The notes under the pieces were generated by a model. That model made no database searches and was not told the origin of the DNA. It saw nothing but the letters and a program-made list of their open reading frames with translations. Positions 1-64,000 of a stretch of 64,000 nucleotides of DNA are shown in pieces; position 1 is the stretch's first letter; each line of letters begins with the position of its first letter. Origin of the DNA: Cerasicoccus arenae. GTDB lineage: Bacteria > Verrucomicrobiota > Verrucomicrobiia > Opitutales > Cerasicoccaceae. Made by a program: the position numbers and the translations under genes. The DNA lies in NCBI RefSeq assembly GCF_014651635.1, contig NZ_BMXG01000010.1:1-64000 (forward strand), given 5' to 3'.

Positions 1-2518
1 GGGGGGGGGGAGCGGGTTGAGAAGGGGGGGGGAAGAGAGGGGGGAGGGGTTCTGGTGTCGAAATGTCTCTTTTTGGTGACTTGATTTCAGGGAGGATTAA
101 TTCTTCGGCTTGGAAATCGGGTAAATTGGCCCAGGCTTGGGCGTTTGCACCGTTGTTGGCGGCGGCCCAGAGCGCGATCCAGTTGCCCTTGGCTTTATCA
201 GTCTTATAATAGGCTTGGCCATCGACCAAGATCAGGCGTTGACGGGCACGCGTCCAGCTAACGTAGGCGAGGCGCTCCAGTTCCTGAGCTTCCAATTGTT
301 GTTTATGCTGCCCACGTTTGGTGCCGCATTGCTTGTCAAAGGCAACCATGGCAGGCTCATCCACCGTTGCACGATAGAGTCGGGGGTAGTTTTGGGGCGC
401 AAAAGTCACTTCTCGGTGAATAAATGGCACGATGACAACGACCCACTGTAATCCCTTGGCTTTGTGGCAGGAGAGGAGCTGGATAAAGCCGGGTTTGGGG
501 TCGTCGCTTTCCTGATTACTTTCGCGGGCCAGGATGAGTTCGCGGGACCACTCGGCGAGGTCCGATCCTTGCTCCTCGGCGCAGAGGGCATTGGCCTGCA
601 AACGCTTTAATCCGGTATCAATGCTGGCGGGGTCCAACTCTGGCAGGGCGGCAAAGCGGTCACGGAGCTTCAAACGCTCTGTTATGAGGCGAAAAGCGTC
701 GCCCAAGGCGAGATCTTGAACCTCTTGACGGAGACAATTGAGCGTATTGAGTGCTTCGCTGATCGTGGACCCGTCGGCTATGTCACTAGGTAGAGATAAT
801 GCATGGACGCCAGCGGATGCTTCCGGTGTCCGTTGCTTGACATAGCGTGCAATGACGTCATCAGGCAGGGCGAAGACCTCGCGTAAGACGCCCGCAATTT
901 CAAAGGCGTCTTCGGGAAAGGCTAATACGCGGACTAGCGCGGAAATCCAGGCCCAGAGCGGATCACTGGCTCGGCTTTCGCTGCGGGAATGGGTTTGAAC
1001 GGGCAAATTTTCGCGTTCCAGAGCATTGGTGAGGGTCTCAATCCAGGCATTGCGCGGGGCAAGGATGCTGATGTCGCTCCAGTCACTGGCTCCAATGCCT
1101 TCGCATCCGGTCTCCCGCATCCAGCGCGCGAGGGCACGAGCCTCGGCCTCGGCCCGGTCATCCGAACTTGGCTTTTCGGGCAAGCTTGAATCTGGGGGCA
1201 AGTGCAGGCGATCGACTTTGCCGGGGCCGGCAGTGGGGCGGGCGTGCAGGGGGACGAATTCCGCCTGATCGCCTTCTTGGCCTGGCGGACGTAAGATGTT
1301 GGGGTAGAACTGATTAACGGCGCTTACGATGGCTTCGTCACAACGCATGGTCACGGTGAAGCTCAGGGCTTCGGCGGCATTCAGAGCAACCAGACTCTCA
1401 TGGACTTCGCGGTAGGTGGCGAGGTCAGCGCGGCTTCCATAAATGGCTTGTTGTGGGTCGCCCACTTGGCAGAAATGGCCGGCTGGCGGTCCGTTGGCGG
1501 CATGAAGCGGCTGATCAGGAGTCCACTGGGCACCAGCGACATTCATTAAAACGACAAATTGTAGACGGTCGGTGTCTTGCGCTTCGTCCAGAATGACGAG
1601 CCGATTCTGTTCGCGAATGGCGGGGCCGACTACAGGGTGCTCCAGCAACTGGGCGGCGAGGGCGACCATGTCGTCGTAGTTGATTTGCCCTCGGGACACG
1701 CGGAAGTCCCGAAATTCGCGCGCGAGGTTGGCGGCGAGGTAGAGGTAAGCCTCGCCAAGCCATTCTTTGAGCGGCATCCAGGTCTCGGCCCAGAGCAATT
1801 TGAAGTCCGCGCTGCCGCCGCCAAAATCCGGCAAGGCGCAGGGGCCATCGTTGTCGTATTCGCTCAGCCACTGGTTCGCAAGGAGTTGCCCTTTTTCGAT
1901 TCCTTTCAGGCCAACTTTGTTCTTGGGCTTGAAATTAAGGATTGGAGAGACATCCACCGCTGGCGCTGGGCCAAGGGCAGTTGGCTCGGGGATCTGGGCC
2001 CCAAATTCTTTGACGAGGCCATAGACTTTGCTGAGGGCCGCATGGCGGGCAAAGCTTTCGCGGGCGTCTTCGGGTAAGGATTGGAGCAGGCTGTCGCTGC
2101 CGCGAAGGAATTCCCACCAGATCGCGTCTTCGTTGTTAATCTGCTCGAATTGTGGGGAAAGGCCCGCCAGCGGTCCAAACATACGGAGTAGTTCCAGACA
2201 AAAGCTATGGATGGTCCCGAAGAAGGCTTGATGAAAGCGGGCGAAAATCTCTGGCCCAGCGCCAACTTTCTGGAGTTCTTGCGCGGTGCGGCGGCGCATT
2301 TCATCGGCGGCCTTCCGCGTATAAGTGACCACTGAGAGACGTGGGAGTGCTGGGTCGGCGCGATTTTGGTCGGACTTTGCTAGTGCAACCACGCGGCTGA
2401 CGATGGCCGTGGTTTTTCCGACACCTGCTGGTGCCGTGACCGAGAAATTGCGGTCCAGTTCTTGCGTAAAGCGATTGCGATCGGGCTGGTCAGCCAGGGG
2501 CGGTCGTGGCATGGACAT
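1..2518 (-). CDS. UvrD/AddA-RecB-like ATP-dependent helicase, 3' end cut by window edge
   Basis: Superfamily 1 helicase, most likely the helicase-nuclease subunit of a double-strand-break repair enzyme (AddA/RecB type). About 839 residues are visible and the C-terminus lies beyond base 1. Reading from ATG 2518, the SF1 motifs appear in order: Walker A APAGVGKTT (near residue 27), DEAQD (LVILDEAQDTD, motif II), QVGDPQQAIYGSR (motif III), SCHKAKGLQW (motif V region) and YVSWTRARQRLI (motif VI). The last 20 or so visible codons are mostly proline because the first 50 bases are nearly pure G, so this part may be sequencing or assembly noise. The start lies 11 bases past the pssA stop, suggesting co-transcription. 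Whether a nuclease domain follows cannot be seen. Confidence 0.85.
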   Translation of the reverse strand, partial: MSMPRPPLADQPDRNRFTQELDRNFSVTAPAGVGKTTAIVSRVVALAKSDQNRADPALPRLSVVTYTRKAADEMRRRTAQELQKVGAGPEIFARFHQAFFGTIHSFCLELLRMFGPLAGLSPQFEQINNEDAIWWEFLRGSDSLLQSLPEDARESFARHAALSKVYGLVKEFGAQIPEPTALGPAPAVDVSPILNFKPKNKVGLKGIEKGQLLANQWLSEYDNDGPCALPDFGGGSADFKLLWAETWMPLKEWLGEAYLYLAANLAREFRDFRVSRGQINYDDMVALAAQLLEHPVVGPAIREQNRLVILDEAQDTDRLQFVVLMNVAGAQWTPDQPLHAANGPPAGHFCQVGDPQQAIYGSRADLATYREVHESLVALNAAEALSFTVTMRCDEAIVSAVNQFYPNILRPPGQEGDQAEFVPLHARPTAGPGKVDRLHLPPDSSLPEKPSSDDRAEAEARALARWMRETGCEGIGASDWSDISILAPRNAWIETLTNALERENLPVQTHSRSESRASDPLWAWISALVRVLAFPEDAFEIAGVLREVFALPDDVIARYVKQRTPEASAGVHALSLPSDIADGSTISEALNTLNCLRQEVQDLALGDAFRLITERLKLRDRFAALPELDPASIDTGLKRLQANALCAEEQGSDLAEWSRELILARESNQESDDPKPGFIQLLSCHKAKGLQWVVVIVPFIHREVTFAPQNYPRLYRATVDEPAMVAFDKQCGTKRGQHKQQLEAQELERLAYVSWTRARQRLILVDGQAYYKTDKAKGNWIALWAAANNGANAQAWANLPDFQAEELILPEIKSPKRDISTPEPLPPLFPPPSQPAPPP

Positions 2519-2529
2519 GAAGCGGTATG

Positions 2530-3381
2530 CTATGCTTTTTCCGCGGCGGCTTTAGCTTTCTTTTGTTTGCGCAGGTGGCGGCCCACGCCGAAAAAGAGAT
2601 ACGCCATAAAGAGGAGGGCAAAAGAGAACTGCCAAAAGAAGACTAGTAAGGCCACGCCGATGATCAGAGCAATGAAGTGCTGCGTGCGTAGATGGCTCTG
2701 CCAGCCAAGATGCTTGAAGCTTGGGTAGCGGACATTGCTGACCATCATCCAGGCAATCAGGAGCATGAGGGGCGGCAGCAGCAGGTAGAACTCCCGGCGG
2801 AATTCGAAGTTGATCAAGACCAGAACGATCGAGGAGACCATGCCAGCAGCGGCGGGCGCGGGAAGACCTTGGAAATCCGATGCCCCCTTTTCGCTGCCCG
2901 GTATGAATGGGTTGGTGATGACGTTAAATCGCGCCAGACGCACCCCAGCGCAGAGTAAGTAAACAAAGCCAATCAGCCAGCCGATCTTACGGAAAAACTC
3001 TAGCCCCTCAGTGGGGTTTAGGATGAGGAAAAACATCATCAGGCAAGGGGCCAGGCCGAAGCTTACCATGTCCGCGATGGAGTCGAACTCCTTGCCAAAG
3101 AGCGATTCCCGGCCGCCAAGTCGGGCGACGCGGCCATCGAGCATGTCACACAGGCCAGCCCCGAGGATGAAAAACACCGCCTCGGTGAAGTAGCTGGCGA
3201 TCTGTGCTTCGGTTGCGTCGTAGCGCCCACGAATGCACCAGATGATGGCCAGGAAGCCAAAAAAGAGATTACCCGCGGTGAATAGATTGGGCAGTATATA
3301 GATGCGGGCCGCCTCGTTGACATCGCGGTAGGGCAGGTGCGATGGGGTATCGGGCTTTTTATCGGGCAAATTTTTAGACAT
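2530..3381 (-). CDS. pssA: CDP-diacylglycerol--serine O-phosphatidyltransferase
   Basis: Inner-membrane enzyme that makes phosphatidylserine from CDP-diacylglycerol and serine, the precursor of phosphatidylethanolamine. The 283-residue protein has the CDP-alcohol phosphatidyltransferase signature as CDMLDGRVARLGGRESLFGKEFDSIADM (Asp-Gly-x2-Ala-Arg-x8-Gly-x3-Asp-x3-Asp, split here by seven residues), preceded by a hydrophobic segment LPNLFTAGNLFFGFLAII and followed by several membrane helices. The C-terminus is Lys/Ala-rich. I chose the ATG at 3381 because the open frame further upstream is a shadow of the RelE-like gene; that gene's stop overlaps this start by 8 bases, so the two are translationally coupled. 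Confidence 0.93.
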   Translation of the reverse strand: MSKNLPDKKPDTPSHLPYRDVNEAARIYILPNLFTAGNLFFGFLAIIWCIRGRYDATEAQIASYFTEAVFFILGAGLCDMLDGRVARLGGRESLFGKEFDSIADMVSFGLAPCLMMFFLILNPTEGLEFFRKIGWLIGFVYLLCAGVRLARFNVITNPFIPGSEKGASDFQGLPAPAAAGMVSSIVLVLINFEFRREFYLLLPPLMLLIAWMMVSNVRYPSFKHLGWQSHLRTQHFIALIIGVALLVFFWQFSFALLFMAYLFFGVGRHLRKQKKAKAAAEKA

Positions 3382-3781
3382 GTCCGTTTGGGTCTTGGTG
3401 TTCGTCAGGCAGGCGATCAGTCTGAGGCTGGCGGGCGAGGCTTTCGACGTATTGCCAGAAGGACTGATTTTGCTCCACCAGGGTTTCTTCGCGGTATGGG
3501 AGTTTGAAGCGAAAGATAAAATCCGCCATGGTGTGCTTGTGCAGGATGTAGTGGCTGAAGAGGCGATTATCGCTGAAAATCTCAAAGTAGATGCGGAAGT
3601 CGCCTGCCCGCAAGCGGTAATAAGTCTTACCTCCACGCTCGAACTTGCCCAGCTCATCCGCACCCGTCTTGAGATCCTGATTGGTGAGCCCGCTGAAGCG
3701 CTCAATAATCGGCATCTGGACGGTGATGTCTAGGCGGTTGAGCATGGCCATGCTCTGATCGCTAAAGGTGACTTCAAACAT
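3374..3781 (-). CDS. RelE/ParE-superfamily-like small protein
   Basis: About 135 residues from MFEVTFSDQ; an in-frame ATG at 3877 would add 32 poorly structured residues. The pattern fits the RelE/ParE fold: an N-terminal beta strand, an Asp/Leu-rich helix, then FERGGKTYYRLRAGDFRIYFEIFSDNRL, the typical strand pair with YRLRAGDFRIYF. No antitoxin gene is adjacent; the downstream partner is pssA, overlapping by 8 bases. That context and the extra C-terminal helix (EETLVEQNQSFWQYVE) argue for a domesticated housekeeping relative rather than an active toxin. Family call is by pattern; function is unknown. Confidence 0.6.
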   Translation of the reverse strand: MFEVTFSDQSMAMLNRLDITVQMPIIERFSGLTNQDLKTGADELGKFERGGKTYYRLRAGDFRIYFEIFSDNRLFSHYILHKHTMADFIFRFKLPYREETLVEQNQSFWQYVESLARQPQTDRLPDEHQDPNGHV

Positions 3782-3923
3782 CTGGTTGGTATTCAATCGG
3801 GGGATAGGCTTCTCTTCAATCTTCGTCTGCGGTGAATTTTCCGCGCAACTTTTCATAGACGGACAGGTTTCCTTCATTAGCTCGGTCGACTAACCGGACC
3901 GAATGTTTAACTCAATTAACACC

Positions 3924-4514
3924 ATGAAATCCATTCAATATCTGTTTCTCAGCTTCTTGCTTACCACAGGTCTGGCCTACGCCGAATCCGCCGCTATGGG
4001 CGATGGCGAAGGAGACACCAATCAGCAAACTGATGGTCAACGCCCACCGAACGCGGAGGGCCACCGCGCTAAAGGCCCGCCCGCTGATGGCCAACGCCCT
4101 AAGGGACCACGGCCCGATAATCGCCCAAGCAAGGAAGAAATCTTGGCCAAATTTGACGTCGATGGCGACGGAAAGCTCAACGAAAGTGAAAAGAAAGCCG
4201 CCAAGGAAGCACGCCAAGAGCAGATGGTCCTGCGTCGCTTTGATGCCGATGGAGACGGGCAACTGTCCTCCGAAGAGCGAGCACAAGCTGACGCGTTTCG
4301 CGCTGAACGTGAGGCGAAGATGCTCGCCAAGTTTGACACTGATGGCGACGGGATCTTGAGCGATGAAGAACGCCAAGCTGCCCGTCAGAAGATGAGCCGG
4401 AAGGTGAAAGATGGTCAAGCCGAACGCCAAGGCCCGAATGATCGCCGCCAAGGTCCACCTCGCAGTGATGAATTGCCAGCAGGCGCACCACCACCACCGC
4501 CTCCCGGAGAATAA
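3924..4514 (+). CDS. secreted EF-hand calcium-binding protein
   Basis: A 196-residue exported protein. It begins with a signal peptide (MKSIQYLFLSFLLTTGLAYA). Next comes a Pro/Gln/Gly-rich low-complexity stretch, then three EF-hand loops: DVDGDGKLNESE, DADGDGQLSSEE and DTDGDGILSDEE. The tail is proline-rich and ends in PPPPPPGE. Each loop has Asp at positions 1, 3 and 5 and Glu at position 12, so all three should bind calcium. An in-frame ATG at 3903 would add seven residues before the signal peptide, so the later ATG is preferred. The gene is followed by the terminator into which the phage inserted; the left half of that terminator still belongs to this gene. Confidence 0.85.
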   Translation: MKSIQYLFLSFLLTTGLAYAESAAMGDGEGDTNQQTDGQRPPNAEGHRAKGPPADGQRPKGPRPDNRPSKEEILAKFDVDGDGKLNESEKKAAKEARQEQMVLRRFDADGDGQLSSEERAQADAFRAEREAKMLAKFDTDGDGILSDEERQAARQKMSRKVKDGQAERQGPNDRRQGPPRSDELPAGAPPPPPPGE

Positions 4515-4550
4515 TTTAGTTAGCAGCTAAAGTCAGAAGCAAATCATTGG

Positions 4551-4578
4551 AAACCCCGGTTAGGAGAGCCGGGGTTTC
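4551..4578 (+). terminator. rho-independent terminator of the EF-hand gene, overlapping attL
   Basis: Stem AAACCCCGG (4551-4559) pairs perfectly with CCGGGGTTT (4569-4577), with a 9-base loop TTAGGAGAG and a short T/C run after it. It stands 36 bases after the EF-hand stop. The loop, the right arm and part of the left arm lie inside the 29-bp attachment repeat, so integration leaves this copy working. The attR copy has lost the outer left arm. Confidence 0.85.
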
Positions 4579-4584
4579 TTCGTG
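4556..4584 (+). repeat. attL, 29-bp direct repeat at the left prophage end
   Basis: The 29 bases starting CCGGTTAGGAGAGCC and ending TTTCTTCGTG occur again, without mismatch, at 44827-44855. The integrase gene starts 120 bases inside. The two copies bracket every phage gene and exclude all housekeeping genes, as expected for attL and attR cores. Confidence 0.92.
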
Positions 4585-4704
4585 TCGTGTTTACGGCATG
4601 GAGTAGTTGTATTCATGCGGAATTCCTGATGAATAAAGGGGTATAGCGTATCGTTGTAATGGCTTTAATCTTTAGCGTTGATAAGCGCTATGGAGTGTCA
4701 TTGA

Positions 4705-5952
4705 GTGCTTTTGGACACAAATTCGGACAACTTTTTTCTCGTGAGTAGATCAAAAGTATCACTTTCAATAAAACCAGTCAGCGGAAAGAACAAGTCGGCT
4801 TTTCTTGTAACTGGACGCTGTCATGATGCCGATGCTCAAAAGCGATTTGGTTTCAAAACGGATAAGGTCCGGGTTCGGAAAAACAGCGAATCCGAGGCGA
4901 TGCAGCTCATTGCTGAAATCGAAAACTTCGTCCTTGCCCGTGAGGTCCGATCACGGTTGCGCTCGACGAGTCTCGATGAGGCGCAACTGCGTGATGCGGA
5001 AGTTGCCCTTCAGTTATTGCCCAAGGGGATTAGTCTCACTCAAATTGCGCGAAAGTTCGTGGTCTCTGATCGGGGTGATTTCGATGAGGATCCCATTAAC
5101 AAATGGATCGATGCCTTTCGCACTGAAAAAGAAGAAATTGAACAGCGTCGCCCTAAAACCGTGAGCAATTTGCTATGGCGCATTAATCAGTTCATCAACT
5201 ATTCTAACGTTGAAACCTTGGGTGATTTTTCCCGCGAATCAGCCGCTCGATTTTTAACCCGAAGTCATGCAAAAACCGGAAAAAAGCTTAGTGCTCAGAC
5301 GATGCAAAATGATTGGCTCGCACTACATTCTTTCGGTGGATATTTAGTTAAGGTCAAAGCAGTTGCCAATAATCCGCTGCAAGAGATTGGCCGAGCTCAG
5401 GTTGAGTGGAAACCGCCCGCGATTCACAATGCCAGCGAAGTCGCGGCCTTGCTCAAAGCTTCTCTTCAGGATGTATATAGCGCTGGGAAATATACCCCGT
5501 ATTTCGTTATTTGCTGCTTCTGTGGGGTGCGTCCGGAAGCCGAGGCTCCCTATCTACGGATGAAGGACGTCACTCTGGCCAAGAGTTTAAGCCTGTCTGA
5601 ATTGCGAGTCACTCGGCAAAAAGTGACGACTGCCAAGCAGCGATCGGTCCCGCTAAATGCAGCTGCCTGGCGCTGGCTTCAGTATTGCCAAAAACAAGAG
5701 TGGGAAATCGCGGTTCCAACGAAAAATGCCTATATCCGCATCCGTCTCGCCGCTGGCCTGCTTGGTTCCTGGTCGGGGGACATCATGCGTCACACCTACG
5801 CCACGATGACGCTCGCCAACGGCGCCAATAAGCGAGATCTCGCTGAGTGGATGGGGAATAGCCCGCGCCAAATTGAAAACAGCTACATGAACCTTGCGAA
5901 ATATGAAAAATCAGCCGCCAGGAAGTGGCTCAATATCAAGCCTCCGCAGTAA
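4705..5952 (+). CDS. int: tyrosine recombinase (phage integrase)
   Basis: Site-specific recombinase that would integrate and excise the element at the 29-bp repeats. 415 residues, with a SAM-like core-binding region (about 125-220) and a C-terminal catalytic domain. Visible catalytic residues: Arg276 in FCGVRPEAEAP, a Lys in the beta hairpin near RQKVTTAKQRSV, Arg362-His363 in DIMRHTYAT, and nucleophile Tyr394 in NSYMNL. The usual box-II His is Asp359 and the usual His/Trp of LGHSS is Asn385 (WMGNS), variants also seen in other tyrosine recombinases. The start is GTG 4705 with GGAG nine bases upstream; an ATG at 4690 is in frame but hits a stop. It lies 120 bases from attL. Confidence 0.9.
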   Translation: MLLDTNSDNFFLVSRSKVSLSIKPVSGKNKSAFLVTGRCHDADAQKRFGFKTDKVRVRKNSESEAMQLIAEIENFVLAREVRSRLRSTSLDEAQLRDAEVALQLLPKGISLTQIARKFVVSDRGDFDEDPINKWIDAFRTEKEEIEQRRPKTVSNLLWRINQFINYSNVETLGDFSRESAARFLTRSHAKTGKKLSAQTMQNDWLALHSFGGYLVKVKAVANNPLQEIGRAQVEWKPPAIHNASEVAALLKASLQDVYSAGKYTPYFVICCFCGVRPEAEAPYLRMKDVTLAKSLSLSELRVTRQKVTTAKQRSVPLNAAAWRWLQYCQKQEWEIAVPTKNAYIRIRLAAGLLGSWSGDIMRHTYATMTLANGANKRDLAEWMGNSPRQIENSYMNLAKYEKSAARKWLNIKPPQ

Positions 5953-6099
5953 ATAAGTGTTTTGCGAAAACTTTTTCTTGCACGATAGGTGCTTTAGTGT
6001 TCACCTGTATATTCATCCTGAAAACGGCATCTAGCTGAAGGGTCACTTTCCCAAGCGATCTGGAAACTAGGTGCGAGTGAGGGCAGGGAGGATGGCTGC

Positions 6100-6564
6100 T
6101 TGCTCACTCTGGGCGCATCAACGGTCGGCGCTAATTTGACCGAGGTTAAATACGGGAAACCCGCCAAGGTTCTTGGCACTTTGTCGTTAGTCAATATGTC
6201 CGTCCATCTGTCCAATGCATCCGCCGATGTTATTCGTCGGTTCTCTTTTCGCGCTTGGTATGTGCGCCAAGCCGTGCGCCAAGCCAAAACGCTCGAAGCG
6301 CTCCGCAACGTCATTCACGCCGGTTTGCGGGAAATTCGTTGCCTACTCCGCTTCGGTTACGATTGCGGTCTTCCGCAGCGCAATGATCTCGTGCCTATCG
6401 GGTTCACTTCCCGGGTCTCGGATCGCGCCAAAAACAACGCCACGCCTCGCGATGTCCTCATGCGCGAAGCCCGCGCCGTCGTCCATTTCTTGGAAAAGGT
6501 CGAGTCCTGGCTATTCGAGGAAGAACTCGAACCGCCGATCTTCGCTGTCGGTGGCCTCGTGTAA
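6100..6564 (+). CDS. phage hypothetical protein
   Basis: Up to 154 residues from a TTG at 6100 that has AGGGAGG about seven bases upstream; the first ATG in frame is at 6196 (MSVHLSNAS) and gives 122 residues. It is Arg/Ala/Leu-rich and helical (FRAWYVRQAVRQAKTLEALRNV) with a charged C-terminal helix (FLEKVESWLFEEELEPP). No family recognised. The reverse-strand frame at 5994-6314 overlaps it but looks like a shadow. It stands alone between the integrase and the KAP cargo, with a short hairpin (6595-6614) after it. Confidence 0.55.
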   Translation: MLTLGASTVGANLTEVKYGKPAKVLGTLSLVNMSVHLSNASADVIRRFSFRAWYVRQAVRQAKTLEALRNVIHAGLREIRCLLRFGYDCGLPQRNDLVPIGFTSRVSDRAKNNATPRDVLMREARAVVHFLEKVESWLFEEELEPPIFAVGGLV

Positions 6565-6594
6565 AACGGTCATCATCAGTTTGGCAAAAAGCGG

Positions 6595-6614
6595 GATAAT
6601 GAATTGCCATTATC
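6595..6614. repeat. small inverted repeat after the 6100-6564 gene
   Basis: GATAATG (6595-6601) and CATTATC (6608-6614) form a perfect 7-bp stem with a 6-base loop. No T-run follows, so it is either a weak terminator or a protein-binding palindrome. Confidence 0.35.
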
Positions 6615-6685
6615 ATGTATTGTTATAATGTGCCTTGACGGTGGGAAGGTGCGGGTGTATCACGATAAGCATTGATAGCTTGATT

Positions 6686-6694
6686 TGCTATAAT
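6686..6694 (+). promoter_or_regulatory. candidate extended -10 promoter for the KAP cargo pair
   Basis: TGC followed by a consensus TATAAT (6689-6694), 35 bases before the ATG at 6729, in an AT-rich gap. The -35 region is poor (TAAGCA at 17 bases), which is tolerated with an extended -10. This would let the cargo pair be expressed from the prophage independently of lytic genes. Confidence 0.45.
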
Positions 6695-6728
6695 CTACGT
6701 TGTTAAATAAATACAAATTAATAAAATT

Positions 6729-7040
6729 ATGAGTGAATTCAATCTGGCTCTGAATGCCATCATTAATAAGAAAGAACAGCCAAATCACCTTTATGTCCAT
6801 GGCTCCGTTATGGTTTTTACCGAGGAGAGTACTGCTAAGTTGACTAAGGCCGAACCCCAAGGGATTAATCCTAATGTTCTGATATTAAATCTGACGATAA
6901 TTGCCAACCCGGGTAAAATGAAGGGAGTTGCTTACCCTTTGAAATATGATGATAGCGGTGATCATGTTAATGAGTATGAGCAAGTTCAAGTTGTTACAGA
7001 TCAGGCCGCATATTTATATGACATCGAAATTTTAGGATGA
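6729..7040 (+). CDS. small cargo protein upstream of KAP NTPase
   Basis: 103 residues, no recognised family, no signal peptide or membrane segment. It is predicted mostly beta (HLYVHGSVMVFTEES, NVLILNLTIIANP, EQVQVVTDQAAYLYDIEIL), suggesting a compact beta sandwich. The ATG at 6729 has no clear Shine-Dalgarno, only an A/T-rich leader. It is followed after 13 bases by the KAP NTPase and shares its low GC content, unlike the GC-rich early genes nearby. The two are probably co-transcribed and were probably acquired together. Function unknown. Confidence 0.65.
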   Translation: MSEFNLALNAIINKKEQPNHLYVHGSVMVFTEESTAKLTKAEPQGINPNVLILNLTIIANPGKMKGVAYPLKYDDSGDHVNEYEQVQVVTDQAAYLYDIEILG

Positions 7041-7053
7041 TTCATGATATTGG

Positions 7054-8496
7054 GTGATGAGTTCGTTAGTCCGTAACTGGCTTGCTCAATGCAAAGCGTT
7101 TTTCACTTGTAGTAATATCTCGTCCTGCAAATCATATGCCATGGAAGCAGCCCAGTCTCTTTTAAGCTCAATTGAGGATCCACTTTCAGGGCTTAATCCC
7201 AAGATTCCTTTTCATGATGATGTAAGTAAGGATACGAAGGGTGATCGACTCCATTTAGCCAATTTTTTAAAGGGGTATTTTCATAATGAGAATGAGCCGT
7301 CTGTCATCGCCCTTGAGGGCACTTGGGGATCAGGGAAATCTTGGTTTTTGGAACGGTTCAATTACTTCGGTAATTTGCCAGAGGAATCGGTAAACACCGT
7401 TATTCTTCGAGCATGGAACCATGACTTCTGCACCGAACCATTTGAGCCCCTTTTCAGCGAGATCTATAATACCCTAAAGGATAAAGAAACCCACTTGGAA
7501 AATTTCCAAAGAGAAGGTGGGGCAATACTTGAATACCTGCTGTTTAAAGCGATCGAAATCAAAACGCTGGGTATTCTGAAATTCGATGAGATTCGCAAGA
7601 AAGCGAATGATACAGTACCACTAGCTAAGAAAATTGCCTCGGATCACCAAGCTTACATTGATGCGGTTAAGAATTTCAAGTTAGCCTTAAAATCTGTCGT
7701 TGATGAAACGGGTAACCATCTGGTGATCATTGTCGATGAACTGGATCGCTGTGAGCCACACTTTGCGCTAACGATGCTTGAGAGAATAAAGCACCTCTTC
7801 GGTATTCCAGGTGTCCACTTCTTGATCGGAGTCGCTACTGAAAGCTTGGCTAGCCTCATTAGCGGTAGATACGGTCCAGATGTGGATACGGATGAATATT
7901 TAGATAAATTTATTACGCACCGAGTTGAACTGTATCCTATATCTCAGAGGCGCTTTACCGCGAAAGATACATTCTTGGGAAATCTGACGAAAAAAATTAA
8001 TAAGCAGATTGGTGACATTTCAGAGGAGCTGAATATTACTCCGCGAAGGATTCAGCGTCTTTTACATGCTATGCAGCTATGTTTCCGTAGTGGTTACTTT
8101 TATCCTGATGATGAACTGGTGCCGATCATGTATCTTCTTCTCTATACGAAGATGCGAAGTCCGCAGTTATACGAGCGAGTTCAAGTAACAAGGAAGAAAG
8201 TTCAAATTCACCCAAAGCATACTATTGAGCTTCTGTTATTTCTTATTTTGAAAGGGCTGAGCACCGAGTCTCAAAATGCCTATTTCCCAAAGATCCTAAA
8301 CTGCTTTCAGTCGTCTTGCAATTCCAGCTCAGTTATTAATTCTCTTAATGAATCCGAGTATCATGATTACATAGGGTACTTCAGCGGTAAGGTTGCAGTT
8401 TGGGATGGTGGCCGTAGTATTTCAGATCATAAAGTTAGCCACCCAGATGTGTTGCGCATGTTTGAAGTTATGCGGCACGCAAATCTTAAGCTGTGA
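7054..8496 (+). CDS. KAP-family P-loop NTPase
   Basis: 480 residues from GTG 7054 (ATG 7057 is equally possible). Walker A is EGTWGSGKSWFL (about 88-99) and Walker B is HLVIIVDELDRCEP (about 222-236), with the Asp-Glu-Leu-Asp-Arg-Cys signature typical of KAP ATPases. A helical insert lies between them (FQREGGAILEYLLFK). The sensor region TPRRIQRLLHAMQL follows, then an all-helical C-terminal domain. Many KAP proteins are membrane-associated and several sit in defence islands; here the insert is only mildly hydrophobic. AT-rich relative to the surrounding phage genes and preceded by a small partner gene. A defensive or exclusion role is inference from family and position. Confidence 0.85.
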   Translation: MMSSLVRNWLAQCKAFFTCSNISSCKSYAMEAAQSLLSSIEDPLSGLNPKIPFHDDVSKDTKGDRLHLANFLKGYFHNENEPSVIALEGTWGSGKSWFLERFNYFGNLPEESVNTVILRAWNHDFCTEPFEPLFSEIYNTLKDKETHLENFQREGGAILEYLLFKAIEIKTLGILKFDEIRKKANDTVPLAKKIASDHQAYIDAVKNFKLALKSVVDETGNHLVIIVDELDRCEPHFALTMLERIKHLFGIPGVHFLIGVATESLASLISGRYGPDVDTDEYLDKFITHRVELYPISQRRFTAKDTFLGNLTKKINKQIGDISEELNITPRRIQRLLHAMQLCFRSGYFYPDDELVPIMYLLLYTKMRSPQLYERVQVTRKKVQIHPKHTIELLLFLILKGLSTESQNAYFPKILNCFQSSCNSSSVINSLNESEYHDYIGYFSGKVAVWDGGRSISDHKVSHPDVLRMFEVMRHANLKL

Positions 8497-8514
8497 TGAG
8501 CAAACGATATTTCC

Positions 8515-8880
8515 CTACTGTGCGATCCCCGCTCTAGTCGTGTTGGTCGAGTCGTTGTAGTTGAAATCCTTAACCGTTCCATCCGGGTTAAATATCACAA
8601 TGAGCATTTGCTGCTGAAGGTTCATCCTTGAATCAAATGCACCATAGATCGGGATAAAATTCCGTCCATCGCTTTCAGCGCGGGTATAAACCCATGTCGC
8701 CGTCTTGTTACCGTCAGCATCAAAGCCCACAGACATTGGGTTTCCTAGCATGGCATTGAGTTCGGCCTGTTTTGTAACTCCCTTTTCTATATTAGAAATT
8801 TGGTTGCTATCCATCTTAGTGCCAGAGCTTGCGCAGCCAGTTAGGAGTAGCATGGAAATCAGTAACAGCCATTTTGTCAT
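8515..8880 (-). CDS. BamE/SmpA-like lipoprotein
   Basis: 121 residues. A lipoprotein signal ends at the lipobox LLTGC (Cys16). The mature part has the small BamE/SmpA-like pattern: an N-terminal helix with IEKGVTKQAELNAMLGNPMSV (the usual start of such domains, G-x-T-x2-E-L-x2-L-L-G-x-P), then strands TATWVYTRAES and MLIVIFNPDGTVKDFNYN. It would sit in a membrane facing the periplasm. It is a single reverse-strand gene between two operons, so it is probably a lysogeny-expressed gene that alters the host envelope. Superinfection exclusion is possible but not shown. Confidence 0.7.
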   Translation of the reverse strand: MTKWLLLISMLLLTGCASSGTKMDSNQISNIEKGVTKQAELNAMLGNPMSVGFDADGNKTATWVYTRAESDGRNFIPIYGAFDSRMNLQQQMLIVIFNPDGTVKDFNYNDSTNTTRAGIAQ

Positions 8881-8911
8881 AATCCGTAGAATTACACTTT
8901 TTAGTAATATT

Positions 8912-9358
8912 TCAAGCCCGCTTCCGCTTATCCGCTGCCTTCTTGCGCTTCGCCTTCTCCGCTGTCACGCCGCTAAGCTCTGCTTCGTATTGGTTTACTG
9001 CGTCGAGCTCGCTTGAATCCTCGTCCATGCCTGCTGCATCGCGTGCGCTCATGACGACCAGGGGGAGTGAAATCTCATTGTGCTGGGTGAGATAAGTGGC
9101 CAAGCCCTTTGCTGCGCTCGCAAGGAGTGCCGAGGGGGGGATTCCGAAATGCTCTGCCCGCTCTGCTATGACTGCGCGGGTTTTTTCGTCGATCGCGCTC
9201 AGAGATAGTGAGCCTTCCAAATCTGCATCGATCAGCCGCTCCACGTAGTTGCTGAACTTCAAGCCCGCTGTTTCAGCTTTGGCCTTCGCGCCCTGGTAGA
9301 TTTTTCCATCTATGGAAATCGTTGTCCGTTCGATGGTTGTAGATTTTTCACCCGCCAT
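8912..9358 (-). CDS. ribbon-helix-helix regulator, candidate phage repressor
   Basis: 148 residues from ATG 9358 (MAGEKSTTIERTTISIDG). The N-terminus is an Arc/MetJ-like RHH domain: beta strand ERTTISIDGKIYQG, helix AKAKAETAGLKFSNYVERLI. A Leu/Ala-rich helical middle follows (AVIAERAEHFGIPPSALLASAAKGLATYL), then an acidic segment and a Lys/Arg-rich tail (EKAKRKKAADKRKRA). It is transcribed away from another RHH gene whose first 20 residues are close to identical in pattern (IERTTIS-[IL]-[DE]-G). The divergent arrangement and the repeated 15-bp element between them suggest that this is the lysogeny repressor. That role is inference. Confidence 0.75.
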   Translation of the reverse strand: MAGEKSTTIERTTISIDGKIYQGAKAKAETAGLKFSNYVERLIDADLEGSLSLSAIDEKTRAVIAERAEHFGIPPSALLASAAKGLATYLTQHNEISLPLVVMSARDAAGMDEDSSELDAVNQYEAELSGVTAEKAKRKKAADKRKRA

Positions 9359-9368
9359 AATGTGAAAA

Positions 9369-9438
9369 GTAATACTTTTATGCTTGCGCGGGCGAGGAAA
9401 ACGGAGATTACTCAAGCATACTCGTAATACTATTATGC
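9369..9438. promoter_or_regulatory. divergent regulatory region with two candidate operator repeats
   Basis: The element GTAATACTTTTATGC (9369-9383) recurs as GTAATACTATTATGC (9424-9438), 14 of 15 bases identical and in the same orientation. The second copy covers the ATG of the rightward RHH gene (9435-9437); the first lies 10 bases upstream of the leftward start. Between them ATGCTTG (9380-9386) faces CAAGCAT (9413-9419) as an inverted repeat. This layout fits operators bound by one or both RHH proteins. Confidence 0.55.
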
Positions 9439-9698
9439 AAGATACGATCGAACGAACCACCATCTCCCTCGAAGGCCCGCTTTATGCCGCCGCCAAGGGT
9501 TACGGTCGCCAACGCAACTTGAAGTTCTCTCAAGTCGTTGCGGAAGCTCTGGAAGTTCGCCTTCGCGCCGAGGGTTACTTGCCCAATAGCCAGGAGGAGT
9601 CGAACGATCTCACCCTTTGCCGTGAGCTTCGCCAACAGGGGATCGATCCGCAGCCCGCGCTCACCCAACTCATGGAAGAAAGGATCCTGTCCGCATGA
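9435..9698 (+). CDS. ribbon-helix-helix regulator, Cro-like position
   Basis: 87 residues from ATG 9435 (MQDTIERTTISLEGPLYAAA). RHH fold: strand ERTTISLEG, helix YAAAKGYGRQRNLKFSQVVAEALEVRLRAEG. The C-terminal part (LCRELRQQGIDPQPALTQLMEER) is helical. It is a paralogue of the divergent repressor candidate at 8912-9358 but lacks that protein's long charged tail. It opens the rightward early operon and its stop overlaps the next start by four bases (ATGA). The position matches a Cro-type gene of a lambdoid switch; both the upstream operator copies and the shared strand sequence suggest that the two proteins compete for the same DNA. Confidence 0.75.
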   Translation: MQDTIERTTISLEGPLYAAAKGYGRQRNLKFSQVVAEALEVRLRAEGYLPNSQEESNDLTLCRELRQQGIDPQPALTQLMEERILSA

Positions 9699-10078
9699 GC
9701 GCCCCTCAACAGATTGAGCTTTGGTCGCAGCCGGAAACCGCGCTTGCCAAGTTTGAGGCGCGCTTGCGGGAAATTCGTCAACCGGGGCTCATGCTGTGGA
9801 CTGGTGTTCTGCGCCGGATCGTTGCTCGGATCCTCGAGCGCCGTGAATCCGTATATACGCAGTGCATGCTCCTGGAGTCGGAGGTCGAGGCCGGTGCCGA
9901 TTCCATCGTCATTCTGGAGCGCATTGGTCGCATTAAGGGTCTCGTCGCCGCCATGTTGCTCGCGCTCTGTATCTATCAGTGCGTGGAGGGATCCGCGCTC
10001 ATGCGTCCCCGTGAAGCTCGCCCTGTCAAAACCGCCCGCGTCCGTAAAGGTCGCGAACTCGAGGATTACCTCGCCTAG
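9695..10078 (+). CDS. phage early hypothetical protein with a hydrophobic helix
   Basis: 127 residues. The start overlaps the RHH stop (ATGA), so translation is coupled. The N-terminal half is amphipathic (LWSQPETALAKFEARLREIRQPGLMLWTGVLRRIVARILERRES). One segment, IKGLVAAMLLALCIYQCVEG (about 88-107), is long and hydrophobic enough to cross the membrane, and the tail is basic (ARPVKTARVRKGRELEDYLA). No family recognised. It is the second gene of the rightward early operon. Confidence 0.65.
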   Translation: MSAPQQIELWSQPETALAKFEARLREIRQPGLMLWTGVLRRIVARILERRESVYTQCMLLESEVEAGADSIVILERIGRIKGLVAAMLLALCIYQCVEGSALMRPREARPVKTARVRKGRELEDYLA

Positions 10079-10104
10079 CCATGGAACCTCCCATTTCAGA
10101 TCGC

Positions 10105-10180
10105 AGTAGGGTAGAGCAGTCGGAAGCTCGCCAGGTTCATTCCCTGGAAGTCGCGGGTTCGAGTCCCGCCCCTGCGCCCA
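10105..10180 (+). tRNA. phage tRNA with CAT anticodon, initiator-like but atypical
   Basis: A 76-base cloverleaf can be drawn including an encoded CCA (10178-10180): acceptor AGTAGGG/CCCTGCG, D stem GAGC/GCTC with loop AGTCGGAA, anticodon stem CCAGG/CCTGG with loop TTCATTC (anticodon CAT), variable AAGTC, T stem GCGGG/CCCGC with loop TTCGAGT. Initiator-like features are A11:T24 and an unpaired 1:72 (A with G). Odd features are C73 rather than the A73 of methionine tRNAs, T37 where a purine is normal, and three extra upstream bases CGC that could instead pair as CGCAG/CTGCG. It may be an initiator tRNA copy with a 3-base insertion, a specialised tRNA, or a tRNA mimic. Confidence 0.7.
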
Positions 10181-10188
10181 ATTCCGCC

Positions 10189-10569
10189 ATGCTCACTGCG
10201 CTGTTGTCCGCTATGCAGCGCATGGGTGCCCGCCGTTTGCGGGGAACCTTCGATGCCGCCACGGGTGCGTTCGATGTGGAAGCCGTGCCCGCCGGTCCAC
10301 CGGAATTAGGGTGCAGTGCTGCCGAGCTCGCCGCGCTATTGGGTCATGGGGTCAGCCCGTTCCTCGTCAACGATTGGGCGAAGAAGCGCAAGCTCTCGTC
10401 AGTCAAAGAGGGGAAAACCCGCTTCTTTCTGCTGCCCGTGGTCGCGCACGATCTCGCGTATCAACTCGATCTCGCCGATGTCACCGCCGGTCGTCCGGAA
10501 GTCGAGCGCCTGCTCATCGATTGGGTGCTCCGCCGCGCCCCGATCACGCCCTCCTGGGAAGCCGCTTAA
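10189..10569 (+). CDS. phage early protein, possible DNA-binding
   Basis: 126 residues from ATG 10189; the longer open frame back to 10081 would run through the tRNA and is rejected. The middle has a helix-turn-helix-like run (CSAAELAALLGHGVSPFLVNDWAKKRKLSSVKEGKTRFFLLP) of the winged or MerR-type pattern seen in phage excisionase-like proteins: helix, turn, recognition helix, then two strands. The C-terminus is helical (RPEVERLLIDWVLRRAPITPS). Position just after the tRNA and switch genes suits an early DNA-binding protein; no specific function is claimed. Confidence 0.6.
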   Translation: MLTALLSAMQRMGARRLRGTFDAATGAFDVEAVPAGPPELGCSAAELAALLGHGVSPFLVNDWAKKRKLSSVKEGKTRFFLLPVVAHDLAYQLDLADVTAGRPEVERLLIDWVLRRAPITPSWEAA

Positions 10570-10583
10570 GAGAGAGATAAATT

Positions 10584-10853
10584 ATGCCTGAACCCACATC
10601 CCATTCAAACCCTTCCGGCGCCCTGGTAAGCGCCGGTCATAGCACAAGTCCTAGCTGGAAAAACGCGGAGGCCGGAAAGGAGAATCCGGTCTCCGCACCC
10701 CCTTCGCCTGCGCAATTAGTGGAAGTGCTGAAAATCGCTGAAAAATACATCGAAAATTACGCCATCGATTACAGCCCGCATGGCGCTGCCACCCGCCTCC
10801 AAATTCGCAATGCCATCGCCGCTGGAGAACAATTTTATGTCACTCAAAACTAA
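10584..10853 (+). CDS. small early protein
   Basis: 89 residues. GAGAGAG about seven bases upstream of the ATG is a fair ribosome site. The first half is Ser/Pro/Gly-rich and probably disordered; the second half is a single amphipathic region (AQLVEVLKIAEKYIENYAIDYSPHGAATRLQIRNAIA). The end overlaps the next gene by 17 bases. No family recognised. Confidence 0.6.
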   Translation: MPEPTSHSNPSGALVSAGHSTSPSWKNAEAGKENPVSAPPSPAQLVEVLKIAEKYIENYAIDYSPHGAATRLQIRNAIAAGEQFYVTQN

Positions 10854-11181
10854 GAAAACATTCCGTAGCGCCACTCGTCAAACCGGGTGCTTGCCTGCCG
10901 GTGAACTACTTCGGGGAAATGTTGCCCCTGCCTTCGCGCCGCAATCCACCGTGCGCAACGCCAAGCCTACCCGTCGCCACTTCGAGCCGGTCGATATGGA
11001 AGCCTTCGCGGGGATTCGCGGATGGATTGCCCAAGGGAACGGGTCCGTGTCCGAGATCCGTGAAGATGGAACCACCGTCGCCGCCGCCGTCGATCTCGCC
11101 TTCCTGGAGGGGATGAAGCGCCGCAAGGTCATTCGCGAAACCCGCCAAAACTGGAACGCCAAGCCGAAGGTCGCCCGCTGA
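10837..11181 (+). CDS. small early protein
   Basis: 114 residues from ATG 10837 (MSLKTKKTFRSATRQ); the frame is open further upstream but that part lies inside the previous gene. Basic N-terminus, then HFEPVDMEAFAGIRGWIAQGNGSVSEIREDGTTVAAAVDLAFLEGMKRRKVIRETRQNW, which reads as a helix, a beta turn and a charged helix. No family recognised. The stop codon abuts the next start. Confidence 0.6.
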   Translation: MSLKTKKTFRSATRQTGCLPAGELLRGNVAPAFAPQSTVRNAKPTRRHFEPVDMEAFAGIRGWIAQGNGSVSEIREDGTTVAAAVDLAFLEGMKRRKVIRETRQNWNAKPKVAR

Positions 11182-11385
11182 ATGTCTGCGTCCGCGCCAG
11201 TCTATGCGAGCGAAGCCGATCTACTGCATACGCAACGGATCGTCGAGAACTTGCTGCACTCCATCGAGCGCCTTTCCCGCGCTCCGGGGATGAAGCAAGC
11301 CGCCCGCCTGATGCGCGAACGCATGCCCGATGCCCACACCTTAGCCGAAGAGTTCACCGCTCCGCCGGGAAAGGAGGTCGCATGA
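11182..11385 (+). CDS. small early protein
   Basis: 67 residues, all helical (EADLLHTQRIVENLLHSIERLSRAPGMKQAARLMRERMPDAHTLAEEF). It starts directly after the previous stop and overlaps the next gene by four bases (ATGA), so it belongs to a tightly coupled operon. No family recognised. Confidence 0.6.
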   Translation: MSASAPVYASEADLLHTQRIVENLLHSIERLSRAPGMKQAARLMRERMPDAHTLAEEFTAPPGKEVA

Positions 11386-11645
11386 ACGCTTACCAGATCA
11401 ACGATACTCATTACGGAGTCGAAATACAGACGCCCGATGGTTTGCGCCTGCCATGCACGAACCGCGCCCTTGCGGAAACCTGCGTTGCTTTTTGGACCGG
11501 TCATTCTGCCAATGCGTCGGTCATGGTCCCCAGGGAAGCCGAAACGGAAGAGCCCGCCTTGCCACCCGTTGTGATCGCAACCTACGAACGCCGCTATATG
11601 CAACCCTCCATCAAGGAAAGGAGCCTGCAACATGTCGCGGGGTAA
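11382..11645 (+). CDS. small early protein
   Basis: 87 residues. Mixed alpha/beta composition (YQINDTHYGVEIQTPDGLRLPCTNRALAETCVAFWTG) with a Glu/Pro-rich middle. It is preceded by AAAGGAGG, a strong Shine-Dalgarno inside the previous gene. Overlaps the next gene by 14 bases. No family recognised. Confidence 0.6.
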   Translation: MNAYQINDTHYGVEIQTPDGLRLPCTNRALAETCVAFWTGHSANASVMVPREAETEEPALPPVVIATYERRYMQPSIKERSLQHVAG

Positions 11646-11922
11646 TCTGAGTGATCCGCATTTGCGCGATGCCTACCGTATGCTGCATGCCCGGGGGGTA
11701 ACCTCGTCCACCCTTGCCGCGCAGCTTGGAACGAGTCGCGCCTATGTCTCGCGCATGCTTGCAGGGGAACAACGTCGGGGAGGCCGCTGGGTCGAGCTCC
11801 GCCGCCTGCTCACCGCCCGCGAACTCGAATTGCTGGATAAGGTCCGCTTCACCGGTCGTCGGTGGAGCTTCGATAACCTGCGCGGTTCTCGCCGCCCTCG
11901 CCATGAAACGGAGAAATCTTAG
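11632..11922 (+). CDS. helix-turn-helix DNA-binding protein (XRE-like)
   Basis: 96 residues. The N-terminal half is a clear helix-turn-helix: AYRMLHARGVTSSTLAAQLGTSRAYVSRMLAGEQRRGGRW, with the Ala-x3-Gly-x5-Val spacing of a Cro/C1-type recognition unit. The tail is basic (RRWSFDNLRGSRRPRHETEKS). It lies within the early operon and could be a second-tier regulator of replication or late genes. The preceding GGAAAGGAG gives a good ribosome site. Confidence 0.7.
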   Translation: MSRGNLSDPHLRDAYRMLHARGVTSSTLAAQLGTSRAYVSRMLAGEQRRGGRWVELRRLLTARELELLDKVRFTGRRWSFDNLRGSRRPRHETEKS

Positions 11923-12247
11923 CTATGCCACGAACCACCCCTATTTTATCCGTGCGCAGGAATACGCCCGGGAACACGACCGCCCCCTCAGTTGGTCCTT
12001 CTGGGATCTCCAACTCTACCGCCCGTACCGCGCTCGCGATGGGGTGGAGCTTTTGCCGCCGATCGATCCGCAATCTTGCATTCCTGGTCACGAGTTTCAA
12101 CCGGTGGAGATGCCTCCAACGCCCGAAGGGTGGAAGCGCGTTTTCCCCTGCCGAGGTCGCGCCGTGGATACACCGTTGCGCGCCGCTGCCAGTGCCGCTC
12201 GCGCCACGGTCCCGCCCGAAGGGGATGTCCAGGAAGAGCTTTTTTAG
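11903..12247 (+). CDS. phage early hypothetical protein
   Basis: 114 residues from ATG 11903 (MKRRNLSYATNHPYFIRAQEYAREHDRPLS), overlapping the HTH gene by 20 bases. It is rich in aromatic and Pro residues (PLSWSFWDLQLYRPYRAR, VEMPPTPEGWKRVFPCRGRAV) and ends acidic (EGDVQEELF). The frame upstream to 11714 is a shadow of the HTH gene. No family recognised. Last gene of the rightward early operon before the reverse-strand cargo. Confidence 0.6.
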   Translation: MKRRNLSYATNHPYFIRAQEYAREHDRPLSWSFWDLQLYRPYRARDGVELLPPIDPQSCIPGHEFQPVEMPPTPEGWKRVFPCRGRAVDTPLRAAASAARATVPPEGDVQEELF

Positions 12248-12288
12248 CTTAATCCTCTTCTGGAGGCCAGAAGCCGTCTGCTCGAAAA

Positions 12289-12510
12289 TTACTCAATATT
12301 CTGGAAAATGGTAATGAACCCGTTTTCTTGCTTCTCGTCGATATATGCGGCTGCCCAGATGTGCCAGCCGTCTCGCAAAGCAGTGACAACCGATATCTTA
12401 TCATCGGGGATTTCGAAGGTTTGGTAACGTCGCTTCTTCTGTCCCTCTTTTATATGCTCAAGCTTCTCAAGAATGTAATCTATGCCACCTTTAAAAGTTT
12501 CATTGTCCAT
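12289..12510 (-). CDS. small cargo protein
   Basis: 73 residues (MDNETFKGGIDYILEKLEHIKEG...). It has an N-terminal helix, a basic turn (QKKRRYQTF), then strands DKISVVTALRDGWHIWAAAYIDE and ENGFITIFQNIE. No signal or membrane segment. Lower GC than the early operon and on the opposite strand, together with the two genes upstream of it. No family recognised. Confidence 0.55.
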   Translation of the reverse strand: MDNETFKGGIDYILEKLEHIKEGQKKRRYQTFEIPDDKISVVTALRDGWHIWAAAYIDEKQENGFITIFQNIE

Positions 12511-12573
12511 AGTATTAAATGATTTATTGGGTTACGGATGCATGTAAGGGAATTATCAGAAAACAAAATGAAT

Positions 12574-13098
12574 TTAAGAGAAAACTTTTAAAAAAGTGAC
12601 CGTGATAGTTGTCCCGCCTCCAATTATCGCCAGAGCAATTTTGCCTGAATTCTTCCCAAAACTCTCCCCTGCATTGGGACAGAACTTTTCCAAAAATGAA
12701 TGAATGTGAAATGCACTGCTGTAGCGAAGATACTCTCGAACTGAAGCCCACTCTTGCCTTTCGTCATCATCAACGATCTCGGGGGATTCCGGCTGAGTCA
12801 CCGGTGCCTTCGGGTCATATGGAACCGGGGGAGGTGGCTTTGCATTGTCCTTTGCAATGGATTCAGAAGCCAAAATTCTCAAATCGGGATCACTCTCAGT
12901 TTCTTCGGAGTACTCAACTTCTTCAGCTTCGCAAGGATCGATGTAAACATCGTCAGTTGATATTCCGTTATCTTCTGCAATCTGCTTTAGCTGCTTCGCG
13001 ATTTCAGGGCCGAAGCCATCAAGCAAAAACTCCAGTTGCTCCTGATCCTCTGGAGAATCAAGCAAGCTCGAGATACGGATTACTTTCTGGCGCTTCAT
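12574..13098 (-). CDS. cargo protein with C-terminal hydrophobic segment
   Basis: 174 residues. The N-terminal part is charged and acidic (LLDSPEDQEQLEFLLDGFGPEIAKQL, EAEEVEYSEETESDPD). A proline-rich linker (KPPPPVPYDPKAPVTQPESPE) follows, then a helical region. It ends in IALAIIGGGTTITVTFLKVFS, a likely tail anchor or membrane-inserting helix. It starts two bases after the pentapeptide-repeat gene stop and is surely co-transcribed with it. No family recognised. The layout, a cytosolic acidic domain tethered to a C-terminal hydrophobic segment, is seen in some membrane effectors; that is only a suggestion. Confidence 0.65.
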   Translation of the reverse strand: MKRQKVIRISSLLDSPEDQEQLEFLLDGFGPEIAKQLKQIAEDNGISTDDVYIDPCEAEEVEYSEETESDPDLRILASESIAKDNAKPPPPVPYDPKAPVTQPESPEIVDDDERQEWASVREYLRYSSAFHIHSFLEKFCPNAGESFGKNSGKIALAIIGGGTTITVTFLKVFS

Positions 13099-13100
13099 AT

Positions 13101-14003
13101 TTACGCCATTGCAAGAGTTTTAGCAGGAACAGATGTGCCCGCATCGAAGATTTTAATTCCCTGTCCCCCCATCTGCCGATGTGCTTCGTTGATCTTGCGG
13201 AGTATGCCCGCGACGTATTCCCGAGCATCTTCATCGCTTATGCCGTCAGGGATGTTGAAGCGAAGTTCGTGGGTGGGAGCTTTAGTTTCTTCCGGGTCGT
13301 TCAAAACATTCAGTTGGAACTTTTCTGCCCAGGGAAATTTAGATTTAGGTTTCTCTATTGTCATCCTGATAAGCTCGCTTTTGTAGAAGATAGCCCTGTG
13401 AAAAGTAGAACCGAGAGTAGCGGTATAATCAAAAGATATTATAGCCCGCCTAAAATCAGATTCATCAAATTGGCAATGGGAACAACTAGCATTTGTGAAA
13501 TCGGCAGAATTGAAATTTACGCCAGTACATTCAGTTTGATGCATCTCAACTCCCCGGAAACTGGTGCAATTCGCAGAGGCTTTCCGAAATGCGCCTTGGT
13601 CGATATCCGCCCCATCAAATCTAGCGCCGTAGAGATTGCTTTTTATGAACGTGGTTTCGCTCAAGGATGCGCAAATGAAACTGGCATTATCGAGTATTGC
13701 ACCCGTAAATCGCGTGCTGTGGAGCTTAGAATTATCAAAGTTGCTCCCAGCCAGGTAGGTTCTACTAAAATTTGCTCCAATTATAGTGACGTTAGTGAAA
13801 TTTGTGCCCGAAAGGTCGAGTCTGAGATCATCCCCGCCTCTTTCCAGAAAGTTGTGTTTCGCTTCGTTAAATTCACTAACATCGGTTTTCAGCAATTCGA
13901 CCCAGCCCTGTTTCTCAAAAGGAATATGCATAGTAGAGACAGTCGATATAGCGTAGATCACCATCAAGCAAGTATAGATATTTTTAGTGAAGCCTATGAA
14001 CAT
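13101..14003 (-). CDS. pentapeptide-repeat protein with N-terminal membrane segment
   Basis: 300 residues. An N-terminal hydrophobic stretch (IYTCLMVIYAISTVSTM) is followed by about 25 pentapeptide repeats of the A/C-[DN]-[LF]-x-x type between roughly residues 58 and 190: LRLDLSGTNFTNVTIIGANFSR, LAGSNFDNSKLHSTRFTGAIL, ADFTNASCSHCQFDESDFRRA. These form a right-handed quadrilateral beta helix. The C-terminal 80 residues are different (ELRFNIPDGISDEDAREYVAGILRKINEAHRQMGGQGIKI). First gene of a leftward AT-rich operon with 12574-13098. Known pentapeptide proteins mimic DNA or bind membrane partners; here the role is unknown, with cargo or exclusion functions as candidates. Confidence 0.8.
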   Translation of the reverse strand: MFIGFTKNIYTCLMVIYAISTVSTMHIPFEKQGWVELLKTDVSEFNEAKHNFLERGGDDLRLDLSGTNFTNVTIIGANFSRTYLAGSNFDNSKLHSTRFTGAILDNASFICASLSETTFIKSNLYGARFDGADIDQGAFRKASANCTSFRGVEMHQTECTGVNFNSADFTNASCSHCQFDESDFRRAIISFDYTATLGSTFHRAIFYKSELIRMTIEKPKSKFPWAEKFQLNVLNDPEETKAPTHELRFNIPDGISDEDAREYVAGILRKINEAHRQMGGQGIKIFDAGTSVPAKTLAMA

Positions 14004-14566
14004 GATATCAAGAGTGGGTATCTAGGTCGAACGGTCAAAAATATTTTGTTAGTAGTTGTGCACATCTTGATGAGAATAGCTGAAGTTTCTGTTTTTCAGT
14101 GCATTAGGAATGGGTTGTGTTGTGAATTGTTGCTAATTTCGAAGTCTGTCCACCAGGTCGTCAGAAGATGTTTTCAAAAAGCCCAGCTAAGAAATTCCAC
14201 AGTCCAGTTATTTTGGCTGCTAAAGCATAAGCGAGAGCTTTGGACAGATTCAGCCAGAAAGACTCCCAGCAACGAGCTCCCAGTCCGGGGTTCTCCGGAG
14301 TTGGTCCTCGTAGTCGTTTTGCTTTCATTTTGGCGCGCATATAATCGCTTGGGTTGTGTCAAACGGGTGGGAGGTGTTTTTGTCTTATATTTTCCATTAT
14401 ATCATGGGGATGTCTTGCCTGCTAAAAATGAGGAAAATCCCGAAAGCCTGATCAGCATTGGCATTCTCTCGCTGCGGGTTTTTAAATATTTTCGATTCAT
14501 AGTTCCCAGCATAGGGAGTGTGATGCTTCGTCAACACCCCGCGAACCATCGAGATATTGCTGTCCT
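14004..14566. other. 563-base gap between cargo operon and primase gene
   Basis: No convincing gene on either strand; the open frames here are short or shadows. It must hold the leftward promoter of the pentapeptide operon and probably the rightward promoter of the replication operon. A consensus TATAAT lies at 14340-14345. A CCGG-GGTTCT-CCGG palindrome lies near 14285-14298. An origin of replication is possible given the adjacent primase-helicase, but I see no iteron array. Confidence 0.4.
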
Positions 14567-16762
14567 ATGAGCTCTGAATTAATCAGCCAGCTCTACGCTA
14601 TATTCGGGGAAACCGCTGTCTTGCTGCCGATCAAGCCAGGGGAGAAGAAGCCCGTGCATGCGGGTTGGGAGAAGACGACTTGGGAAGCCTCGCAAGCGCC
14701 CGATTATCAGCTGACCTTGCAGGGTGGTTCCATTGGGATCCTGATGGGGGTGGAGCGCCTAGTTGCGATCGACATCGATCACGATGAAGATGTGGAGCCG
14801 TTTCTCCGCCTTAATCCAGGATTGCGCCAAACGGTGATCTCGCGGGGATCACGGGGAGTGAAGCTGTTTATCCGCCTCAAGGTCGATAAAGAGCTGGAAG
14901 CTCGCGGGTTTCCGAGCTGGCCGCTAGGAATTCGCCCGGGTCAACCCGATCAGAAGGTGTACAACATTCTCAAGCCTCCCGCCGCCGATGCGAAAAAGGG
15001 GGAACATTGGGGAGAGCTACGGATGCGGGGTTGCCAGTGTGTGATTTGGGGGAAGCATCCTTCGGGGAATGATTACCAGCTCGTTGCCGCCAAACCGTCC
15101 GCCGATGGCTCGCTGAACCTGGTCGACGTTGGTCTTGAGCCGGCGTATCCCGTGAAGGAAGTTTACTTCGATGAAATCGCGTGGCCTGCCCAGGTGAATT
15201 GCAGTTGGCGCGTGGAAGAGTGGGACACCCTTACGCGCCTCTATGGTAGACCGTGGACCTGCATGGCTCCCGCCGAAGGAGAGGAAGACGCCGGATGCAC
15301 CATTGCCGCTATTAGTGAGCACTTTTGGGCCGGTTGGTTTTCGCGCCAACACCACATCATGTTTGAGCCGATCGAAGTGCGCTTCTATCGCTACAACCCG
15401 CACAATGGAGCTTGGCAGATTCGCGAGGATGCCGAGATCCGCAAAATGATTTCCGATGACCTACTGCGGATCAGCCGTTGCGAGGAGCTCCAACACATTT
15501 GCTACACCGTGGGTCAACAGCCTGCCGGGTGGGACCGCTTGAAAAAAGGATCGCTGTCCAAGCTTGAGGGTCCAGGGGTCCGAAGTCAGGATCGTATTGG
15601 GAGCATCCTCGGATTTCTAAAGGGGGAGGTCACCAAACGAGAAGTCTTCAAAACGGGGGAGGGGGTCATTCACTTGCAAAACGGAATGATCGACCTGCGC
15701 GAGGGTCGCGCCAATCAGCTCACGCTTAAGCCGTTTTCGCCCAAGTTCTATAGTCGCAACCCGATCCCCGTCGCGTTCAATCCCGAAGCCCGTGCCTCCC
15801 GCTTCATGAATGATCTGCTGAAACGTGCGCTCCCCATCAAGGAAGACTGCGATCTGTTCCTGCGTTGGGGTGGTCAAGTGGTCCTGGGTCGCAACGATTC
15901 GCAGAAGGTCATGATTATGACCGGGACCGCCGGAGGGGGGAAGTCTACCGTGATGAAAATTCTGCAACTGCTCATCGGTCGCCCCAATGTCGCCCAGCTG
16001 CGCACGGAGAATCTGGAGGGACGCTTCGAGCTGTTTGCCTACGTGGGGAAAACGCTGCTTTCCGGGGTTGATGTCCCTGGTAATTTCCTGATGCAAAAGG
16101 GGGCCTACATCATCAAGGGGCTCACTGGTGGGGACTGGATGGATGCTGAAGTCAAGGGAGGGAAGGAATTCCTGCCGATCACGGGGGACTACAATTGCGG
16201 GGTCACCTGTAACTCCCGCCTGAAGGTCAAAATGCACGGGGATCACGAAGCCTGGAGGCGCCGCCTGATCGAGCTCCCCTTTACCGCGCCTCCCATCGAA
16301 GAGGATAAGAAAATGGATCACTTCGCGGAATGGCTCGTGGAGCATGAGGGCAGTGGGATCCTCAACCAGCTCATTCGCGGTGCGCAACGGGTCTTGAAAG
16401 CACGGGGCCGTATTGAGATGACCGAGGGTCAACAAAAACGGGTCAACGACCTGCTCGATGAATCGGATTCCGTTCGCGTCTTCCTGCGCGCCTGTGTCGA
16501 GCCCTCCAAGGGGGATCACATCCTGACCGATGACTTGTGCATCGAATACGCAAACTTCTGCGAAAACAACGGATGGGAAGCTGAAAACGAACGTGGTATC
16601 CAACGCCAGATCAAGGGGCTCATGCTCGAAATGTTTCGCTGCAAATCCAGCAACTCCCTCAAAGGAGACGATGGGAAAGCCAAAGTCGGCTATCGCGGAG
16701 TCCGCTTCAAACCCGAACCCGATGCCGTCGAGGATCCCGAAGATGGAGATTTGCCGCTATGA
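14567..16762 (+). CDS. PrimPol-SF3 helicase replication protein (D5-like primase-helicase)
   Basis: 731 residues, the main replication protein. The N-terminal bifunctional primase-polymerase domain shows LVAIDIDHDED (catalytic Asp69 and Asp71) and ELRMRGCQCVIWGKHPSGNDYQL. A D5/poxvirus-type linker (about 250-420) follows, with LQNGMIDLREGR. The C-terminal SF3 helicase has Walker A TGTAGGGKSTVMK (about 452-464), a B-like segment LLSGVDVPGN and motif C GVTCNSRLKV, then an arginine-finger candidate in EAWRRRLIELPF. It would prime and unwind phage DNA. It starts the rightward replication operon. Confidence 0.88.
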   Translation: MSSELISQLYAIFGETAVLLPIKPGEKKPVHAGWEKTTWEASQAPDYQLTLQGGSIGILMGVERLVAIDIDHDEDVEPFLRLNPGLRQTVISRGSRGVKLFIRLKVDKELEARGFPSWPLGIRPGQPDQKVYNILKPPAADAKKGEHWGELRMRGCQCVIWGKHPSGNDYQLVAAKPSADGSLNLVDVGLEPAYPVKEVYFDEIAWPAQVNCSWRVEEWDTLTRLYGRPWTCMAPAEGEEDAGCTIAAISEHFWAGWFSRQHHIMFEPIEVRFYRYNPHNGAWQIREDAEIRKMISDDLLRISRCEELQHICYTVGQQPAGWDRLKKGSLSKLEGPGVRSQDRIGSILGFLKGEVTKREVFKTGEGVIHLQNGMIDLREGRANQLTLKPFSPKFYSRNPIPVAFNPEARASRFMNDLLKRALPIKEDCDLFLRWGGQVVLGRNDSQKVMIMTGTAGGGKSTVMKILQLLIGRPNVAQLRTENLEGRFELFAYVGKTLLSGVDVPGNFLMQKGAYIIKGLTGGDWMDAEVKGGKEFLPITGDYNCGVTCNSRLKVKMHGDHEAWRRRLIELPFTAPPIEEDKKMDHFAEWLVEHEGSGILNQLIRGAQRVLKARGRIEMTEGQQKRVNDLLDESDSVRVFLRACVEPSKGDHILTDDLCIEYANFCENNGWEAENERGIQRQIKGLMLEMFRCKSSNSLKGDDGKAKVGYRGVRFKPEPDAVEDPEDGDLPL

Positions 16763-16784
16763 GGGGGGAAAGGTAACGAAGATA

Positions 16785-17435
16785 ATGCCGAGTGAAGAAA
16801 CATTCCTATTCGATGATCCTGCGCATCGTCCTGCGGCGCTGGAGAAGTGCACGGTGAGTAATGCGGCCACTACGTCGCAGTTTGAGCAGATTGAGGACCG
16901 CCTGTTGCGTCAGGATGCGGTGAGACGCACTGCGGTGATCAAGCGCATTGACGAGCTGGGTCTCCCCGAACCGGGGGAACAATATCGCCTGGTCACGATG
17001 CGGACATTTTCCGCCGTGGAGTTCATTGACTACATTGCGAACCGGGAACCCGTGCTCGAGTGCGCGATTGTCCTGTATTCGATCAGCCGCCTCAATGCCG
17101 CGAAAATCCGGAGTTTGCTCCGCCGCCGCCGGATCCAACGCGCCATGATCCTGGTCAGTAGCCTGCGCAACACCGCTGCCCAGGAAAAGGAGGATGTCGC
17201 GATGACCGTCCTCAAGGGAACGCCCGGGGTAGATATGTTCTTCGCCAGCTCCCACGCCAAAATCTTCACCTGCGAGACCGCCGAGGGAAATTTCTACTCA
17301 CTAGAAGGCAGTGGCAACCTCGCCAACAACAGTCGCATCGAACAATACTGCCTCGACAACTCCGAACCCCTCTACCACTTCCACCGCGAATGGCTAGAGG
17401 AAGTGAAGGGAGTGAGTGAAGGTAGGGGATTGTAA
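16785..17435 (+). CDS. phospholipase-D-like protein with a single HKD half-motif
   Basis: 216 residues from ATG 16785 (MPSEETFLFDD); ATG 16743 is in frame but lies inside the primase gene. The C-terminal half has FASSHAKIFTCETAEGNFYSLEGSGNLANNSRIEQY, matching the His-x-Lys of an HKD motif followed by the Gly-Ser/Ala-Gly-Asn strand of phospholipase D nucleases such as Nuc. There is one motif only, so a dimer would be needed for catalysis. The preceding part (VEFIDYIANREPVLECAIVLYSISRLNAAKIRSLLRRRRIQRAMILVSS) fits the PLD alpha/beta fold. It is likely a phage nuclease or DNA-processing enzyme. Confidence 0.7.
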   Translation: MPSEETFLFDDPAHRPAALEKCTVSNAATTSQFEQIEDRLLRQDAVRRTAVIKRIDELGLPEPGEQYRLVTMRTFSAVEFIDYIANREPVLECAIVLYSISRLNAAKIRSLLRRRRIQRAMILVSSLRNTAAQEKEDVAMTVLKGTPGVDMFFASSHAKIFTCETAEGNFYSLEGSGNLANNSRIEQYCLDNSEPLYHFHREWLEEVKGVSEGRGL

Positions 17436-17507
17436 TATCAGAATTTGATTATTTTTTGAGAATTTAGGATTGTATAACATTATTAATCCGATTACTTAAA
17501 TAGAAAT

Positions 17508-19139
17508 ATGAGTCAAGATGCCGATGATAACAAAATCGATAAAGCCGTGACGGGTAGAACTGTGCCAGATGCAGTTGTTGAAATTACCTTGTCCATAATA
17601 AAAGCTCTGGGACCCGCTGCCTACATTGTAATTATTGGAGTGATATTGTTTGCGGCATACTACTACGGTAATCAACAAAGCCAGAGGGAGTTAGATACAG
17701 CTAAGAAGAGTTTGAACGAGCAGGCACAACAGTTTGAATCGGTCCGGAGTCAGTTCTTTGCTGGACTTGGAGAAATTGGCACTAGTCAGATTGATTCAAT
17801 TAGGCAGACTATGGCTCTAGGAGAGCAGATCAATGCAAGAGAAAAGGCGATTTCAATTGAAGCGAATAATGTTGCACAAATAAACAGCATGAATTCGAAG
17901 CTCGAATCGGATCGGATTGCTTTTTTAGCAAAAATAAAAGAGCAATCCGAAGATATTATTAACATGAATTCACTGATTGATGAATTAAAGAAATCGCTTG
18001 ATTCAGAAAGGAAATTACGAGAAGAATACTATGAGCAATTGGTAGACTTGGCAAATTCATACAATGAGCAACCCGATGATGATTTGAATGGTTATTTCAA
18101 ATTGCAACCTACAGATAAAAATATTTTGCTTAGTTACCTAGCGCCCAGCGAAAGTGAAGCAATTTCGATTATAAATGGCATACTCAAATCAGACGATTCA
18201 GATGGGTTAATCAGATTACGCGAACTTCGGGGCCTTGGTTACGATGTCTTAGTAAAAGCTATCGAGGCGACGCCGGATAACTTAGAATGGGGTGTTGCTA
18301 AGATAAATAAATACAAGCCCGAAAAGGTTTTTTTTATTGGGGAATCAGATAGCCATAGTATTAAAAATATTGGTATATTTGATTTGCTGGGTAACACTAT
18401 TTCTGAGGTTAGGTTTATTGATGAAATACGGATTATGCATGTCGCGTCTGGATCGGACACTTTTTATCTAGAAGAAATTGTAGTATTGTTCGAAGATGAT
18501 GATGCTATAGCTATGAATTTTTACTCGGCAACGGATAATTCTAGTTTATCAATAACTGAAATTATTCGGACTGTTTTAGAAACTGGTTCTGAAACCTTTA
18601 CGATTAAATCGATTGATGGATCGAATTCGATTTATTTATCAAAAATAATTAATTTTTCTTCACCTGAAGAAATTAAAGAAATCATTAATGAAAGAAAATA
18701 TAAGCAGGATTTTTATTTGCTTAATTATTTTGAAATAGACCTAAAAATGATGAACTTGATTTATAAATATTCGAACCCAGTGCCACCGAATTCAGAGGAC
18801 GCAGTTAGGTTTTTGGAGGAGTTGTTTAACGCATGCGGTAGAGGCGATACTGATGCGTTTATAAATCTAACATATTATCAACCAAATAGAGCATGGGGGG
18901 AGTTTGGGTATGCAATCGCCTATGACACTATCAAGAACGAATTGACGCAGTTTACTGAGGTAATGGTTGGCAATGGTCAGCTTGAGGTGTATATGTTTCA
19001 GGCTAAATATTCGACTAAATATGATAATGAGTTTATTAGGTTTTACATATATAGAAAAAAGCTCTCTTCAGATAAATTTAAAATATCCGATCCAAGCCAA
19101 GTCTATGATTTAAGTCTGGATAATCCATTTGAGTTATAG
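17508..19139 (+). CDS. AT-rich membrane-anchored coiled-coil cargo protein
   Basis: 543 residues. A cytosolic N-terminus is followed by one transmembrane helix (AAYIVIIGVILFAAYYYG, about 38-55). A long coiled coil spans about 58-180 (ELDTAKKSLNEQAQQFESVRSQ, then ELKKSLDSERKLREEYYEQLVDL). A globular domain (about 190-540) follows, rich in Ile, Asp and Asn. Strikingly AT-rich coding compared with the replication genes on both sides, which indicates recent transfer. No family recognised. A membrane tether plus coiled coil plus sensor-like domain would suit an exclusion or defence gene, but this is inference. Confidence 0.75.
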   Translation: MSQDADDNKIDKAVTGRTVPDAVVEITLSIIKALGPAAYIVIIGVILFAAYYYGNQQSQRELDTAKKSLNEQAQQFESVRSQFFAGLGEIGTSQIDSIRQTMALGEQINAREKAISIEANNVAQINSMNSKLESDRIAFLAKIKEQSEDIINMNSLIDELKKSLDSERKLREEYYEQLVDLANSYNEQPDDDLNGYFKLQPTDKNILLSYLAPSESEAISIINGILKSDDSDGLIRLRELRGLGYDVLVKAIEATPDNLEWGVAKINKYKPEKVFFIGESDSHSIKNIGIFDLLGNTISEVRFIDEIRIMHVASGSDTFYLEEIVVLFEDDDAIAMNFYSATDNSSLSITEIIRTVLETGSETFTIKSIDGSNSIYLSKIINFSSPEEIKEIINERKYKQDFYLLNYFEIDLKMMNLIYKYSNPVPPNSEDAVRFLEELFNACGRGDTDAFINLTYYQPNRAWGEFGYAIAYDTIKNELTQFTEVMVGNGQLEVYMFQAKYSTKYDNEFIRFYIYRKKLSSDKFKISDPSQVYDLSLDNPFEL

Positions 19140-19151
19140 TTTTGAACCTAG

Positions 19152-20264
19152 TTGGTTGTGATATACAAGCAAGATAAACGTAATAGCTGCGTCCCTATCC
19201 TTGAGAGGGCTCGCCGGTATATGAAGCGGTTGCCGGGTGCGGTGAGTGGGAGTGGTGGTCACAATGCGACCTTTCATTGTGCTTGCGTGCTGGTGATTGA
19301 TTTTGCGTTTGCGGAGGCCGATGCCTGGACACTGCTCCAGGAATATAATGTCTCCCAATGCTCCCCTGGGTGGAGCGAGAAGGAACTGCGTCGGAAACTT
19401 GAACAAGCCTTTCAGAAACGTGACCGTTTAGCCTCGAGCGAGATAGGTCGGTTGATCCGCGATCAGCGCGCCGGGAGAGGCCGCTCTTTCACGCGCCAGC
19501 AGTCTCAATCCCGAAGCTCCCGGAAGTCGGTTCAACCCTTGGATGATTTTTCGCCGATCGCCACGGTCGGGAAGGTTGGGGAATCGGATAGATTGACCGG
19601 GGTAGGAGCCGAAATTTCCGTCGAATTCGGAGACGATATTGACGATTTGGATGCCATTTTCGCCGATTCTTCGCCCGATAACGAGGATTCCGCGCCGGAT
19701 TTTTCTACGGAAACGGAAGATTTGCCGTCGGAAAACTTAGAATTGGTCGCAAAAAGTGAGATCGCTGCGAATGATTTTGCGGGTTTGGAACGAGTTTTCG
19801 GGTCGAAACGTGCGTTTTGGGAACGGTATTGCGCTGGAATTCGTTCGTTTTTGCAGAAATTTGGAAGGTATCCCACGGTGCTTTTGGTGGAGCGAGACGC
19901 CGCTGCCTGCCTGCCGGTTCTTTTCCCGAAGGATCACCCCGAAGTACGCATTGAAGCCAGTGACGATGCAGGGTTCATGACCTTTGCCTATTGTGCTGGA
20001 GTCATGGAGCATGACCCATCTACCCGGGAAATGCGTTGGTTGACTGGACCGATTGCGGGAGGGATAGGAGGGATTATGGAAACTCCTATGTGTATGCGCG
20101 TTAGCGCCCGCGTACACCCACACTCACGCGAGTGTCGGGAAATACCATCCCAAGCGTCCCGTGAGGAAACGGGGGGTGATCGTTCCACGGAGAACATTGT
20201 TCCACGCAGGGGTAGGGAGGGGCAGGGGGATATGTTTGCGCAAACACGGGGGCAGCTGCAATGA
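19152..20264 (+). CDS. PriCT-like replication protein, N-terminus possibly altered by insertion
   Basis: Up to 370 residues. The N-terminal region ILERARRYMKRLPGAVSGSGGHNATFHCACVLV...WTLLQEYNVSQCSPGWSEKELRRKLEQAF matches the helical domain usually fused to bacterial primase-polymerase proteins (PriCT-like). Middle: low-complexity Ser/Asp/Glu-rich (DDFSPIATVG, DDIDDLDAIFADSSPD). The C-terminal domain contains FWERYCAGIRSFLQKFGRYPTVLLVERDAA and a loop-rich tail. Starts are TTG 19152, GTG 19158 or ATG 19221. The domain begins right after the AT-rich cargo gene stop, so the insertion of that gene may have displaced the original start. It overlaps the next gene by four bases. Confidence 0.65.
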   Translation: MVVIYKQDKRNSCVPILERARRYMKRLPGAVSGSGGHNATFHCACVLVIDFAFAEADAWTLLQEYNVSQCSPGWSEKELRRKLEQAFQKRDRLASSEIGRLIRDQRAGRGRSFTRQQSQSRSSRKSVQPLDDFSPIATVGKVGESDRLTGVGAEISVEFGDDIDDLDAIFADSSPDNEDSAPDFSTETEDLPSENLELVAKSEIAANDFAGLERVFGSKRAFWERYCAGIRSFLQKFGRYPTVLLVERDAAACLPVLFPKDHPEVRIEASDDAGFMTFAYCAGVMEHDPSTREMRWLTGPIAGGIGGIMETPMCMRVSARVHPHSRECREIPSQASREETGGDRSTENIVPRRGREGQGDMFAQTRGQLQ

Positions 20265-20803
20265 GCCAGGGTGCAGTTGATTCCAACATTTGGCATCGTG
20301 CCGTGCGTCTCGATGCGGACATTGCCAGCCTGGAGCGAGTCGTTGAGGTCGATGCGCTTCCCGTCGAGTGCACGCCGCCGAGCCCATTAGCGGTGTTCCT
20401 TGGTGAGTTCATGGATGAAGTGTTGCCGGAATGCGGTCTCACCGGTCAGGCCAGCATCGTTGACTTGAGCCGCCTGCTTGCCACGGTCGCCATTTACTCG
20501 CCCGAAGCGCTGCCTCATTGGAACCTGGAAGGGGAGCCCATTAGCGGTGAGCTCCATGATAGCATTGCCCGCGCCGTGCTGGGAATCGTCTTGCCCGCGA
20601 AGGGATTACGCAGCGAGCGCAACTTGCGCGCAGCCTTCGCCCGCCTGCTCGCCCTGGTGTTGGCCGTTTGCCCAGAGCTTTTACCAGGTGCCACGCCCAA
20701 GCTCTGCGCGCACTGGCTCGGTGTCAGCTGGGATACCTTCCGCAAGCAGACGCGCCAAGTCAGCGATGAGCTGTATCAAAAAAACGGGTCCTTCTGCCTC
20801 TAA
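20261..20803 (+). CDS. phage hypothetical protein, end of replication operon
   Basis: 180 residues, starting ATGA over the previous stop. Acidic N-terminal half (FLGEFMDEVLPECGLTGQASIVDLSRLLATVAIYSPEAL) and an Ala/Leu-rich helical middle (NLRAAFARLLALVLAVCPELLPGATPKLCAHWLGVSWDTFRKQTRQVSDELYQ), the latter resembling a helix-turn-helix (LCAHWLGVSWDTFRKQT). It could be a regulator of the late operon by position. No family recognised. Confidence 0.6.
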   Translation: MSQGAVDSNIWHRAVRLDADIASLERVVEVDALPVECTPPSPLAVFLGEFMDEVLPECGLTGQASIVDLSRLLATVAIYSPEALPHWNLEGEPISGELHDSIARAVLGIVLPAKGLRSERNLRAAFARLLALVLAVCPELLPGATPKLCAHWLGVSWDTFRKQTRQVSDELYQKNGSFCL

Positions 20804-20805
20804 CC

Positions 20806-20833
20806 ACTTTTGCAGGTTCCGCGAAAGGTGGAA
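20806..20833 (+). repeat. imperfect hairpin between early and late operons
   Basis: CCACTTT and AAAGGTGG are complementary apart from one bulged base, separated by 13 bases, directly after the 20261-20803 stop. Without a T-run it is only a weak terminator candidate; it may separate replication and packaging transcripts. Confidence 0.3.
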
Positions 20834-20905
20834 TTCAACTTATGAGTCAATTTTCACAACTTTGGTTAATAGTAGGGTTAATTTTCATAAAACCATTCAA
20901 TTTCC

Positions 20906-21670
20906 ATGCCGTTGCCAAAGAAACCGATAGCCAAAAAGTTCCTCGCGAAGTACTGGGACTGCTCCGCTGCGAATCTATCGAAGGGCAAATACAAGAACAT
21001 GCCGAAGTTCATGACCTTCGACGAGGCCGATGTATGGAAGTACGACAACATCACGAACTCGCCCGCTCGCCAGGCAGCTGCTAAAGAGTCCGCTGCTCTA
21101 CGGTTTGGCAATGGGCCGGGAGAGATTCCGCATCCGTCAGGAGATCGCCCGATCGTCCATCAGTCGAAATTCGACACGGGGCAAAACGTCGCGGTATTGT
21201 TGCAACGGCTTCAATCGGACAGCGAACGGGAACCTCGGGATGGCTGGGACTTTGACGAGAGAATGCTGGTGCAAGCGGAGGGTGTTGTTGAGCTAGCCTA
21301 TGCGTTGTACCAAGATGCGATTCGCAAAGGGAACCCAGCTCATGTTGCCATGCAGTTGAAGAACTGGAGCGAAGCCTCCAAACAAGCCGCCGCGATCCGT
21401 GCATCATTTCTTGATTTGGTGACTCGCCGGGGTGGTATCGCTGAAATTGACGGTGTGATTGATATTGTCAGCGGTGTATTGGGCGATTTGCGAAGTCGTC
21501 TGGACAAGCTAGGAGATCGGTGTGCAATTGAAGCGAATCCAAGTGATCCTGTTCTGGCTAAGAACGTGATCGATTTAGCGATTAACGCGATTTTTGAAGA
21601 ATTTGACCGGGCGCAAGAACGAATCGAGGAAGACCTGCGCCAATGTCCCGATCTAAGTCAAGTAGCGTAG
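20906..21670 (+). CDS. terminase small subunit (putative)
   Basis: 254 residues. The N-terminal basic segment (KKPIAKKFLAKYWDCSAANLSKGKYKNMPKFMTFDEADVWKYDN) reads like a DNA-binding helix-turn-helix of Nu1 type, where the first domain selects a site by its second helix. The rest is helical (VAVLLQRLQSDSER, MLVQAEGVVELAYALYQDAIRKG), suiting oligomerisation. It sits directly before and overlaps by 28 bases the large subunit, the usual order. Assignment rests mainly on position and fold pattern. Confidence 0.7.
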   Translation: MPLPKKPIAKKFLAKYWDCSAANLSKGKYKNMPKFMTFDEADVWKYDNITNSPARQAAAKESAALRFGNGPGEIPHPSGDRPIVHQSKFDTGQNVAVLLQRLQSDSEREPRDGWDFDERMLVQAEGVVELAYALYQDAIRKGNPAHVAMQLKNWSEASKQAAAIRASFLDLVTRRGGIAEIDGVIDIVSGVLGDLRSRLDKLGDRCAIEANPSDPVLAKNVIDLAINAIFEEFDRAQERIEEDLRQCPDLSQVA

Positions 21671-23520
21671 TCACGCCAGCATCGCGCAAGCGCGTTCGTG
21701 GATTCTGTCGCTCGATTTTTAAACCGCGTGATCGCCTCACCCCTTCGGAGTGGTGTAGTCGCTTGGTGCTGCCGCCTGCTCAGAATGAGTCTGAGCCGGG
21801 TCCCGTCCGCTGGGAAACACGTCCTTATTTGCGCCAACCTCTGGACTCGCTCGAGGAGCCCGGGATTACCGATGTCATTTTTGTCGCGCCTACGCGTTCG
21901 GGTAAAACCTTCCTGCTGCGAATGGGCATGTCTTGCTCGATCGCCAAGGATCCCGCCCCGGCGCTGTTTGTCGATTCAACAATGGATAAGGGCAGGGGGT
22001 TTATTCGCAAGGAATTCAAACCTCTGGTCGAATACAACCGCATCCTGCGTGATCAAAAGCCGCTCAATCGTCACTACTTTGCTGATGGAATGATGCTTTT
22101 TCCCGGTGCTGCTCTCACGGTTTTTGGAGCAAATTCCGATGCCCAGGTATCTGGCGAAACAGTCAAACGCATTTTCGGGAATGAGGTCGATAAATGGCGT
22201 GGTTCCACCGATCAGGAAGCTTCAATCCTCGATCAAACTCGGCACAGAACTGAGTCTTTTGAAGATGAACGGATCCATTACTATTCGAGCACGCCAACCC
22301 TCGAAAGCGGACTGATTTGGCAAGAATTCCTAAAAGGTGATCAACGCAAGTGGTTCGTTCCTTGTCCCTGTTGCGGTCACATGCAGGATTTAGTTTGGCC
22401 GCAAGTGGATTGGGCCTGGCACCCAGAAACTCGCAATGAAGATGGATCCTGGGATATGGAAAAGGTGCGCGAGTTGGTCCGCTATCGTTGCCGCAATTCT
22501 GATTGTAAAGGTGAGCCATGGACTCAGGAACAACTTTGGGCAGCCGTAAGGGATCCCCGTTCCGATTGGATCGCCACTGCGGTCGGGCGATTCGGTCATC
22601 GCTCCTATCATATCAACGGTCTGTATGGTCCGCTGAAGGTAAACACCATGGCCGCGCTGGCCTCTGATTTCATCTATGCGCGCAAGACTGCTTTTTTCAC
22701 GGATCGTCAGGATTTCTGGAACGGTCGCATGGGGATGCCTTGGGTCGATGATGTCAATTCGCTGTCGGCCTCGAAGTTCGCTGATTTTGAAGGTGATTAC
22801 TTGCGGGGCACTTTACCTGAAAGCGTTGGCAAAGCAGATCTCATCATCGTTGGGTTCGATGTGCAAACCTATGGGTTGCCGTTCCTGGTTCTTGGGTTCA
22901 CCTGGGATGGGCATTGCTACACTATCGATCACGGTCTTGCCGCAACATTCAGCGACTTAGATGAAGTGCAGGGTGATTACGCGCACCTGGGAAAACTCTC
23001 CTACGTGATTGGCGACATAAACTTTGAAGATCGCGCCGCCGAAACCCGTGAAGCCATATACTTGCGCCGTGAACGTGGATGGATGGCCGCCGAGGGTTTC
23101 GAGGTCATGCGCGAGCCAGTCAAGTTTGAGCGCGCCAATGCTTTCATTGGTGGTCGCCACCAAAAGCGGGGAGCCCGGTTCCCCAAGCTCATGATCTCGC
23201 TCTACATGTTCAAAATTGAGCTGGAGAAACGACTCGCCGGAGAAATTCGTAAATGGAGCACCTATGGTCTTTCGCTCGTTGCCAGTGACTCGGAAGTGAA
23301 GGAGCAAGCCGAATATTACGCGCAGCTGCTCGATGAACGTCGCGTTCCCCGTAAACGGAAGCTCATGGGTAAGCCGCCATTCGAGTTTAAATCTCGTAAC
23401 GGTAATAATCACTTTTGGGACTGCTATGTTTATGCGCTGGGTCTGTTCTATTTCCTTTCGCGCAGTAAATCTGCCAAGAAAAAGGGAAAGCGTAGCACTG
23501 CCACGGTCGAGCAAAAGTGA
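21643..23520 (+). CDS. terminase large subunit, GpA family
   Basis: 625 residues; DNA-packaging ATPase and nuclease of lambda GpA type. Walker A is FVAPTRSGKTFLL (about 81-92). The Walker-B-like region is KRIFGNEVDKW. A zinc-knuckle pair follows (CPCCGHMQDLVW and CRNSDCKG), typical of GpA proteins. The nuclease part shows LIIVGFDVQTYGLPFLVLGF and VIGDINFEDR with acidic residues, and HFWDCYVYALGLFYFL near the end. The basic tail (SKSAKKKGKRSTATVEQK) is common. GpA relatives usually cut cohesive ends, which would make this a cos phage, but the site was not identified. Confidence 0.93.
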   Translation: MSRSKSSSVVTPASRKRVRGFCRSIFKPRDRLTPSEWCSRLVLPPAQNESEPGPVRWETRPYLRQPLDSLEEPGITDVIFVAPTRSGKTFLLRMGMSCSIAKDPAPALFVDSTMDKGRGFIRKEFKPLVEYNRILRDQKPLNRHYFADGMMLFPGAALTVFGANSDAQVSGETVKRIFGNEVDKWRGSTDQEASILDQTRHRTESFEDERIHYYSSTPTLESGLIWQEFLKGDQRKWFVPCPCCGHMQDLVWPQVDWAWHPETRNEDGSWDMEKVRELVRYRCRNSDCKGEPWTQEQLWAAVRDPRSDWIATAVGRFGHRSYHINGLYGPLKVNTMAALASDFIYARKTAFFTDRQDFWNGRMGMPWVDDVNSLSASKFADFEGDYLRGTLPESVGKADLIIVGFDVQTYGLPFLVLGFTWDGHCYTIDHGLAATFSDLDEVQGDYAHLGKLSYVIGDINFEDRAAETREAIYLRRERGWMAAEGFEVMREPVKFERANAFIGGRHQKRGARFPKLMISLYMFKIELEKRLAGEIRKWSTYGLSLVASDSEVKEQAEYYAQLLDERRVPRKRKLMGKPPFEFKSRNGNNHFWDCYVYALGLFYFLSRSKSAKKKGKRSTATVEQK

Positions 23521-23547
23521 TTTTCACAACTTCCCCCTAATGGTAAG

Positions 23548-23814
23548 ATGCCCACTACCGTTGGAGGTGAAACCATTAGCGAACGCTTGACCCGTCTACG
23601 GGTCTCACTCGCCAACGTACGCGAAACGATTCGCCGTGCGGAAGTTAATGGAGCGTCCTTCAACATTGGAGGCACTCAAGTTTCGCAGATCGCCTATGAG
23701 CGCGCAACGCGCCGAGAAAAAGAGCTCCAGGGGGAAATCAAGAAACTGGAAAACCGTCTTTCCGGGAATCGCCGCGATAGCGGTATGTCTACCACCGTAA
23801 CCAGGTTCAACTGA
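23548..23814 (+). CDS. gpW-like head-tail connector
   Basis: 88 residues. The pattern GETISERLTRLRVSLANVRETIRRAEVNGASFNIGGTQVSQIAYERATRREKELQGEIKKLENRL is the small helix-strand-strand-helix arrangement of gpW-like proteins, which join the portal to the tail. In lambda, gpW also lies between terminase and portal, as here. Its stop overlaps the portal start by one base (TGATG). Confidence 0.8.
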   Translation: MPTTVGGETISERLTRLRVSLANVRETIRRAEVNGASFNIGGTQVSQIAYERATRREKELQGEIKKLENRLSGNRRDSGMSTTVTRFN

Positions 23815-25397
23815 TGGTCGCACCGAACAACAGATTGATTGCCGAACTTACGGGAGTTGCCCCTAAGGAGAAGCGTAGCGCCGTGATCCAAATGGCTCCC
23901 GGTTATTACGATGCTTCCAATACGAACCGCGAACGTGATTGGGGTCCTGTTTCTTCCGGTGGAGTATTCGAAGATCACCATTTTACCGATGCCACTCGTT
24001 CGATTACTTTGGCTCGATTGCGTAAAGAAATTCGCAACAACCCGTATCTCGCCGGGCTCGTCAACAAGTTCCCCGAAGCCGTGGGATACTCAAATTTGCG
24101 CTCGCGCACACCGGTTCGTGAATACAACGAAGCCAAGGAGCTCTTTTGGTTTCGCTGGTCAAAATCGGTAACGGTTGCCGGGGATTCCCTTCGCACCCTT
24201 GAGGAAATTATTTTGCGCGAGCTGCTGATCGCCGGTGAAGTGTTTCTAGTGTTGCTCAACTCTGGAAAGGTCCAAGTGGTTCCCTCCGAGTTTTGCGGTT
24301 CCCCTTGGCTCAATGGAGCCAGTGCCGATTCCAATGAAATCAACGGAATTCGCTATAACGCTGTCGGGCGCCCCCAGTCTTACCGTTTCGGCCAATCGAC
24401 AATTTTTGGAACGGTTGATTTCTCCGATCGAGCATCGACTGTGGTTCAAGCGCGCAACGTGCTCCATGTTTATCATAAGGATCGCGTCTTGATGGGGCGC
24501 GGTTTGCCTTGGTTACTGCCCAGCCTCGCCACGGCTCGCGATCTTTACGAGATCACCCGTGCGAAAACCAAGCAGATCAAGGATGTCACCTCCCTGATTG
24601 GTTACCTCAAAAAGAGCATCGATTCCGAAGGTATCGAAAAGTTCATGCGCGGTTACGACCCCGAAGAGGAAGCGGAGCCTACCGCTGCCACCGCTGATGA
24701 CGCTGCTGACGAAGCGCCCGCCACCGGTCGAAAAATAGTGCTGGCCCCTGGTAGCTTTCCGGAGCTTGAGGAAGGTGAATCCATCGAGCTGCTCAATAGC
24801 GAATACCAAGCCCAGGATTACAAGGAACTGATCATGCTCATGCTGCATGCGATCAGCTCTCCCGTGGGACTCCCGGTCGAGTTGTGGTTTAGCGGATTGG
24901 GTGATGTCAATTACTCTGGTTTCAAAGGTCTTGGGACTCAGTGGAATGCCCGTCGCAAGTATATCCTCAACCTGCTTGAAGGTAACTACCTCGACCGCCT
25001 GCATTTTTGGCGTATCAACAAAGCCGCCAACGAAGGGGAGTTGCCGCCTAATCCGGTCAACGATGATGACCTTATCGAATGGGCCTGGAAGCGCACTGCC
25101 GTCCTTGATGACGAGAAGCACGCCAAGAGCGTTACGCTCCGCCTGAAATCCGGGGAGCGCATCCTCGCTGACTTTTGGGAAGAGGATGGGCTCTACGAAG
25201 AAGAGGTCCTCGAGCGCCGTCGCCAGTTTTATATTAAGGCGATGATCGCCGCCGGTGAGCTCGCCGCTGATGTCGATCCCACAACCGTCAAGGTGCCTCT
25301 CACTTTCCTTCTCAAAAACGAGATTCCCGGTTCCGCCCCGGATAAACCCGAAAACGTCAAAGAAGATGCCTCCGAAAATCAAGATCGCGCAGCCTGA
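23814..25397 (+). CDS. portal protein, lambda family
   Basis: 527 residues; dodecameric channel at the head vertex. Signature features are an N-terminal segment with YDASNTNRERDWGPV, then ATRSITLARLRKEIRNNPYLAGLVNKFPEAVGY, as in lambda-type portals. The wing strands are FLVLLNSGKVQVVPSEF and VLHVYHKDRVLMGRGLPWLLPSLATARDL, followed by the stem YEITRAKTKQIKDVTSLIGYLKK. The crown has QDYKELIMLMLHAISSPVGLPVELWFSGLGDVNYSGFKGL. A Glu/Ala-rich linker (EEEAEPTAATADDAADEAPATG) interrupts the middle. It overlaps the next gene by 32 bases. Confidence 0.93.
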   Translation: MVAPNNRLIAELTGVAPKEKRSAVIQMAPGYYDASNTNRERDWGPVSSGGVFEDHHFTDATRSITLARLRKEIRNNPYLAGLVNKFPEAVGYSNLRSRTPVREYNEAKELFWFRWSKSVTVAGDSLRTLEEIILRELLIAGEVFLVLLNSGKVQVVPSEFCGSPWLNGASADSNEINGIRYNAVGRPQSYRFGQSTIFGTVDFSDRASTVVQARNVLHVYHKDRVLMGRGLPWLLPSLATARDLYEITRAKTKQIKDVTSLIGYLKKSIDSEGIEKFMRGYDPEEEAEPTAATADDAADEAPATGRKIVLAPGSFPELEEGESIELLNSEYQAQDYKELIMLMLHAISSPVGLPVELWFSGLGDVNYSGFKGLGTQWNARRKYILNLLEGNYLDRLHFWRINKAANEGELPPNPVNDDDLIEWAWKRTAVLDDEKHAKSVTLRLKSGERILADFWEEDGLYEEEVLERRRQFYIKAMIAAGELAADVDPTTVKVPLTFLLKNEIPGSAPDKPENVKEDASENQDRAA

Positions 25398-27519
25398 GTC
25401 GAAACGCCTTTCGCTCCAGGGTTCCAAGCCCGCTCAGTTTGCCGTTAATGCCGAGACCGGTACGCTCAACAATATCTTGCTCATGGAAGTTGGTGAAGCT
25501 CGCGGTCATGGTATCTACATCGATTCCGTTACCTTGGAAACCGCTCTCCAAGCAGCAAAGGATCAATACGATGGTCAACTTCGCGCCTATTGGACGCACG
25601 ATCATCGCGGTGCCGGTGCCGGATGGATGGCACAATGGTTAGAGGAATCCGGAAGCGAGCTTTCGATTCCTGGTTTCTTTTCCGGTCTCCAGGTCAAAGG
25701 TGAGCAATTTATCGCCGGTTCCTTTGAGTTCTATGATTTCTTCCGCGAAGCCCAGCCCGAAATCGTTGCGCAAGTGCTGGAAATGGCTGCGAAAACGCCG
25801 CGCCTAATCGCTCAGAGCGTCGAAATTTGGGGTTACGCCGTCTACGTCGACACCGCCGGAAACGAATACATGGAGCGCCCTGAAGATACCGATCTTGAAT
25901 ACGAGGGAATGCCTGCGCTCCGCGTTACGCAAATCTTCGCCAGTGCCTTTGTTGCCGATGGAGCTGCCACCGGTGGGTTATTCGCCAACTTCCGCGCCGC
26001 ACTTTCGAGCCAATCCAAGCCTGATTTCAAATCAATGCTTCGCGAAGCCGTCATTGAATGCCTCCCCGAATTTCAAAAGCACCTTTCGTCACAGACAACC
26101 CAAACCAATCCAACAATGAAAAAACTGATCGAGGCCCTTATGGCCAAATACGCCAATGATCAAGCCCGCTTGGGCCGGGCCTTGACCATTGCTCATTCCA
26201 CGCCGGAAGCGGAACAATCTTCCCTTACTGCGGAAGTCGTTGACGCCAAATTACAAGCCGAAGATGACGCTGCCGAACTCAAGCGCCTGAAAGCGGAAGA
26301 AGAAAACTTCAAGAAAGCCGTCACTGAGCGCGACCAGCTCAAGCAGCAGTTGACCTCTCGTCAAAACGACGGTCATAGCAGTGAGCTCAACCTAGGCGCT
26401 GGCTCGGAAGGTGGTCCCGCAACACCTGGTATTCAATACACCGGTATCACGCTCAACTTCGCGAAGAAGCAAGCCGCTGAAGGTCGCCAACTCGCAATCA
26501 CGCAGATCGCCGATCTCTGGACGCCTACCGTCTGGCTGCCTGGCATGCCGGAAATGATCCTCAAGCAAAGTAATTTGCTGAACACTGCTGTCGTTGTCCG
26601 CAACGAAGTGCTCAACAACATCGCCACGGGTGGTGGAGTTGCCGGGAATATCCCGAATTTCCGCGAACCGGATCATGCCGATGAAATTCAGGTCGAAGAC
26701 ACCGCGCCGTCGATCAATAAGATTACGAGCGGTCTCCAGGTCGCCCCGATCCTCAACCGCGTAAGTGCGGTGCAAGCCACCTCGCTTGCCGGTGCGGTTT
26801 CCAATAGCGATCCGATGGGTTTCGCAATGGCGATCACTGCTGGCCTGCGTTTGCGCCAACGCGAAACCACGCTGCTCAATATGCTCCGGGGTCTCTTCAC
26901 CAATACCGCTGCGGGTGATGCCGCCTTCACCGCTTTGGTTATGGCGAGCTTCGTGGAAACAACCGGTAGCCAAACCTCCGCGCACTTCATCGATACCGAT
27001 CTCATGTTCGACGCTCTGGGTAAAGCTGGGGAAGGAAAACAACGGTTCTCGCTCGGTGGTATCGTCTGGATGCACTCGGTTATTGAAACCGCGCTCTCGA
27101 AGCAGGATCAGATTACTACGGTTCGCGATAGCCAAGGAAACATCATCCTTCGCGAATGGAAGGGGATGCAGGTCTTCATCAACGATAACCTGAGCCGTGC
27201 TGGAACCACGTCTGGAACCGTTTACGAAACTTACTTCTTCACGCCGGGTTCGTTGGCAACCGGTGATCGCCCGCAAGTCAGTTACGCGGGTGAGCCCGAA
27301 TCGGTTGCCTCGCTCGTGCGTGAAGTCAGCGAGTCGAAGAACAACTCGATCATCTACGACCGCACCCGCTTCCTCCTGCATCCCTCCGGCGCCAAGTGGG
27401 TTGGCACGCCTGCCGGTCAGTCGGCCACCAATGTCGAACTCGCAACGAAAGCCAACTGGGCGCTGTCCTACAGCAACGCCAAGAATGTCGGGATCGTTCA
27501 ACTCCTTACCAACGGTTAA
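25366..27519 (+). CDS. protease-scaffold-capsid fusion (major capsid protein)
   Basis: 717 residues from ATG 25366 (MPPKIKIAQPESKRLS). The first 230 residues look like a phage prohead protease (QFAVNAETGTLNNILLMEVGEARGHGIYIDSVTLETALQA, then RAYWTHDHRGAGAGWM, SAFVADGAATGGLF). A helical scaffold-like region of about 110 residues follows (DDAAELKRLKAEEENFKKAVTERDQLKQQL). From about residue 355 comes an HK97-type coat domain: WTPTVWLPGMPEMILKQSN, then QVAPILNRVSAVQ, FNDALGKAGEGKQRF-like strands and IFYDRTRFLLHPSG-like end. A possible internal start, ATG 26116 (MKKLIEALMAK), would release scaffold plus coat. The fusion of all three roles in one frame is the notable feature. Confidence 0.85.
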   Translation: MPPKIKIAQPESKRLSLQGSKPAQFAVNAETGTLNNILLMEVGEARGHGIYIDSVTLETALQAAKDQYDGQLRAYWTHDHRGAGAGWMAQWLEESGSELSIPGFFSGLQVKGEQFIAGSFEFYDFFREAQPEIVAQVLEMAAKTPRLIAQSVEIWGYAVYVDTAGNEYMERPEDTDLEYEGMPALRVTQIFASAFVADGAATGGLFANFRAALSSQSKPDFKSMLREAVIECLPEFQKHLSSQTTQTNPTMKKLIEALMAKYANDQARLGRALTIAHSTPEAEQSSLTAEVVDAKLQAEDDAAELKRLKAEEENFKKAVTERDQLKQQLTSRQNDGHSSELNLGAGSEGGPATPGIQYTGITLNFAKKQAAEGRQLAITQIADLWTPTVWLPGMPEMILKQSNLLNTAVVVRNEVLNNIATGGGVAGNIPNFREPDHADEIQVEDTAPSINKITSGLQVAPILNRVSAVQATSLAGAVSNSDPMGFAMAITAGLRLRQRETTLLNMLRGLFTNTAAGDAAFTALVMASFVETTGSQTSAHFIDTDLMFDALGKAGEGKQRFSLGGIVWMHSVIETALSKQDQITTVRDSQGNIILREWKGMQVFINDNLSRAGTTSGTVYETYFFTPGSLATGDRPQVSYAGEPESVASLVREVSESKNNSIIYDRTRFLLHPSGAKWVGTPAGQSATNVELATKANWALSYSNAKNVGIVQLLTNG

Positions 27520-27590
27520 TCCCCGTTTCCGCGCCGCGCGCGCGTTCACTCTTAGCTCATTCGCATCGCAACACCGCTAAACACACCAAC

Positions 27591-27630
27591 GAGCGCCCGG
27601 TTCCTGCCCGGGCCGGGCGCTCCAATTTTT
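27591..27630 (+). terminator. rho-independent terminator after the capsid gene
   Basis: GAGCGCCCGG (27591-27600) and CCGGGCGCTC (27613-27622) form a perfect 10-bp GC-rich stem with a 12-base loop, followed by CAATTTTT. It lies inside the late operon and would lower tail gene expression relative to capsid. Confidence 0.85.
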
Positions 27631-27637
27631 CAAAGTC

Positions 27638-27979
27638 ATGCCAACCAAAAAAAAACAACCCGACCCGGAATATGTCGCTGATACGCCTGCTCGCGAAGCA
27701 CTCGAAGCCAAGCTAGCTGCCGAAGATGTACCGGAAGAGTCGGGGCCTAATCCGAATCACACGCCGCGCCATGAGCCGTCGTTGGAAGAACAGGAACGCA
27801 TTTCGAAAATCCAAACACGCAAAGCCCGCGAAGTGCGTCTTCGCCAGATGCGCCGCCTAGATAAAGCGCTCGATGTGCACCTCAAGAATTTGGAAGAGGT
27901 GATCACCGAACAAGCCGCCAAGATCAGCGAGCAACAAGCCACCATTGCTCAACTCGAAGCCCAACTCGCCGCAAAGTAA
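27638..27979 (+). CDS. phage structural hypothetical protein (head-tail region)
   Basis: 113 residues. A basic N-terminus (MPTKKKQPDPEYVADTP) is followed by charged, disordered sequence and a C-terminal coiled coil (LDKALDVHLKNLEEVITEQAAKISEQQATIAQLEAQLAAK). Starts eight bases after the terminator T-run. No family recognised; possible scaffold or decoration role by position. Confidence 0.6.
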   Translation: MPTKKKQPDPEYVADTPAREALEAKLAAEDVPEESGPNPNHTPRHEPSLEEQERISKIQTRKAREVRLRQMRRLDKALDVHLKNLEEVITEQAAKISEQQATIAQLEAQLAAK

Positions 27980-27985
27980 TCAATC

Positions 27986-28309
27986 ATGGATCGCACCGCC
28001 ATCAACACGCAGCTCGTCAGCATCCTCACCGATGATGGCATTGCCTACGTGTTGACGCGCCAGGACGCCTCCACGATCGACTTCAACGCGATGCCCGATG
28101 AAAGCGGTCTCCCGCCGGAACAGATCGAAGGCTATTCGCCCGTGAACGCCAATGCTGGTCTGCTCTCTGCCGTTGCCACTACTTTCGGAGGAAACAATCC
28201 GAAGCCGAACGAAAAGATCACCGGCGATGGGAAATCATACAAGGTCGCCTATTCCCATCAACCGCCTGGTGACCCCGTTATGCGCATCATCGTGGAGCCC
28301 ATGTCATGA
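27986..28309 (+). CDS. head-tail joining protein (putative)
   Basis: 107 residues. Begins MDRTAINTQLVSILTDDGIAYVLTRQDASTID and ends KSYKVAYSHQPPGDPVMRIIVEPMS. Beta-rich with the short strand-turn-strand style of head-completion or stopper proteins. Its position between capsid and tail genes supports a connector role; its stop overlaps the next start (ATGA). Confidence 0.6.
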   Translation: MDRTAINTQLVSILTDDGIAYVLTRQDASTIDFNAMPDESGLPPEQIEGYSPVNANAGLLSAVATTFGGNNPKPNEKITGDGKSYKVAYSHQPPGDPVMRIIVEPMS

Positions 28310-29166
28310 TCACCGCAAGCGTACAGACAAATCTCGGAGACCTGAACACGGCCCTGCTTGGCTATGAGCGTCACTCCAAGAAAGCGCCAGAGCAGATACT
28401 GCGGCAGAAAGGCACGCAGATCATTCTCGGCAATTCCAATCCCAAGTATGGGGCAACCTTCAAGGGTCTTTACGATCGGCTCGAAGAACGTGCCCCGAAA
28501 GAGGGAACCATTTCACAAGATCGCCAACGGGCACTTGATTCCGCGAATCGTGGCAGCAGGCGTCCAGTCAAGGTTCGCCCGCGTGCGCTTGCCCGTGCCG
28601 ATGAACTGCTCGAGGGCCAGCCATCTGGCGTCTTTGATATCATCGACTTTGGCCGCGGTGGTGCTCGCAAGCGTGTGGTGCCTATCCGCGTCTTCACCAA
28701 GGGCAAGCGCCAAGGTGTGCGGTCGACCTCTCGCCGCCGCGCTAAGAGCGCCCAGCTTCTATCTGGCACATCCTTCCTTGCCCGCGAACGGGGAACCATC
28801 CTCAACCGCAAGAATCTCTCGATCCTCATCGAGCTGAATCAACGCGAAGCTGGTCGACACTACACCGCAGCCGCCTTCCTGCCCAAGCGCTTCCGTCGAA
28901 TGCGCGATGAGAATGGCACTGTCAAGCGCTCGCTCGCAAAGAACAAGACGGGGGCAACGCTCGGCTCGGCAACGCTGCATGTGAAAGTCGATGGCGCATC
29001 ACTGCACATCGAAGGCTTCACGCCAGCCCTCGCTAAGCCTTGGGCGCAGCAAGCCCTCTCCGGCGTCCTAGCGGCTGTGGCCAAGGACACCGCTGCCTAT
29101 AGCGAACGTAAGGAAGCTGAAGCCCTACAACGCGAACTCACAACCCATTTGCGCAAAGCCCGATGA
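28306..29166 (+). CDS. minor tail / tail completion protein (putative)
   Basis: 286 residues. Basic and Arg-rich (RQRALDSANRGSRRPVKVRPRALARADELL, KGKRQGVRSTSRRRAKSAQ). The start ITASVQTNLGDLNTALLGYERHSKKAPEQILRQKGTQIILG resembles the opening of phage minor tail proteins of the gpZ/HK97-gp10 kind. The C-terminal part (HIEGFTPALAKPWAQQALSGVLAAVAKDTAAYSERKEAEA) is helical. Coupled by ATGA overlap on both sides. Assigned by position and style. Confidence 0.6.
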   Translation: MITASVQTNLGDLNTALLGYERHSKKAPEQILRQKGTQIILGNSNPKYGATFKGLYDRLEERAPKEGTISQDRQRALDSANRGSRRPVKVRPRALARADELLEGQPSGVFDIIDFGRGGARKRVVPIRVFTKGKRQGVRSTSRRRAKSAQLLSGTSFLARERGTILNRKNLSILIELNQREAGRHYTAAAFLPKRFRRMRDENGTVKRSLAKNKTGATLGSATLHVKVDGASLHIEGFTPALAKPWAQQALSGVLAAVAKDTAAYSERKEAEALQRELTTHLRKAR

Positions 29167-29654
29167 CTCTCACCGAAGCATACAACGCGCTCAAAGCGAC
29201 CTACACCAACTCTGCTTGGGTCACTAGCAAGGGGGCAAATGTCGTGCTCATTGATGGCGTTCAGGCCAATGCGGATGTCGACGCTCTCAACGAGCTTTAC
29301 AATGCAACCTTTCAGGCCACGCCGTGGACACTGATTTTCGAGACGCCCGCCGTATTACTCGCCGATACTGCCACAAAGCAAAACCACGGTCGCGCTTTGT
29401 TCACGGTAAATGTCTGCGAAAACCCGCAACTAGCCCGCACTGGTGACGACCCAACCGCCACGCTCGATGCCCTGCAATCGCTGCTCGCCGTGCCGCTCAA
29501 TCTGCCTGCCGCGAACCGCACAGCAGGCCGCAATCTCTTTCAACTGGCACCCTCGCCAAACCGTATTCTCAGTTTTGAAGGGGTGCGCTCCGGCATCCTC
29601 TTTCACCGGCTAACCTTTACCATTCTGGTGCATGTGGCGCCGGAATCAACCTAA
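29163..29654 (+). CDS. tail terminator / minor tail protein U-like (putative)
   Basis: 163 residues. Contains WTSKGANVVLIDGVQ-like strands, RALFTVNVCENPQLARTGDDPTATLDALQSLLAVPL and a C-terminal strand FHRLTFTILVHVAPES. This fits tail terminators, which cap the tail tube. It overlaps the previous gene by four bases and is followed by the tail tube gene, the standard order in siphoviruses. Confidence 0.6.
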   Translation: MTLTEAYNALKATYTNSAWVTSKGANVVLIDGVQANADVDALNELYNATFQATPWTLIFETPAVLLADTATKQNHGRALFTVNVCENPQLARTGDDPTATLDALQSLLAVPLNLPAANRTAGRNLFQLAPSPNRILSFEGVRSGILFHRLTFTILVHVAPEST

Positions 29655-29674
29655 CCGCATAAATATCATATACA

Positions 29675-30211
29675 ATGGACACCTTACCTATTGTCGTTGG
29701 TTCCCACGCCTTTTTCATCGCCGATGGGACATCATTCACCTCGCCCGAAGCCGGCACCGTAGCCCGTGAGGCTAAGCCCGATGAAGACGAAACTAACTGG
29801 GCAACGCTCGGCATTATCGCTGTTGATGGCGGCTCTGAAATTGAGCCCGAAGAAGAGTATCGCGATGTCATGAAGTACATGCCTGGCCGCGCTGTGCTGT
29901 ATGACAAGATTCTGAAGTCCAGCAAGCTTAAGGGCACATTGGAAATGGAGGACTTCTCCGCGTTGGCGAACCAACTTTGGCTCGGCGGCCTAGCCGTTAC
30001 AACTGGCCAGTTCAACCCGCTCGAACGCGCCGCCGCTGTCAAGGGCTGGCTCAAGCTTCAGGTCTATGACTCGCTCAACAACGAGGTCGTTGTTCTTGAC
30101 CTCTACGTCTGCATTCGTCTTTCGGGCGCTCTTACCCTTTCCGGCGAGGTCAAGCCGTCCTATGAGTGGGAGCTCCTGCACTCGACCCTCAACACCGGAA
30201 CCCTGAGCTAA
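29675..30211 (+). CDS. major tail tube protein (putative)
   Basis: 178 residues. Strands such as PIVVGSHAFFIADGTSF, IIAVDGGSEIEPEEEYRDVMKY, LKGTLEMEDFSALANQLWLGGLAV and KLQVYDSLNNEVVVLDLYVCIRLSGALTLSGEVKPSYEWELLHSTLNTGTLS match the beta-sandwich of tail tube subunits, with the characteristic conserved C-terminal sheet. It lies between the tail terminator and tail fibre-like genes. The chaperone and tape measure lie about 6 kb further on, so the usual adjacency is broken by inserted genes. Confidence 0.7.
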   Translation: MDTLPIVVGSHAFFIADGTSFTSPEAGTVAREAKPDEDETNWATLGIIAVDGGSEIEPEEEYRDVMKYMPGRAVLYDKILKSSKLKGTLEMEDFSALANQLWLGGLAVTTGQFNPLERAAAVKGWLKLQVYDSLNNEVVVLDLYVCIRLSGALTLSGEVKPSYEWELLHSTLNTGTLS

Positions 30212-30234
30212 CGCTCTGCACCGCAAAGTAAGTC

Positions 30235-31302
30235 ATGCCGACTGATTGGGACAACACTGCACCGGGTTCGATAAGCGGCCCTTCGGCTTCGTGGGATAAC
30301 ACGGGGCCGGGGGCGGTTTCCGGCATCGCACCAGCGCATGAAAACACCGCGCCGCCTGCCATCGCTGGGCCAGCGCCATCGTTTAACAACACTGCGCCTG
30401 GTGACATCGAACCGAGTGACGCCTTTCCCTCTGCGAAGCAAAGCTTCACGCTGACAGGTGGGGGAGAAACCGCGATCAATGGCCTGTATGTTTACGCTGG
30501 CGCATCATTGAACGGGAAGCCCGCTTTCATGCAGTCCGGCCATGACCGGAACAGCTATGGCACGCCTAACGGCACGGTCTTTTTCTGGACTGAGTCCAAC
30601 TGGCGCTTGAATTGGGTGTCCAGTGGTGGAGGCAGTTCACACGAAAGCCTGACCACGGATGGCGGCGATCACCCAATCATCGATGCGACAATCAGCAATG
30701 GCGGCTCTGGCACATTGCCGGTTCCAGTCGGTGCGCTGGTTGCACCGTACTTGGATGTCAGCAGCACGCATGACAACACCGCACCGGGGGCATTGTCCGC
30801 ACCGTCACAGGGGCACGATAACACTGCGCCTGCAAGCTTGTCGGCACCGACGCAAGGCCACGATAACACGGCGCCCGTTAGCCTCACTGCACCAGCTCAG
30901 GGCCATGACAACACCGCACCGGGCAGTTTAACCGCACCCACCCAGAATCACGATAACACCGGTGCCGGAAGCATTACCGCGCCAACGCAAAACCATAGCA
31001 ACACAGGACCGGCCAGCCTCACCGCACCGACACAGGGGCATGCGAATGATGCGCCCGGCTCGCTTGCCTCGCCATCGCAAGGCCACAGCAATGCCGCACC
31101 GGGCAACCTCTCGACGGGTGCTGATTGGGATAACACGGCCAGCTTGCCGAATCCCGCTGCCGTCTCGCTCTGCCCGGTCGTTGATGAAAACGGCGAACGT
31201 ATTTACGGCAGTGATCAGACCGAGCCGATCCTCGATATTTGCCCGCTTCAAACTTCCCCCTTCTGGACATCCAACCCGCCCGGCGCCATCGCCGTCGCCT
31301 AA
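30235..31302 (+). CDS. tandem 15-residue-repeat tail-associated protein
   Basis: 355 residues. Residues 5-64 hold four degenerate copies and residues 179-297 eight more of a 15-residue unit such as HDNTAPASLSAPTQG (aromatic or His-[DE]-N-T-x-P at its start). A non-repeat central domain (about 65-178, LTGGGETAINGLYVYAGASLNGKPAFM...NGTVFFWTESNWRLNWVS) lies between. The final part (NPAAVSLCPVVDENGERIYG) differs again. The repeat is Asn/Thr/Ala/Pro-rich with no charge apart from Asp and His, so it may form an extended spring-like fibre. It sits straight after the tail tube and is likely a virion fibre or decoration protein. No family recognised. Confidence 0.7.
   Translation: MPTDWDNTAPGSISGPSASWDNTGPGAVSGIAPAHENTAPPAIAGPAPSFNNTAPGDIEPSDAFPSAKQSFTLTGGGETAINGLYVYAGASLNGKPAFMQSGHDRNSYGTPNGTVFFWTESNWRLNWVSSGGGSSHESLTTDGGDHPIIDATISNGGSGTLPVPVGALVAPYLDVSSTHDNTAPGALSAPSQGHDNTAPASLSAPTQGHDNTAPVSLTAPAQGHDNTAPGSLTAPTQNHDNTGAGSITAPTQNHSNTGPASLTAPTQGHANDAPGSLASPSQGHSNAAPGNLSTGADWDNTASLPNPAAVSLCPVVDENGERIYGSDQTEPILDICPLQTSPFWTSNPPGAIAVA
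30247..30426 (+). repeat. first block of 45-bp coding repeats (4 copies)
   Basis: Four tandem 45-bp units encode WDNTAPGSISGPSAS, WDNTGPGAVSGIAPA, HENTAPPAIAGPAPS and FNNTAPGDIEPSDAF. Units are related in protein more than in DNA, which shows age and selection on the protein. Confidence 0.75.
30769..31128 (+). repeat. second block of 45-bp coding repeats (8 copies)
   Basis: Eight tandem units of 45 bp starting with a His-Asp-Asn-Thr codon run, the last one shortened by a codon, followed by another WDNTA start. Copies differ at many third positions, so recombination-driven copy change is not recent. Confidence 0.8.
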
Positions 31303-31317
31303 CCTATTTGAAAAGCC

Positions 31318-31662
31318 ATGCCGCGAATCACTGACAAAGCAACGACTGACACGATCGCCGATACCGAGGTCATCCCATTCGACGGTTCAGGCGGCCTAAA
31401 GGCGCGGACCTTCGCTCAGGTAAAAGCCGAAATTGGCATTATCGCAGCGCTCGCCGTGACGAATGAGGCACAGCTTACGGCCTATGTCACCGCAGGCATT
31501 CCACGGCCCGCTATCCTTGTCACCCGCATTGCTGACAACGCATCACTCTGGCTCATCCGCGATGAAGTCGGCAGCGAGTCAACCGATTACAGCGCCGGTA
31601 AGGTTAAGCCAACGGACTACGATGGCAGCACCAACGCGGCCATGATCGAAGCCTATCTCTAA
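31318..31662 (+). CDS. tail fibre-region hypothetical protein
   Basis: 114 residues. Opening MPRITDKATTDTIADTEVIPFDGSGGLKARTFAQVKAEIG is a common start of small fibre-region proteins (TDLTEATTIADTDLIPVD type). The later part, ILVTRIADNASLWLIRDEVGSESTDY, is beta-rich. The downstream fibre-like protein 42516-42803 has a similar style. Possibly an adaptor for the receptor-binding proteins. Confidence 0.6.
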   Translation: MPRITDKATTDTIADTEVIPFDGSGGLKARTFAQVKAEIGIIAALAVTNEAQLTAYVTAGIPRPAILVTRIADNASLWLIRDEVGSESTDYSAGKVKPTDYDGSTNAAMIEAYL

Positions 31663-31692
31663 CCCAACTTTCTAACGCAAAGTAACATTCAC

Positions 31693-33657
31693 ATGAAAAG
31701 CAAATCCCTCTCATTCCTTCTCTTCGCCCTCACGCTCATGCTGGCGTCTCCGCTGTTTGCGGGCCCTACTAGCGCAATTCGTGTAGACCCTGAAACGGGC
31801 GAGATGCTGATCCCAGCAGGCTCTACGATTTTCGGTAATTCCGATAATGCGCAAGCCGCTGCCGCTGGGATTGCCGCTGACGCCACGGCCACGGAAACGC
31901 TAGGGGATGCGCTCATTGCAAGCGACCCGCTGCAAGCCTACACTGGCTGGGTAGTGCCCGGGCAGACCCAGAAGTATCAGCAGAAGATCGCGCAAATAGC
32001 ATCGGGCGAGAGTGAACAGCTCAATGTTCTGATGATGGGCGATTCGCTTGCCTTCCAAGTCTCTCAGTATTGGGCGGGCCTTTTCAAGTCCACGTCGACA
32101 CCTTACGGCTTAGATGGCTATTATGGCGTGCAGGGATATTCAAGCCTGACGACTCGTTTTGCAGGTGGGCAGTCAATGGGAACGCTCACAGTGGCCGTCA
32201 TGGAAACCGCTGGCAGCACATTCAATAGCGCACAGACTACGCTTGCGGGCTACATCTCGAACGAATGGGCGGGCGATTCTCCCAGCACTGGAGATGTTGT
32301 TAGAATCGTTTATGAAAGTTCCAATCGTTATTACTACGAATTGACATCTGAAGACGGCGATGAAGAAGACGACTGGACGCTGCGTGTCACATACTACAAC
32401 TATTCTGACGAGACTTTTGGCGGGCCAACTTTCGACATCCACGCGGGTGGTAATGTTACTTGGGATTTGAATACTTCCGCAGCGCCTACATGGGAAACGT
32501 TGACCGTTTATTACCTTGAGCAAAGCGGCGGCGGGACATTTGACATTCAGCTTGATGCGAACAACAACAGCTTTGCAAAGGACGGCTCAACAGTGGACAC
32601 TAGCGGCGCGAGTGATGCCCTTGGAACTGCTACCCGCACGCAAACACTCGCCAGTAAGAGGCTGAGGATTGTTGGCAACACCGGCACGGTTCGCATTCCA
32701 GTATCACCAAGCTTTTTCCTTTCATCTACTGGTGGCTTAAATCTCTCCACCCTATCGCGTGGCAGTCACGACCTAAGCCGGGTGAGCGGCTATGATTCGA
32801 CGATCAACATTGCCCTGATTGAATCCATCGCCCCCGACGTTATCACCTATCACTGCGATGATGGCCTGACGAGTTGGACAACAGCCGTTGCCTGGTTTGA
32901 AACATTATTCGCAGGACTAAGCTACTTGCCCGATTTTGTAATCATTGGTCAGGCTCCCCATACTTCTTATACAGATACCGAAGTTCGCACGCTCAACAAC
33001 TATTTACGGGCTAAGTGCATTGAAAACAATTGGTCATTCGTTGACCCAATGCAATACGCCGTATCGACAGCGGTGCTAGAGAGCAACATCACGATTGTGG
33101 ATGGCATCCACTTGGACGAGGTATTTTGGTCTGGCATCGCCAATCGCGCATGGTTCAGCCTCGGATTCAATAACGGTTTCATTGGGTATAATTCCAATCC
33201 GTCAGCTTTCTATTCTTCATCGATCCCAGTCGCTCGCGGGTATTCTATAGAAATTGGTAAGAGTCAAAGTGAAATATCTGCAATATTGCGTGCTTACGAT
33301 TCGACGCCTGCACGCACAGAGCTACTGCTAACCCGCGAGCTAGTGGGCATGCGGGGCAGCACTGATTTTTGGTGCCTTTCTACTAATGAGGCCGTCACTC
33401 ATTCATATGTTCCAGCACTCGCTTTTGGTGGAGCAAATGGCCCTCGCCTTGATGACAACGGCGCGGACCTAGAGCTTGATGGCGAGCGGATTCTGGATGA
33501 GTCAGATCTCGCTGCAACCGTGGCACAATGGGTTTCTGTCCCAGCTTCGGCAGGCGCAACCGGCACTGCTGGTCAAGCGGCCTATGATGGCAGTTACCTT
33601 TATATTTGCACAGCAACCGATACCTGGCTCCGCGTGGCAATCGCTACGTGGCCCTAA
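31693..33657 (+). CDS. SGNH-hydrolase tail protein with signal peptide
   Basis: 654 residues. A textbook signal peptide (MKSKSLSFLLFALTLMLASPLFAG) opens it. SGNH blocks follow: LNVLMMGDSLAFQVS (block I, Ser118), then IALIESIAPDVITYH and FVIIGQAPH, and IVDGIHLDEVFWSGIANRAW (block V, Asp470 and His473). A beta-rich insert lies between block I and the rest. The C-terminal end (GTAGQAAYDGSYLYICTATDTWLRVAI) is a fibre-tip domain common in phage tail proteins. It may deacetylate or de-esterify a surface polysaccharide during adsorption. A signal peptide on a virion protein is odd; it could instead be a secreted host-modifying esterase. Confidence 0.75.
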   Translation: MKSKSLSFLLFALTLMLASPLFAGPTSAIRVDPETGEMLIPAGSTIFGNSDNAQAAAAGIAADATATETLGDALIASDPLQAYTGWVVPGQTQKYQQKIAQIASGESEQLNVLMMGDSLAFQVSQYWAGLFKSTSTPYGLDGYYGVQGYSSLTTRFAGGQSMGTLTVAVMETAGSTFNSAQTTLAGYISNEWAGDSPSTGDVVRIVYESSNRYYYELTSEDGDEEDDWTLRVTYYNYSDETFGGPTFDIHAGGNVTWDLNTSAAPTWETLTVYYLEQSGGGTFDIQLDANNNSFAKDGSTVDTSGASDALGTATRTQTLASKRLRIVGNTGTVRIPVSPSFFLSSTGGLNLSTLSRGSHDLSRVSGYDSTINIALIESIAPDVITYHCDDGLTSWTTAVAWFETLFAGLSYLPDFVIIGQAPHTSYTDTEVRTLNNYLRAKCIENNWSFVDPMQYAVSTAVLESNITIVDGIHLDEVFWSGIANRAWFSLGFNNGFIGYNSNPSAFYSSSIPVARGYSIEIGKSQSEISAILRAYDSTPARTELLLTRELVGMRGSTDFWCLSTNEAVTHSYVPALAFGGANGPRLDDNGADLELDGERILDESDLAATVAQWVSVPASAGATGTAGQAAYDGSYLYICTATDTWLRVAIATWP

Positions 33658-33669
33658 TCCACATATACC

Positions 33670-33948
33670 ATGAAATCACCAAAGACCAACATCGGAGCCA
33701 TCGCCTGCATACTCGGCGGGCTCGCCGCACTTGTCTCAGCTTTTGAAGACGGTTTCGACATCGAGAAGTTCATTGGTGGCTTAACTGCGATGGGCATGGC
33801 TTACGGCTTTTACAAGGCCCGCGATGTGGACCGAACCGACGCTGAGGCCGGTGCCACTGATGCCGCCGAGAAACGAATCGAAAAGGCAGAGGCCAAGCAG
33901 GCTGAAGCCGCAACTAAGAAACCAACACGAACCGGATTCCGCAAATGA
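33670..33948 (+). CDS. holin-like small membrane protein
   Basis: 92 residues with two hydrophobic segments (IGAIACILGGLAALVSAF and FIGGLTAMGMAYGFYKA), separated by a short acidic turn (EDGFDIEK). A charged tail follows (EAGATDAAEKRIEKAEAKQAEAATKKPTRTG). This two-helix design plus the adjacent lipoproteins and protease gene point to a holin. Overlaps the next gene by four bases. Confidence 0.6.
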   Translation: MKSPKTNIGAIACILGGLAALVSAFEDGFDIEKFIGGLTAMGMAYGFYKARDVDRTDAEAGATDAAEKRIEKAEAKQAEAATKKPTRTGFRK

Positions 33949-34394
33949 AGACACTGACCATTATAACTCTCTTTGCCGTGGTCACGGCATTCACCGCCTG
34001 CACTTGGGTCGACGATACCTTTGGCGCTGGCACCAGTAAGAAGGCCGCGAATGTGGCTGGCGAAATTGCGCTGAACATCGGCAAGGCCGCTGCCCTGCAT
34101 TTCATCAATCAAGGCCTCGACAAGTGGCGGGAGTCCGATCCGCGCAACGCTGATTTGATCGACACCTTTGAGGTGAGCATCGAACACAGCTTGCAGTTCA
34201 GCAATGGCTACATGGCTGGCGTAGGAATCAATCAGTCCATCACCGAGCTTCCTGCCGAGCTTCAACCAACGGCCCGCGAAATCATTGTAACCAGCTTGGA
34301 GGATGGTGCGAAGTCTCAACCTCTCGGCAGTTCTGGTGATGATCCCCCTGACAACTTCGGCGGGGAAATCTACGCGGTTCTTACCAGCGAGTAA
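33945..34394 (+). CDS. phage lipoprotein
   Basis: 149 residues. Signal peptide MKTLTIITLFAVVTAFTAC with lipobox FTAC (Cys19). The mature part is helical (AANVAGEIALNIGKAAALHFINQGLDKWRE) and ends acidic. Lies in the lysis cassette; possible outer-membrane spanin or exclusion lipoprotein. Confidence 0.6.
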   Translation: MKTLTIITLFAVVTAFTACTWVDDTFGAGTSKKAANVAGEIALNIGKAAALHFINQGLDKWRESDPRNADLIDTFEVSIEHSLQFSNGYMAGVGINQSITELPAELQPTAREIIVTSLEDGAKSQPLGSSGDDPPDNFGGEIYAVLTSE

Positions 34395-34398
34395 TTCA

Positions 34399-34653
34399 AT
34401 GCGCCCCTTCACTCAAATCTTGCTTCTAGCGCTGGCGTTGATCGCTGGTGCGTGCAAGACGGTCCACGTTGAGCCTGCCCCGTTAGTCGCTGGGCAGGTC
34501 AGTCAGGCCCAGCAGATCGACCTAGCGGAAAACCTGCATCTGGCGCTCGTGGATAATCCGAACGTGGACCCTGATACTATCTTACCCGCTGGCCTCGATC
34601 TCGAGCAGCGGGCAACCATCATCCGCATTGCGCGAAAAAACGCAGGATTGTAA
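34399..34653 (+). CDS. phage small lipoprotein, possible spanin
   Basis: 84 residues from ATG 34399 (MRPFTQILLLALALIAGACKTV); the frame upstream is a shadow of the previous gene. Lipobox IAGAC at Cys19. Mature part short and acidic (VNNPNVDPDTILPAGLDLEQ-like), ending with a basic helix (RATIIRIARKNAGL). Its last base overlaps the papain-like gene's ATG (TAATG). Size and lipid signal fit an Rz1-type spanin. Confidence 0.6.
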   Translation: MRPFTQILLLALALIAGACKTVHVEPAPLVAGQVSQAQQIDLAENLHLALVDNPNVDPDTILPAGLDLEQRATIIRIARKNAGL

Positions 34654-35531
34654 TGACCTTTCGCCGTCAGATGCGCCGTGGCGCACGTAAACTCTGGAAG
34701 CGTGTTGGCCCTCGGCCTCACCCGTCGCAGATGCTTGGCCTCAAGCCTGAGTCGACCGGGTTGCGCCAAGGTGGCCCCTTGACCTTGCCTGAATACCAAT
34801 GGCAAGGCTCTGATGCTTACTCGTTCACACGGGATCTCAGCCGTAACATTCTCGACCTGATCGATTACCAGTGGCGAACCAATGCCTGCACCGGCTTTTC
34901 TGGGCGCAAGGCGTTGCAGATACTAGGTGCTCAATACATCGAGGGCGCACCGCCCAAATGGAGCGCCTATCAACCTTACTGGCTTGGCCGTGCTGAATGG
35001 GGATTGGAGAGTGCAGACGGCGGGGCCTTCGTTGCTGACATTCCCCGCGTCTTGGCCCGCGATGGCGCAATCCCTGTAAGGTTCATGGATGATGACTACG
35101 GCCCCCACGACCCGCCACCCCCAGTGCCCGATTCTGAGCGCTGGTTTGTCGATGGGCATTTTGGCTTTCCGCTGGGTAATTCGATTGAACGTGAGCGCTC
35201 GATTCGCGGGATATGGGACGCTCTCGATCATGGCCTGCCCGTGCTTTGCGGTATTCAAACCGCACATGCATCCAGCCTGCCAAGCGTCCGATCGACGGGC
35301 AAGTTCCCGATGGTCAATCCTGCTCGCGGAACACAGCCCGACCATGCTATTTGCTTAGTGCAAGGCCTCACCCTCAACGGGGAACGCTGGTTCAAGTTTG
35401 CCAATTCATGGGGCGATGCTTGGGGCGATCGCGGCTTTGGCTATTTCCCCGCCGAGTATTTCAATCACCCAGAACTTGGCTGTGACCCACAGACCTTTTC
35501 GCTAAAGCATAAAACCAGCTCATTCAAATGA
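34653..35531 (+). CDS. papain-like (C1A family) cysteine protease
   Basis: 292 residues. Catalytic triad in the papain order: Cys79 in TNACTGFSGRKAL (normally QGxCGSCW), His231 in TQPDHAICLVQG (xHAxxxVG), and Asn251 in FKFANSWGDAWGDRGFGYFP (NSWGxxWGxxGY). A basic N-terminus without signal peptide precedes it (MTFRRQMRRGARKLWKRVG). The usual Gln of the oxyanion hole (before Cys) is Arg-Thr-Asn here. Sits within the lysis and tail region, flanked by holin-like, lipoprotein and tail genes. It may be a virion or lysis protease that cuts envelope proteins, or one that matures virion parts. Confidence 0.82.
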   Translation: MTFRRQMRRGARKLWKRVGPRPHPSQMLGLKPESTGLRQGGPLTLPEYQWQGSDAYSFTRDLSRNILDLIDYQWRTNACTGFSGRKALQILGAQYIEGAPPKWSAYQPYWLGRAEWGLESADGGAFVADIPRVLARDGAIPVRFMDDDYGPHDPPPPVPDSERWFVDGHFGFPLGNSIERERSIRGIWDALDHGLPVLCGIQTAHASSLPSVRSTGKFPMVNPARGTQPDHAICLVQGLTLNGERWFKFANSWGDAWGDRGFGYFPAEYFNHPELGCDPQTFSLKHKTSSFK

Positions 35532-35660
35532 CACATGCACCCGCTCGCCCAGATCGTTCGGCATTTGCTCTGCATTGCAAAGCATCTGATGCGTGCGTCT
35601 CAAGGCAAGAAATCTGAACTCACACGAATCGACTTTCACCTTCAAGGAATCTACCGCGCT

Positions 35661-36068
35661 ATGCCCATCAAACAACAGTTCAAGGATATTAACTGGCTTC
35701 AGGTGCTAGTCCATCTTGCCGCAGTCATTGCCGCGACTTGGGCAGTGATTGCACTCGTTGGAGATGGGCGCTGGGCTAATCGAACGGCCACTGAGCAGGC
35801 AATTGGAACGCTCAATACAGCAATCCAAGTCAACAACGTCTTGGATCAAAAGCACTATGATGACGTGAGCTTGCACATGCCAGAGCAGGTAAAGCGTGCT
35901 GAGTTCGTTTCCCGTGGCGAGTGGAACGCCGTGAACAATCAACATGCCAAAGACATCGCCACCGTTCAGGAGGATGTCTCTGAAGTAAAGTCCGATCAAC
36001 GCGAGTTCTTCGCCGAGCAGCGCCGCGTAAATCGCGAAGTTCTCGATCGCTTACCCAAACAACCTTAA
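35661..36068 (+). CDS. membrane coiled-coil protein, possible inner spanin or holin
   Basis: 135 residues from ATG 35661 (MPIKQQFKDINWLQVLVHLAAVIAATWAVIALVGDGRW); an upstream frame start at 35535 adds 42 doubtful residues. One membrane helix (VLVHLAAVIAATWAVIALVG) precedes a long coiled-coil domain (VNNVLDQKHYDDVSLHMPEQVKRAEFVSRGEWNAV...AKDIATVQEDVSEVKSDQREFFAEQRRVNREVLDRL). The layout fits an inner-membrane spanin (Rz-type) facing the lipoproteins encoded upstream. Confidence 0.55.
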   Translation: MPIKQQFKDINWLQVLVHLAAVIAATWAVIALVGDGRWANRTATEQAIGTLNTAIQVNNVLDQKHYDDVSLHMPEQVKRAEFVSRGEWNAVNNQHAKDIATVQEDVSEVKSDQREFFAEQRRVNREVLDRLPKQP

Positions 36069-36074
36069 TCACCC

Positions 36075-36563
36075 ATGACACCAGAAACCGAAAATGCCGC
36101 GCTCTTTGGTGGAGCTGAAATCGCCATTGAGCACAATGACGGAACACAGGCCCGCGTGAAAGTCCGTGCCTTGCCATTGCGCCTGATACCGCGCTACCTG
36201 GAGTTGCAACTCGCCGATGCCGAGCAGGCGCTTGCCGAACTGTTCCTTGGCTGGGAAGCTGATCAAGCTGATTGCCTAACTGATGAATCCATCCTCGCCG
36301 TGCTCTTGGAGGGGGAGCGCATAAATTTTCCTCGTGCGGGGGCCTACGTGGAGCGCAAGAAAGCGCGGATCGAAAAGGTGCTCCCGATGGTTCGGCAAAT
36401 CGAAGAGATCATTCTCCGCAACGTAGTGGAGCGAGTCGCACCCGAAATCAAAAAGGAAGTACTAGCGGAACTGAAAGCCTCGGAGCCTTCGCCGCCAGAG
36501 CGGCCATTGCCATCGGGGAGAGTGACGCCCGCATCCTTGCCGAGCAATCCCTCCCCTGGCTAG
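36075..36563 (+). CDS. tail assembly chaperone, gpG-like
   Basis: 162 residues. Directly before the tape measure gene, as in lambda (gpG and gpGT). Acidic and helical (LELQLADAEQALAELFLGWEADQADCLTDESILAVLLEG), with a positively charged segment (VERKKARIEKVLPMVRQIEEIILRNVV). The zero-frame tail is Pro/Ser-rich (SEPSPPERPLPSG) and looks non-coding, while the -1 frame from about 36479 onward reads as protein, pointing to a programmed -1 frameshift. Confidence 0.75.
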   Translation: MTPETENAALFGGAEIAIEHNDGTQARVKVRALPLRLIPRYLELQLADAEQALAELFLGWEADQADCLTDESILAVLLEGERINFPRAGAYVERKKARIEKVLPMVRQIEEIILRNVVERVAPEIKKEVLAELKASEPSPPERPLPSGRVTPASLPSNPSPG

Positions 36564-36715
36564 TCATGCTGCTCAAGCATCACGACTCCGCTGCCGCTCG
36601 TGCTGCCCTACAAGAATTTCAGAACCTTTCCGCAGCCGTTGGACTGTTCTCAAAATCCGGCGCCAAGTCCGCTCGAAAGCATCAAATCGCACTCATCAAA
36701 CGCGCTACCAAGTAA
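36479..36715 (+). CDS. -1 frame extension of the tail chaperone (gpT-like)
   Basis: The frame one base behind the chaperone stays open from before 36425 to a TAA at 36713-36715. From about 36479 it reads as a helical protein (FAARAAIAIGESDARILAEQ, then LPWLVMLLKHHDSAAARAAL). It has no good start of its own; the only ATG (36566) would make 49 residues. Slip candidates are AAA AAG at 36451-36456 and GGG AGA near 36515. The end lies three bases before the tape measure ATG (36719). Confidence 0.6.
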   Translation, partial: LGAFAARAAIAIGESDARILAEQSLPWLVMLLKHHDSAAARAALQEFQNLSAAVGLFSKSGAKSARKHQIALIKRATK

Positions 36716-36718
36716 CCC

Positions 36719-39292
36719 ATGGCCAACCGAAAATCGACAGTCGATGTTCTCATGCGGATGCGCATGGACCTCAAAGAGTTTCGCAAAGGAAATGAAGCCA
36801 TCCAGAATACAAATCGGGAACTCAAGAACCTGTCGAACTTCGCCAAGAAGGGTTTGGGCTTTGCGGGTGCAGTCACTGGGATTGGGCTGACAACTGGCGG
36901 CATAATCAACCTTGCAAAGGAGTCGATCAACCTTGGCTCGACCTTGGATGACACCAGCAAGAAGCTTGGCGTCTCCACTGAGTTCTTGCAAGGGTTTGCC
37001 TTCGCCGGTCGCGAAACTGGTACCGCCACCAAAGCCGCCGAGCTGGGCCTACAGCGCTTCACCCGCCGCCTCGCAGAAGCATCTAAGGGCAAGGGCGAAC
37101 TCTTACCGATCCTTGAGGAATACAACGTCGCGATTACTGATGGCGCTGGCCGCAATCGCCAAGCAACGGACGTTATGCGCGATCTTGCCGATGTTATCCA
37201 AGCGACCGAAGACCCCGCCGAGCGCTTGCGTATCGCATTCAAGGCCTTCGACTCTGAAGGTGCCGGTTTGGTCAACGTGCTCAAGGATGGTTCAGCCGGT
37301 CTTGATGCATGGATGGAGAAAGCAATTGAAGTTGGTCAGGTCATGGACCGCGACACAATCAAGCGCTTAGGTGCGGCTGAGAATGCATTTGAGCAACTTT
37401 ATCAGAAAGTGGTCATCCTGACGGGCGAAGGCTTAGTCGATCTTCAAGAGCGCTGGGAAGCGATGGGACCGCGTATATTTACCGGCCCCGGTGGTATGTC
37501 TGCCGCGCTTGCTGAGCTTGCTTCTCGCTTAGATGGAACAAATGACCTGATCGAGGCTACAGGCCGCGCCGCCGATGCCTCCGAGGATCGGCTTGCAAAG
37601 ATGCGCCGTGAAATCTCTGGCACTGCCGATGATGCGGCCATGGCCACAGAAGAGTTGAAAAAGCTTGAGCAGGCCCAGAAGTCTTTAAGGGCCCAGATGG
37701 ATAAGAGCCTTGAGGTTTCCCGCTTTGGCAACGAGTCCGCAGGTGCCACCGCTGATCGCCTCGCTTCGGAGATTCTTGCATTGCAGGACAAGGCTGCGAC
37801 TATCGGGGGCGATGTATTCAGCGATCCTAAGCAGATCGCCATAATGGTTGAAATCCTGAAGAAGGAAGAGCAGCTCAACATCATTAAGAATCGCCAGCTT
37901 GAGGAAGCCGTTCGCCTTTACCGCGAAGAACAGCAAGCCGCCATCGATGCCTTGCCGCCCAAAGAGCGACAGCTCGCCATTGAGCAAGAGATTGCGGCCA
38001 TGCGTGCCGTCATCAACAGCGATGGCACAGGGTTTTTCATCGAAGAACAGCGACTTGCCGCGCAGGAAAATCTACTTCGTCTTGAGAAGGAACTGAAAGA
38101 GGTCAAGGGCGACATCCTCACCGCCGATCGTGAGCAGTTGGCACAGACTGCCGAAATCACCGAGCAGCTTATTGCCCAGCTTCGCAGCGAGAAACAGATT
38201 GCCGCCGCCCGTGGCGATCAACAGACACTCGAGCGCCTGACAGAACGCGAAATCGAATTGCTCAAGAAGCTGCAAGCTGAATACGAAAAGCTTGCCGCCT
38301 CAGCCCGTGGAAACGACCCCGCCAAAGCAGCCGGCTTCGACACCCGTGCAACCGCCATCGGTGCAGAAATCAGCACGCTACAAACACCAGGCCTTTCCGC
38401 TGGCCAGAACTTTGCCCAAAGTGCGCAAGGTCGATTCAACGCTTTCCAAGGTGGCCAAGGCGATTTCGGAGTTGGCGCGATCGATGGCGCCCGCGCTGCC
38501 CTGCAAGACTACGTGACCGATGTGGGCAATCTGGGGCAACAGTTTGGCCGTGTCACTGGTCAGATCGCCTCTGGCATGGAAGGCGCGATTCAACCTGCGC
38601 TTGAGGGTTTGATCATGGGAACGCTGACGTGGGACCAAGCTTTGCAGCAAGTTGGCATGTCGATGCTCACAACGCTCGTTCAGGCCTTCACTACGATGCT
38701 TGCGCAAATGGTCGTGCAATACATCGCTAGCGAATTGCTGATGGCCTCCACCTCTGCCGCGACACAGTCCGCAACAATGGCAGGACTTGCCGCTGCCGCG
38801 GCTGGGCTGAATGCCGCTTGGGCACCCGCAGCAACATCAGCAAGCATTGCCTCCTATGGCGCTGCCGCTGGCATCGGTAGTGCTGCCTACCTCGCCGCGC
38901 TTGGAGGTTCAACCGCTGCCGCGATCAGCATGCAAAGCACAAGCAGCCTTAGCTCTGCCGCATTGGGTGGAGGGTCACTGTTTGGCGGTTTCTTCGCCGA
39001 TGGTGGACGCCCGCCCGTTGGCATTCCTTCGATCGTTGGCGAGCGCGGGCCAGAAGTCTTCGTGCCGAATGCCGCAGGCCGCATCGTGCCATCGATTCCT
39101 GATTACCTCTCCGAAGTCTCACCACCCGACTTTGGCGAAGGTGGAGCCATAGGGATGATCGTCAACATTTCGCCCGGTCTCAATGGAGCGATTCGCGCCG
39201 AGCTGATGAACACCTTGCCGCAGTTCAAGCGCGAGGTCGCCCGCTTCGTGGCCGAAGATTCCCGTAAACGTCCTACCGCCCGTCGCAAATGA
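36719..39292 (+). CDS. tail tape measure protein
   Basis: 857 residues, the longest phage protein, which sets tail length. N-terminal helical region (KSTVDVLMRMRMDLKEFRKGNEAIQNTNRELKNL) is followed by a hydrophobic segment (FAGAVTGIGLTTGG) and long coiled-coil stretches (ELKKLEQAQKSLRAQMDKSLEV, QLAQTAEITEQLIAQLRSEKQIAAARGD). A membrane-active hydrophobic region follows (about 640-730, LVQAFTTMLAQMVVQYIASELLMASTSAATQSATMAGLAAAAAGLNAAW). The C-terminal phage motif FADGGRPPVGIPSIVGERGPEVFVPNAAGRIVP is conserved in such proteins. Only about 0.85 kilo-residues, implying a tail of moderate length. Confidence 0.9.
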   Translation: MANRKSTVDVLMRMRMDLKEFRKGNEAIQNTNRELKNLSNFAKKGLGFAGAVTGIGLTTGGIINLAKESINLGSTLDDTSKKLGVSTEFLQGFAFAGRETGTATKAAELGLQRFTRRLAEASKGKGELLPILEEYNVAITDGAGRNRQATDVMRDLADVIQATEDPAERLRIAFKAFDSEGAGLVNVLKDGSAGLDAWMEKAIEVGQVMDRDTIKRLGAAENAFEQLYQKVVILTGEGLVDLQERWEAMGPRIFTGPGGMSAALAELASRLDGTNDLIEATGRAADASEDRLAKMRREISGTADDAAMATEELKKLEQAQKSLRAQMDKSLEVSRFGNESAGATADRLASEILALQDKAATIGGDVFSDPKQIAIMVEILKKEEQLNIIKNRQLEEAVRLYREEQQAAIDALPPKERQLAIEQEIAAMRAVINSDGTGFFIEEQRLAAQENLLRLEKELKEVKGDILTADREQLAQTAEITEQLIAQLRSEKQIAAARGDQQTLERLTEREIELLKKLQAEYEKLAASARGNDPAKAAGFDTRATAIGAEISTLQTPGLSAGQNFAQSAQGRFNAFQGGQGDFGVGAIDGARAALQDYVTDVGNLGQQFGRVTGQIASGMEGAIQPALEGLIMGTLTWDQALQQVGMSMLTTLVQAFTTMLAQMVVQYIASELLMASTSAATQSATMAGLAAAAAGLNAAWAPAATSASIASYGAAAGIGSAAYLAALGGSTAAAISMQSTSSLSSAALGGGSLFGGFFADGGRPPVGIPSIVGERGPEVFVPNAAGRIVPSIPDYLSEVSPPDFGEGGAIGMIVNISPGLNGAIRAELMNTLPQFKREVARFVAEDSRKRPTARRK

Positions 39293-39921
39293 TCACCTTA
39301 CCCACAGAACCGAGCCCGGAAAGCTTGCGCCTGAACGCCCGCCATGCCGTGGCGATCACGCAGAGCCCTTACACCGGCCACAGCCAAGCGCACGCGCACC
39401 CGGGTCGCTGGTGGGAACTGGAAATCAGCTTGGGCGAGATGCACCGCGATTGGGCCGAGGCTTGGATTGCCGCCTTCATCCAGCTTGCCGCAGGTGAAAC
39501 CTTTGTCTGGGGTCCGCGTGCTGTGACCGATGTCGACTTTGCACCGCCTCGCGGGAGCATTACCGCTGTGACGATCAGCGCGGACACACCCACGAATGCC
39601 GGGGTTCTCTACATCGACGATGGCGATTTCTCGCCGGATGGCTCAAGTGGTGGCGGTATCAGCAACTGGGCAATCGGTGACTATCTGGGAATTGGTGGCA
39701 CGCTGCAAAAGGTCTTGGGCCCGCCAACGTGGAACGGCTCCGAAAGCCGCTACGAGCTGCCGGTCTTCCCTGGTCTTCGCACCGCTCTCTCTGTCGACAC
39801 CGCCGCCGAGCTTGACAACCCAACGGCAACCTTTCGCCTGACCGCGCCCGCCATCGACTTCTTTCATCATCACTACTACGGCCAAGACCCAATCACCATG
39901 GCCGCAGTGGAAGCATTCTAA
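39289..39921 (+). CDS. distal tail protein (putative)
   Basis: 210 residues, overlapping the tape measure stop (ATGA). Beta-rich (RWWELEISLGEMHRDWAEAWIAAFIQLAAGETFVWGP, ITAVTISADTPTNAGVLYIDDGD, YELPVFPGLRTALSV). Position right after the tape measure matches distal tail or gpM-like proteins that start the tail tip. Confidence 0.65.
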   Translation: MITLPTEPSPESLRLNARHAVAITQSPYTGHSQAHAHPGRWWELEISLGEMHRDWAEAWIAAFIQLAAGETFVWGPRAVTDVDFAPPRGSITAVTISADTPTNAGVLYIDDGDFSPDGSSGGGISNWAIGDYLGIGGTLQKVLGPPTWNGSESRYELPVFPGLRTALSVDTAAELDNPTATFRLTAPAIDFFHHHYYGQDPITMAAVEAF

Positions 39922-39923
39922 CC

Positions 39924-40553
39924 ATGCCCCGCGAACTCGATAGCGCCTTTCTTGCTGCTCTGGAATCCACTGGGGGAGCTGCCTTGCGCCCGGTGCTGTT
40001 CGTACGCCTGAACATCGAATCACTTAGCGGCGATAGTCTAGTTGCTGATCCGATACTGCTCTGGAATGGCTACGGGGATTTCACGCCCGCCACGGCTAGC
40101 GATGCCGCCTTTGATGGCGAGACCTTCCTCGGCAACGGCTGGCTGCAATCCATTGGCGAGATCGAGGAAACGCTTGCCGTGGAGGTCAGCGAAGTCTCGC
40201 TCGCGTTCACTGGGCTGGCCGATGATCTCGTAACCGCGCTGATGACCAAGCGCTACAAGAACCGCCCGGCCTATGTCTGGCTTGGGCTGCTGAACGACGT
40301 TGGCGAGCTCGCCGCACCGCCCGCCCGCATCTTCACCGGTCGCATGGACACCTTCTCGCTGCCAGATTCGCCGAGTGAGTCCAGCATCGAGCTGACACTC
40401 GTTGGCCATCTGGTTGACCCGCAACGCCCGAAGGCTGTGCGCTACACACACACCGAGCAACAACGCCTCTTCCCCGGCGATCTTGGCCTGATCTACGTGA
40501 CCAATGTTCAGGACAAGGAAGAGTTTTGGGGCAAAGCTGATCCCGAAGTTTAA
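39924..40553 (+). CDS. tail tip protein (gpL-like, putative)
   Basis: 209 residues. Contains WNGYGDFTPATASDAAFDGETFLGNGWLQSIGEIEETLAVEVSEVSLAFTGLADDLV, a pattern frequent in phage tail tip proteins (GYGDLxWxGxTYLGxGxLLSIxxIEET). Beta-rich. Between distal tail and hub proteins, in a gene-dense tail-tip cluster. Confidence 0.7.
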   Translation: MPRELDSAFLAALESTGGAALRPVLFVRLNIESLSGDSLVADPILLWNGYGDFTPATASDAAFDGETFLGNGWLQSIGEIEETLAVEVSEVSLAFTGLADDLVTALMTKRYKNRPAYVWLGLLNDVGELAAPPARIFTGRMDTFSLPDSPSESSIELTLVGHLVDPQRPKAVRYTHTEQQRLFPGDLGLIYVTNVQDKEEFWGKADPEV

Positions 40554-40556
40554 GCC

Positions 40557-42497
40557 ATGGCCGATTCAAAAGTTCAGATTCCTTGGGAGAAATTCTACGA
40601 GCGCCGGCAGCGCAATTTTCGTGAGCCTGCCGCACATCGCCGCATCGTCTATGGCGAGCAAAAGCTTTCCGGCCCGATCCTCTTCTTTGAAACGCGAGGC
40701 TCAACCAATGACGATGCGTGGCTTTGGGTGGCGCTGGCAGGCCATGAGGTTGCCGAGATTGGCGATGTCTGGCTAGATGATGAAGTCGTTAGCCTGACCG
40801 TCAACGGAAGCGATCCGAACCGCTACAGTTCGCAGAGCGGCCGCTTCTCTGGATTGGTCGAGTTGCAGAAATTCCTGGGCACCGATGATCAAACCGTGCC
40901 CGCGTGGATCACATCCGAGCTTTCCGGCCAATGGGTGAACTATCCGCAACTTGGATTGACGGAAGATGTCCGCGTGCGTGCGCTGACTTCCGACCCGTGG
41001 ACGGTGTGGGACGTTGGCCCGCCGCCTGCCTCGCCATCTGGTGATTACCGGGTCTATATGTTCCAAGTCTCGGCCTACTATGAAGAGTGGAGATACAATT
41101 ATCCGTTCACCGTAACGACTGAGCCGAGCCCAAGCTCTAGGACTTTCACGCCAAGTGCGCCAACGGGTGTTGATGACCCGCAATGGAGCTTTTTCCCAGA
41201 CCGTCCGGGTAGTCAGACCTACGAGATGCGTCTTGCTGGTGCTGGCCATTTTGAGCGCTGGCAAATCAGCTATGGCCTTTGGGGCACCTACGCGGATTTC
41301 AACAGCGCCGGGGTGATCATCGGCAGTTGGAGCGCACCGCAATTTCTCATGGGCCAATCCAACACCGGCTCGAAGGTGCAGTTCGAGATCAGCCAAGTCT
41401 GGACCGACAAGCACCGCCTTCGCGGCATCGCTGGGATCATGATCAAGATCGATTACGACGCCGATCAGTTCGACGGCAACTCTGTGCCCGAAGTCAAAGC
41501 TCTGGTTCGCGGCAAGAAGGTCCGCGATTTCTCAATCAGCACGGTCGACCCGCCAATCGTATCGTCACGCAACCCGGCTAACTGCCTTGCGGATTACCTC
41601 TGTGATCCAGTCTTTGGGCAGGGTGCCAACTGGGAGACGGATTTCGATCTCACCGCCCTTCAGGAAGCCGCACAAGCGTGCAATGACCCCGTGAATGGCA
41701 CATCGGATGCCTCTCGCTTTCGCTGCGATGGGGCTTTTGAGTCCGACGAAGAGCCGGGCAAGATCATCCAGGCGCTGACATCCTGCATGGCTGGCCGCTC
41801 GATATTCACGGCGGGGCAATGGATAATACATGCCGGTGTCTGGCGCGAGCCAGTGCTTGAGCTGAGTGAGCAAGACCTTGTTTCCGGTGTCACGCTGTCC
41901 ACACTCTCGCAACGCGACCTCGCCAACGGTGTGAAGGGCACCTACCTCTCGCCAGAAAACGACTGGACGCCCTACGACTTTCCCGCATTCACCGATTCTG
42001 CCGCGCTCCGTGATGACAACAACGAGCGCAACTGGATGGAGCGCGAATACGATTTCACGACTGACGAAGCTGTTGCCCGCCGCTTAGCAATGATCGACCT
42101 GCGTACGCTCCGCGCCGCTGACCATGCCTTTGAAGCAGAGTTCAGCCTCAAGGCTCTGCAACTTCGCCCAGGCGACAACATCACCTTCACGTATGACCGC
42201 TTCGGCTGGGATGCGAAGTCGTTCGAGGTGCAGGCATGGCGACTGATCCCGCCCGAAGACGAAACCGGCTGGCGCGTAGGTCTCGCCCTCGTGGCCACCG
42301 AGCAGCACGTTTACGGCGAGGATGGATTCCTGATCATGGAAGATGGTTCCGGCCTACTCACCGAAGACGGCGGACACCTAGCACTTGAGGATGGTTATCT
42401 CTACGCCGAAGGCTACTTCCTTACCGAAGCTGGTGAAACCCTGCTAACGGAAGACAACACGCCACTCACCTTAGAATTCACCAACACCGACCTTTAA
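40557..42497 (+). CDS. central tail hub / tail tip attachment protein (J-like)
   Basis: 646 residues. N-terminal WEKFYERRQRNFREPAAHRRIVYGEQKLSGPILFFETRG resembles the opening of phage hub proteins that replace gpJ (RRRTVRDPIAPRRIVYGRVRVGG type). Core includes PPIVSSRNPANCLADYLCDPVFGQG and LTALQEAAQACNDPV, both common hub motifs (NPAxxLxDYL). The C-terminus is repetitive (DGFLIMEDGSGLLTEDGGHLALEDGYLYAEG). It likely contacts receptor or fibres, and ends in the region where host range is set. Confidence 0.8.
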   Translation: MADSKVQIPWEKFYERRQRNFREPAAHRRIVYGEQKLSGPILFFETRGSTNDDAWLWVALAGHEVAEIGDVWLDDEVVSLTVNGSDPNRYSSQSGRFSGLVELQKFLGTDDQTVPAWITSELSGQWVNYPQLGLTEDVRVRALTSDPWTVWDVGPPPASPSGDYRVYMFQVSAYYEEWRYNYPFTVTTEPSPSSRTFTPSAPTGVDDPQWSFFPDRPGSQTYEMRLAGAGHFERWQISYGLWGTYADFNSAGVIIGSWSAPQFLMGQSNTGSKVQFEISQVWTDKHRLRGIAGIMIKIDYDADQFDGNSVPEVKALVRGKKVRDFSISTVDPPIVSSRNPANCLADYLCDPVFGQGANWETDFDLTALQEAAQACNDPVNGTSDASRFRCDGAFESDEEPGKIIQALTSCMAGRSIFTAGQWIIHAGVWREPVLELSEQDLVSGVTLSTLSQRDLANGVKGTYLSPENDWTPYDFPAFTDSAALRDDNNERNWMEREYDFTTDEAVARRLAMIDLRTLRAADHAFEAEFSLKALQLRPGDNITFTYDRFGWDAKSFEVQAWRLIPPEDETGWRVGLALVATEQHVYGEDGFLIMEDGSGLLTEDGGHLALEDGYLYAEGYFLTEAGETLLTEDNTPLTLEFTNTDL

Positions 42498-42515
42498 TCA
42501 CCAACACATCACGAC

Positions 42516-42803
42516 ATGAGCAAGAAAATCTCACAACTCGCCGCCGCAACCACGATCCCAGAGAACGCGCAGATTCTGATCTATGATCCAGACGAAGCCA
42601 ATGACGCCGACAAGCTCAAGCGCTACACGGGCAAGCTTTGCACCAATGATGCCTATACGGTCGCTGGTGTGCCTACCGCCGCCGATTACACCGGTGTGAT
42701 GATCTACGTCTCCAACGGTGCCGCTGGCTCGCCTGTCATGGCCTTCAGTAACGGCACCAACTGGCTTCGCTGCGATACCCGCGCCGCGATCGCGGCGAGC
42801 TAA
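42516..42803 (+). CDS. tail fibre-tip hypothetical protein
   Basis: 95 residues. MSKKISQLAAATTIPENAQILIYDPDEANDADKLKRYTG is the small fibre-region start type also seen at 31318-31662. It ends TGVMIYVSNGAAGSPVMAFSNGTNWLRCDT, a short beta tip domain resembling the C-terminus of the SGNH protein (YDGSYLYICTATDTWLRV). Likely a fibre or adsorption accessory. Last structural gene. Confidence 0.6.
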   Translation: MSKKISQLAAATTIPENAQILIYDPDEANDADKLKRYTGKLCTNDAYTVAGVPTAADYTGVMIYVSNGAAGSPVMAFSNGTNWLRCDTRAAIAAS

Positions 42804-43148
42804 CTTCGCTTCGTTCTGAGAGACCAGAAGGCAGAGTTTTCAAATTCTTGAACGCTCTAGACTTTTAATTGAGACATGATCTCGCATGTTAGGATTGCTC
42901 GTTTTGATATACTGCAATCCTCAATCGCTCTGTAGCCCTGTGTATTGCGAGGTTTTCGGCCAAAAGCTGCCTCATCACCACAATCACCCTCAAGCGCAAC
43001 TGAATTGGTCACCTCGTACCGCAAATTGATATTGATAAGGCACTTCCACAATGATTGAATCAGCCACAATGAACGCGACACCAACCAGTGACAAAAACAG
43101 CAAAACGTGCAAGCTGCGCGTATACTAACCTATTCTAGTAAAAAACAA
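42804..43148. other. 345-base gap after late operon
   Basis: No gene I can support. A reverse frame (42857-43084, 75 residues) lacks an ATG or a good ribosome site. The sequence shifts from GC-rich phage to AT-rich cargo composition here. Confidence 0.4.
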
Positions 43149-43703
43149 ATGAACCCAGATTTATCAAAACGATTCCAAATGTGGTTTTCAGACCCATTTG
43201 AGTGGCTCCGACACAAAAAGAATCTACCTGAAGAAAGGCAGGTAAGCTTCGATGGGGGATTTGTCGCGATGTCGATGGGCTGCATGTTGTGTGAGCGATA
43301 TTTTAGAGCCAAAACTAATACAGAAAAACCTCTAGAAAGAGGTGAATCTAAGAAAAAAAAGAATAAGGGGTATAACGAAAGGTTTAAGCGTGAAGCGGCA
43401 AAAGAATTAGGGATATCTAAAAGTAAGTTTGATATATTTTGGGCGGTCTATCGACATGGAATCCAGCACCAAGGAATGCCAAGAAAAGTTTATAGAAAAT
43501 ACGCTGGCAGAACTATCACCTATCGATCTTTAATGAGTGAAAATAATACTCATACTCCAGAGCAAGAAATAGACGGAGATATAATTTGGATTAAGATAAG
43601 TCCTTGGAAATTCACTAAACGGATGATCGAACTTTTTGAGAGGGACTCTGCTGCTTTAGAGTCTGGATTTCATCATGCATTTGCGGATATCTTTCAGAAA
43701 TAA
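43149..43703 (+). CDS. AT-rich cargo protein near attR
   Basis: 184 residues from ATG 43149 (MNPDLSKRFQMWFSDPFEWLRHKKNLPEERQ). Basic and aromatic-rich: CERYFRAKTN, then KRKKK-type stretches (GESKKKKNKGYNERF) and FDIFWAVYRHGIQHQGMPRKVYRKYAGRTITYR. No signal or membrane segment. No family recognised. Low GC relative to the tail genes. Position between tail genes and attR is where lambdoid phages carry accessory genes. Confidence 0.6.
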   Translation: MNPDLSKRFQMWFSDPFEWLRHKKNLPEERQVSFDGGFVAMSMGCMLCERYFRAKTNTEKPLERGESKKKKNKGYNERFKREAAKELGISKSKFDIFWAVYRHGIQHQGMPRKVYRKYAGRTITYRSLMSENNTHTPEQEIDGDIIWIKISPWKFTKRMIELFERDSAALESGFHHAFADIFQK

Positions 43704-43827
43704 GTTTCCAGAATGATTTTTCCATTTCTTTGTGATGATATGATTCAGAGCTTCCATCTTCATCCATATAGGCCATTAATCTAGCTTCTGGTCGAATGAA
43801 TGAATATCGAAAGTCTGGACAAGCCAT
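43615..43827 (-). CDS. possible small reverse-strand cargo protein
   Basis: 70 residues from ATG 43827 (MACPDFRYSFIRPEARLMAYMDED). Composition is protein-like, with KEMEKSFWKLISERYPQMHDEIQTL. It overlaps the 3' end of the 43149 gene by 89 bases in antisense, so it is uncertain; a frame upstream to 43938 also exists. Confidence 0.3.
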   Translation of the reverse strand: MACPDFRYSFIRPEARLMAYMDEDGSSESYHHKEMEKSFWKLISERYPQMHDEIQTLKQQSPSQKVRSSV

Positions 43828-43865
43828 CACACCCAACAAATCAAGCAAACTAGAACCAGTCGATT

Positions 43866-44462
43866 GTGGACAACTGCGTTCGTTCCTCACTTGTGCCACA
43901 TCTTGACGTTCCAGAAGAAATGAATAAGCAATTCGCACGACTCCGCATTCCGGTTCACGATGATCTCCTCGTTTCGGAGTTCACGAGCATTCTCACAGAA
44001 TACGCGATAGCATATACTTCGGTTCGCTTCTTTATGACAGCAGGGCCAGAGCACGAAGACCGGATGATTGCATTGAGGTTTTCATATGAGCCATTCCTAC
44101 CGCATGAAGAAGAGCCGCGACTTGGAAGAGTTATGATTAACTCTCCTGGCTTTTGGGAGATAATTGGAGATTGGAACCCAATGAAGCTTATTGCGGACTA
44201 TCTCAAGCATCGTGACCAACTTAAGCATGAGCGCAGATTCGACGGTGCCACGCGGCGCGGAATGGATCTAGATAACTTGCTCAAAGAAAACGAGGTGATT
44301 CGGGAACGCATTGAGATTCTCCAATCAGTGGGATTCTCAAAAGCCAAAATTCGGGATTCAATTAGCCAATACTTGGAGCAACCGCTTGAACGAACTAGCG
44401 ATATTTCGCACCGTATGAATGTTGGAACGCCAGAGCTAATCAACGAGAAAGGAAAAGGCTAA
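43866..44462 (+). CDS. AT-rich cargo protein next to attR
   Basis: 198 residues from GTG 43866, or 180 from ATG 43920 (MNKQFARLRIPVHDD). Mixed fold: strands YTSVRFFMTAGPEHEDRMIALRFSYEP, a helical middle (PMKLIADYLKHRDQLKHERRFD) and a helix-turn-helix-like tail (ENEVIRERIEILQSVGFSKAKIRDSISQYLEQ). No recognised family. It is the last gene before attR, 365 bases from it. Confidence 0.6.
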   Translation: MDNCVRSSLVPHLDVPEEMNKQFARLRIPVHDDLLVSEFTSILTEYAIAYTSVRFFMTAGPEHEDRMIALRFSYEPFLPHEEEPRLGRVMINSPGFWEIIGDWNPMKLIADYLKHRDQLKHERRFDGATRRGMDLDNLLKENEVIRERIEILQSVGFSKAKIRDSISQYLEQPLERTSDISHRMNVGTPELINEKGKG

Positions 44463-44826
44463 CAAGCCGCGTCATGCAACCACTACCAGCTGCCCTGTTT
44501 CGATGATTTTCTCTAATTACAATGCTAACCCCTTTATCGCCGCCCGCCCCCGCTGATAGTGTTGCGTGCTCTTTGACGTTCGCTAGAAAATCAAAAGGAT
44601 CATCTTCCCCATAACCATGTCAGATGCCTCCCACTTCTTCGTCAGCTAGAAAATCATCGCCAGCTTGAGCAAGCTTCATGTGCGATTGGAAATCGTTATG
44701 ACAATTCGCCCTCTATCTTAAAGGCCTACAAAGCCTTAGGTTTTGCATGAAAAGCGTCTGATTATGTCCAAGGAAATGGATATCTTGGACTAATATCTTG
44801 AGAGCCTTATTACTGTTGGCATGTGG
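44463..44826. other. gap before attR with a short direct repeat
   Basis: No gene. GCTAGAAAATCA occurs at 44582-44593 and again at 44645-44656, a possible arm-type integrase or excisionase site pair given the distance of under 250 bases from attR. The rest is AT-rich without clear structure. Confidence 0.4.
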
Positions 44827-44855
44827 CCGGTTAGGAGAGCCGGGGTTTCTTCGTG
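44827..44855 (+). repeat. attR, 29-bp direct repeat at the right prophage end
   Basis: Exact second copy of the 4556-4584 repeat. To its left is phage sequence (ATGTGG instead of the AAACCCC arm) and to its right host sequence. The hairpin of the host terminator is thus broken here, as expected of the phage-derived side. Confidence 0.92.
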
Positions 44856-45118
44856 CCTGGTAAGATCAAGCTGCGGGTGAATCGATTTTACGAGAAAATC
44901 GTTTGGCAAAAGTGGGGATTCATAATCGGGCTGGTGGCCTTGGTTTGTTGAAGATCGGTGTCGAATTTGCACCAAAACGGTAAATTTGAGGCATTTATGT
45001 CGGTGGGGTTACGAGTCCGTAACCTGTTCGTAATATGTGACACAAGTTTAACAAGCTACCGCTAGTCAAGCTGCGTCATTTCTGTTCTACGTTTTGCCCT
45101 ATCGTGAATTTATCAGTT
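44856..45118. other. host leader region of the TonB operon
   Basis: 263 bases from attR to the first operon gene, no open frame. It contains an inverted repeat CGATTTT / AAAATCG at 44883-44901 followed by TTT, and AT-rich sequence near 45030 where the operon promoter should lie. Before phage entry this region followed the EF-hand gene terminator. Confidence 0.4.
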
Positions 45119-45880
45119 ATGAACATTCGGTTTATCGCACTTTCTGGCCTCACTTGCTGCTTGGCCTGGTCGTCTCTTTTCGGCCAGAGCGACGCAGCAG
45201 ACTCCAAGGCCAAATTAGCCAAGTGGGTGGAAACACGCCAGATTATCTCCAAGGAAGCCAATGAATGGGCGATTGATAAGGAGTTTTTGATTTCGACCCG
45301 CGATTTACTCGAGGAACAAGCGGAATCGCTCGATGCTAAAATCACCGAGCTGAAGGATTCCTCAACTGAAGCAGATAACGCGCGCCGGGCATTGCTCTTG
45401 GAACGTGGTGAATTGCAACGAGCAGATGAAGACCTTGTGAAACAGATTTCGGCCATGGAGGCTCAGGTCAAGGAGCTGATCAAGCTGTTTCCTGAGCCAC
45501 TAACCGGAAAGCTGGATAAGCTCATTGTGCGTATCCCTGATTCGCCAGAAGAAACCAATTTATCGCTTGGGCAGCGGCTGATCACTGTTTTGGGCATTCT
45601 CGGCCAAGCAGAAAAATTTAACAGCTCGGCTCACTTTTTTGGTGAAACGCGCGATGTCGGCGGCAAGAAGATTCAGGTACTCACACTGTACTGGGGTTTT
45701 GCTTTTGCAGTCTACGTAGATGCAAAAGGCACGATGGCTGGTATTGGCGAGCCAGGCCCCGATGGTTGGGTCTGGGTGGAACATAACGAAATCGCGAGCG
45801 GGGCGAAGCGTTTCATGGACATGTATGAAGGCAACGTTGATGTCATCGAGTTCGTTGAATTGCCCATTAAGATTAAATAA
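45119..45880 (+). CDS. periplasmic DUF3450-like coiled-coil protein
   Basis: 253 residues from ATG 45119 (signal peptide MNIRFIALSGLTCCLAWSSLFG). A long coiled coil (about 30-120, TRQIISKEANEWAIDKEFLISTRDLLEEQAESLDAKITELKDSS) is followed by a beta domain (KIQVLTLYWGFAFAVYVDAKGTMAGIGEPGPDGWVWVEHNE). This matches DUF3450 proteins that sit at the head of extended TonB-ExbB-ExbD operons. An upstream GTG (45104) would add five residues. Operon head. Confidence 0.75.
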   Translation: MNIRFIALSGLTCCLAWSSLFGQSDAADSKAKLAKWVETRQIISKEANEWAIDKEFLISTRDLLEEQAESLDAKITELKDSSTEADNARRALLLERGELQRADEDLVKQISAMEAQVKELIKLFPEPLTGKLDKLIVRIPDSPEETNLSLGQRLITVLGILGQAEKFNSSAHFFGETRDVGGKKIQVLTLYWGFAFAVYVDAKGTMAGIGEPGPDGWVWVEHNEIASGAKRFMDMYEGNVDVIEFVELPIKIK

Positions 45881-45901
45881 CCGTTTACTATTATTTTAAC
45901 C

Positions 45902-47311
45902 ATGAAACGGATACACGCATTTACTGTTACGTTTGGTCTAGTGGGCTTGCTTAGCGCTCCACTCATTGCGCAAGATATCAATGTGGATGAGCGTCTCGAA
46001 GACGCACTGAAGCAACTTGATGTCGTTAACCAAGAAATTCGCAACGAGAAGATTCCTCTTTCCAAGGCTGTCAGTGAGATTGAAACTAAAGTGGTTCGGC
46101 TTGAGCGTGAGTATGATAACTTACTCAAGCAGCGTGACAGCCGAACGATCGACCTAAATTCGCTTGAACGCCAAGTCAAGCAGATGAAAGACCAAGCCGA
46201 TTTTGTTCAAAATCGCTTGAATGAATTCATCTCTGAATTTGAAGGCCGTATTAACATCAGCGAGTTGCCTGCTTATGCGGAATTGATTTCGGCTGCCGAA
46301 CTCGCGCCGACGAATGTTAATTTGAGCCCCGAACAAAAGCGCGCCCTGCAGTTTGACGTTATTGAAGCGGCGATGACGCGGGTAGAGAATTTAATTGGTG
46401 GCTATGCTTACGAGGGGGCTGCACTGAGTCCCGACATGGAGTTGGTCGATGGCAAATTCGCGTTCATGGGCCCATCGGTCTTTTTCTCTAGTAATGACGG
46501 CCAGGTTTATGGCCTAGTGGAAACGCAGCTTAATGCGGCTGATCCGGTCGTGGTTGATTTGCCTGATTCGGTTGATCAGGGCATCTCCAAAGCCATTCAA
46601 ACGGGCGCTGGCAATATGCCGTTCGACTCGACGCTTGGTAAAGCAATCAAAGTCGCTAAAGCCGAGAAGCACCTGATGGCTTACGTGGAAGACGGTGGCG
46701 AGGTTGGCTATGTGATTATTGGTCTTGGTTTCATTGCATGCTTTTTGGCATTATTTAAATGCGCGGAAATCTTCAGCTTTAAAGTGGCGATGCCCAAGCA
46801 TATTGACGCTATTCTGGACGACGTCGACAAGGGCGACATGAAAGCCGCGCAAGATAAAGCCAATAGTATTGGCGGTGCCGCTGGGGAAATGCTGGCCGCC
46901 GGAGTTGTTAACTCTGAGGAGAAGCGTGGCATTCTAGAGGAGATGATGTTTGAGCGGATTTTAAAGGCACGTCCATATTTGGAGCGCTTCTTGCCATTCC
47001 TCGCAATCACGGCCGCCGCTGCTCCGCTATTGGGTCTCTTGGGCACCGTTATCGGTATGATTAAGACGTTCCAGCTCATAACGATTTTTGGAACAGGCGA
47101 CGCGAAGAGCCTCTCCACCGGTATTTCCGAGGCGCTGGTAACGACGGCCTTGGGCCTGATCGTAGCGATTCCTGTTTTGATTTTACACGGTATGCTTTCA
47201 CGTATGGCAAAGCGTAAGCTCGGTCTGCTCGAGCAAGGTGCTGTTGCTTTTGTTAATGGTGTGATGAGTCGTCGTCATGACAATAAGGGCGGATCCGAAT
47301 CGACGCATTAA
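45902..47311 (+). CDS. ExbB-type proton channel with periplasmic coiled-coil domain
   Basis: 469 residues, much longer than a plain ExbB. A signal peptide, then a coiled-coil region (about 25-130, LEDALKQLDVVNQEIRNEKIPLSKAVSEIETKVVRLEREY) and a beta domain. Three membrane helices of the MotA/TolQ/ExbB family follow: YVIIGLGFIACFLALFKCAEIF, FLPFLAITAAAAPLLGLLGTVIGMI and LVTTALGLIVAIPVLILHGML. The core signature APLLGLLGTVIGMIKTF is plain. Energises TonB with the proton gradient. Confidence 0.85.
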   Translation: MKRIHAFTVTFGLVGLLSAPLIAQDINVDERLEDALKQLDVVNQEIRNEKIPLSKAVSEIETKVVRLEREYDNLLKQRDSRTIDLNSLERQVKQMKDQADFVQNRLNEFISEFEGRINISELPAYAELISAAELAPTNVNLSPEQKRALQFDVIEAAMTRVENLIGGYAYEGAALSPDMELVDGKFAFMGPSVFFSSNDGQVYGLVETQLNAADPVVVDLPDSVDQGISKAIQTGAGNMPFDSTLGKAIKVAKAEKHLMAYVEDGGEVGYVIIGLGFIACFLALFKCAEIFSFKVAMPKHIDAILDDVDKGDMKAAQDKANSIGGAAGEMLAAGVVNSEEKRGILEEMMFERILKARPYLERFLPFLAITAAAAPLLGLLGTVIGMIKTFQLITIFGTGDAKSLSTGISEALVTTALGLIVAIPVLILHGMLSRMAKRKLGLLEQGAVAFVNGVMSRRHDNKGGSESTH

Positions 47312-47319
47312 GGTAAGCC

Positions 47320-47916
47320 ATGGAAGGTGTAACTTTTGAAAAAATTATCGAGGTTTGGTCCAGTGGCGGTACGGTTATGTACCCGCTGTTCTTCCTTGCT
47401 TGTTTGCTCTATGTCCAAGCTTTCCAGCTAATGCTTTATGTTAGGCGTTCCAGCTTACAGAAGCGTAACGAGTTTCTATGGGGAGAATGGGTTTTGTTTC
47501 CGGAAAGAGCAAAAGGGCGTGTTGCGGAAATTATTCGCTATACGCAGACTGACATCTCTTCAGCCAAGCAAATTCGCAATCGCTTTGATGAAGTTCGGAT
47601 GGCTCTTTTAAATCTGGTTGATCGCCGTGTGCGGTTTATCAATACTCTGGTGGCCACTGCGCCGCTGCTCGGTCTGCTTGGCACTGTGATCGGCATGCTT
47701 CAGACTTTTCTTGGCCTTGCCACGAGTGCCGGCGGGGAAACTGCGGGTGTCGTGGCATCGGGTATTTCCGAAGCGCTGTTAACGACACTCACGGGACTGA
47801 TTATTGCGCTGCCGGGTCTCTTCATTGTGATGATCATTCAGCGCCAGAAGCACAGCTTGGAAGCGAATATTATGCGATTGGAGTGTCTAACGCTCAGCGA
47901 ACTTAAAATCGATTAA
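47320..47916 (+). CDS. ExbB-type proton channel (second copy)
   Basis: 198 residues, the classical size. Three helices: MYPLFFLACLLYVQAFQLMLYV, INTLVATAPLLGLLGTVIGMLQTF and LLTTLTGLIIALPGLFIVMII. The same MotA/TolQ/ExbB signature as its longer neighbour nine bases upstream. Likely forms the working channel with the ExbD pair, while the long copy may be regulatory or work separately. Confidence 0.88.
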   Translation: MEGVTFEKIIEVWSSGGTVMYPLFFLACLLYVQAFQLMLYVRRSSLQKRNEFLWGEWVLFPERAKGRVAEIIRYTQTDISSAKQIRNRFDEVRMALLNLVDRRVRFINTLVATAPLLGLLGTVIGMLQTFLGLATSAGGETAGVVASGISEALLTTLTGLIIALPGLFIVMIIQRQKHSLEANIMRLECLTLSELKID

Positions 47917-47920
47917 CCCA

Positions 47921-48328
47921 ATGGCACGTCGCAGTTTACTATCTGAGCATGAGGAGACAACAGAGATCAATCTGTCGTCGATGATCGACTGTATCTTCAT
48001 CCTCCTGATCTTCTTTATCGTTACGACAGTGTTCGTTGAAGAAACTGGCTTGGAAGTTAACAAGCCTGATGCTGGCAGCCCTTCGGATAACGATGAGGAA
48101 AACGAAGTCGTCATGCTTGAGATAACTTCCTCCAATAAGGTTCTAATCAATGGTGAAGAAATTCCGATTTCGCAGGTTAAAACCAAAGTGAAGGAGGGGA
48201 TGAAAAATTCCGAAACTCCAGTAAGCATTCGCGCCCATGAGGGTTCGCGCCATGGCGTGCTGATTTCAGTTTGGGATGAGGCAACCTTGGGCGGTGCACA
48301 GCAATTAAGCTTCACCACGACAAACTAG
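47921..48328 (+). CDS. ExbD-type biopolymer transport protein (first copy)
   Basis: 135 residues. A single N-terminal membrane helix with the conserved LSSMIDCIFILLIFFIVTTVFVEETG, in which the Asp residue (Asp24 in SSMIDCI) carries protons. The periplasmic part is a small alpha/beta domain. Starts five bases after ExbB. Confidence 0.88.
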   Translation: MARRSLLSEHEETTEINLSSMIDCIFILLIFFIVTTVFVEETGLEVNKPDAGSPSDNDEENEVVMLEITSSNKVLINGEEIPISQVKTKVKEGMKNSETPVSIRAHEGSRHGVLISVWDEATLGGAQQLSFTTTN

Positions 48329-48338
48329 GATCACGAGC

Positions 48339-48743
48339 ATGGCCGGACGCAGTATAATGAATGAACCCGATGAGGAAACAGCGATCGATCTGTCGTCGAT
48401 GATCGACTGTATCTTCATTTTGCTGATCTTCTTTATTGTAACCACCGTTTTCGTGGAAGAGCCGGGTGTCGAAATTTCCAAACCTGATGCGATCTCCGAT
48501 GTAGATCTTGAAAAGAACAGCATAATCATCGCGATTACAGCGGACAATCGGGTTGTTTACGGAGGCAAGGAAATCGGTATCTCTGGCGTGTCATCACAAG
48601 TGAAACAGCAGATAAAGCAAAGCGATATTCCAGTGATCATACAAGCTGACCTGAACGCTGACCATGGCGTCTTCTCTAAAGTTTGGACGGAAGTGAAAAA
48701 CGCGGGTGCCAAAAAAATCAGTGTCTCGACATTTAAGGATTAG
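48339..48743 (+). CDS. ExbD-type biopolymer transport protein (second copy)
   Basis: 134 residues and close to the first copy over the membrane segment (LSSMIDCIFILLIFFIVTTVFVEEPG) but divergent in the periplasmic domain (PDAISDVDLEKNSIIIAITADNRVVYGGKEIGISG). A tandem duplication that has diverged, so the two probably form a heteromeric ExbD. Confidence 0.88.
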   Translation: MAGRSIMNEPDEETAIDLSSMIDCIFILLIFFIVTTVFVEEPGVEISKPDAISDVDLEKNSIIIAITADNRVVYGGKEIGISGVSSQVKQQIKQSDIPVIIQADLNADHGVFSKVWTEVKNAGAKKISVSTFKD

Positions 48744-48744
48744 T

Positions 48745-49422
48745 ATGGCCAGCAATTCACCAAAGAGCTTCCAAATACCCGCCGCGCGATCTGACTTGCC
48801 GCTGGGGATTGTCTGTGGCGTGGCGTTCTCTTTCGGCTTGTTCATCCTTATGGGCATTGCCCCGCTAGTGGGTGATATTAAGGCTCCAAAAGACGAGCTT
48901 CAGACTCGCCAAATCGCAATGAATCCTCCTGAAGTTGAGGATATTGAGATCGAGCCCGAGCCACCCGAAGAAGAGGAGCCGCCCCCACCTGAGATGGAAA
49001 TGACTCCGCCAGATATCTCTCTGGATCAACTAGCGATCGCCATTAATCCTGGACAAGGCGGAGGCATTGGCGGGGACTTTTCACTGCCGGATGTTACTTC
49101 TACAGTCGGGCAGTTGAGCTCGGACGATTTATTTAATTTTTCTGATTTGGACGAGCCGCCAAAATTGCTGGACCGGAGTGAGTTTAACTTTCCCCTGAGC
49201 CTCAAAATGAAGCCAGTTAAGGGGCAGATAGTCGTCTATGTGGAATTGGATGAGCGAGGATCGGTAACGCTTGCTCGTGTTGCCAACTCGAATTTGCCGG
49301 CGTTCAACGAGTATGTGCTTCGTGAAATTCGTGGCCGTAAGTTTTCTGCGCCAACAGTGCAGGGGAAGCCTGTTCGAGCGAAGGCCAATTTGCCCATTCC
49401 AATTGTTATTAATAAAAGCTAA
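48745..49422 (+). CDS. TonB energy transducer
   Basis: 225 residues from ATG 48745, one base after ExbD stop. One N-terminal membrane helix (LGIVCGVAFSFGLFILMGIAPLV), a Pro/Glu-rich spacer (PEVEDIEIEPEPPEEEEPPPPEMEM), and a C-terminal TonB fold (VKGQIVVYVELDERGSVTLARVANSNLPAFNEYVLREIRGRKFSAPTVQGKPVRAKANLPIPI). Spans the periplasm to the receptor encoded downstream. Confidence 0.88.
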   Translation: MASNSPKSFQIPAARSDLPLGIVCGVAFSFGLFILMGIAPLVGDIKAPKDELQTRQIAMNPPEVEDIEIEPEPPEEEEPPPPEMEMTPPDISLDQLAIAINPGQGGGIGGDFSLPDVTSTVGQLSSDDLFNFSDLDEPPKLLDRSEFNFPLSLKMKPVKGQIVVYVELDERGSVTLARVANSNLPAFNEYVLREIRGRKFSAPTVQGKPVRAKANLPIPIVINKS

Positions 49423-49428
49423 ATCATA

Positions 49429-50817
49429 ATGAAGGAAAAACTAATACTTTTAATGTTGCTTGGAGTCGTCGCCGTAACCGCGAATGGGCAAACATCTTCG
49501 GGTGCTAAATTGCCAGGCGAGCCATCCGCGCCATCGGTACTCGATGACCCTGAATGGCAGAAGCGTTTTCTGGGTAGTTATGGATTTCGATCGACTCTGG
49601 AGCCCAAGGTTTCTGCGGAAGAGGTTGAGGTGTTGCGTGAGTTAATTGATTTAATGAAGGCTGACCCAAAGGCTGCTGCTGCTCAGTTGGAAGCTGGCAC
49701 GAATGAAAATAGCAGTGCGGCTCTAAATTTCATCCTCGCAAATTTATACTTTCAAACTGGTGACACTGACAGCGCAAAGAAGTATTACTTAATCGCAGTC
49801 GAGAAGCACCCAGATTATATGCGTGCCCACAAAAATCTGGGCCTTTTGTTGATGCAAGAGCAAGACATGAAGGGCGCGTTGAAGCACCTTAGCCGCACGA
49901 CTGAGCTGGGTGAGATGGATGGCCGTACGCAAGGATTGATGGGTTACGGCTACCTTAGCGAAGGTGATTTTATTGCTGCCGAGGAATGCTATCGAGACGC
50001 AATACAAATGGAGCCCGATGTTATTGATTGGAAGTTAGGAGTGGGCCGAGTTCTCATTGAAACTGGGCGTAATGGCGAATCGATTGCTCTGTTTAACAGC
50101 CTGATCAAGGAGAATCCTAGCGATTCAAAATTGTGGCTCCTTCAAGCGAATGCATATCTCGCGGAAAATCAGCCGGAATCAGCTGCGGTTAATTTGGAAA
50201 TGGTGCGTAGCATGAATGAAGCCGATACTGAAAGTCTTCGGCTTCTGGGAGATATCTACCTGAACATGAAAATTGCTGACCTTGCCCTAGACGCATACGT
50301 AGAGGCGATGCACAAAAGTGGCAATCAAGGGGGTGTAAAGTTGGCAATCCGCTCTGCGAAATTGCTTAATCAGACTGGGTCGCCCGAGAAGGCAAAGGAA
50401 CTTTTAGAACAAACATTGGCTACGTATGAAGGAGAAATTTCCAATGATCAGAATTTGGAAATATTAATTCTTCAGGCGTCTCTGGCTCGTTCTTTGGGCA
50501 ATGCAAACGAGGCGATCAATGTGTTGGAGGACATTGTTAAGCAAGACGGGATGCAGGGGGAAGCTCTTATCGAACTCGCCACGATTTATAGTGAGCGCGG
50601 CCAAGAGAATGATCAGGAGCAGGCCTATCTGTTACTTAAGCGTGCTCAGAAAATTAGTGGCTTTGAATACGATTCGATGGTTAAGCACGCTCAGATGCTC
50701 GTGAGAGAACGAAAGTATAAAGAAGCCGCTCAATTACTCGAAGGGGCCTTGCAGATAAAGGAAGATGCCCGAACTCGTGATTTTCTGATCCGTGTAAGAC
50801 GCGCAATGCGCGCCTAA
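49429..50817 (+). CDS. periplasmic TPR-repeat protein of the TonB operon
   Basis: 462 residues. A signal peptide (MKEKLILLMLLGVVAVTANG) precedes about ten TPR-like repeats of 34 residues (NFILANLYFQTGDTDSAKKYYLIAVEKHPDY, RAHKNLGLLLMQEQDMKGALKHLSRTTELG, WKLGVGRVLIETGRNGESIALFNSLIKENP). TPR proteins regularly accompany the extended TonB operons with DUF3450; they may scaffold ExbB/ExbD/TonB. Confidence 0.8.
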   Translation: MKEKLILLMLLGVVAVTANGQTSSGAKLPGEPSAPSVLDDPEWQKRFLGSYGFRSTLEPKVSAEEVEVLRELIDLMKADPKAAAAQLEAGTNENSSAALNFILANLYFQTGDTDSAKKYYLIAVEKHPDYMRAHKNLGLLLMQEQDMKGALKHLSRTTELGEMDGRTQGLMGYGYLSEGDFIAAEECYRDAIQMEPDVIDWKLGVGRVLIETGRNGESIALFNSLIKENPSDSKLWLLQANAYLAENQPESAAVNLEMVRSMNEADTESLRLLGDIYLNMKIADLALDAYVEAMHKSGNQGGVKLAIRSAKLLNQTGSPEKAKELLEQTLATYEGEISNDQNLEILILQASLARSLGNANEAINVLEDIVKQDGMQGEALIELATIYSERGQENDQEQAYLLLKRAQKISGFEYDSMVKHAQMLVRERKYKEAAQLLEGALQIKEDARTRDFLIRVRRAMRA

Positions 50818-50832
50818 AGTTAGTCATTCAAA

Positions 50833-51552
50833 ATGAGAGCCCTCACGTTATTGATTCATTTTGCTTGCTGTCAGGTTCTGACAGTTGCTGCTGTCTCGTC
50901 GGCTCTTGCGGGCGAGGCCAAGGACACTCAATTGAGCAGGGAATATGCCGTGGTTGGCGTACTGAAAATGGATGATGAGCTATGGCTGACGCTGAAGCAT
51001 GAAAACGGGCAAATGTATTTTGCTTCTAGTGGAAAAAATCGTGCGCTTACTGCAGTTGATTTTGATTGGGAATCGGGTATCGCTACGATTCGCACGAGGC
51101 ATGGCGAATTGCTTCATTTGCAGTTGCCCGATTCCGTTGACTACGGAGCAGATCCAGCTTTCGCAAGAATGGGTAAGGATAACACATTAGTGGCGGGGGA
51201 CGATTTATCTGGGCTGACTTACTCCGAGATTGTCAGTCTCAGCGAGGCTTCACCTGAGACTTTGAATGTTCGGAAGGTGCTTACTGATGTAAACGCTAGG
51301 CCGCCTCGAATGAAAATACATCCAGTAGCGGTCGTTGGTAGATTCGGTTCAGGGTTTTCACCCAATCGAACCACTGAGATTTCTGACGTTCGTTCTTCGA
51401 GCGGCAAGGCTCAGGGAGTTGCAGTTGTCGGCGATGCCCAATTGAGTTCCCTGAAAAAAGATGGGTTGGTAAAGAAGGCTGTTGTTAAGCGAGGCGGTGT
51501 AATTACCGAGCAAAACGATGTTATTTTCCCTGATCTGAAGGAGGAAGGATGA
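50833..51552 (+). CDS. secreted hypothetical protein of the TonB operon
   Basis: 239 residues. Signal peptide (MRALTLLIHFACCQVLTVAAVSSALAG) and a beta-rich domain (YAVVGVLKMDDELWLTLKHENGQMYFAS, GIATIRTRHGELLHLQLP). The second half is loose and basic. Coupled by ATGA overlap to the next gene. No family recognised. Confidence 0.65.
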   Translation: MRALTLLIHFACCQVLTVAAVSSALAGEAKDTQLSREYAVVGVLKMDDELWLTLKHENGQMYFASSGKNRALTAVDFDWESGIATIRTRHGELLHLQLPDSVDYGADPAFARMGKDNTLVAGDDLSGLTYSEIVSLSEASPETLNVRKVLTDVNARPPRMKIHPVAVVGRFGSGFSPNRTTEISDVRSSSGKAQGVAVVGDAQLSSLKKDGLVKKAVVKRGGVITEQNDVIFPDLKEEG

Positions 51553-52307
51553 GATATTTTTTAATCTTGATGGCCGTATTTTCGGCGCAATCGCATGTCT
51601 GGGCAAGTGACTCTACTGATGATTATATAAATCGCGCAGCAGAGGACTCGTCCTTGTGGCCAGTCAGAGTTGGTTTGGTGGAAAGTGCTGAATCTAAAGG
51701 CCGCACACTCGATCCGGGTCTGCCAGGAGTTCTGATTCGAGTTGAAGACGGCCAGGTATTGATCGACATGGGGCGTCGTGGCGTGCATTGGGTTGCGCTG
51801 GATAAGACCGATTTTTACCAACGCTCAAAGGATAAGCTCAATGAAGGGAGCGCACCAATTGGTAATTATTTTCTAATGTTCGGTGGTGCAATTTCGCTTA
51901 TTGATACGGACAAACTTGTTCGCCCCCCATCGAAGTGGCAAGAAGGCGTGGATCAGCTATTATTTGTATATGCTCAGCCCGAAAATTTCACACTGGGTTT
52001 CGCCGATAAATTACGTGCAAGTGATCTTCTCGGACAGAAGAGTAGTCCCCGCTACCGAGTAATTTTAATGCCGCAAACTGACGTGCTATCAGATCCGGAA
52101 ATATATAGTCGGCTGACTGGCCTTCTGGTTATGTCGCCAGCATATAGCTCAGCACTCACTAAATCCTTTGACCATTTCGAGAGCCCGGTAGCAACTCCAG
52201 CGATCATCTTGGTAGATGCCAACGGAAAAATTATTGAACGCCCGAATATCGACTTAATGTATTCGGAAATCGGCAATGCGGAATCCGGTGACTTGGTCTC
52301 GCCATAA
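51549..52307 (+). CDS. secreted hypothetical protein of the TonB operon
   Basis: 252 residues. Signal peptide MRYFLILMAVFSAQSHVWA. Contains PVRVGLVESAESKGRTLDPGLPGVLIRVEDGQVLIDMGRRGVHWVALDKTDFYQRS and a later VILMPQTDVLSDPEIYSRLTGLLVMSPAYSS. A thioredoxin-like end (TPAIILVDANGKIIERPNIDLMYSEI) may be present. No firm family. Last gene before the receptor. Confidence 0.65.
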   Translation: MRYFLILMAVFSAQSHVWASDSTDDYINRAAEDSSLWPVRVGLVESAESKGRTLDPGLPGVLIRVEDGQVLIDMGRRGVHWVALDKTDFYQRSKDKLNEGSAPIGNYFLMFGGAISLIDTDKLVRPPSKWQEGVDQLLFVYAQPENFTLGFADKLRASDLLGQKSSPRYRVILMPQTDVLSDPEIYSRLTGLLVMSPAYSSALTKSFDHFESPVATPAIILVDANGKIIERPNIDLMYSEIGNAESGDLVSP

Positions 52308-52330
52308 CGTCTTTGCCCCGCTGAATCAAC

Positions 52331-55300
52331 ATGTACAAAAGATACATCCTTATTTTAAGCCTGCTTTTTTCGAGCAATATTGTGTTCGCTCAGACTGAGC
52401 AATCTGATTCCGAAGAGAGTCAACCTACGAGAGCAGAAGCTGGATCAACGGTCGCGCAAACCGGGTCCAATAGTGCAGCAGAACCGGGTCCAATGGGTGG
52501 CATTTCTGGTTTAGTGATTGATGAAGGTAATGGTGCATTCCTTTCGGGTGTTAGCATCACTCTGCTCTTTCCAGGAGCGGAAGCTCAGATTTTCGGCGAT
52601 GAGTCTCCCCAAGAATCATCGGTGGTGACCGATGGCAAAGGCCGCTATCGCATTCGTGATGTGCCAACTGGTATTTATAAATTGCAGTTTTTTAAGGATG
52701 GTTACGCGCCACGGATCGTGAGTGATGTTGAAGTTCTGCCGAATGATGTGACCAAGATAGATGTGCCACTGGCTGTTGGGTCAGAAAAGACAAGTCAGGA
52801 TGTATTCGAGATGGAAGAGTTCGAAGTGTCTAGCCAAGCATTGGGTCAGCAGGGTGTTGCGTTAGAAGCTTTACGCAAGCAATCCCCCGCATCGGTTGAT
52901 TTTCTGACTTCAACGGAAATTTCAAAATACGGTGCATCTGATGTTGCTGAGGCAATTACGCGTATACCAGGAGTTAATTTGGTTGAGGGACAATTTGCAG
53001 TGATTCGAGGTTTGAATGACCGTTACGTAAATACATTGGTAAACGGAGTTCCCGTTCCTAGCACCGACCCTACGCGTCAAGGCGTTCAACTTGATTTGTT
53101 TCCATCGGGTTTCGTGAATAACCTAGTTGTGGAAAAGACTTTTCTGCCATATCTCCCCGGTAATAGTGGTGGCGGATCGATCAATATAATCACCAAGGAA
53201 TTTCCGGATGAGTTCCAGTCATCCTTCAAAGGTGGTGTTAAATTCAACTCCAACGCCCAAAAGAACTATCTTCGTTATCCTACAAATTCGAATCGTTATC
53301 TTTTTGGAACGGCCAAGAGTGATTTCGCGCCCGTTCCTTCGACAAAGCAAAACCTGACAACACCACTTCCCTATGCGCCTTTTGCGGCCACGTCGGATAG
53401 CCCACCGGTTGGAGCAACGTTTTCGGGTAGCATTGGTGATTCCTTTGAAGTGTTTGATAGAAAGCTTGGCTACTACTTCGGTGGTAGCTATAATTCATCT
53501 TACACAACAATCACTGGCAATACACAGAATCGATTCGGTTCGACGAACCCTCCTACGCCTTCTCCTTCTAGTCCGACTATTCCGCCAGGCTACAACCCCG
53601 CCCGCCCGAATGGTGGCCCTCTTTTTACCCCTGGTTCTTTGTCGACTGGGACTTTGCCACGATCTACAGGTTACTTCGATCTGGTTCAGTCGACCGGCGA
53701 TGTGCTTATTGGCGGTTTAGGTACAGTGGGGATGGACTTGGACAAGGAGGGATTAAATGCTATACGTGCAGTTGGATTCATTAGTCAAAATGGCACCACC
53801 ATTTCCCAACGGAAATCCAATGGCTATATCCCTGCTGGACAATCGGCGCAGAATGATTCGCTAACTAATATTGGAATGATCGGTGCGGGAGGTAATAACA
53901 GTACGACTTTGAATCAGGACATCCTTTATTACCGAGAGCGCCAGTTGATTTCTGCACAGCTCATTGGCAACCATGTGATTTCTGAACTGAATGACCTAAA
54001 AATTGATTGGGCGATTAACTACGCGAAAGCCTCGCAGGATGAGCCGGACCAGCGAGTTTATAGCTATATGTATAATGTTAATACTGGCCTTTATCAGAAT
54101 AGCAATGGAGCAGATTTTAGTAACCAGCTTCGCCGCACTTGGCGCAGTATCGATGAAGACCAACGTTTTGCTCGGGCGGATTTAGAATATGATTTCAAGT
54201 TCGAGAATGGTTTTGACGGTAAGTTGCAGAGTGGATTCTTCTACGAGAATTCTGAACGCACGACTGATCAGGAGGATCGATTTTATAATGCGCCGAATTC
54301 TCCGATAACGGGATCTACGCCTGAGGAGCTCTCAGCTGTATTTTTCGACGAGCGTGTCGCACTGAATCAGGGCCTTGGTTTCGCGCAGCCCTCGGAGTCC
54401 GAAACTAGTAGAAAAATTAAAGCTTATTATGGAATGTTTACAGTTCCTTTTGGCATTGAGGAACTCAAAGTAACGATGGGTGCTCGCTTCGAATCGACCG
54501 ATATGCATTCACAAGGTATTGGTAATTATGGCACGACTGACGCCGCTTCGTTTTGGGCTCAACCGACGTCAAGTGGTTCAACCATTACCAATGGCGACAT
54601 TCTAGGCGTGCCGGCGGGAGCTGGTAGGCAGCCTGGAATTATTGACGACAATCGTATCCTTCCAGGTCTATCTATTGTCTATCAGCCGACTGAAAATATC
54701 GTGTTGCGCGCCGCCTATTCTAAGACTGTTGCCCGGCCATCTTTTCGCGAATTAAGCCCATATTTCTCAACGGATTTTGTGACGGGTGATGTTGTTTTGG
54801 GTAACCCATTCCTCTATTTATCCGAGGTTGAGAGCTGGGATTTTCGCGCTGAATATATCTGGGATAACGGTGATATCGTTGCAGTCAGTTTGTTTTACAA
54901 GGATGTGATGAACCCCATTGAGAAGATTCTGCTACAGGACTCCAACACACGTTCAACAATCACTTCATATTTCAATAATCCTGATCGGGCTATTGTTAAG
55001 GGCTTCGAGGTGGAAGTACGCAAAAACTTGGGCTTCTGGGATGAGTCGTTGGAAGACTTCAGCATAGGTGCAAATTTCACCATGGTGAATGCGTCTGTAG
55101 GCGTGCCAGCTGACGTCAATTCGACTTACTTGATTAACACTTACAATAATCCCTTTGATCCATCGCGAAGAATTCCTCAGGGGTATTACGTGGATAGCGC
55201 GGGTAATGTGTTGAGTCCTCCAAGTGAACGCCAACTTTTTGATCAGCCGGAGTATATTATCAATGCTGATTTCACTTACAGAAATCCAGATATGGGCACT

Positions 55301-55582
55301 ACTTTTACAATTGCTCTTTATGCCCAGAGTCAGGTGCTGTCGGCGGCAGGTACTGGGGGCAATATTGGTGTGCCTGACCAATACAACGACGCCTATTATC
55401 AATTGGACATCATCTACTCACAGATGATTACGCAAAACCTCCAATTTAAGTTGGCCTTGAAGAACGTTACCGATACTCCGCGTGGCGTTAGCTACGACCA
55501 AAATATTATTGTCCCTACTGTTCAACGAGTCAGCTACCGGAAGGGCATGGATGTCACTATGTCGATGGAATACACGTTTTAG
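52331..55582 (+). CDS. TonB-dependent outer-membrane receptor
   Basis: 1083 residues. Signal peptide (MYKRYILILSLLFSSNIVFAQ). A carboxypeptidase-regulatory-like domain follows (about 55-145, GGISGLVIDEGNGAFLSGVSITLLFPG...TDGKGRYRIRDVPTGIYKLQFFKDGYAP), then a plug (EISKYGASDVAEAITRIPGVNLVEGQFAVIRGLNDRYVNTLVNGVPVP). The barrel of about 22 strands ends in the C-terminal aromatic MSMEYTF. It is the likely client of the TonB operon above. The substrate is unknown; the extended operon type is linked to polymers in other phyla. Confidence 0.92.
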   Translation: MYKRYILILSLLFSSNIVFAQTEQSDSEESQPTRAEAGSTVAQTGSNSAAEPGPMGGISGLVIDEGNGAFLSGVSITLLFPGAEAQIFGDESPQESSVVTDGKGRYRIRDVPTGIYKLQFFKDGYAPRIVSDVEVLPNDVTKIDVPLAVGSEKTSQDVFEMEEFEVSSQALGQQGVALEALRKQSPASVDFLTSTEISKYGASDVAEAITRIPGVNLVEGQFAVIRGLNDRYVNTLVNGVPVPSTDPTRQGVQLDLFPSGFVNNLVVEKTFLPYLPGNSGGGSINIITKEFPDEFQSSFKGGVKFNSNAQKNYLRYPTNSNRYLFGTAKSDFAPVPSTKQNLTTPLPYAPFAATSDSPPVGATFSGSIGDSFEVFDRKLGYYFGGSYNSSYTTITGNTQNRFGSTNPPTPSPSSPTIPPGYNPARPNGGPLFTPGSLSTGTLPRSTGYFDLVQSTGDVLIGGLGTVGMDLDKEGLNAIRAVGFISQNGTTISQRKSNGYIPAGQSAQNDSLTNIGMIGAGGNNSTTLNQDILYYRERQLISAQLIGNHVISELNDLKIDWAINYAKASQDEPDQRVYSYMYNVNTGLYQNSNGADFSNQLRRTWRSIDEDQRFARADLEYDFKFENGFDGKLQSGFFYENSERTTDQEDRFYNAPNSPITGSTPEELSAVFFDERVALNQGLGFAQPSESETSRKIKAYYGMFTVPFGIEELKVTMGARFESTDMHSQGIGNYGTTDAASFWAQPTSSGSTITNGDILGVPAGAGRQPGIIDDNRILPGLSIVYQPTENIVLRAAYSKTVARPSFRELSPYFSTDFVTGDVVLGNPFLYLSEVESWDFRAEYIWDNGDIVAVSLFYKDVMNPIEKILLQDSNTRSTITSYFNNPDRAIVKGFEVEVRKNLGFWDESLEDFSIGANFTMVNASVGVPADVNSTYLINTYNNPFDPSRRIPQGYYVDSAGNVLSPPSERQLFDQPEYIINADFTYRNPDMGTTFTIALYAQSQVLSAAGTGGNIGVPDQYNDAYYQLDIIYSQMITQNLQFKLALKNVTDTPRGVSYDQNIIVPTVQRVSYRKGMDVTMSMEYTF

Positions 55583-55693
55583 GGGGATCCGATTCAAGAA
55601 ATCAAATCGATTAACGAAAACGTAACATCAACGACGTTAGTCTGACGCAGAGATAATAGATAATGCGGCCTTCATTTGATTTACTCTACACAT

Positions 55694-57247
55694 ATGAAAC
55701 ATAAATCCCAATTAATCCTCGCCGCGTTATGCGCGGCGCCCTTCGCTTCCGGCATTACCTATCTCGACGAGACGGTAGCTGGTATTAACAAGCTAAATAA
55801 TGGCGTTGGCCAAGCTCCCTCCTATGAGATTGATACCAATCTTAATTTGGGCACTGCTTTCCCAGGAGAGACTGAATTCGTCCTTCCCGCGGTTGTTTTC
55901 GTTAATAATGGCGCTACGCTGACCATTCCAGCAGGCACCATTATGCGTGGCCAGCCACGTATTGTTGCAGGCACTTCGGACGCTCCTGGTGCATTGATCG
56001 TTACAGAAGACGGCATGATTGACGCAGTCGGCACGGCTACTGCCCCAATTATTTGGACAACTGCTGCGACTGGAACGATTGGTTCCTTTGCGAAATACGT
56101 AAAAGGAAATCAATCTCCAGTCTGGCTCGACCCAAGCCCGCTTCTTTCACCGCTCGCTCCTCAGATCTCTGGTACGAATACAACCAAGCTCTGGGGTGGT
56201 GTTGCACTTCTTGGTAAAGCTCCCAATAACCTAGCAGGCACTCGTCCTCCAGGTCTTGTTGGTCGTGGCACTTTGGAAGGCCTCCCTGCTAGCGCTGGTG
56301 CCAATGCATACTATGGTGGTTCAAACCCCAATGACAGCTCTGGCCGGATAATCTACAACTCCATCCGTCACAATGGTGATATTTTGGCTGATGGTGATGA
56401 AATTCAGGGTTTAACCTTGGGTTCTGCTGGTTACGGCACCGAACTTAAGTATATTGAAATCTACTGCTCTGCGGATGATGGTATCGAAATTTTCGGTGGC
56501 ACCAGCTTCATGGATCACATTCTGATTTCCTTCGTCGAAGACGATGGTCTGGACCTTGACCAAGGCTATTCCGGTGCCATTCAGTATCTGGTATCGATTA
56601 TGGCCAACAACACCACATACCCAAGTTTCGGTGGCGGTAATGCAGGTGAATGGGACGGCGACGACTATTCCAGCAGCTTTGACTCGACTGGCCTCCCGCT
56701 GACTTACCCGACCTTCTACAATATGACCTTTGTTGGTGCGTCGGACAATGGCAATAAGGGCTTGAATGCTGATACGGGCTGGGGTGGAAACCTCTACAAT
56801 TCCATCGTCTACAACTTCCCAACTGAAGGTTTTGCATTCGGCAATGGCGGTTTCCCAGGAACAAACTCCTCGGATCGTATCGCGAATGATACCATCGACT
56901 TCTCGGGTGTTGTATTCTTCAACTCACCTAGCACAACTGCGAATGCAGGCACGGTGATCTCCAGCGGATTCAATAACACGACTGCCATTACACTTCTGGG
57001 TAATAGCCAAGTCGTAGGCACGAACGGCCTGATTCCTGTGCCAACAGGTAGCGCTACTGAATATGCAGTATTCCCTTCATTCGGTTTGGGCGTTGGCTAC
57101 ACTGGCAACTACTTCACACCTGCTAGCTATAAGGGTGCTTTTGACCCAGACACAACTGCTACTATTTGGACGACCGGTTGGACGGCCCTTAACCATCTGG
57201 ACATGATCCCTGACCGTGCAGATGGTCTCGATGTTGACGGACTTTAA
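55694..57247 (+). CDS. secreted beta-helix-like partner of the receptor
   Basis: 517 residues from ATG 55694 (signal peptide MKHKSQLILAALCAAPFASG). Asn/Gly/Thr-rich: PGETEFVLPAVVFVNNGATLTIPAGTIMRGQPRIV, GALIVTEDGMIDAVGTATAPIIWTTAAT, then YGTELKYIEIYCSADDGIEIFGGTSFMDHILISFVEDDGLDLDQGYSG. The turn pattern resembles parallel beta-helix exoproteins. Proteins of this kind follow TonB receptors in several marine taxa, perhaps as a surface binding protein. It lacks a visible sorting tail. Confidence 0.75.
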   Translation: MKHKSQLILAALCAAPFASGITYLDETVAGINKLNNGVGQAPSYEIDTNLNLGTAFPGETEFVLPAVVFVNNGATLTIPAGTIMRGQPRIVAGTSDAPGALIVTEDGMIDAVGTATAPIIWTTAATGTIGSFAKYVKGNQSPVWLDPSPLLSPLAPQISGTNTTKLWGGVALLGKAPNNLAGTRPPGLVGRGTLEGLPASAGANAYYGGSNPNDSSGRIIYNSIRHNGDILADGDEIQGLTLGSAGYGTELKYIEIYCSADDGIEIFGGTSFMDHILISFVEDDGLDLDQGYSGAIQYLVSIMANNTTYPSFGGGNAGEWDGDDYSSSFDSTGLPLTYPTFYNMTFVGASDNGNKGLNADTGWGGNLYNSIVYNFPTEGFAFGNGGFPGTNSSDRIANDTIDFSGVVFFNSPSTTANAGTVISSGFNNTTAITLLGNSQVVGTNGLIPVPTGSATEYAVFPSFGLGVGYTGNYFTPASYKGAFDPDTTATIWTTGWTALNHLDMIPDRADGLDVDGL

Positions 57248-57294
57248 TAAATTCATTGATCGTCAATCTTCTAGTTCATAATCACAATCTAATC

Positions 57295-57325
57295 GCTACG
57301 TCGGAGTTTTATCCTCCGGCGTAGC
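57295..57325 (+). terminator. hairpin downstream of the receptor partner
   Basis: GCTACGTCGGAG and CTCCGGCGTAGC pair over 12 bp with one G-T wobble and a 7-base loop. No T-run follows, but its position 48 bases after the stop and just before the next gene fits a terminator or attenuating hairpin. Confidence 0.55.
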
Positions 57326-57340
57326 ACCAATCAAATTTAT

Positions 57341-58114
57341 ATGAAACTCATTACTATACTCGGATCAGCGGCTTTGATTACCGCCAATCTTTCCGCCGCA
57401 TCGCTCATCACTGGATGGGATTTTAGTAACTACATCCTTAGTGGTCAGTCTTACACCATTCAAGGTGGTTTCGGCGTCGATTCTAATAGCATTGTTTCGC
57501 TATATAGCGATATCACAGGTGATGGTGCTAACAATTCGAATGGCACGCTTACTTATCTTGATGGTGCGGCAGGAACTACGGTTTCCAGCCAATCGAATAA
57601 CTTGACGTCAGGTCTTTCTATTATTTCGCGTCCACTTGGACCTAATTTTGGAAGCAGTCCTGTTGGTTCTTCTGCCAATCAGTTTGCTATGCGCGTTAGC
57701 AATCCAGGAACGTTATTGTTTGTCACTGACACGAATGGAGAATCATTCAACTTCCTCGATGCCGGTTCGTTAGTTCAATATGCTGCTTCTACGCAGGGTG
57801 CTGTAGATGCAACGATAAGCTGGGATTACAGTTTTAATGGGGTAGATTTCTTTTCTACTGGTGATGTACACGTCATTGATAACAGCTTGGGCACTGGCGG
57901 TGACCTCTTCACCATCGATCTGGATGGTTTCGGTGGTAACTATTCCGGTGATATCTATCTTCGCGGTGTTGTTACTGGTGTGACTGCTGGTAGCGAGCTT
58001 GTGATGGATAATTTCCAAGTTCAGGGTGGAGCGATTCCAGAGCCATCAGTCTATGCACTGATTACTGGGTTTGCTGTTATTGGTCTAGCCTATGTGCGTC
58101 GCCGTAAGGCATAG
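57341..58114 (+). CDS. PEP-CTERM sorted exoprotein
   Basis: 257 residues. Signal peptide MKLITILGSAALITANLSAAS, a beta-rich body (TGWDFSNYILSGQSYTIQGGFGVDSNSIVSLYSDITGDG), and the tripartite PEP-CTERM tail IPEPSVYALITGFAVIGLAYVRRRKA: Pro-Glu-Pro motif, membrane helix, basic end. An exosortase should process it. Such proteins belong to extracellular matrix or polysaccharide-associated surface layers. Confidence 0.87.
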   Translation: MKLITILGSAALITANLSAASLITGWDFSNYILSGQSYTIQGGFGVDSNSIVSLYSDITGDGANNSNGTLTYLDGAAGTTVSSQSNNLTSGLSIISRPLGPNFGSSPVGSSANQFAMRVSNPGTLLFVTDTNGESFNFLDAGSLVQYAASTQGAVDATISWDYSFNGVDFFSTGDVHVIDNSLGTGGDLFTIDLDGFGGNYSGDIYLRGVVTGVTAGSELVMDNFQVQGGAIPEPSVYALITGFAVIGLAYVRRRKA

Positions 58115-58145
58115 TTCAATTATTGTTAATAATTCCATTTTTTAC

Positions 58146-58177
58146 AAATTTCCCGGCGAAAGTCGGGAAATTTTTTT
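58146..58177 (+). terminator. rho-independent terminator after the PEP-CTERM gene
   Basis: AAATTTCCCG (58146-58155) and CGGGAAATTT (58164-58173) form a perfect 10-bp stem with an 8-base loop, followed by four more T. Lies 31 bases after the stop. Confidence 0.9.
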
Positions 58178-58213
58178 AAACTCCCAAATACATTTCTACA
58201 GCGTATCCGGAAA

Positions 58214-58873
58214 ATGAAATACGTCGCTCTATTCGCCATCTGCATTGTTCTGTTCTCAGTGAGTAATTATGCGCAAAGCATTGTTAATGAATCGAATCAG
58301 GTTTATTTTGACATGGATGCGACAAAGGAGGGGCTCGATTACCTGAATTACTCAGATGATAATTTACGGAGTAGTAAAACAACTTCAGCGGGCGAAATTG
58401 CTGGTGTGGGTTCATTTAAAGCAGTTGAGGTTGAAGACCGCGCTGCAGAGATACCGCTTTTGCTGCGCCCATTATTTGTCCCGGTATTTCTGCTGAGAGA
58501 TTTGGCGAGACCGGCTTTTTCAACAGTTGCTCTCCCTATTAGTGTTATTACAAGTTCGACGGATCCTGCGCATCATAACGAGAAGTTCATTACGAATCAT
58601 CCTATCGGCCGACCTGGAGATGCCAGCGAAGGAAATAACCGCGAATACTTACGTCGCACGGTAGAAAAATTCGATAAATCAGAGCAAAAAACGTTAGCTG
58701 AGATGTTTAAAAGTAACGATTCGCTTACTGCATCAGTATTTAAGAAACCGGAATACGTCGCCTACGAAACGAATTTTTCGGACAAGCAAAACGCTAATCG
58801 TCCAATTGGTCGCACGGGCCGGGGTCGGGGTAATTCCCGTCAGTTGTATCCGGCGCATCCTGACTCCCCGTAA
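58214..58873 (+). CDS. exported hypothetical protein
   Basis: 219 residues. Signal peptide (MKYVALFAICIVLFSVSNYAQ). A hydrophobic middle (EIPLLLRPLFVPVFLLRDLARPAFSTVALPISVITSS) and a charged, probably disordered C-terminus (GRTGRGRGNSRQLYPAHPDSP). No family recognised. Ends 80 bases before the cstA start; no terminator seen between them. Confidence 0.6.
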   Translation: MKYVALFAICIVLFSVSNYAQSIVNESNQVYFDMDATKEGLDYLNYSDDNLRSSKTTSAGEIAGVGSFKAVEVEDRAAEIPLLLRPLFVPVFLLRDLARPAFSTVALPISVITSSTDPAHHNEKFITNHPIGRPGDASEGNNREYLRRTVEKFDKSEQKTLAEMFKSNDSLTASVFKKPEYVAYETNFSDKQNANRPIGRTGRGRGNSRQLYPAHPDSP

Positions 58874-58953
58874 GCGGCGACAATTTTTTTTCTGGTGAGT
58901 TGCTGCCAATTTGATCAAGCTGCCCGGTTTTATTTAGGTAGGTTGGTCAGACT

Positions 58954-60573
58954 ATGTTGGTAACGATTCTGTTGGTTTCAATGTTAGTGCTTGCGGTGGG
59001 CTATCGCTTCTTCGGGCGCTTTCTATGTCGCCGCTGTGAAGTGGATGATACCCGGAAGACGCCAGCGGTTGTTCAAAACGATGGGGTTGATTTTGTGCCC
59101 ACCCGTGCGTCCTTGGTCTTCGGACATCATTTTTCTTCCATTGCTGGGGCTGGTCCGATCGTTGGGCCTATCTTGGCGGCTCAGTATTTTGGTTGGGGTC
59201 CGACTTGGATATGGATTCTTGTGGGTGCGTTGTTTATTGGAGGTGTGCATGATTTCGGTAGTATGCTCATGTCTCTGCGAAACCGTGGGCGCACAATATC
59301 GGAAATTACCCGGCTATTGGTTGGTTTACGCACCGCAAAGTTTTTTCGCACATTTCTGCTGTTGGCGCTGGTCTATGTCATCATCGTTTTCCTCGATTTG
59401 ACCGCAACGACATTTGCTGGCACCCCTGAAGTTGCAACATCGTCTGGATGGTTTATTTTCTGTGCCGTTGCCTTCGGCCTTGTGTTGCGGCTGAAGGGCT
59501 TGCCTTGGGGCGTCACACTCGCGTTATTCATCCCGCTAACTTTTGCTGGCTTGGCGCTGGGGCATTATTTTCCAGCTGAAGGTATCTCTAAGAATGTTTG
59601 GCTTACTCTCATACTAGGCTATTGCTTTGTGGCTGCAGTGATGCCGGTGAATTTGCTGTTACAGCCGCGAGATTTCCTCAGCTCACTTTTTCTCTACGCG
59701 ATGATGATCTTGGGAATAGTTGGCCTGTTTTTCTGCGGTCATCCCATCCAGGCACCGGTGTTCCATGGATTTACGACGGATTTAGCGAATCCGGGTTATT
59801 TGTTTCCAGTGCTGTTCGTGACGGTGGCTTGTGGGGCTTGCAGTGGGTTTCATAGCTTGGTGGCGAGTGGCACGAGCTCCAAACAAATTGAACGCGAGCG
59901 TGATGTGCGTCCAGTTGCCTATGGCGCGATGCTAGTGGAGGCTCTCTTGGCGGTGTTTGCACTGGCGTCAATTGCGGTGCTTAGTGGTGCCGATATCGAG
60001 GGTAAGAGTCCGGTTGCAATATTCTCTACGGGAGCTGCGGTATTTATGAACACTTTGGGCATTCCTCAAGAACTTGGGCGCGAATTTACCGCCCTTACGG
60101 TGAGTACCTTTTTGCTGACTACGCTGGATACTTGTACACGGCTATCTCGCTTTCTGCTACAAGAAATGCTCAATTGGGAGGGGAAGAGCGCCCGCTATTT
60201 GGGCACTTTGGCAGTGGTGTTGATTCCTGGTGTTTTCGCCTACCAGACTTTCGACGGAAAACCAGCTTGGGCAGTTTTATGGCCGTTGTTTGGTGCCACG
60301 AATCAAATGATGGCGGGTCTCGCTTTGATTACATTCGTGGTCTATCTGAAGGACCGGAAAATCGCCTACAAATTCGCATTGATACCCGCATTGCTCATGA
60401 TGCTTACGCCGTTGACCGCGCTTGGCTTTATGGCATTTGACCATGAGATTGGGACGTTTCTTCAAGTGATTTGCGTTAGCATGTTTTTGCTGGGGCTAAT
60501 TGTTGCAGGGATGTCTTTGAACTTTGTTTTCAGGTCTCAGGCTCAGTCTTCGGTTTCGCCTCAGGCAGGTTAG
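58954..60573 (+). CDS. cstA: CstA-family pyruvate/peptide transporter
   Basis: 539 residues, at least 14 membrane helices. Conserved opening GYRFFGRFLCRRCEVDDTRKTPAVVQNDGVDFVPT and FGHHFSSIAGAGPIVGPILAAQYFGWGPTWIWILVGALFIGGVHDFGSM are exact hallmarks of carbon starvation protein A. Later SGFHSLVASGTSSKQIERERDVRPVAYGAMLVEALLA agrees. It is shorter than E. coli CstA (701) and close in size to the CstA-like family in other phyla. Known members import pyruvate or peptides during starvation. Confidence 0.93.
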   Translation: MLVTILLVSMLVLAVGYRFFGRFLCRRCEVDDTRKTPAVVQNDGVDFVPTRASLVFGHHFSSIAGAGPIVGPILAAQYFGWGPTWIWILVGALFIGGVHDFGSMLMSLRNRGRTISEITRLLVGLRTAKFFRTFLLLALVYVIIVFLDLTATTFAGTPEVATSSGWFIFCAVAFGLVLRLKGLPWGVTLALFIPLTFAGLALGHYFPAEGISKNVWLTLILGYCFVAAVMPVNLLLQPRDFLSSLFLYAMMILGIVGLFFCGHPIQAPVFHGFTTDLANPGYLFPVLFVTVACGACSGFHSLVASGTSSKQIERERDVRPVAYGAMLVEALLAVFALASIAVLSGADIEGKSPVAIFSTGAAVFMNTLGIPQELGREFTALTVSTFLLTTLDTCTRLSRFLLQEMLNWEGKSARYLGTLAVVLIPGVFAYQTFDGKPAWAVLWPLFGATNQMMAGLALITFVVYLKDRKIAYKFALIPALLMMLTPLTALGFMAFDHEIGTFLQVICVSMFLLGLIVAGMSLNFVFRSQAQSSVSPQAG

Positions 60574-60774
60574 TCATCCAATCGTCAGTATTTTTGTCCG
60601 AAAGGACTAGTGGCTTTTCTCAACTCGCGAGGCTTATCGATCGGGCATCGTCACCTCTGAGTAAAAGCCGTCGAGGCTGCGTGCAGAATCGCGTGGAGCG
60701 AAGTAATAGACCCAGCTAGGTTTGTTAAAATTGGTCTAGCCGCCGGAACTGATGATGGCCAGAATGATCTAGAT

Positions 60775-61815
60775 ATGACGATTACTTCAAGACCTTATGG
60801 TGCCCTGCCAAGTGGCGAACCAGTAAAACTATTCACGCTCACCAATGAACGAGGCATGACCGTGAGCATTACGGACTTTGGGGGCATTGTTGTGTCCATT
60901 GAGGTTCCTGACCGTAATGGTATCTTGGCCGATGTAGTACTTGGTAAGCCCGATTTTGCCGGCTATTTTGCAGGACACCCTCACATGGGAGCGATCGCGG
61001 GGCGAGTCGCGGGGCGGCTTACTGGTGGACGTTTCACACTTGATGGAGTGGACTACCAACTCGCTTTGAACAATGGGGCGAATCATCTCCATGGTGGACT
61101 TAAGGGATTTGACAAAGAGCTTTGGCTGTCGTCTGTCATTACCGAGGATGGTCAGGAAAAGCTTCGTTTGCGGCATCGTGATCTAGATGGGGCCAATGGC
61201 TACCCAGGGAATGTTGATTGCCAGGTGGATTATGCCGTTACCTCCGATAACGAGCTGCGGATCGATTATCAATTTGTGACGGACAAGGCTACTCCGCTGG
61301 TTGTCACAAATCACAGCTATTTTAATCTAAAAGGGCAGGGAGAAGGCCAAATCTTAGACCACGAAGTTCAGATATTTGCGCATGAATGTGCGCTGGCTGA
61401 TGACGAGATGACGCTACTAAGCAAAAAAGTTCTCGTGGACGGCACCGCTAGTGATTTTCGGGAACCTGCGGTGATTGGCGATCGTGTGGATCGGCTGCAT
61501 CAAGGGCATGGTGACGGGTATTTCCTGCCGGATGGTCGCACGATTGAGCCACGCTTGGTAGCGCGCGTGCGCGAGGCCCATACGGGACGAGTGCTGGAGA
61601 CTTTAACGACGGAGCCCTATATCCAGTTCTACACTGGTTCTCAGATGGAAGAAGGCGAGCCTGGCAAGACGGGTTCCTACGGAAAACACAGTGCCTTTTG
61701 TCTTGAGGCACAGGAGTACCCTGATGCGGTCAATGCGCCGGATTTAGGTGTTGGTGTTCTTCGTCCGGGAGAAGATTTTCGCTCGACGACAATCTACCGC
61801 TTTAGCGCGGAATAG
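60775..61815 (+). CDS. galM: aldose 1-epimerase (mutarotase)
   Basis: 346 residues; interconverts alpha and beta forms of aldoses such as galactose. Hallmarks: FGGIVVSIEVPDRNG, NHLHGGLKGFDKELW (His near 103), TNHSYFNLKG (catalytic His near 182) and GKHSAFCLEAQEYPDAVN (catalytic Glu near 313). Full-length, no signal peptide. It converges with thiE after one base. Confidence 0.93.
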   Translation: MTITSRPYGALPSGEPVKLFTLTNERGMTVSITDFGGIVVSIEVPDRNGILADVVLGKPDFAGYFAGHPHMGAIAGRVAGRLTGGRFTLDGVDYQLALNNGANHLHGGLKGFDKELWLSSVITEDGQEKLRLRHRDLDGANGYPGNVDCQVDYAVTSDNELRIDYQFVTDKATPLVVTNHSYFNLKGQGEGQILDHEVQIFAHECALADDEMTLLSKKVLVDGTASDFREPAVIGDRVDRLHQGHGDGYFLPDGRTIEPRLVARVREAHTGRVLETLTTEPYIQFYTGSQMEEGEPGKTGSYGKHSAFCLEAQEYPDAVNAPDLGVGVLRPGEDFRSTTIYRFSAE

Positions 61816-61816
61816 T

Positions 61817-62458
61817 TTAAGCAAACGCAAAACGTAGCTCACGAGTGGCAGCAGCTGTGTCCTTGGCCAGAAGTAGGTCTGAAACAGCGACTAGTGCCTT
61901 GGCACCCTCAGCAATCACTTCGTGTGCATTTGTTCGTTTGACTCCACCAATGCAGAACCAGGGCAAGGGGGGGGGGGGGAGGCTGGCGACATAGCGCACG
62001 AGCTCAAGGCCAACTGGAGTGTAGTCGGGCTTGGTTGGAGTGGCGAAGACCGGGCCGACGGCAAAGTAAGTCAGCAAGCGGGCTTGCGCGATGGCAGCAT
62101 CCACTTGGTGGGGGGAGTGTGTTGAGAGGCCGATTACGCGATCTGGGCCAAGTGCAGCCCGGACTTCGGTAATGGGTGTGTCATCTTGTCCCACATGGGT
62201 GCCAACTAATTCATATTCAGCAGCGAGTTCCCAATCGTCGTTGAGCACGAGAGGTACAGGTGACAGGGCGAAGAGTGGGAGGACGGCTTCCAGCAAGCGT
62301 CGTCGTTCGTCGCGGGTTGTCCCTTTTGCGCGAAGTTGGACAATGTCTGCGTCACCGTCAAGGAGGGCTTGGCATTTGGCCACCCAGTTTTCACGATTGG
62401 TGTAGCCAGTATCTAGTATGCCATAGACGCGTGGTGGCGTCGGCCAAAGAGTATTCAT
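61817..62458 (-). CDS. thiE: thiamine phosphate synthase
   Basis: 213 residues; joins the thiazole and pyrimidine phosphates to thiamine monophosphate in the cytosol. The fold is visible as DADIVQLRAKGTTRDERRRLLEAV (substrate site QLRAKG), LVLNDDWELAAEYELVGTHVGQDDTPITEVRAALG (NDD and H-V-G-Q-D), VIGLSTHSPHQVDAAIAQARLLTYFAVGPVFATPTKPDYTPVGLELV and IGGVKRTNAHEVIAEGAKALVAVSDLL. A G13 run (61967-61979) encodes PPPP before LPWFCIGGV. Ends 9 bases before the next gene start on the same strand. Confidence 0.93.
   Translation of the reverse strand: MNTLWPTPPRVYGILDTGYTNRENWVAKCQALLDGDADIVQLRAKGTTRDERRRLLEAVLPLFALSPVPLVLNDDWELAAEYELVGTHVGQDDTPITEVRAALGPDRVIGLSTHSPHQVDAAIAQARLLTYFAVGPVFATPTKPDYTPVGLELVRYVASLPPPPLPWFCIGGVKRTNAHEVIAEGAKALVAVSDLLLAKDTAAATRELRFAFA
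61967..61979. repeat. 13-base homopolymer of G inside thiE
   Basis: A run of 13 G on the plus strand, coding CCC-type codons for Leu-Pro4-Leu on the thiE strand. Such a tract slips easily; the frame is intact in this sequence. Confidence 0.7.
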
Positions 62459-62466
62459 TGCCGCGA

Positions 62467-63267
62467 CTAGATTTTATCGTCGCGCTTTTTTTCCGAATCT
62501 TCGTCGTTTTCGGACAAAAGTGCGGAAAATTCGTCATCGGCCAGCAAGTCTTCCTGCTTAGACTCTTCAATAATTTCGGGCTCGCTTTTTTTACCGCCAA
62601 AACCGCCAAACAGTCCGGTTTTTTTGTTCTTCTGCTCTTCAATTTCTGGTTCTGGCTTGGATTCTTCCTTGATCGGCTTGAGCCCCTCTGGCTCTTTGGG
62701 AGTGGACCAACCAAAGGCCGATTTTTTCTCGGGTTCTGGCTCTTTCAGAGGCTCAACGGGAACGATTTGCTCTGGCGTAGGCTTTTCGGAAACAGGCTCG
62801 GGTAGTGGCGTGACCTCCGGCATGTGGTTGCTCTTTTTGAAGCCAGTGGCGGTGAAGCTCACATCACCAATGAGGATGCCGTGAGTGTCCTGGAAAATCT
62901 GGGTAACGCGGCGGCGCATCTGGTCCCGCACTTCGCCAAGACGCTGCCCTTGGTAGAGCTTGGCACGGATCTGAACATTGATGCGGCCATGCTTTTTCTT
63001 GAAATCAATCCGGGGTTTGCTGGCGGTTTCTACACCGTCACAGGCAATGCGGACGAGGTCGCGAAGGGCGGCGTTGGTTGTTTCGGCTACACCGCTTTCA
63101 TCGCGAAAGACACGGAAGTTACGTCGGGAGCGCTTGATGCGCCACATGATGATGAGCACCAAGATGATGCCAGCAGCGCCAAGCCACCAATAATACCATT
63201 GAGGATTGGCAAACGAAAACGTTGCTTCGTATATGCTGCGTAGCCACTCCTTGAGTTTTTCTTCCAT
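62467..63267 (-). CDS. AmaP-like membrane anchor of the Asp23 protein
   Basis: 266 residues. One membrane helix (WYYWWLGAAGIILVLIIMWRIKRSRR, about 23-48), then an alpha/beta domain (FRDESGVAETTNAALRDLVRIACDGVETASKPRIDFKKKHGRINVQIRAKLYQGQRLGEVRDQMRRRVTQIFQDTHGI). A Glu/Pro/Lys-rich C-terminal third (EPVSEKPTPEQIVPVEPLKEPEPEKK) is probably disordered. This matches the alkaline shock response anchor AmaP, next to an Asp23 gene 18 bases upstream. Confidence 0.85.
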   Translation of the reverse strand: MEEKLKEWLRSIYEATFSFANPQWYYWWLGAAGIILVLIIMWRIKRSRRNFRVFRDESGVAETTNAALRDLVRIACDGVETASKPRIDFKKKHGRINVQIRAKLYQGQRLGEVRDQMRRRVTQIFQDTHGILIGDVSFTATGFKKSNHMPEVTPLPEPVSEKPTPEQIVPVEPLKEPEPEKKSAFGWSTPKEPEGLKPIKEESKPEPEIEEQKNKKTGLFGGFGGKKSEPEIIEESKQEDLLADDEFSALLSENDEDSEKKRDDKI

Positions 63268-63285
63268 AAATTAAAACGGTCCTGA

Positions 63286-63744
63286 CTAGTCGGTGTGTGG
63301 TGGATTCCAAGTATCCTTGGGCTCTTCGGTTTTGGTTACCTCCCGCACGCCGTCAATAAATACGTCTACCTTGCTGACGTTCTTGCCAGTCATGGTTTGG
63401 ACTTGGTCACGGACATGCTGTTGGATGATCTTGGCAGTCTCAGCCAATTTCACGCCAAATAGCAGCTCCACGTGAATCTTGATCATGTATTCGCTGGCCT
63501 CGTTCTCAATGACTTCGACACCCTTTTCGCTTTTGCGACCACCAAAGGTTTCCCAGATGCCGTCGGCACCGTCCTTGACGGAATACACGCCTTCAACCTC
63601 CATCGTGGACATTTTCACGATGTTGGCGACGACCTGAAAGGTGATCTTAATCTCGTCCTCCGAATCACTTTCTTCGGTTGGGACTGGAATCGTATGTGGG
63701 TCCGGCTCGTCAATTGGAGCGTCAACTTTCTTTTTAGCTGGCAT
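63286..63744 (-). CDS. Asp23/Gls24 family envelope-stress protein
   Basis: 152 residues. The core EIKITFQVVANIVKMSTMEVEGVYSVKDG...GVEVIENEASEYMIKIHVELLFGVKLAETAKIIQQHVRDQVQTMTGKNVSKVDVFIDGVRE is the standard Asp23 fold (VVxxIAxxAAxEVxGVxxM...VxVxxxxGVxVxVxxxxVQxxVKxxVexMTGlxVxxVNVxVxgV). Charged N-terminus. Works with the AmaP-like partner in envelope-stress response, by analogy with Firmicutes. Confidence 0.9.
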   Translation of the reverse strand: MPAKKKVDAPIDEPDPHTIPVPTEESDSEDEIKITFQVVANIVKMSTMEVEGVYSVKDGADGIWETFGGRKSEKGVEVIENEASEYMIKIHVELLFGVKLAETAKIIQQHVRDQVQTMTGKNVSKVDVFIDGVREVTKTEEPKDTWNPPHTD

Positions 63745-63848
63745 GATAATTGTGATTTATATCCAAATGTTTACGGCATATACCGCTTTAAATCAATCTC
63801 TCTCTTAACGAAAAAACCTGCGCACTGAAACACAATTTTTGATGAGTG

Positions 63849-64000
63849 CTACATTGAGTCGTCAATGGTGAAGACATCTCGTGGTGTTCGGCTGAGGAAT
63901 TCTTCGATATATTTCGTTGTGTAGTTTCCGCCACGGAACACGGGGTCCTTCATCACGGCAGCGCAGAATGGGATGGTGGTCTTGATGCCACGGATCATGT
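63849..64000 (-). CDS. accC: acetyl-CoA carboxylase biotin carboxylase subunit, 3' end
   Basis: Only the last 50 codons are visible on the reverse strand: IRGIKTTIPFCAAVMKDP, FRGGNYTTKYIEEFL and the final FTIDDSM. The order ITTIPxH/CxAvMxDpxFxxGxYxTxYIExfL is the accC C-terminus. The gene continues beyond base 64000. It makes carboxybiotin for fatty acid synthesis. The Asp23-like gene downstream starts about 105 bases later. Confidence 0.93.
   Translation of the reverse strand, partial: MIRGIKTTIPFCAAVMKDPVFRGGNYTTKYIEEFLSRTPRDVFTIDDSM

Follow-up and report, generated by a model that had tools for sequence, protein, structure and literature searches.

A tRNA gene inside a prophage

The window, by which we mean the whole 64,000-nucleotide stretch of the Cerasicoccus arenae contig analyzed here, contains a 40.3-kb prophage bounded by an exact 29-bp repeat at positions 4556-4584 (attL) and 44827-44855 (attR). 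The forward strand of the prophage encodes a tyrosine integrase (4705-5952; PHROG integrase, 1.2e-19, with the Pfam Phage_integrase match below the curated cut-off), a phage primase/helicase (14567-16762; PHROG DNA primase, 2e-51) and the large subunit of a GpA-type terminase (21643-23520; Pfam GpA_ATPase, 3.1e-43). ARAGORN finds a single tRNA gene in the window, a tRNA-Met(CAT) at 10105-10180 on the forward strand, 5.5 kb inside the prophage. It lies in a 110-base gap between the end, at 10078, of one open reading frame (9695-10078, +) and the ATG, at 10189, of the next (10189-10569, +), both without a family match. The product of the downstream frame has its best homologue, 41% identical, in a related prophage of another genome (G048). 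An alternative in-frame ATG at 10081 would carry translation across the tRNA, but even counted from the start at 10189, the alignment to the best of three homologues (from 386 other genomes of the phylum) begins no earlier than residue 11. A simple scan for promoters and terminators reveals none beyond chance. Since the att repeat lies elsewhere and the tRNA is internal to the prophage, the tRNA is neither at the attachment site nor a gene of the host.

Several other prophage genes have recognizable features. A KAP-family NTPase (7054-8496, +) matches the PADLOC candidate defence family PDC-S20 (2.7e-57). The product of 13101-14003, encoded on the opposite (-) strand, is pentapeptide-repeat-like by eye and has no PADLOC match, and a phage protein at 30235-31302 (+) carries a short motif around NTAP that, by eye, is repeated many times.

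The tRNA gene itself is matched by the Rfam tRNA family RF00005 over positions 10105-10177 (50 bits, E 1e-7, cut-off 29) and ranks 39th by score among the 42 RF00005 matches of the genome. The CCA end is encoded at 10178-10180 and is preceded by C73. Together, ARAGORN, Rfam and a reading of the sequence confirm the cloverleaf with a CAT anticodon and encoded CCA described in the first-pass annotation. The two features that it took for initiator hallmarks are also there: the D stem has A11:T24, and A1 faces G72, with which it forms no standard pair. According to the covariance model, all stem pairs are intact from 2:71 onward. The bottom of the anticodon stem consists of A29:T41, G30:C40 and G31:C39, and the anticodon loop at 10136-10142, corresponding to positions 32-38, reads TTCATTC (T32, T37, C38; anticodon at 10138-10140). 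Three bases, CGC, stand before the canonical 5' end at 10102-10104 and could be either the end of a leader or, after a three-base insertion, a stretch of the acceptor stem.

Initiator class of the prophage tRNA

To separate initiators from elongators we used a covariance model (R1) of 70 phage tRNAs, none of which has T37 and from which the prophage tRNA was excluded. The training set consists mostly of the listed matches from a scan of viral contigs, with a few sequences from phage records and genome contigs; the scan used a pattern of the D arm and the anticodon arm that left bases 37 and 38 free, and returned at least 120 matches. The prophage tRNA scores 81.4 bits and the host initiator 82.1, compared to 59.5 and 59.3 for the two other CAT tRNAs of the host and at most 66.7 bits for 15 host elongator loci, although the gap is flattered by the training pattern, which fixed several initiator bases. 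Judged by its sequence, the prophage tRNA is clearly of the initiator class.

A search of 54 genomes, comprising the host's own and those of its relatives, at E values up to 1e-16 shows that the C. arenae genome holds the prophage tRNA as a second initiator match; in two of the other genomes there are also two initiator matches each, identical in score and located on different contigs. The T32-type pattern with an eight-base D loop occurs in one of 387 genomes of the phylum, namely that of the host. The location within the prophage, the initiator-like score and a loop unlike the native one support the earlier proposal of a changed initiator tRNA borne by the phage.

Comparison with native initiators

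The host's own initiator lies on another contig (G000:C8:624-700, -; locus L038). For a wider native set we took the 30 loci listed out of 50 initiator matches in the 54-genome search. The anticodon loop is CTCATAA in all 30 listed natives and TTCATTC in the prophage tRNA. The pair A29:T41, which brings the G-C pairs in this part of the anticodon stem down to two, is likewise present in 30/30, and C73 in 28/30, the other two having T73 (25 of the C73 natives were tallied directly and three are genes that ARAGORN ended one base short). The textbook E. coli arrangement of three G-C pairs at 29-31:39-41 is absent from the prophage tRNA and also from these 30 natives. C73 and the two G-C pairs, both present in the host initiator, are therefore a habit of the host's bacterial group, as far as the listed sequences represent it.

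The first-pass annotation had presented C73, T37 and the two G-C pairs as three forbidden-looking bases. All of them are present, but the description does not hold: the first and last are normal among the natives of the host's relatives, and T37 recurs in phage initiator-like tRNAs (see below). Set beside the host's own tRNA-fMet gene, the prophage tRNA shares C73 and the two G-C pairs and differs in the loop.

More broadly, the prophage tRNA resembles the tRNA-fMet of the host and its relatives in A11:U24, A29:U41, G30:C40, G31:C39, the CAU anticodon and C73 followed by CCA. It differs in its loop (UUCAUUC instead of CUCAUAA), in a D loop of eight instead of nine bases and in the 1:72 position, where A1 opposes G72 instead of the prevailing U1-A72; no CGC precedes the natives. 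Among the listed natives the weak U1-A72 pair is found in 22/30, C1 with A72 in six and A1-U72 in two, so the prophage tRNA, with 1:72 unpaired, is even less closed at this position than the host initiator. The resemblance is unevenly distributed along the molecule. At bases 66-73 the prophage tRNA agrees with the host initiator in seven of eight positions, whereas no phage copy reaches more than six. Its anticodon arm matches the nearest of 124 listed phage copies in 17 of 18 positions, versus at most 13 for seven natives. On these sequence comparisons it resembles a phage-type initiator whose acceptor end is that of the host's group.

The altered anticodon loop in phages

The U32, U37, C38 loop is, by these comparisons, the true oddity of the prophage tRNA. 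T37 is found in 8 of 106 distinct phage initiator-like tRNAs among the matches listed from the pattern scan of viral contigs. Complete scans for T32 with C38 find T37 in 10/38 distinct sequences with an eight-base D loop and in 7/55 with a nine-base D loop. The recurrence of T37 with C38 weakens the idea of a random lesion of the loop. In a collection with one genome per species, the T32 type with an eight-base D loop occurs at 24 loci. Twelve genomes carrying a T32 phage-type copy were searched with the model, and 11 of them, several T32-type genomes being metagenome bins in which contamination is possible, also have an initiator with the CTCATAA loop; the twelfth (G457) has two further model matches that fall outside the reading pattern.

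Two peculiarities were seen among these sequences. Four phage initiator-like tRNAs (L094, L095, L161, L166) have extra bases of an ATAAAC type in or before the T arm. Bacteroides oleiciplenus (L250, L259, L269; genome of L224) holds initiator-type loops CTCATAA, ATCATAG and TTCATAC together.

A conserved locus in Mu-like phages

We compared the surroundings of 199 distinct full-length tRNAs at 248 loci, leaving out four tRNAs truncated by contig ends, one of which is a shortened copy of another; the tallies for the Mu-like locus are the same with or without them. A relative of one Mu-type prohead protease is encoded at 21 of the 28 T37 loci compared. The gene order at this Mu-like locus is divergent terminase genes, the tRNA, the prohead protease and then a head gene. 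All 20 distinct tRNAs within 700 bases of the Mu-type protease have T37 C38. Loci without relatives of three Mu-like proteins account for 175 tRNAs, of which 162 have A37, seven G37 and six T37, and at loci with distant Mu-like relatives (25-43% identical) T37 is found in none of four distinct tRNAs, the loop being TTCATAC; three of the four underlying scans fixed T32 and C38 and left base 37 free, and these shares do not represent population frequencies. Because the more distant Mu-like phages have A37 (4/4 distinct), U37 is not general even among Mu-like phages, to judge from the sequences compared. The T37 tRNAs at loci without the three Mu-like proteins (L118; L336 and L337; L137 and L176; L132) place the loop in several phage backgrounds. 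The members of the Mu-like family are found at L205:3728-7039, L210, L060, L062, L065, L092, L124, L128, L212 and L213, and further at L308, L309, L315, L318, L334, L369, L374, L379, L383 and L005.

Among the proteases of the locus, identity to the query protease goes down to 46%, which indicates that the tRNA has been kept there for long. In 14 aligned copies from the Mu locus, 1:72 is unpaired and every other pair is kept without exception. Eight pairs are changed on both sides, amounting to 44 cells against 14 in shuffles. These compensatory changes and the conserved locus make U37 compatible with a selected and presumably working initiator. The Mu-like tRNAs, from viral contigs and from Prevotella, Alistipes and other bins, resemble the prophage tRNA in the U37 C38 loop, and the 14 aligned copies also share the open 1:72 and the eight-base D loop. 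They differ in adjoining terminase and prohead protease genes, in having A73 and in mostly lacking an encoded CCA. No relative of the three Mu-like proteins compared is present in the studied prophage.

Related prophages and the 5' end of the tRNA

Neither the primase nor the terminase has close phage relatives in the viral contigs. Seven loci with relatives of the portal protein (39-61% identical) have no tRNA detectable by ARAGORN, these loci being possible fragments that mostly leave the early region uncovered, and four records of portal-relative loci, again possible fragments, have none either. ARAGORN also finds no initiator-like tRNA near related primases or the downstream protein in five regions of the genomes G006-G009 and G048. 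In the related prophage of G048, whose terminase is 51% identical to that of the studied prophage, a full model scan of 15.4 kb gives 9.4 bits at best. The first-pass annotation had named the lack of a conserved copy in related phages, together with the lack of a transcript, as evidence against its proposal, and the outcome for the first of these is divided: the related prophages, partly fragments, have no copy, but unrelated phages keep the tRNA type in a conserved place.

This absence keeps alive a rival reading, in which the gene is a decaying copy of a once-useful phage initiator that received a three-base insertion in the acceptor stem, changed its base 72 and no longer works. The older 5' end would then be C10102. 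The first-pass annotation had noted that CGCAG could pair with CTGCG in a shifted register, and this complementarity is real; the pairing would run around a three-base bulge and include a C1:G72 pair. ViennaRNA disfavours the bulged register (pair probability ~0.01, compared with ~0.99 for the 10105 register), and the covariance model likewise starts the tRNA at 10105. Leader sequences point the other way: AT, which precedes C10102, ends the leader in 74 of 124 phage initiator-like tRNAs among the matches listed, versus 5/124 for GC, the ending implied by a start at 10105. The insertion motif itself is found in none of the viral contigs. Folding thus favours CGC as a leader and the leader-ending statistic favours an insertion. 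In the lowest-energy precursor fold (ViennaRNA), two of the CGC bases pair with G72 and C73, and such pairing, as modelled, could hinder RNase P.

Several features speak against decay. The 10105 register keeps a complete stem 2-7 with an open 1:72, and the pairs that it implies, U3-G70 and A4-U69, occur in 9/70 and 10/70 phage initiators. Every other stem pair is intact, and the T37 C38 loop is of a recurrent type, unlike a random lesion. We consider decay a live but rather improbable account of the gene.

Proposed function of the prophage tRNA

Codon supply, the usual explanation of phage tRNAs, accounts poorly for an initiator, because one start tRNA serves all genes. The best explanation of the gene appears to be a supplementary phage initiator tRNA, to which we give roughly an even chance from its sequence. 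The tRNA would be transcribed along with the phage genes beside it, RNase P would release its 5' end at 10105, and methionine charging and formylation would follow; phage proteins could then be started with it when the host tRNA-fMet is scarce or damaged. According to two reviews, the determinants of formylation include the 1:72 mismatch, G2-C71 and the 11:24 pair (PMC9976931, PMC11231383), all of which the prophage tRNA has. Two minor determinants given in PMC9976931, C3-G70 and A73, are replaced by U3-G70 and C73; the natives also lack A73 and mostly have C73.

The loop differs from that of the host at the site of a known cut, with C38 for A38 and U37 for A37. Enteric VapC cleaves tRNA-fMet between A38 and C39 (PMC4105405), VapC1 of Bosea also cuts tRNA-fMet (PMC8522696), and loop-mutated phage tRNAs have been proposed as an escape from anticodon nucleases (PMC10264068). 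The U37/C38 loop may remove the A38/C39 site of VapC-type cutting and so let the phage copy survive an attack, a step less certain than the preceding ones. Avoidance of nucleases that cleave tRNA-fMet at A38/C39 leads the candidate reasons for the loop, though it is unproven; that the loop evades VapC-type cutting in particular is suggested by the altered bases, and we regard it as a tentative possibility. The van den Berg 2023 study (PMC10264068) presents a similar case in that the anticodon loop of the phage copy is altered relative to the host tRNA, but here the altered tRNA is an initiator and the nuclease is hypothetical. The same source states that phages generally avoid tRNA-fMet where VapC-LT2 is the nuclease, and phage Sf14 is reported in a later paper to have no tRNA-fMet (PMC12482277). 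Survival of an attack on tRNA, one of the purposes first suggested for the gene, fits published ideas best, but one search of the host genome, which is 97.6% complete, found no such attacking nuclease. Its single PIN-domain match, judged by eye, resembles a membrane PIN protein and does not look like VapC.

A more general form of this proposal is that several unrelated phage families carry a remodelled U32 U37 C38 initiator that would bypass a shut-off of translation initiation. We find this doubtful as a whole. The type would then be fixed at the Mu-like head-gene locus and separately present in the studied prophage, and this arrangement as a product of such a bypass seems equally doubtful. 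If true, an altered-loop initiator may sustain viral protein synthesis when the cell's starter tRNA is scarce or attacked. With phage initiators altered beside the VapC cut, counter-defence based on tRNA would become open to testing at translation initiation.

The loop could also belong to a working initiator in which U37 and the U32/C38 bases shift start-codon choice or the rate of initiation, with no role in escaping a nuclease. Bases 32, 37 and 38 reportedly influence decoding (PMC11231383), and one phage family has this loop fixed next to its late head genes, but the sequence singles out no target gene set, and we judge a shift in initiation unlikely. Still less credible is that the tRNA serves mainly as a mark for RNase P or 3' processing, or as a structural element that heads an operon, without a part in translation. 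It does lie directly 5' of an open reading frame here and 5' of protease and head genes in the Mu-like family, but the initiator features and the anticodon, needless for a mere mark, are kept in 14/14 aligned copies of the Mu locus. The chance that the gene is a remnant of an attachment-site tRNA, or was recently duplicated from the host initiator, is next to negligible: tRNA genes are common integration targets (PMC9897764), but the att repeat (4556 and 44827) is not the tRNA, which is internal, no second tRNA piece was found, elsewhere in its own genome the prophage tRNA matches only 26 bases of a tRNA-Asp, and the host initiator has a nine-base D loop and a different anticodon arm and loop, which rules out recent duplication.

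Known phage initiator tRNAs

Phage initiator tRNAs are already present in annotated records. A search of phage records returned 25 with similarity to the prophage tRNA, none spanning 80% of the query. Searches of the open-licence papers of PubMed Central gave no description of a phage initiator in which the anticodon loop is changed. The annotated tRNA-fMet of Stenotrophomonas phage vB_Sm_QDWS359 (ON331942.1) is likewise a phage-borne initiator type with T32; it differs in keeping A37 A38 and A73, and adjoins a terminase gene and a tRNA-Ile. ARAGORN also reports initiator-like tRNAs that are unannotated in the records of Pseudomonas phage PaMx74 (L003), Phage CBW1004C-Prop1 (L004) and Erythrobacter phage R6L (L007).
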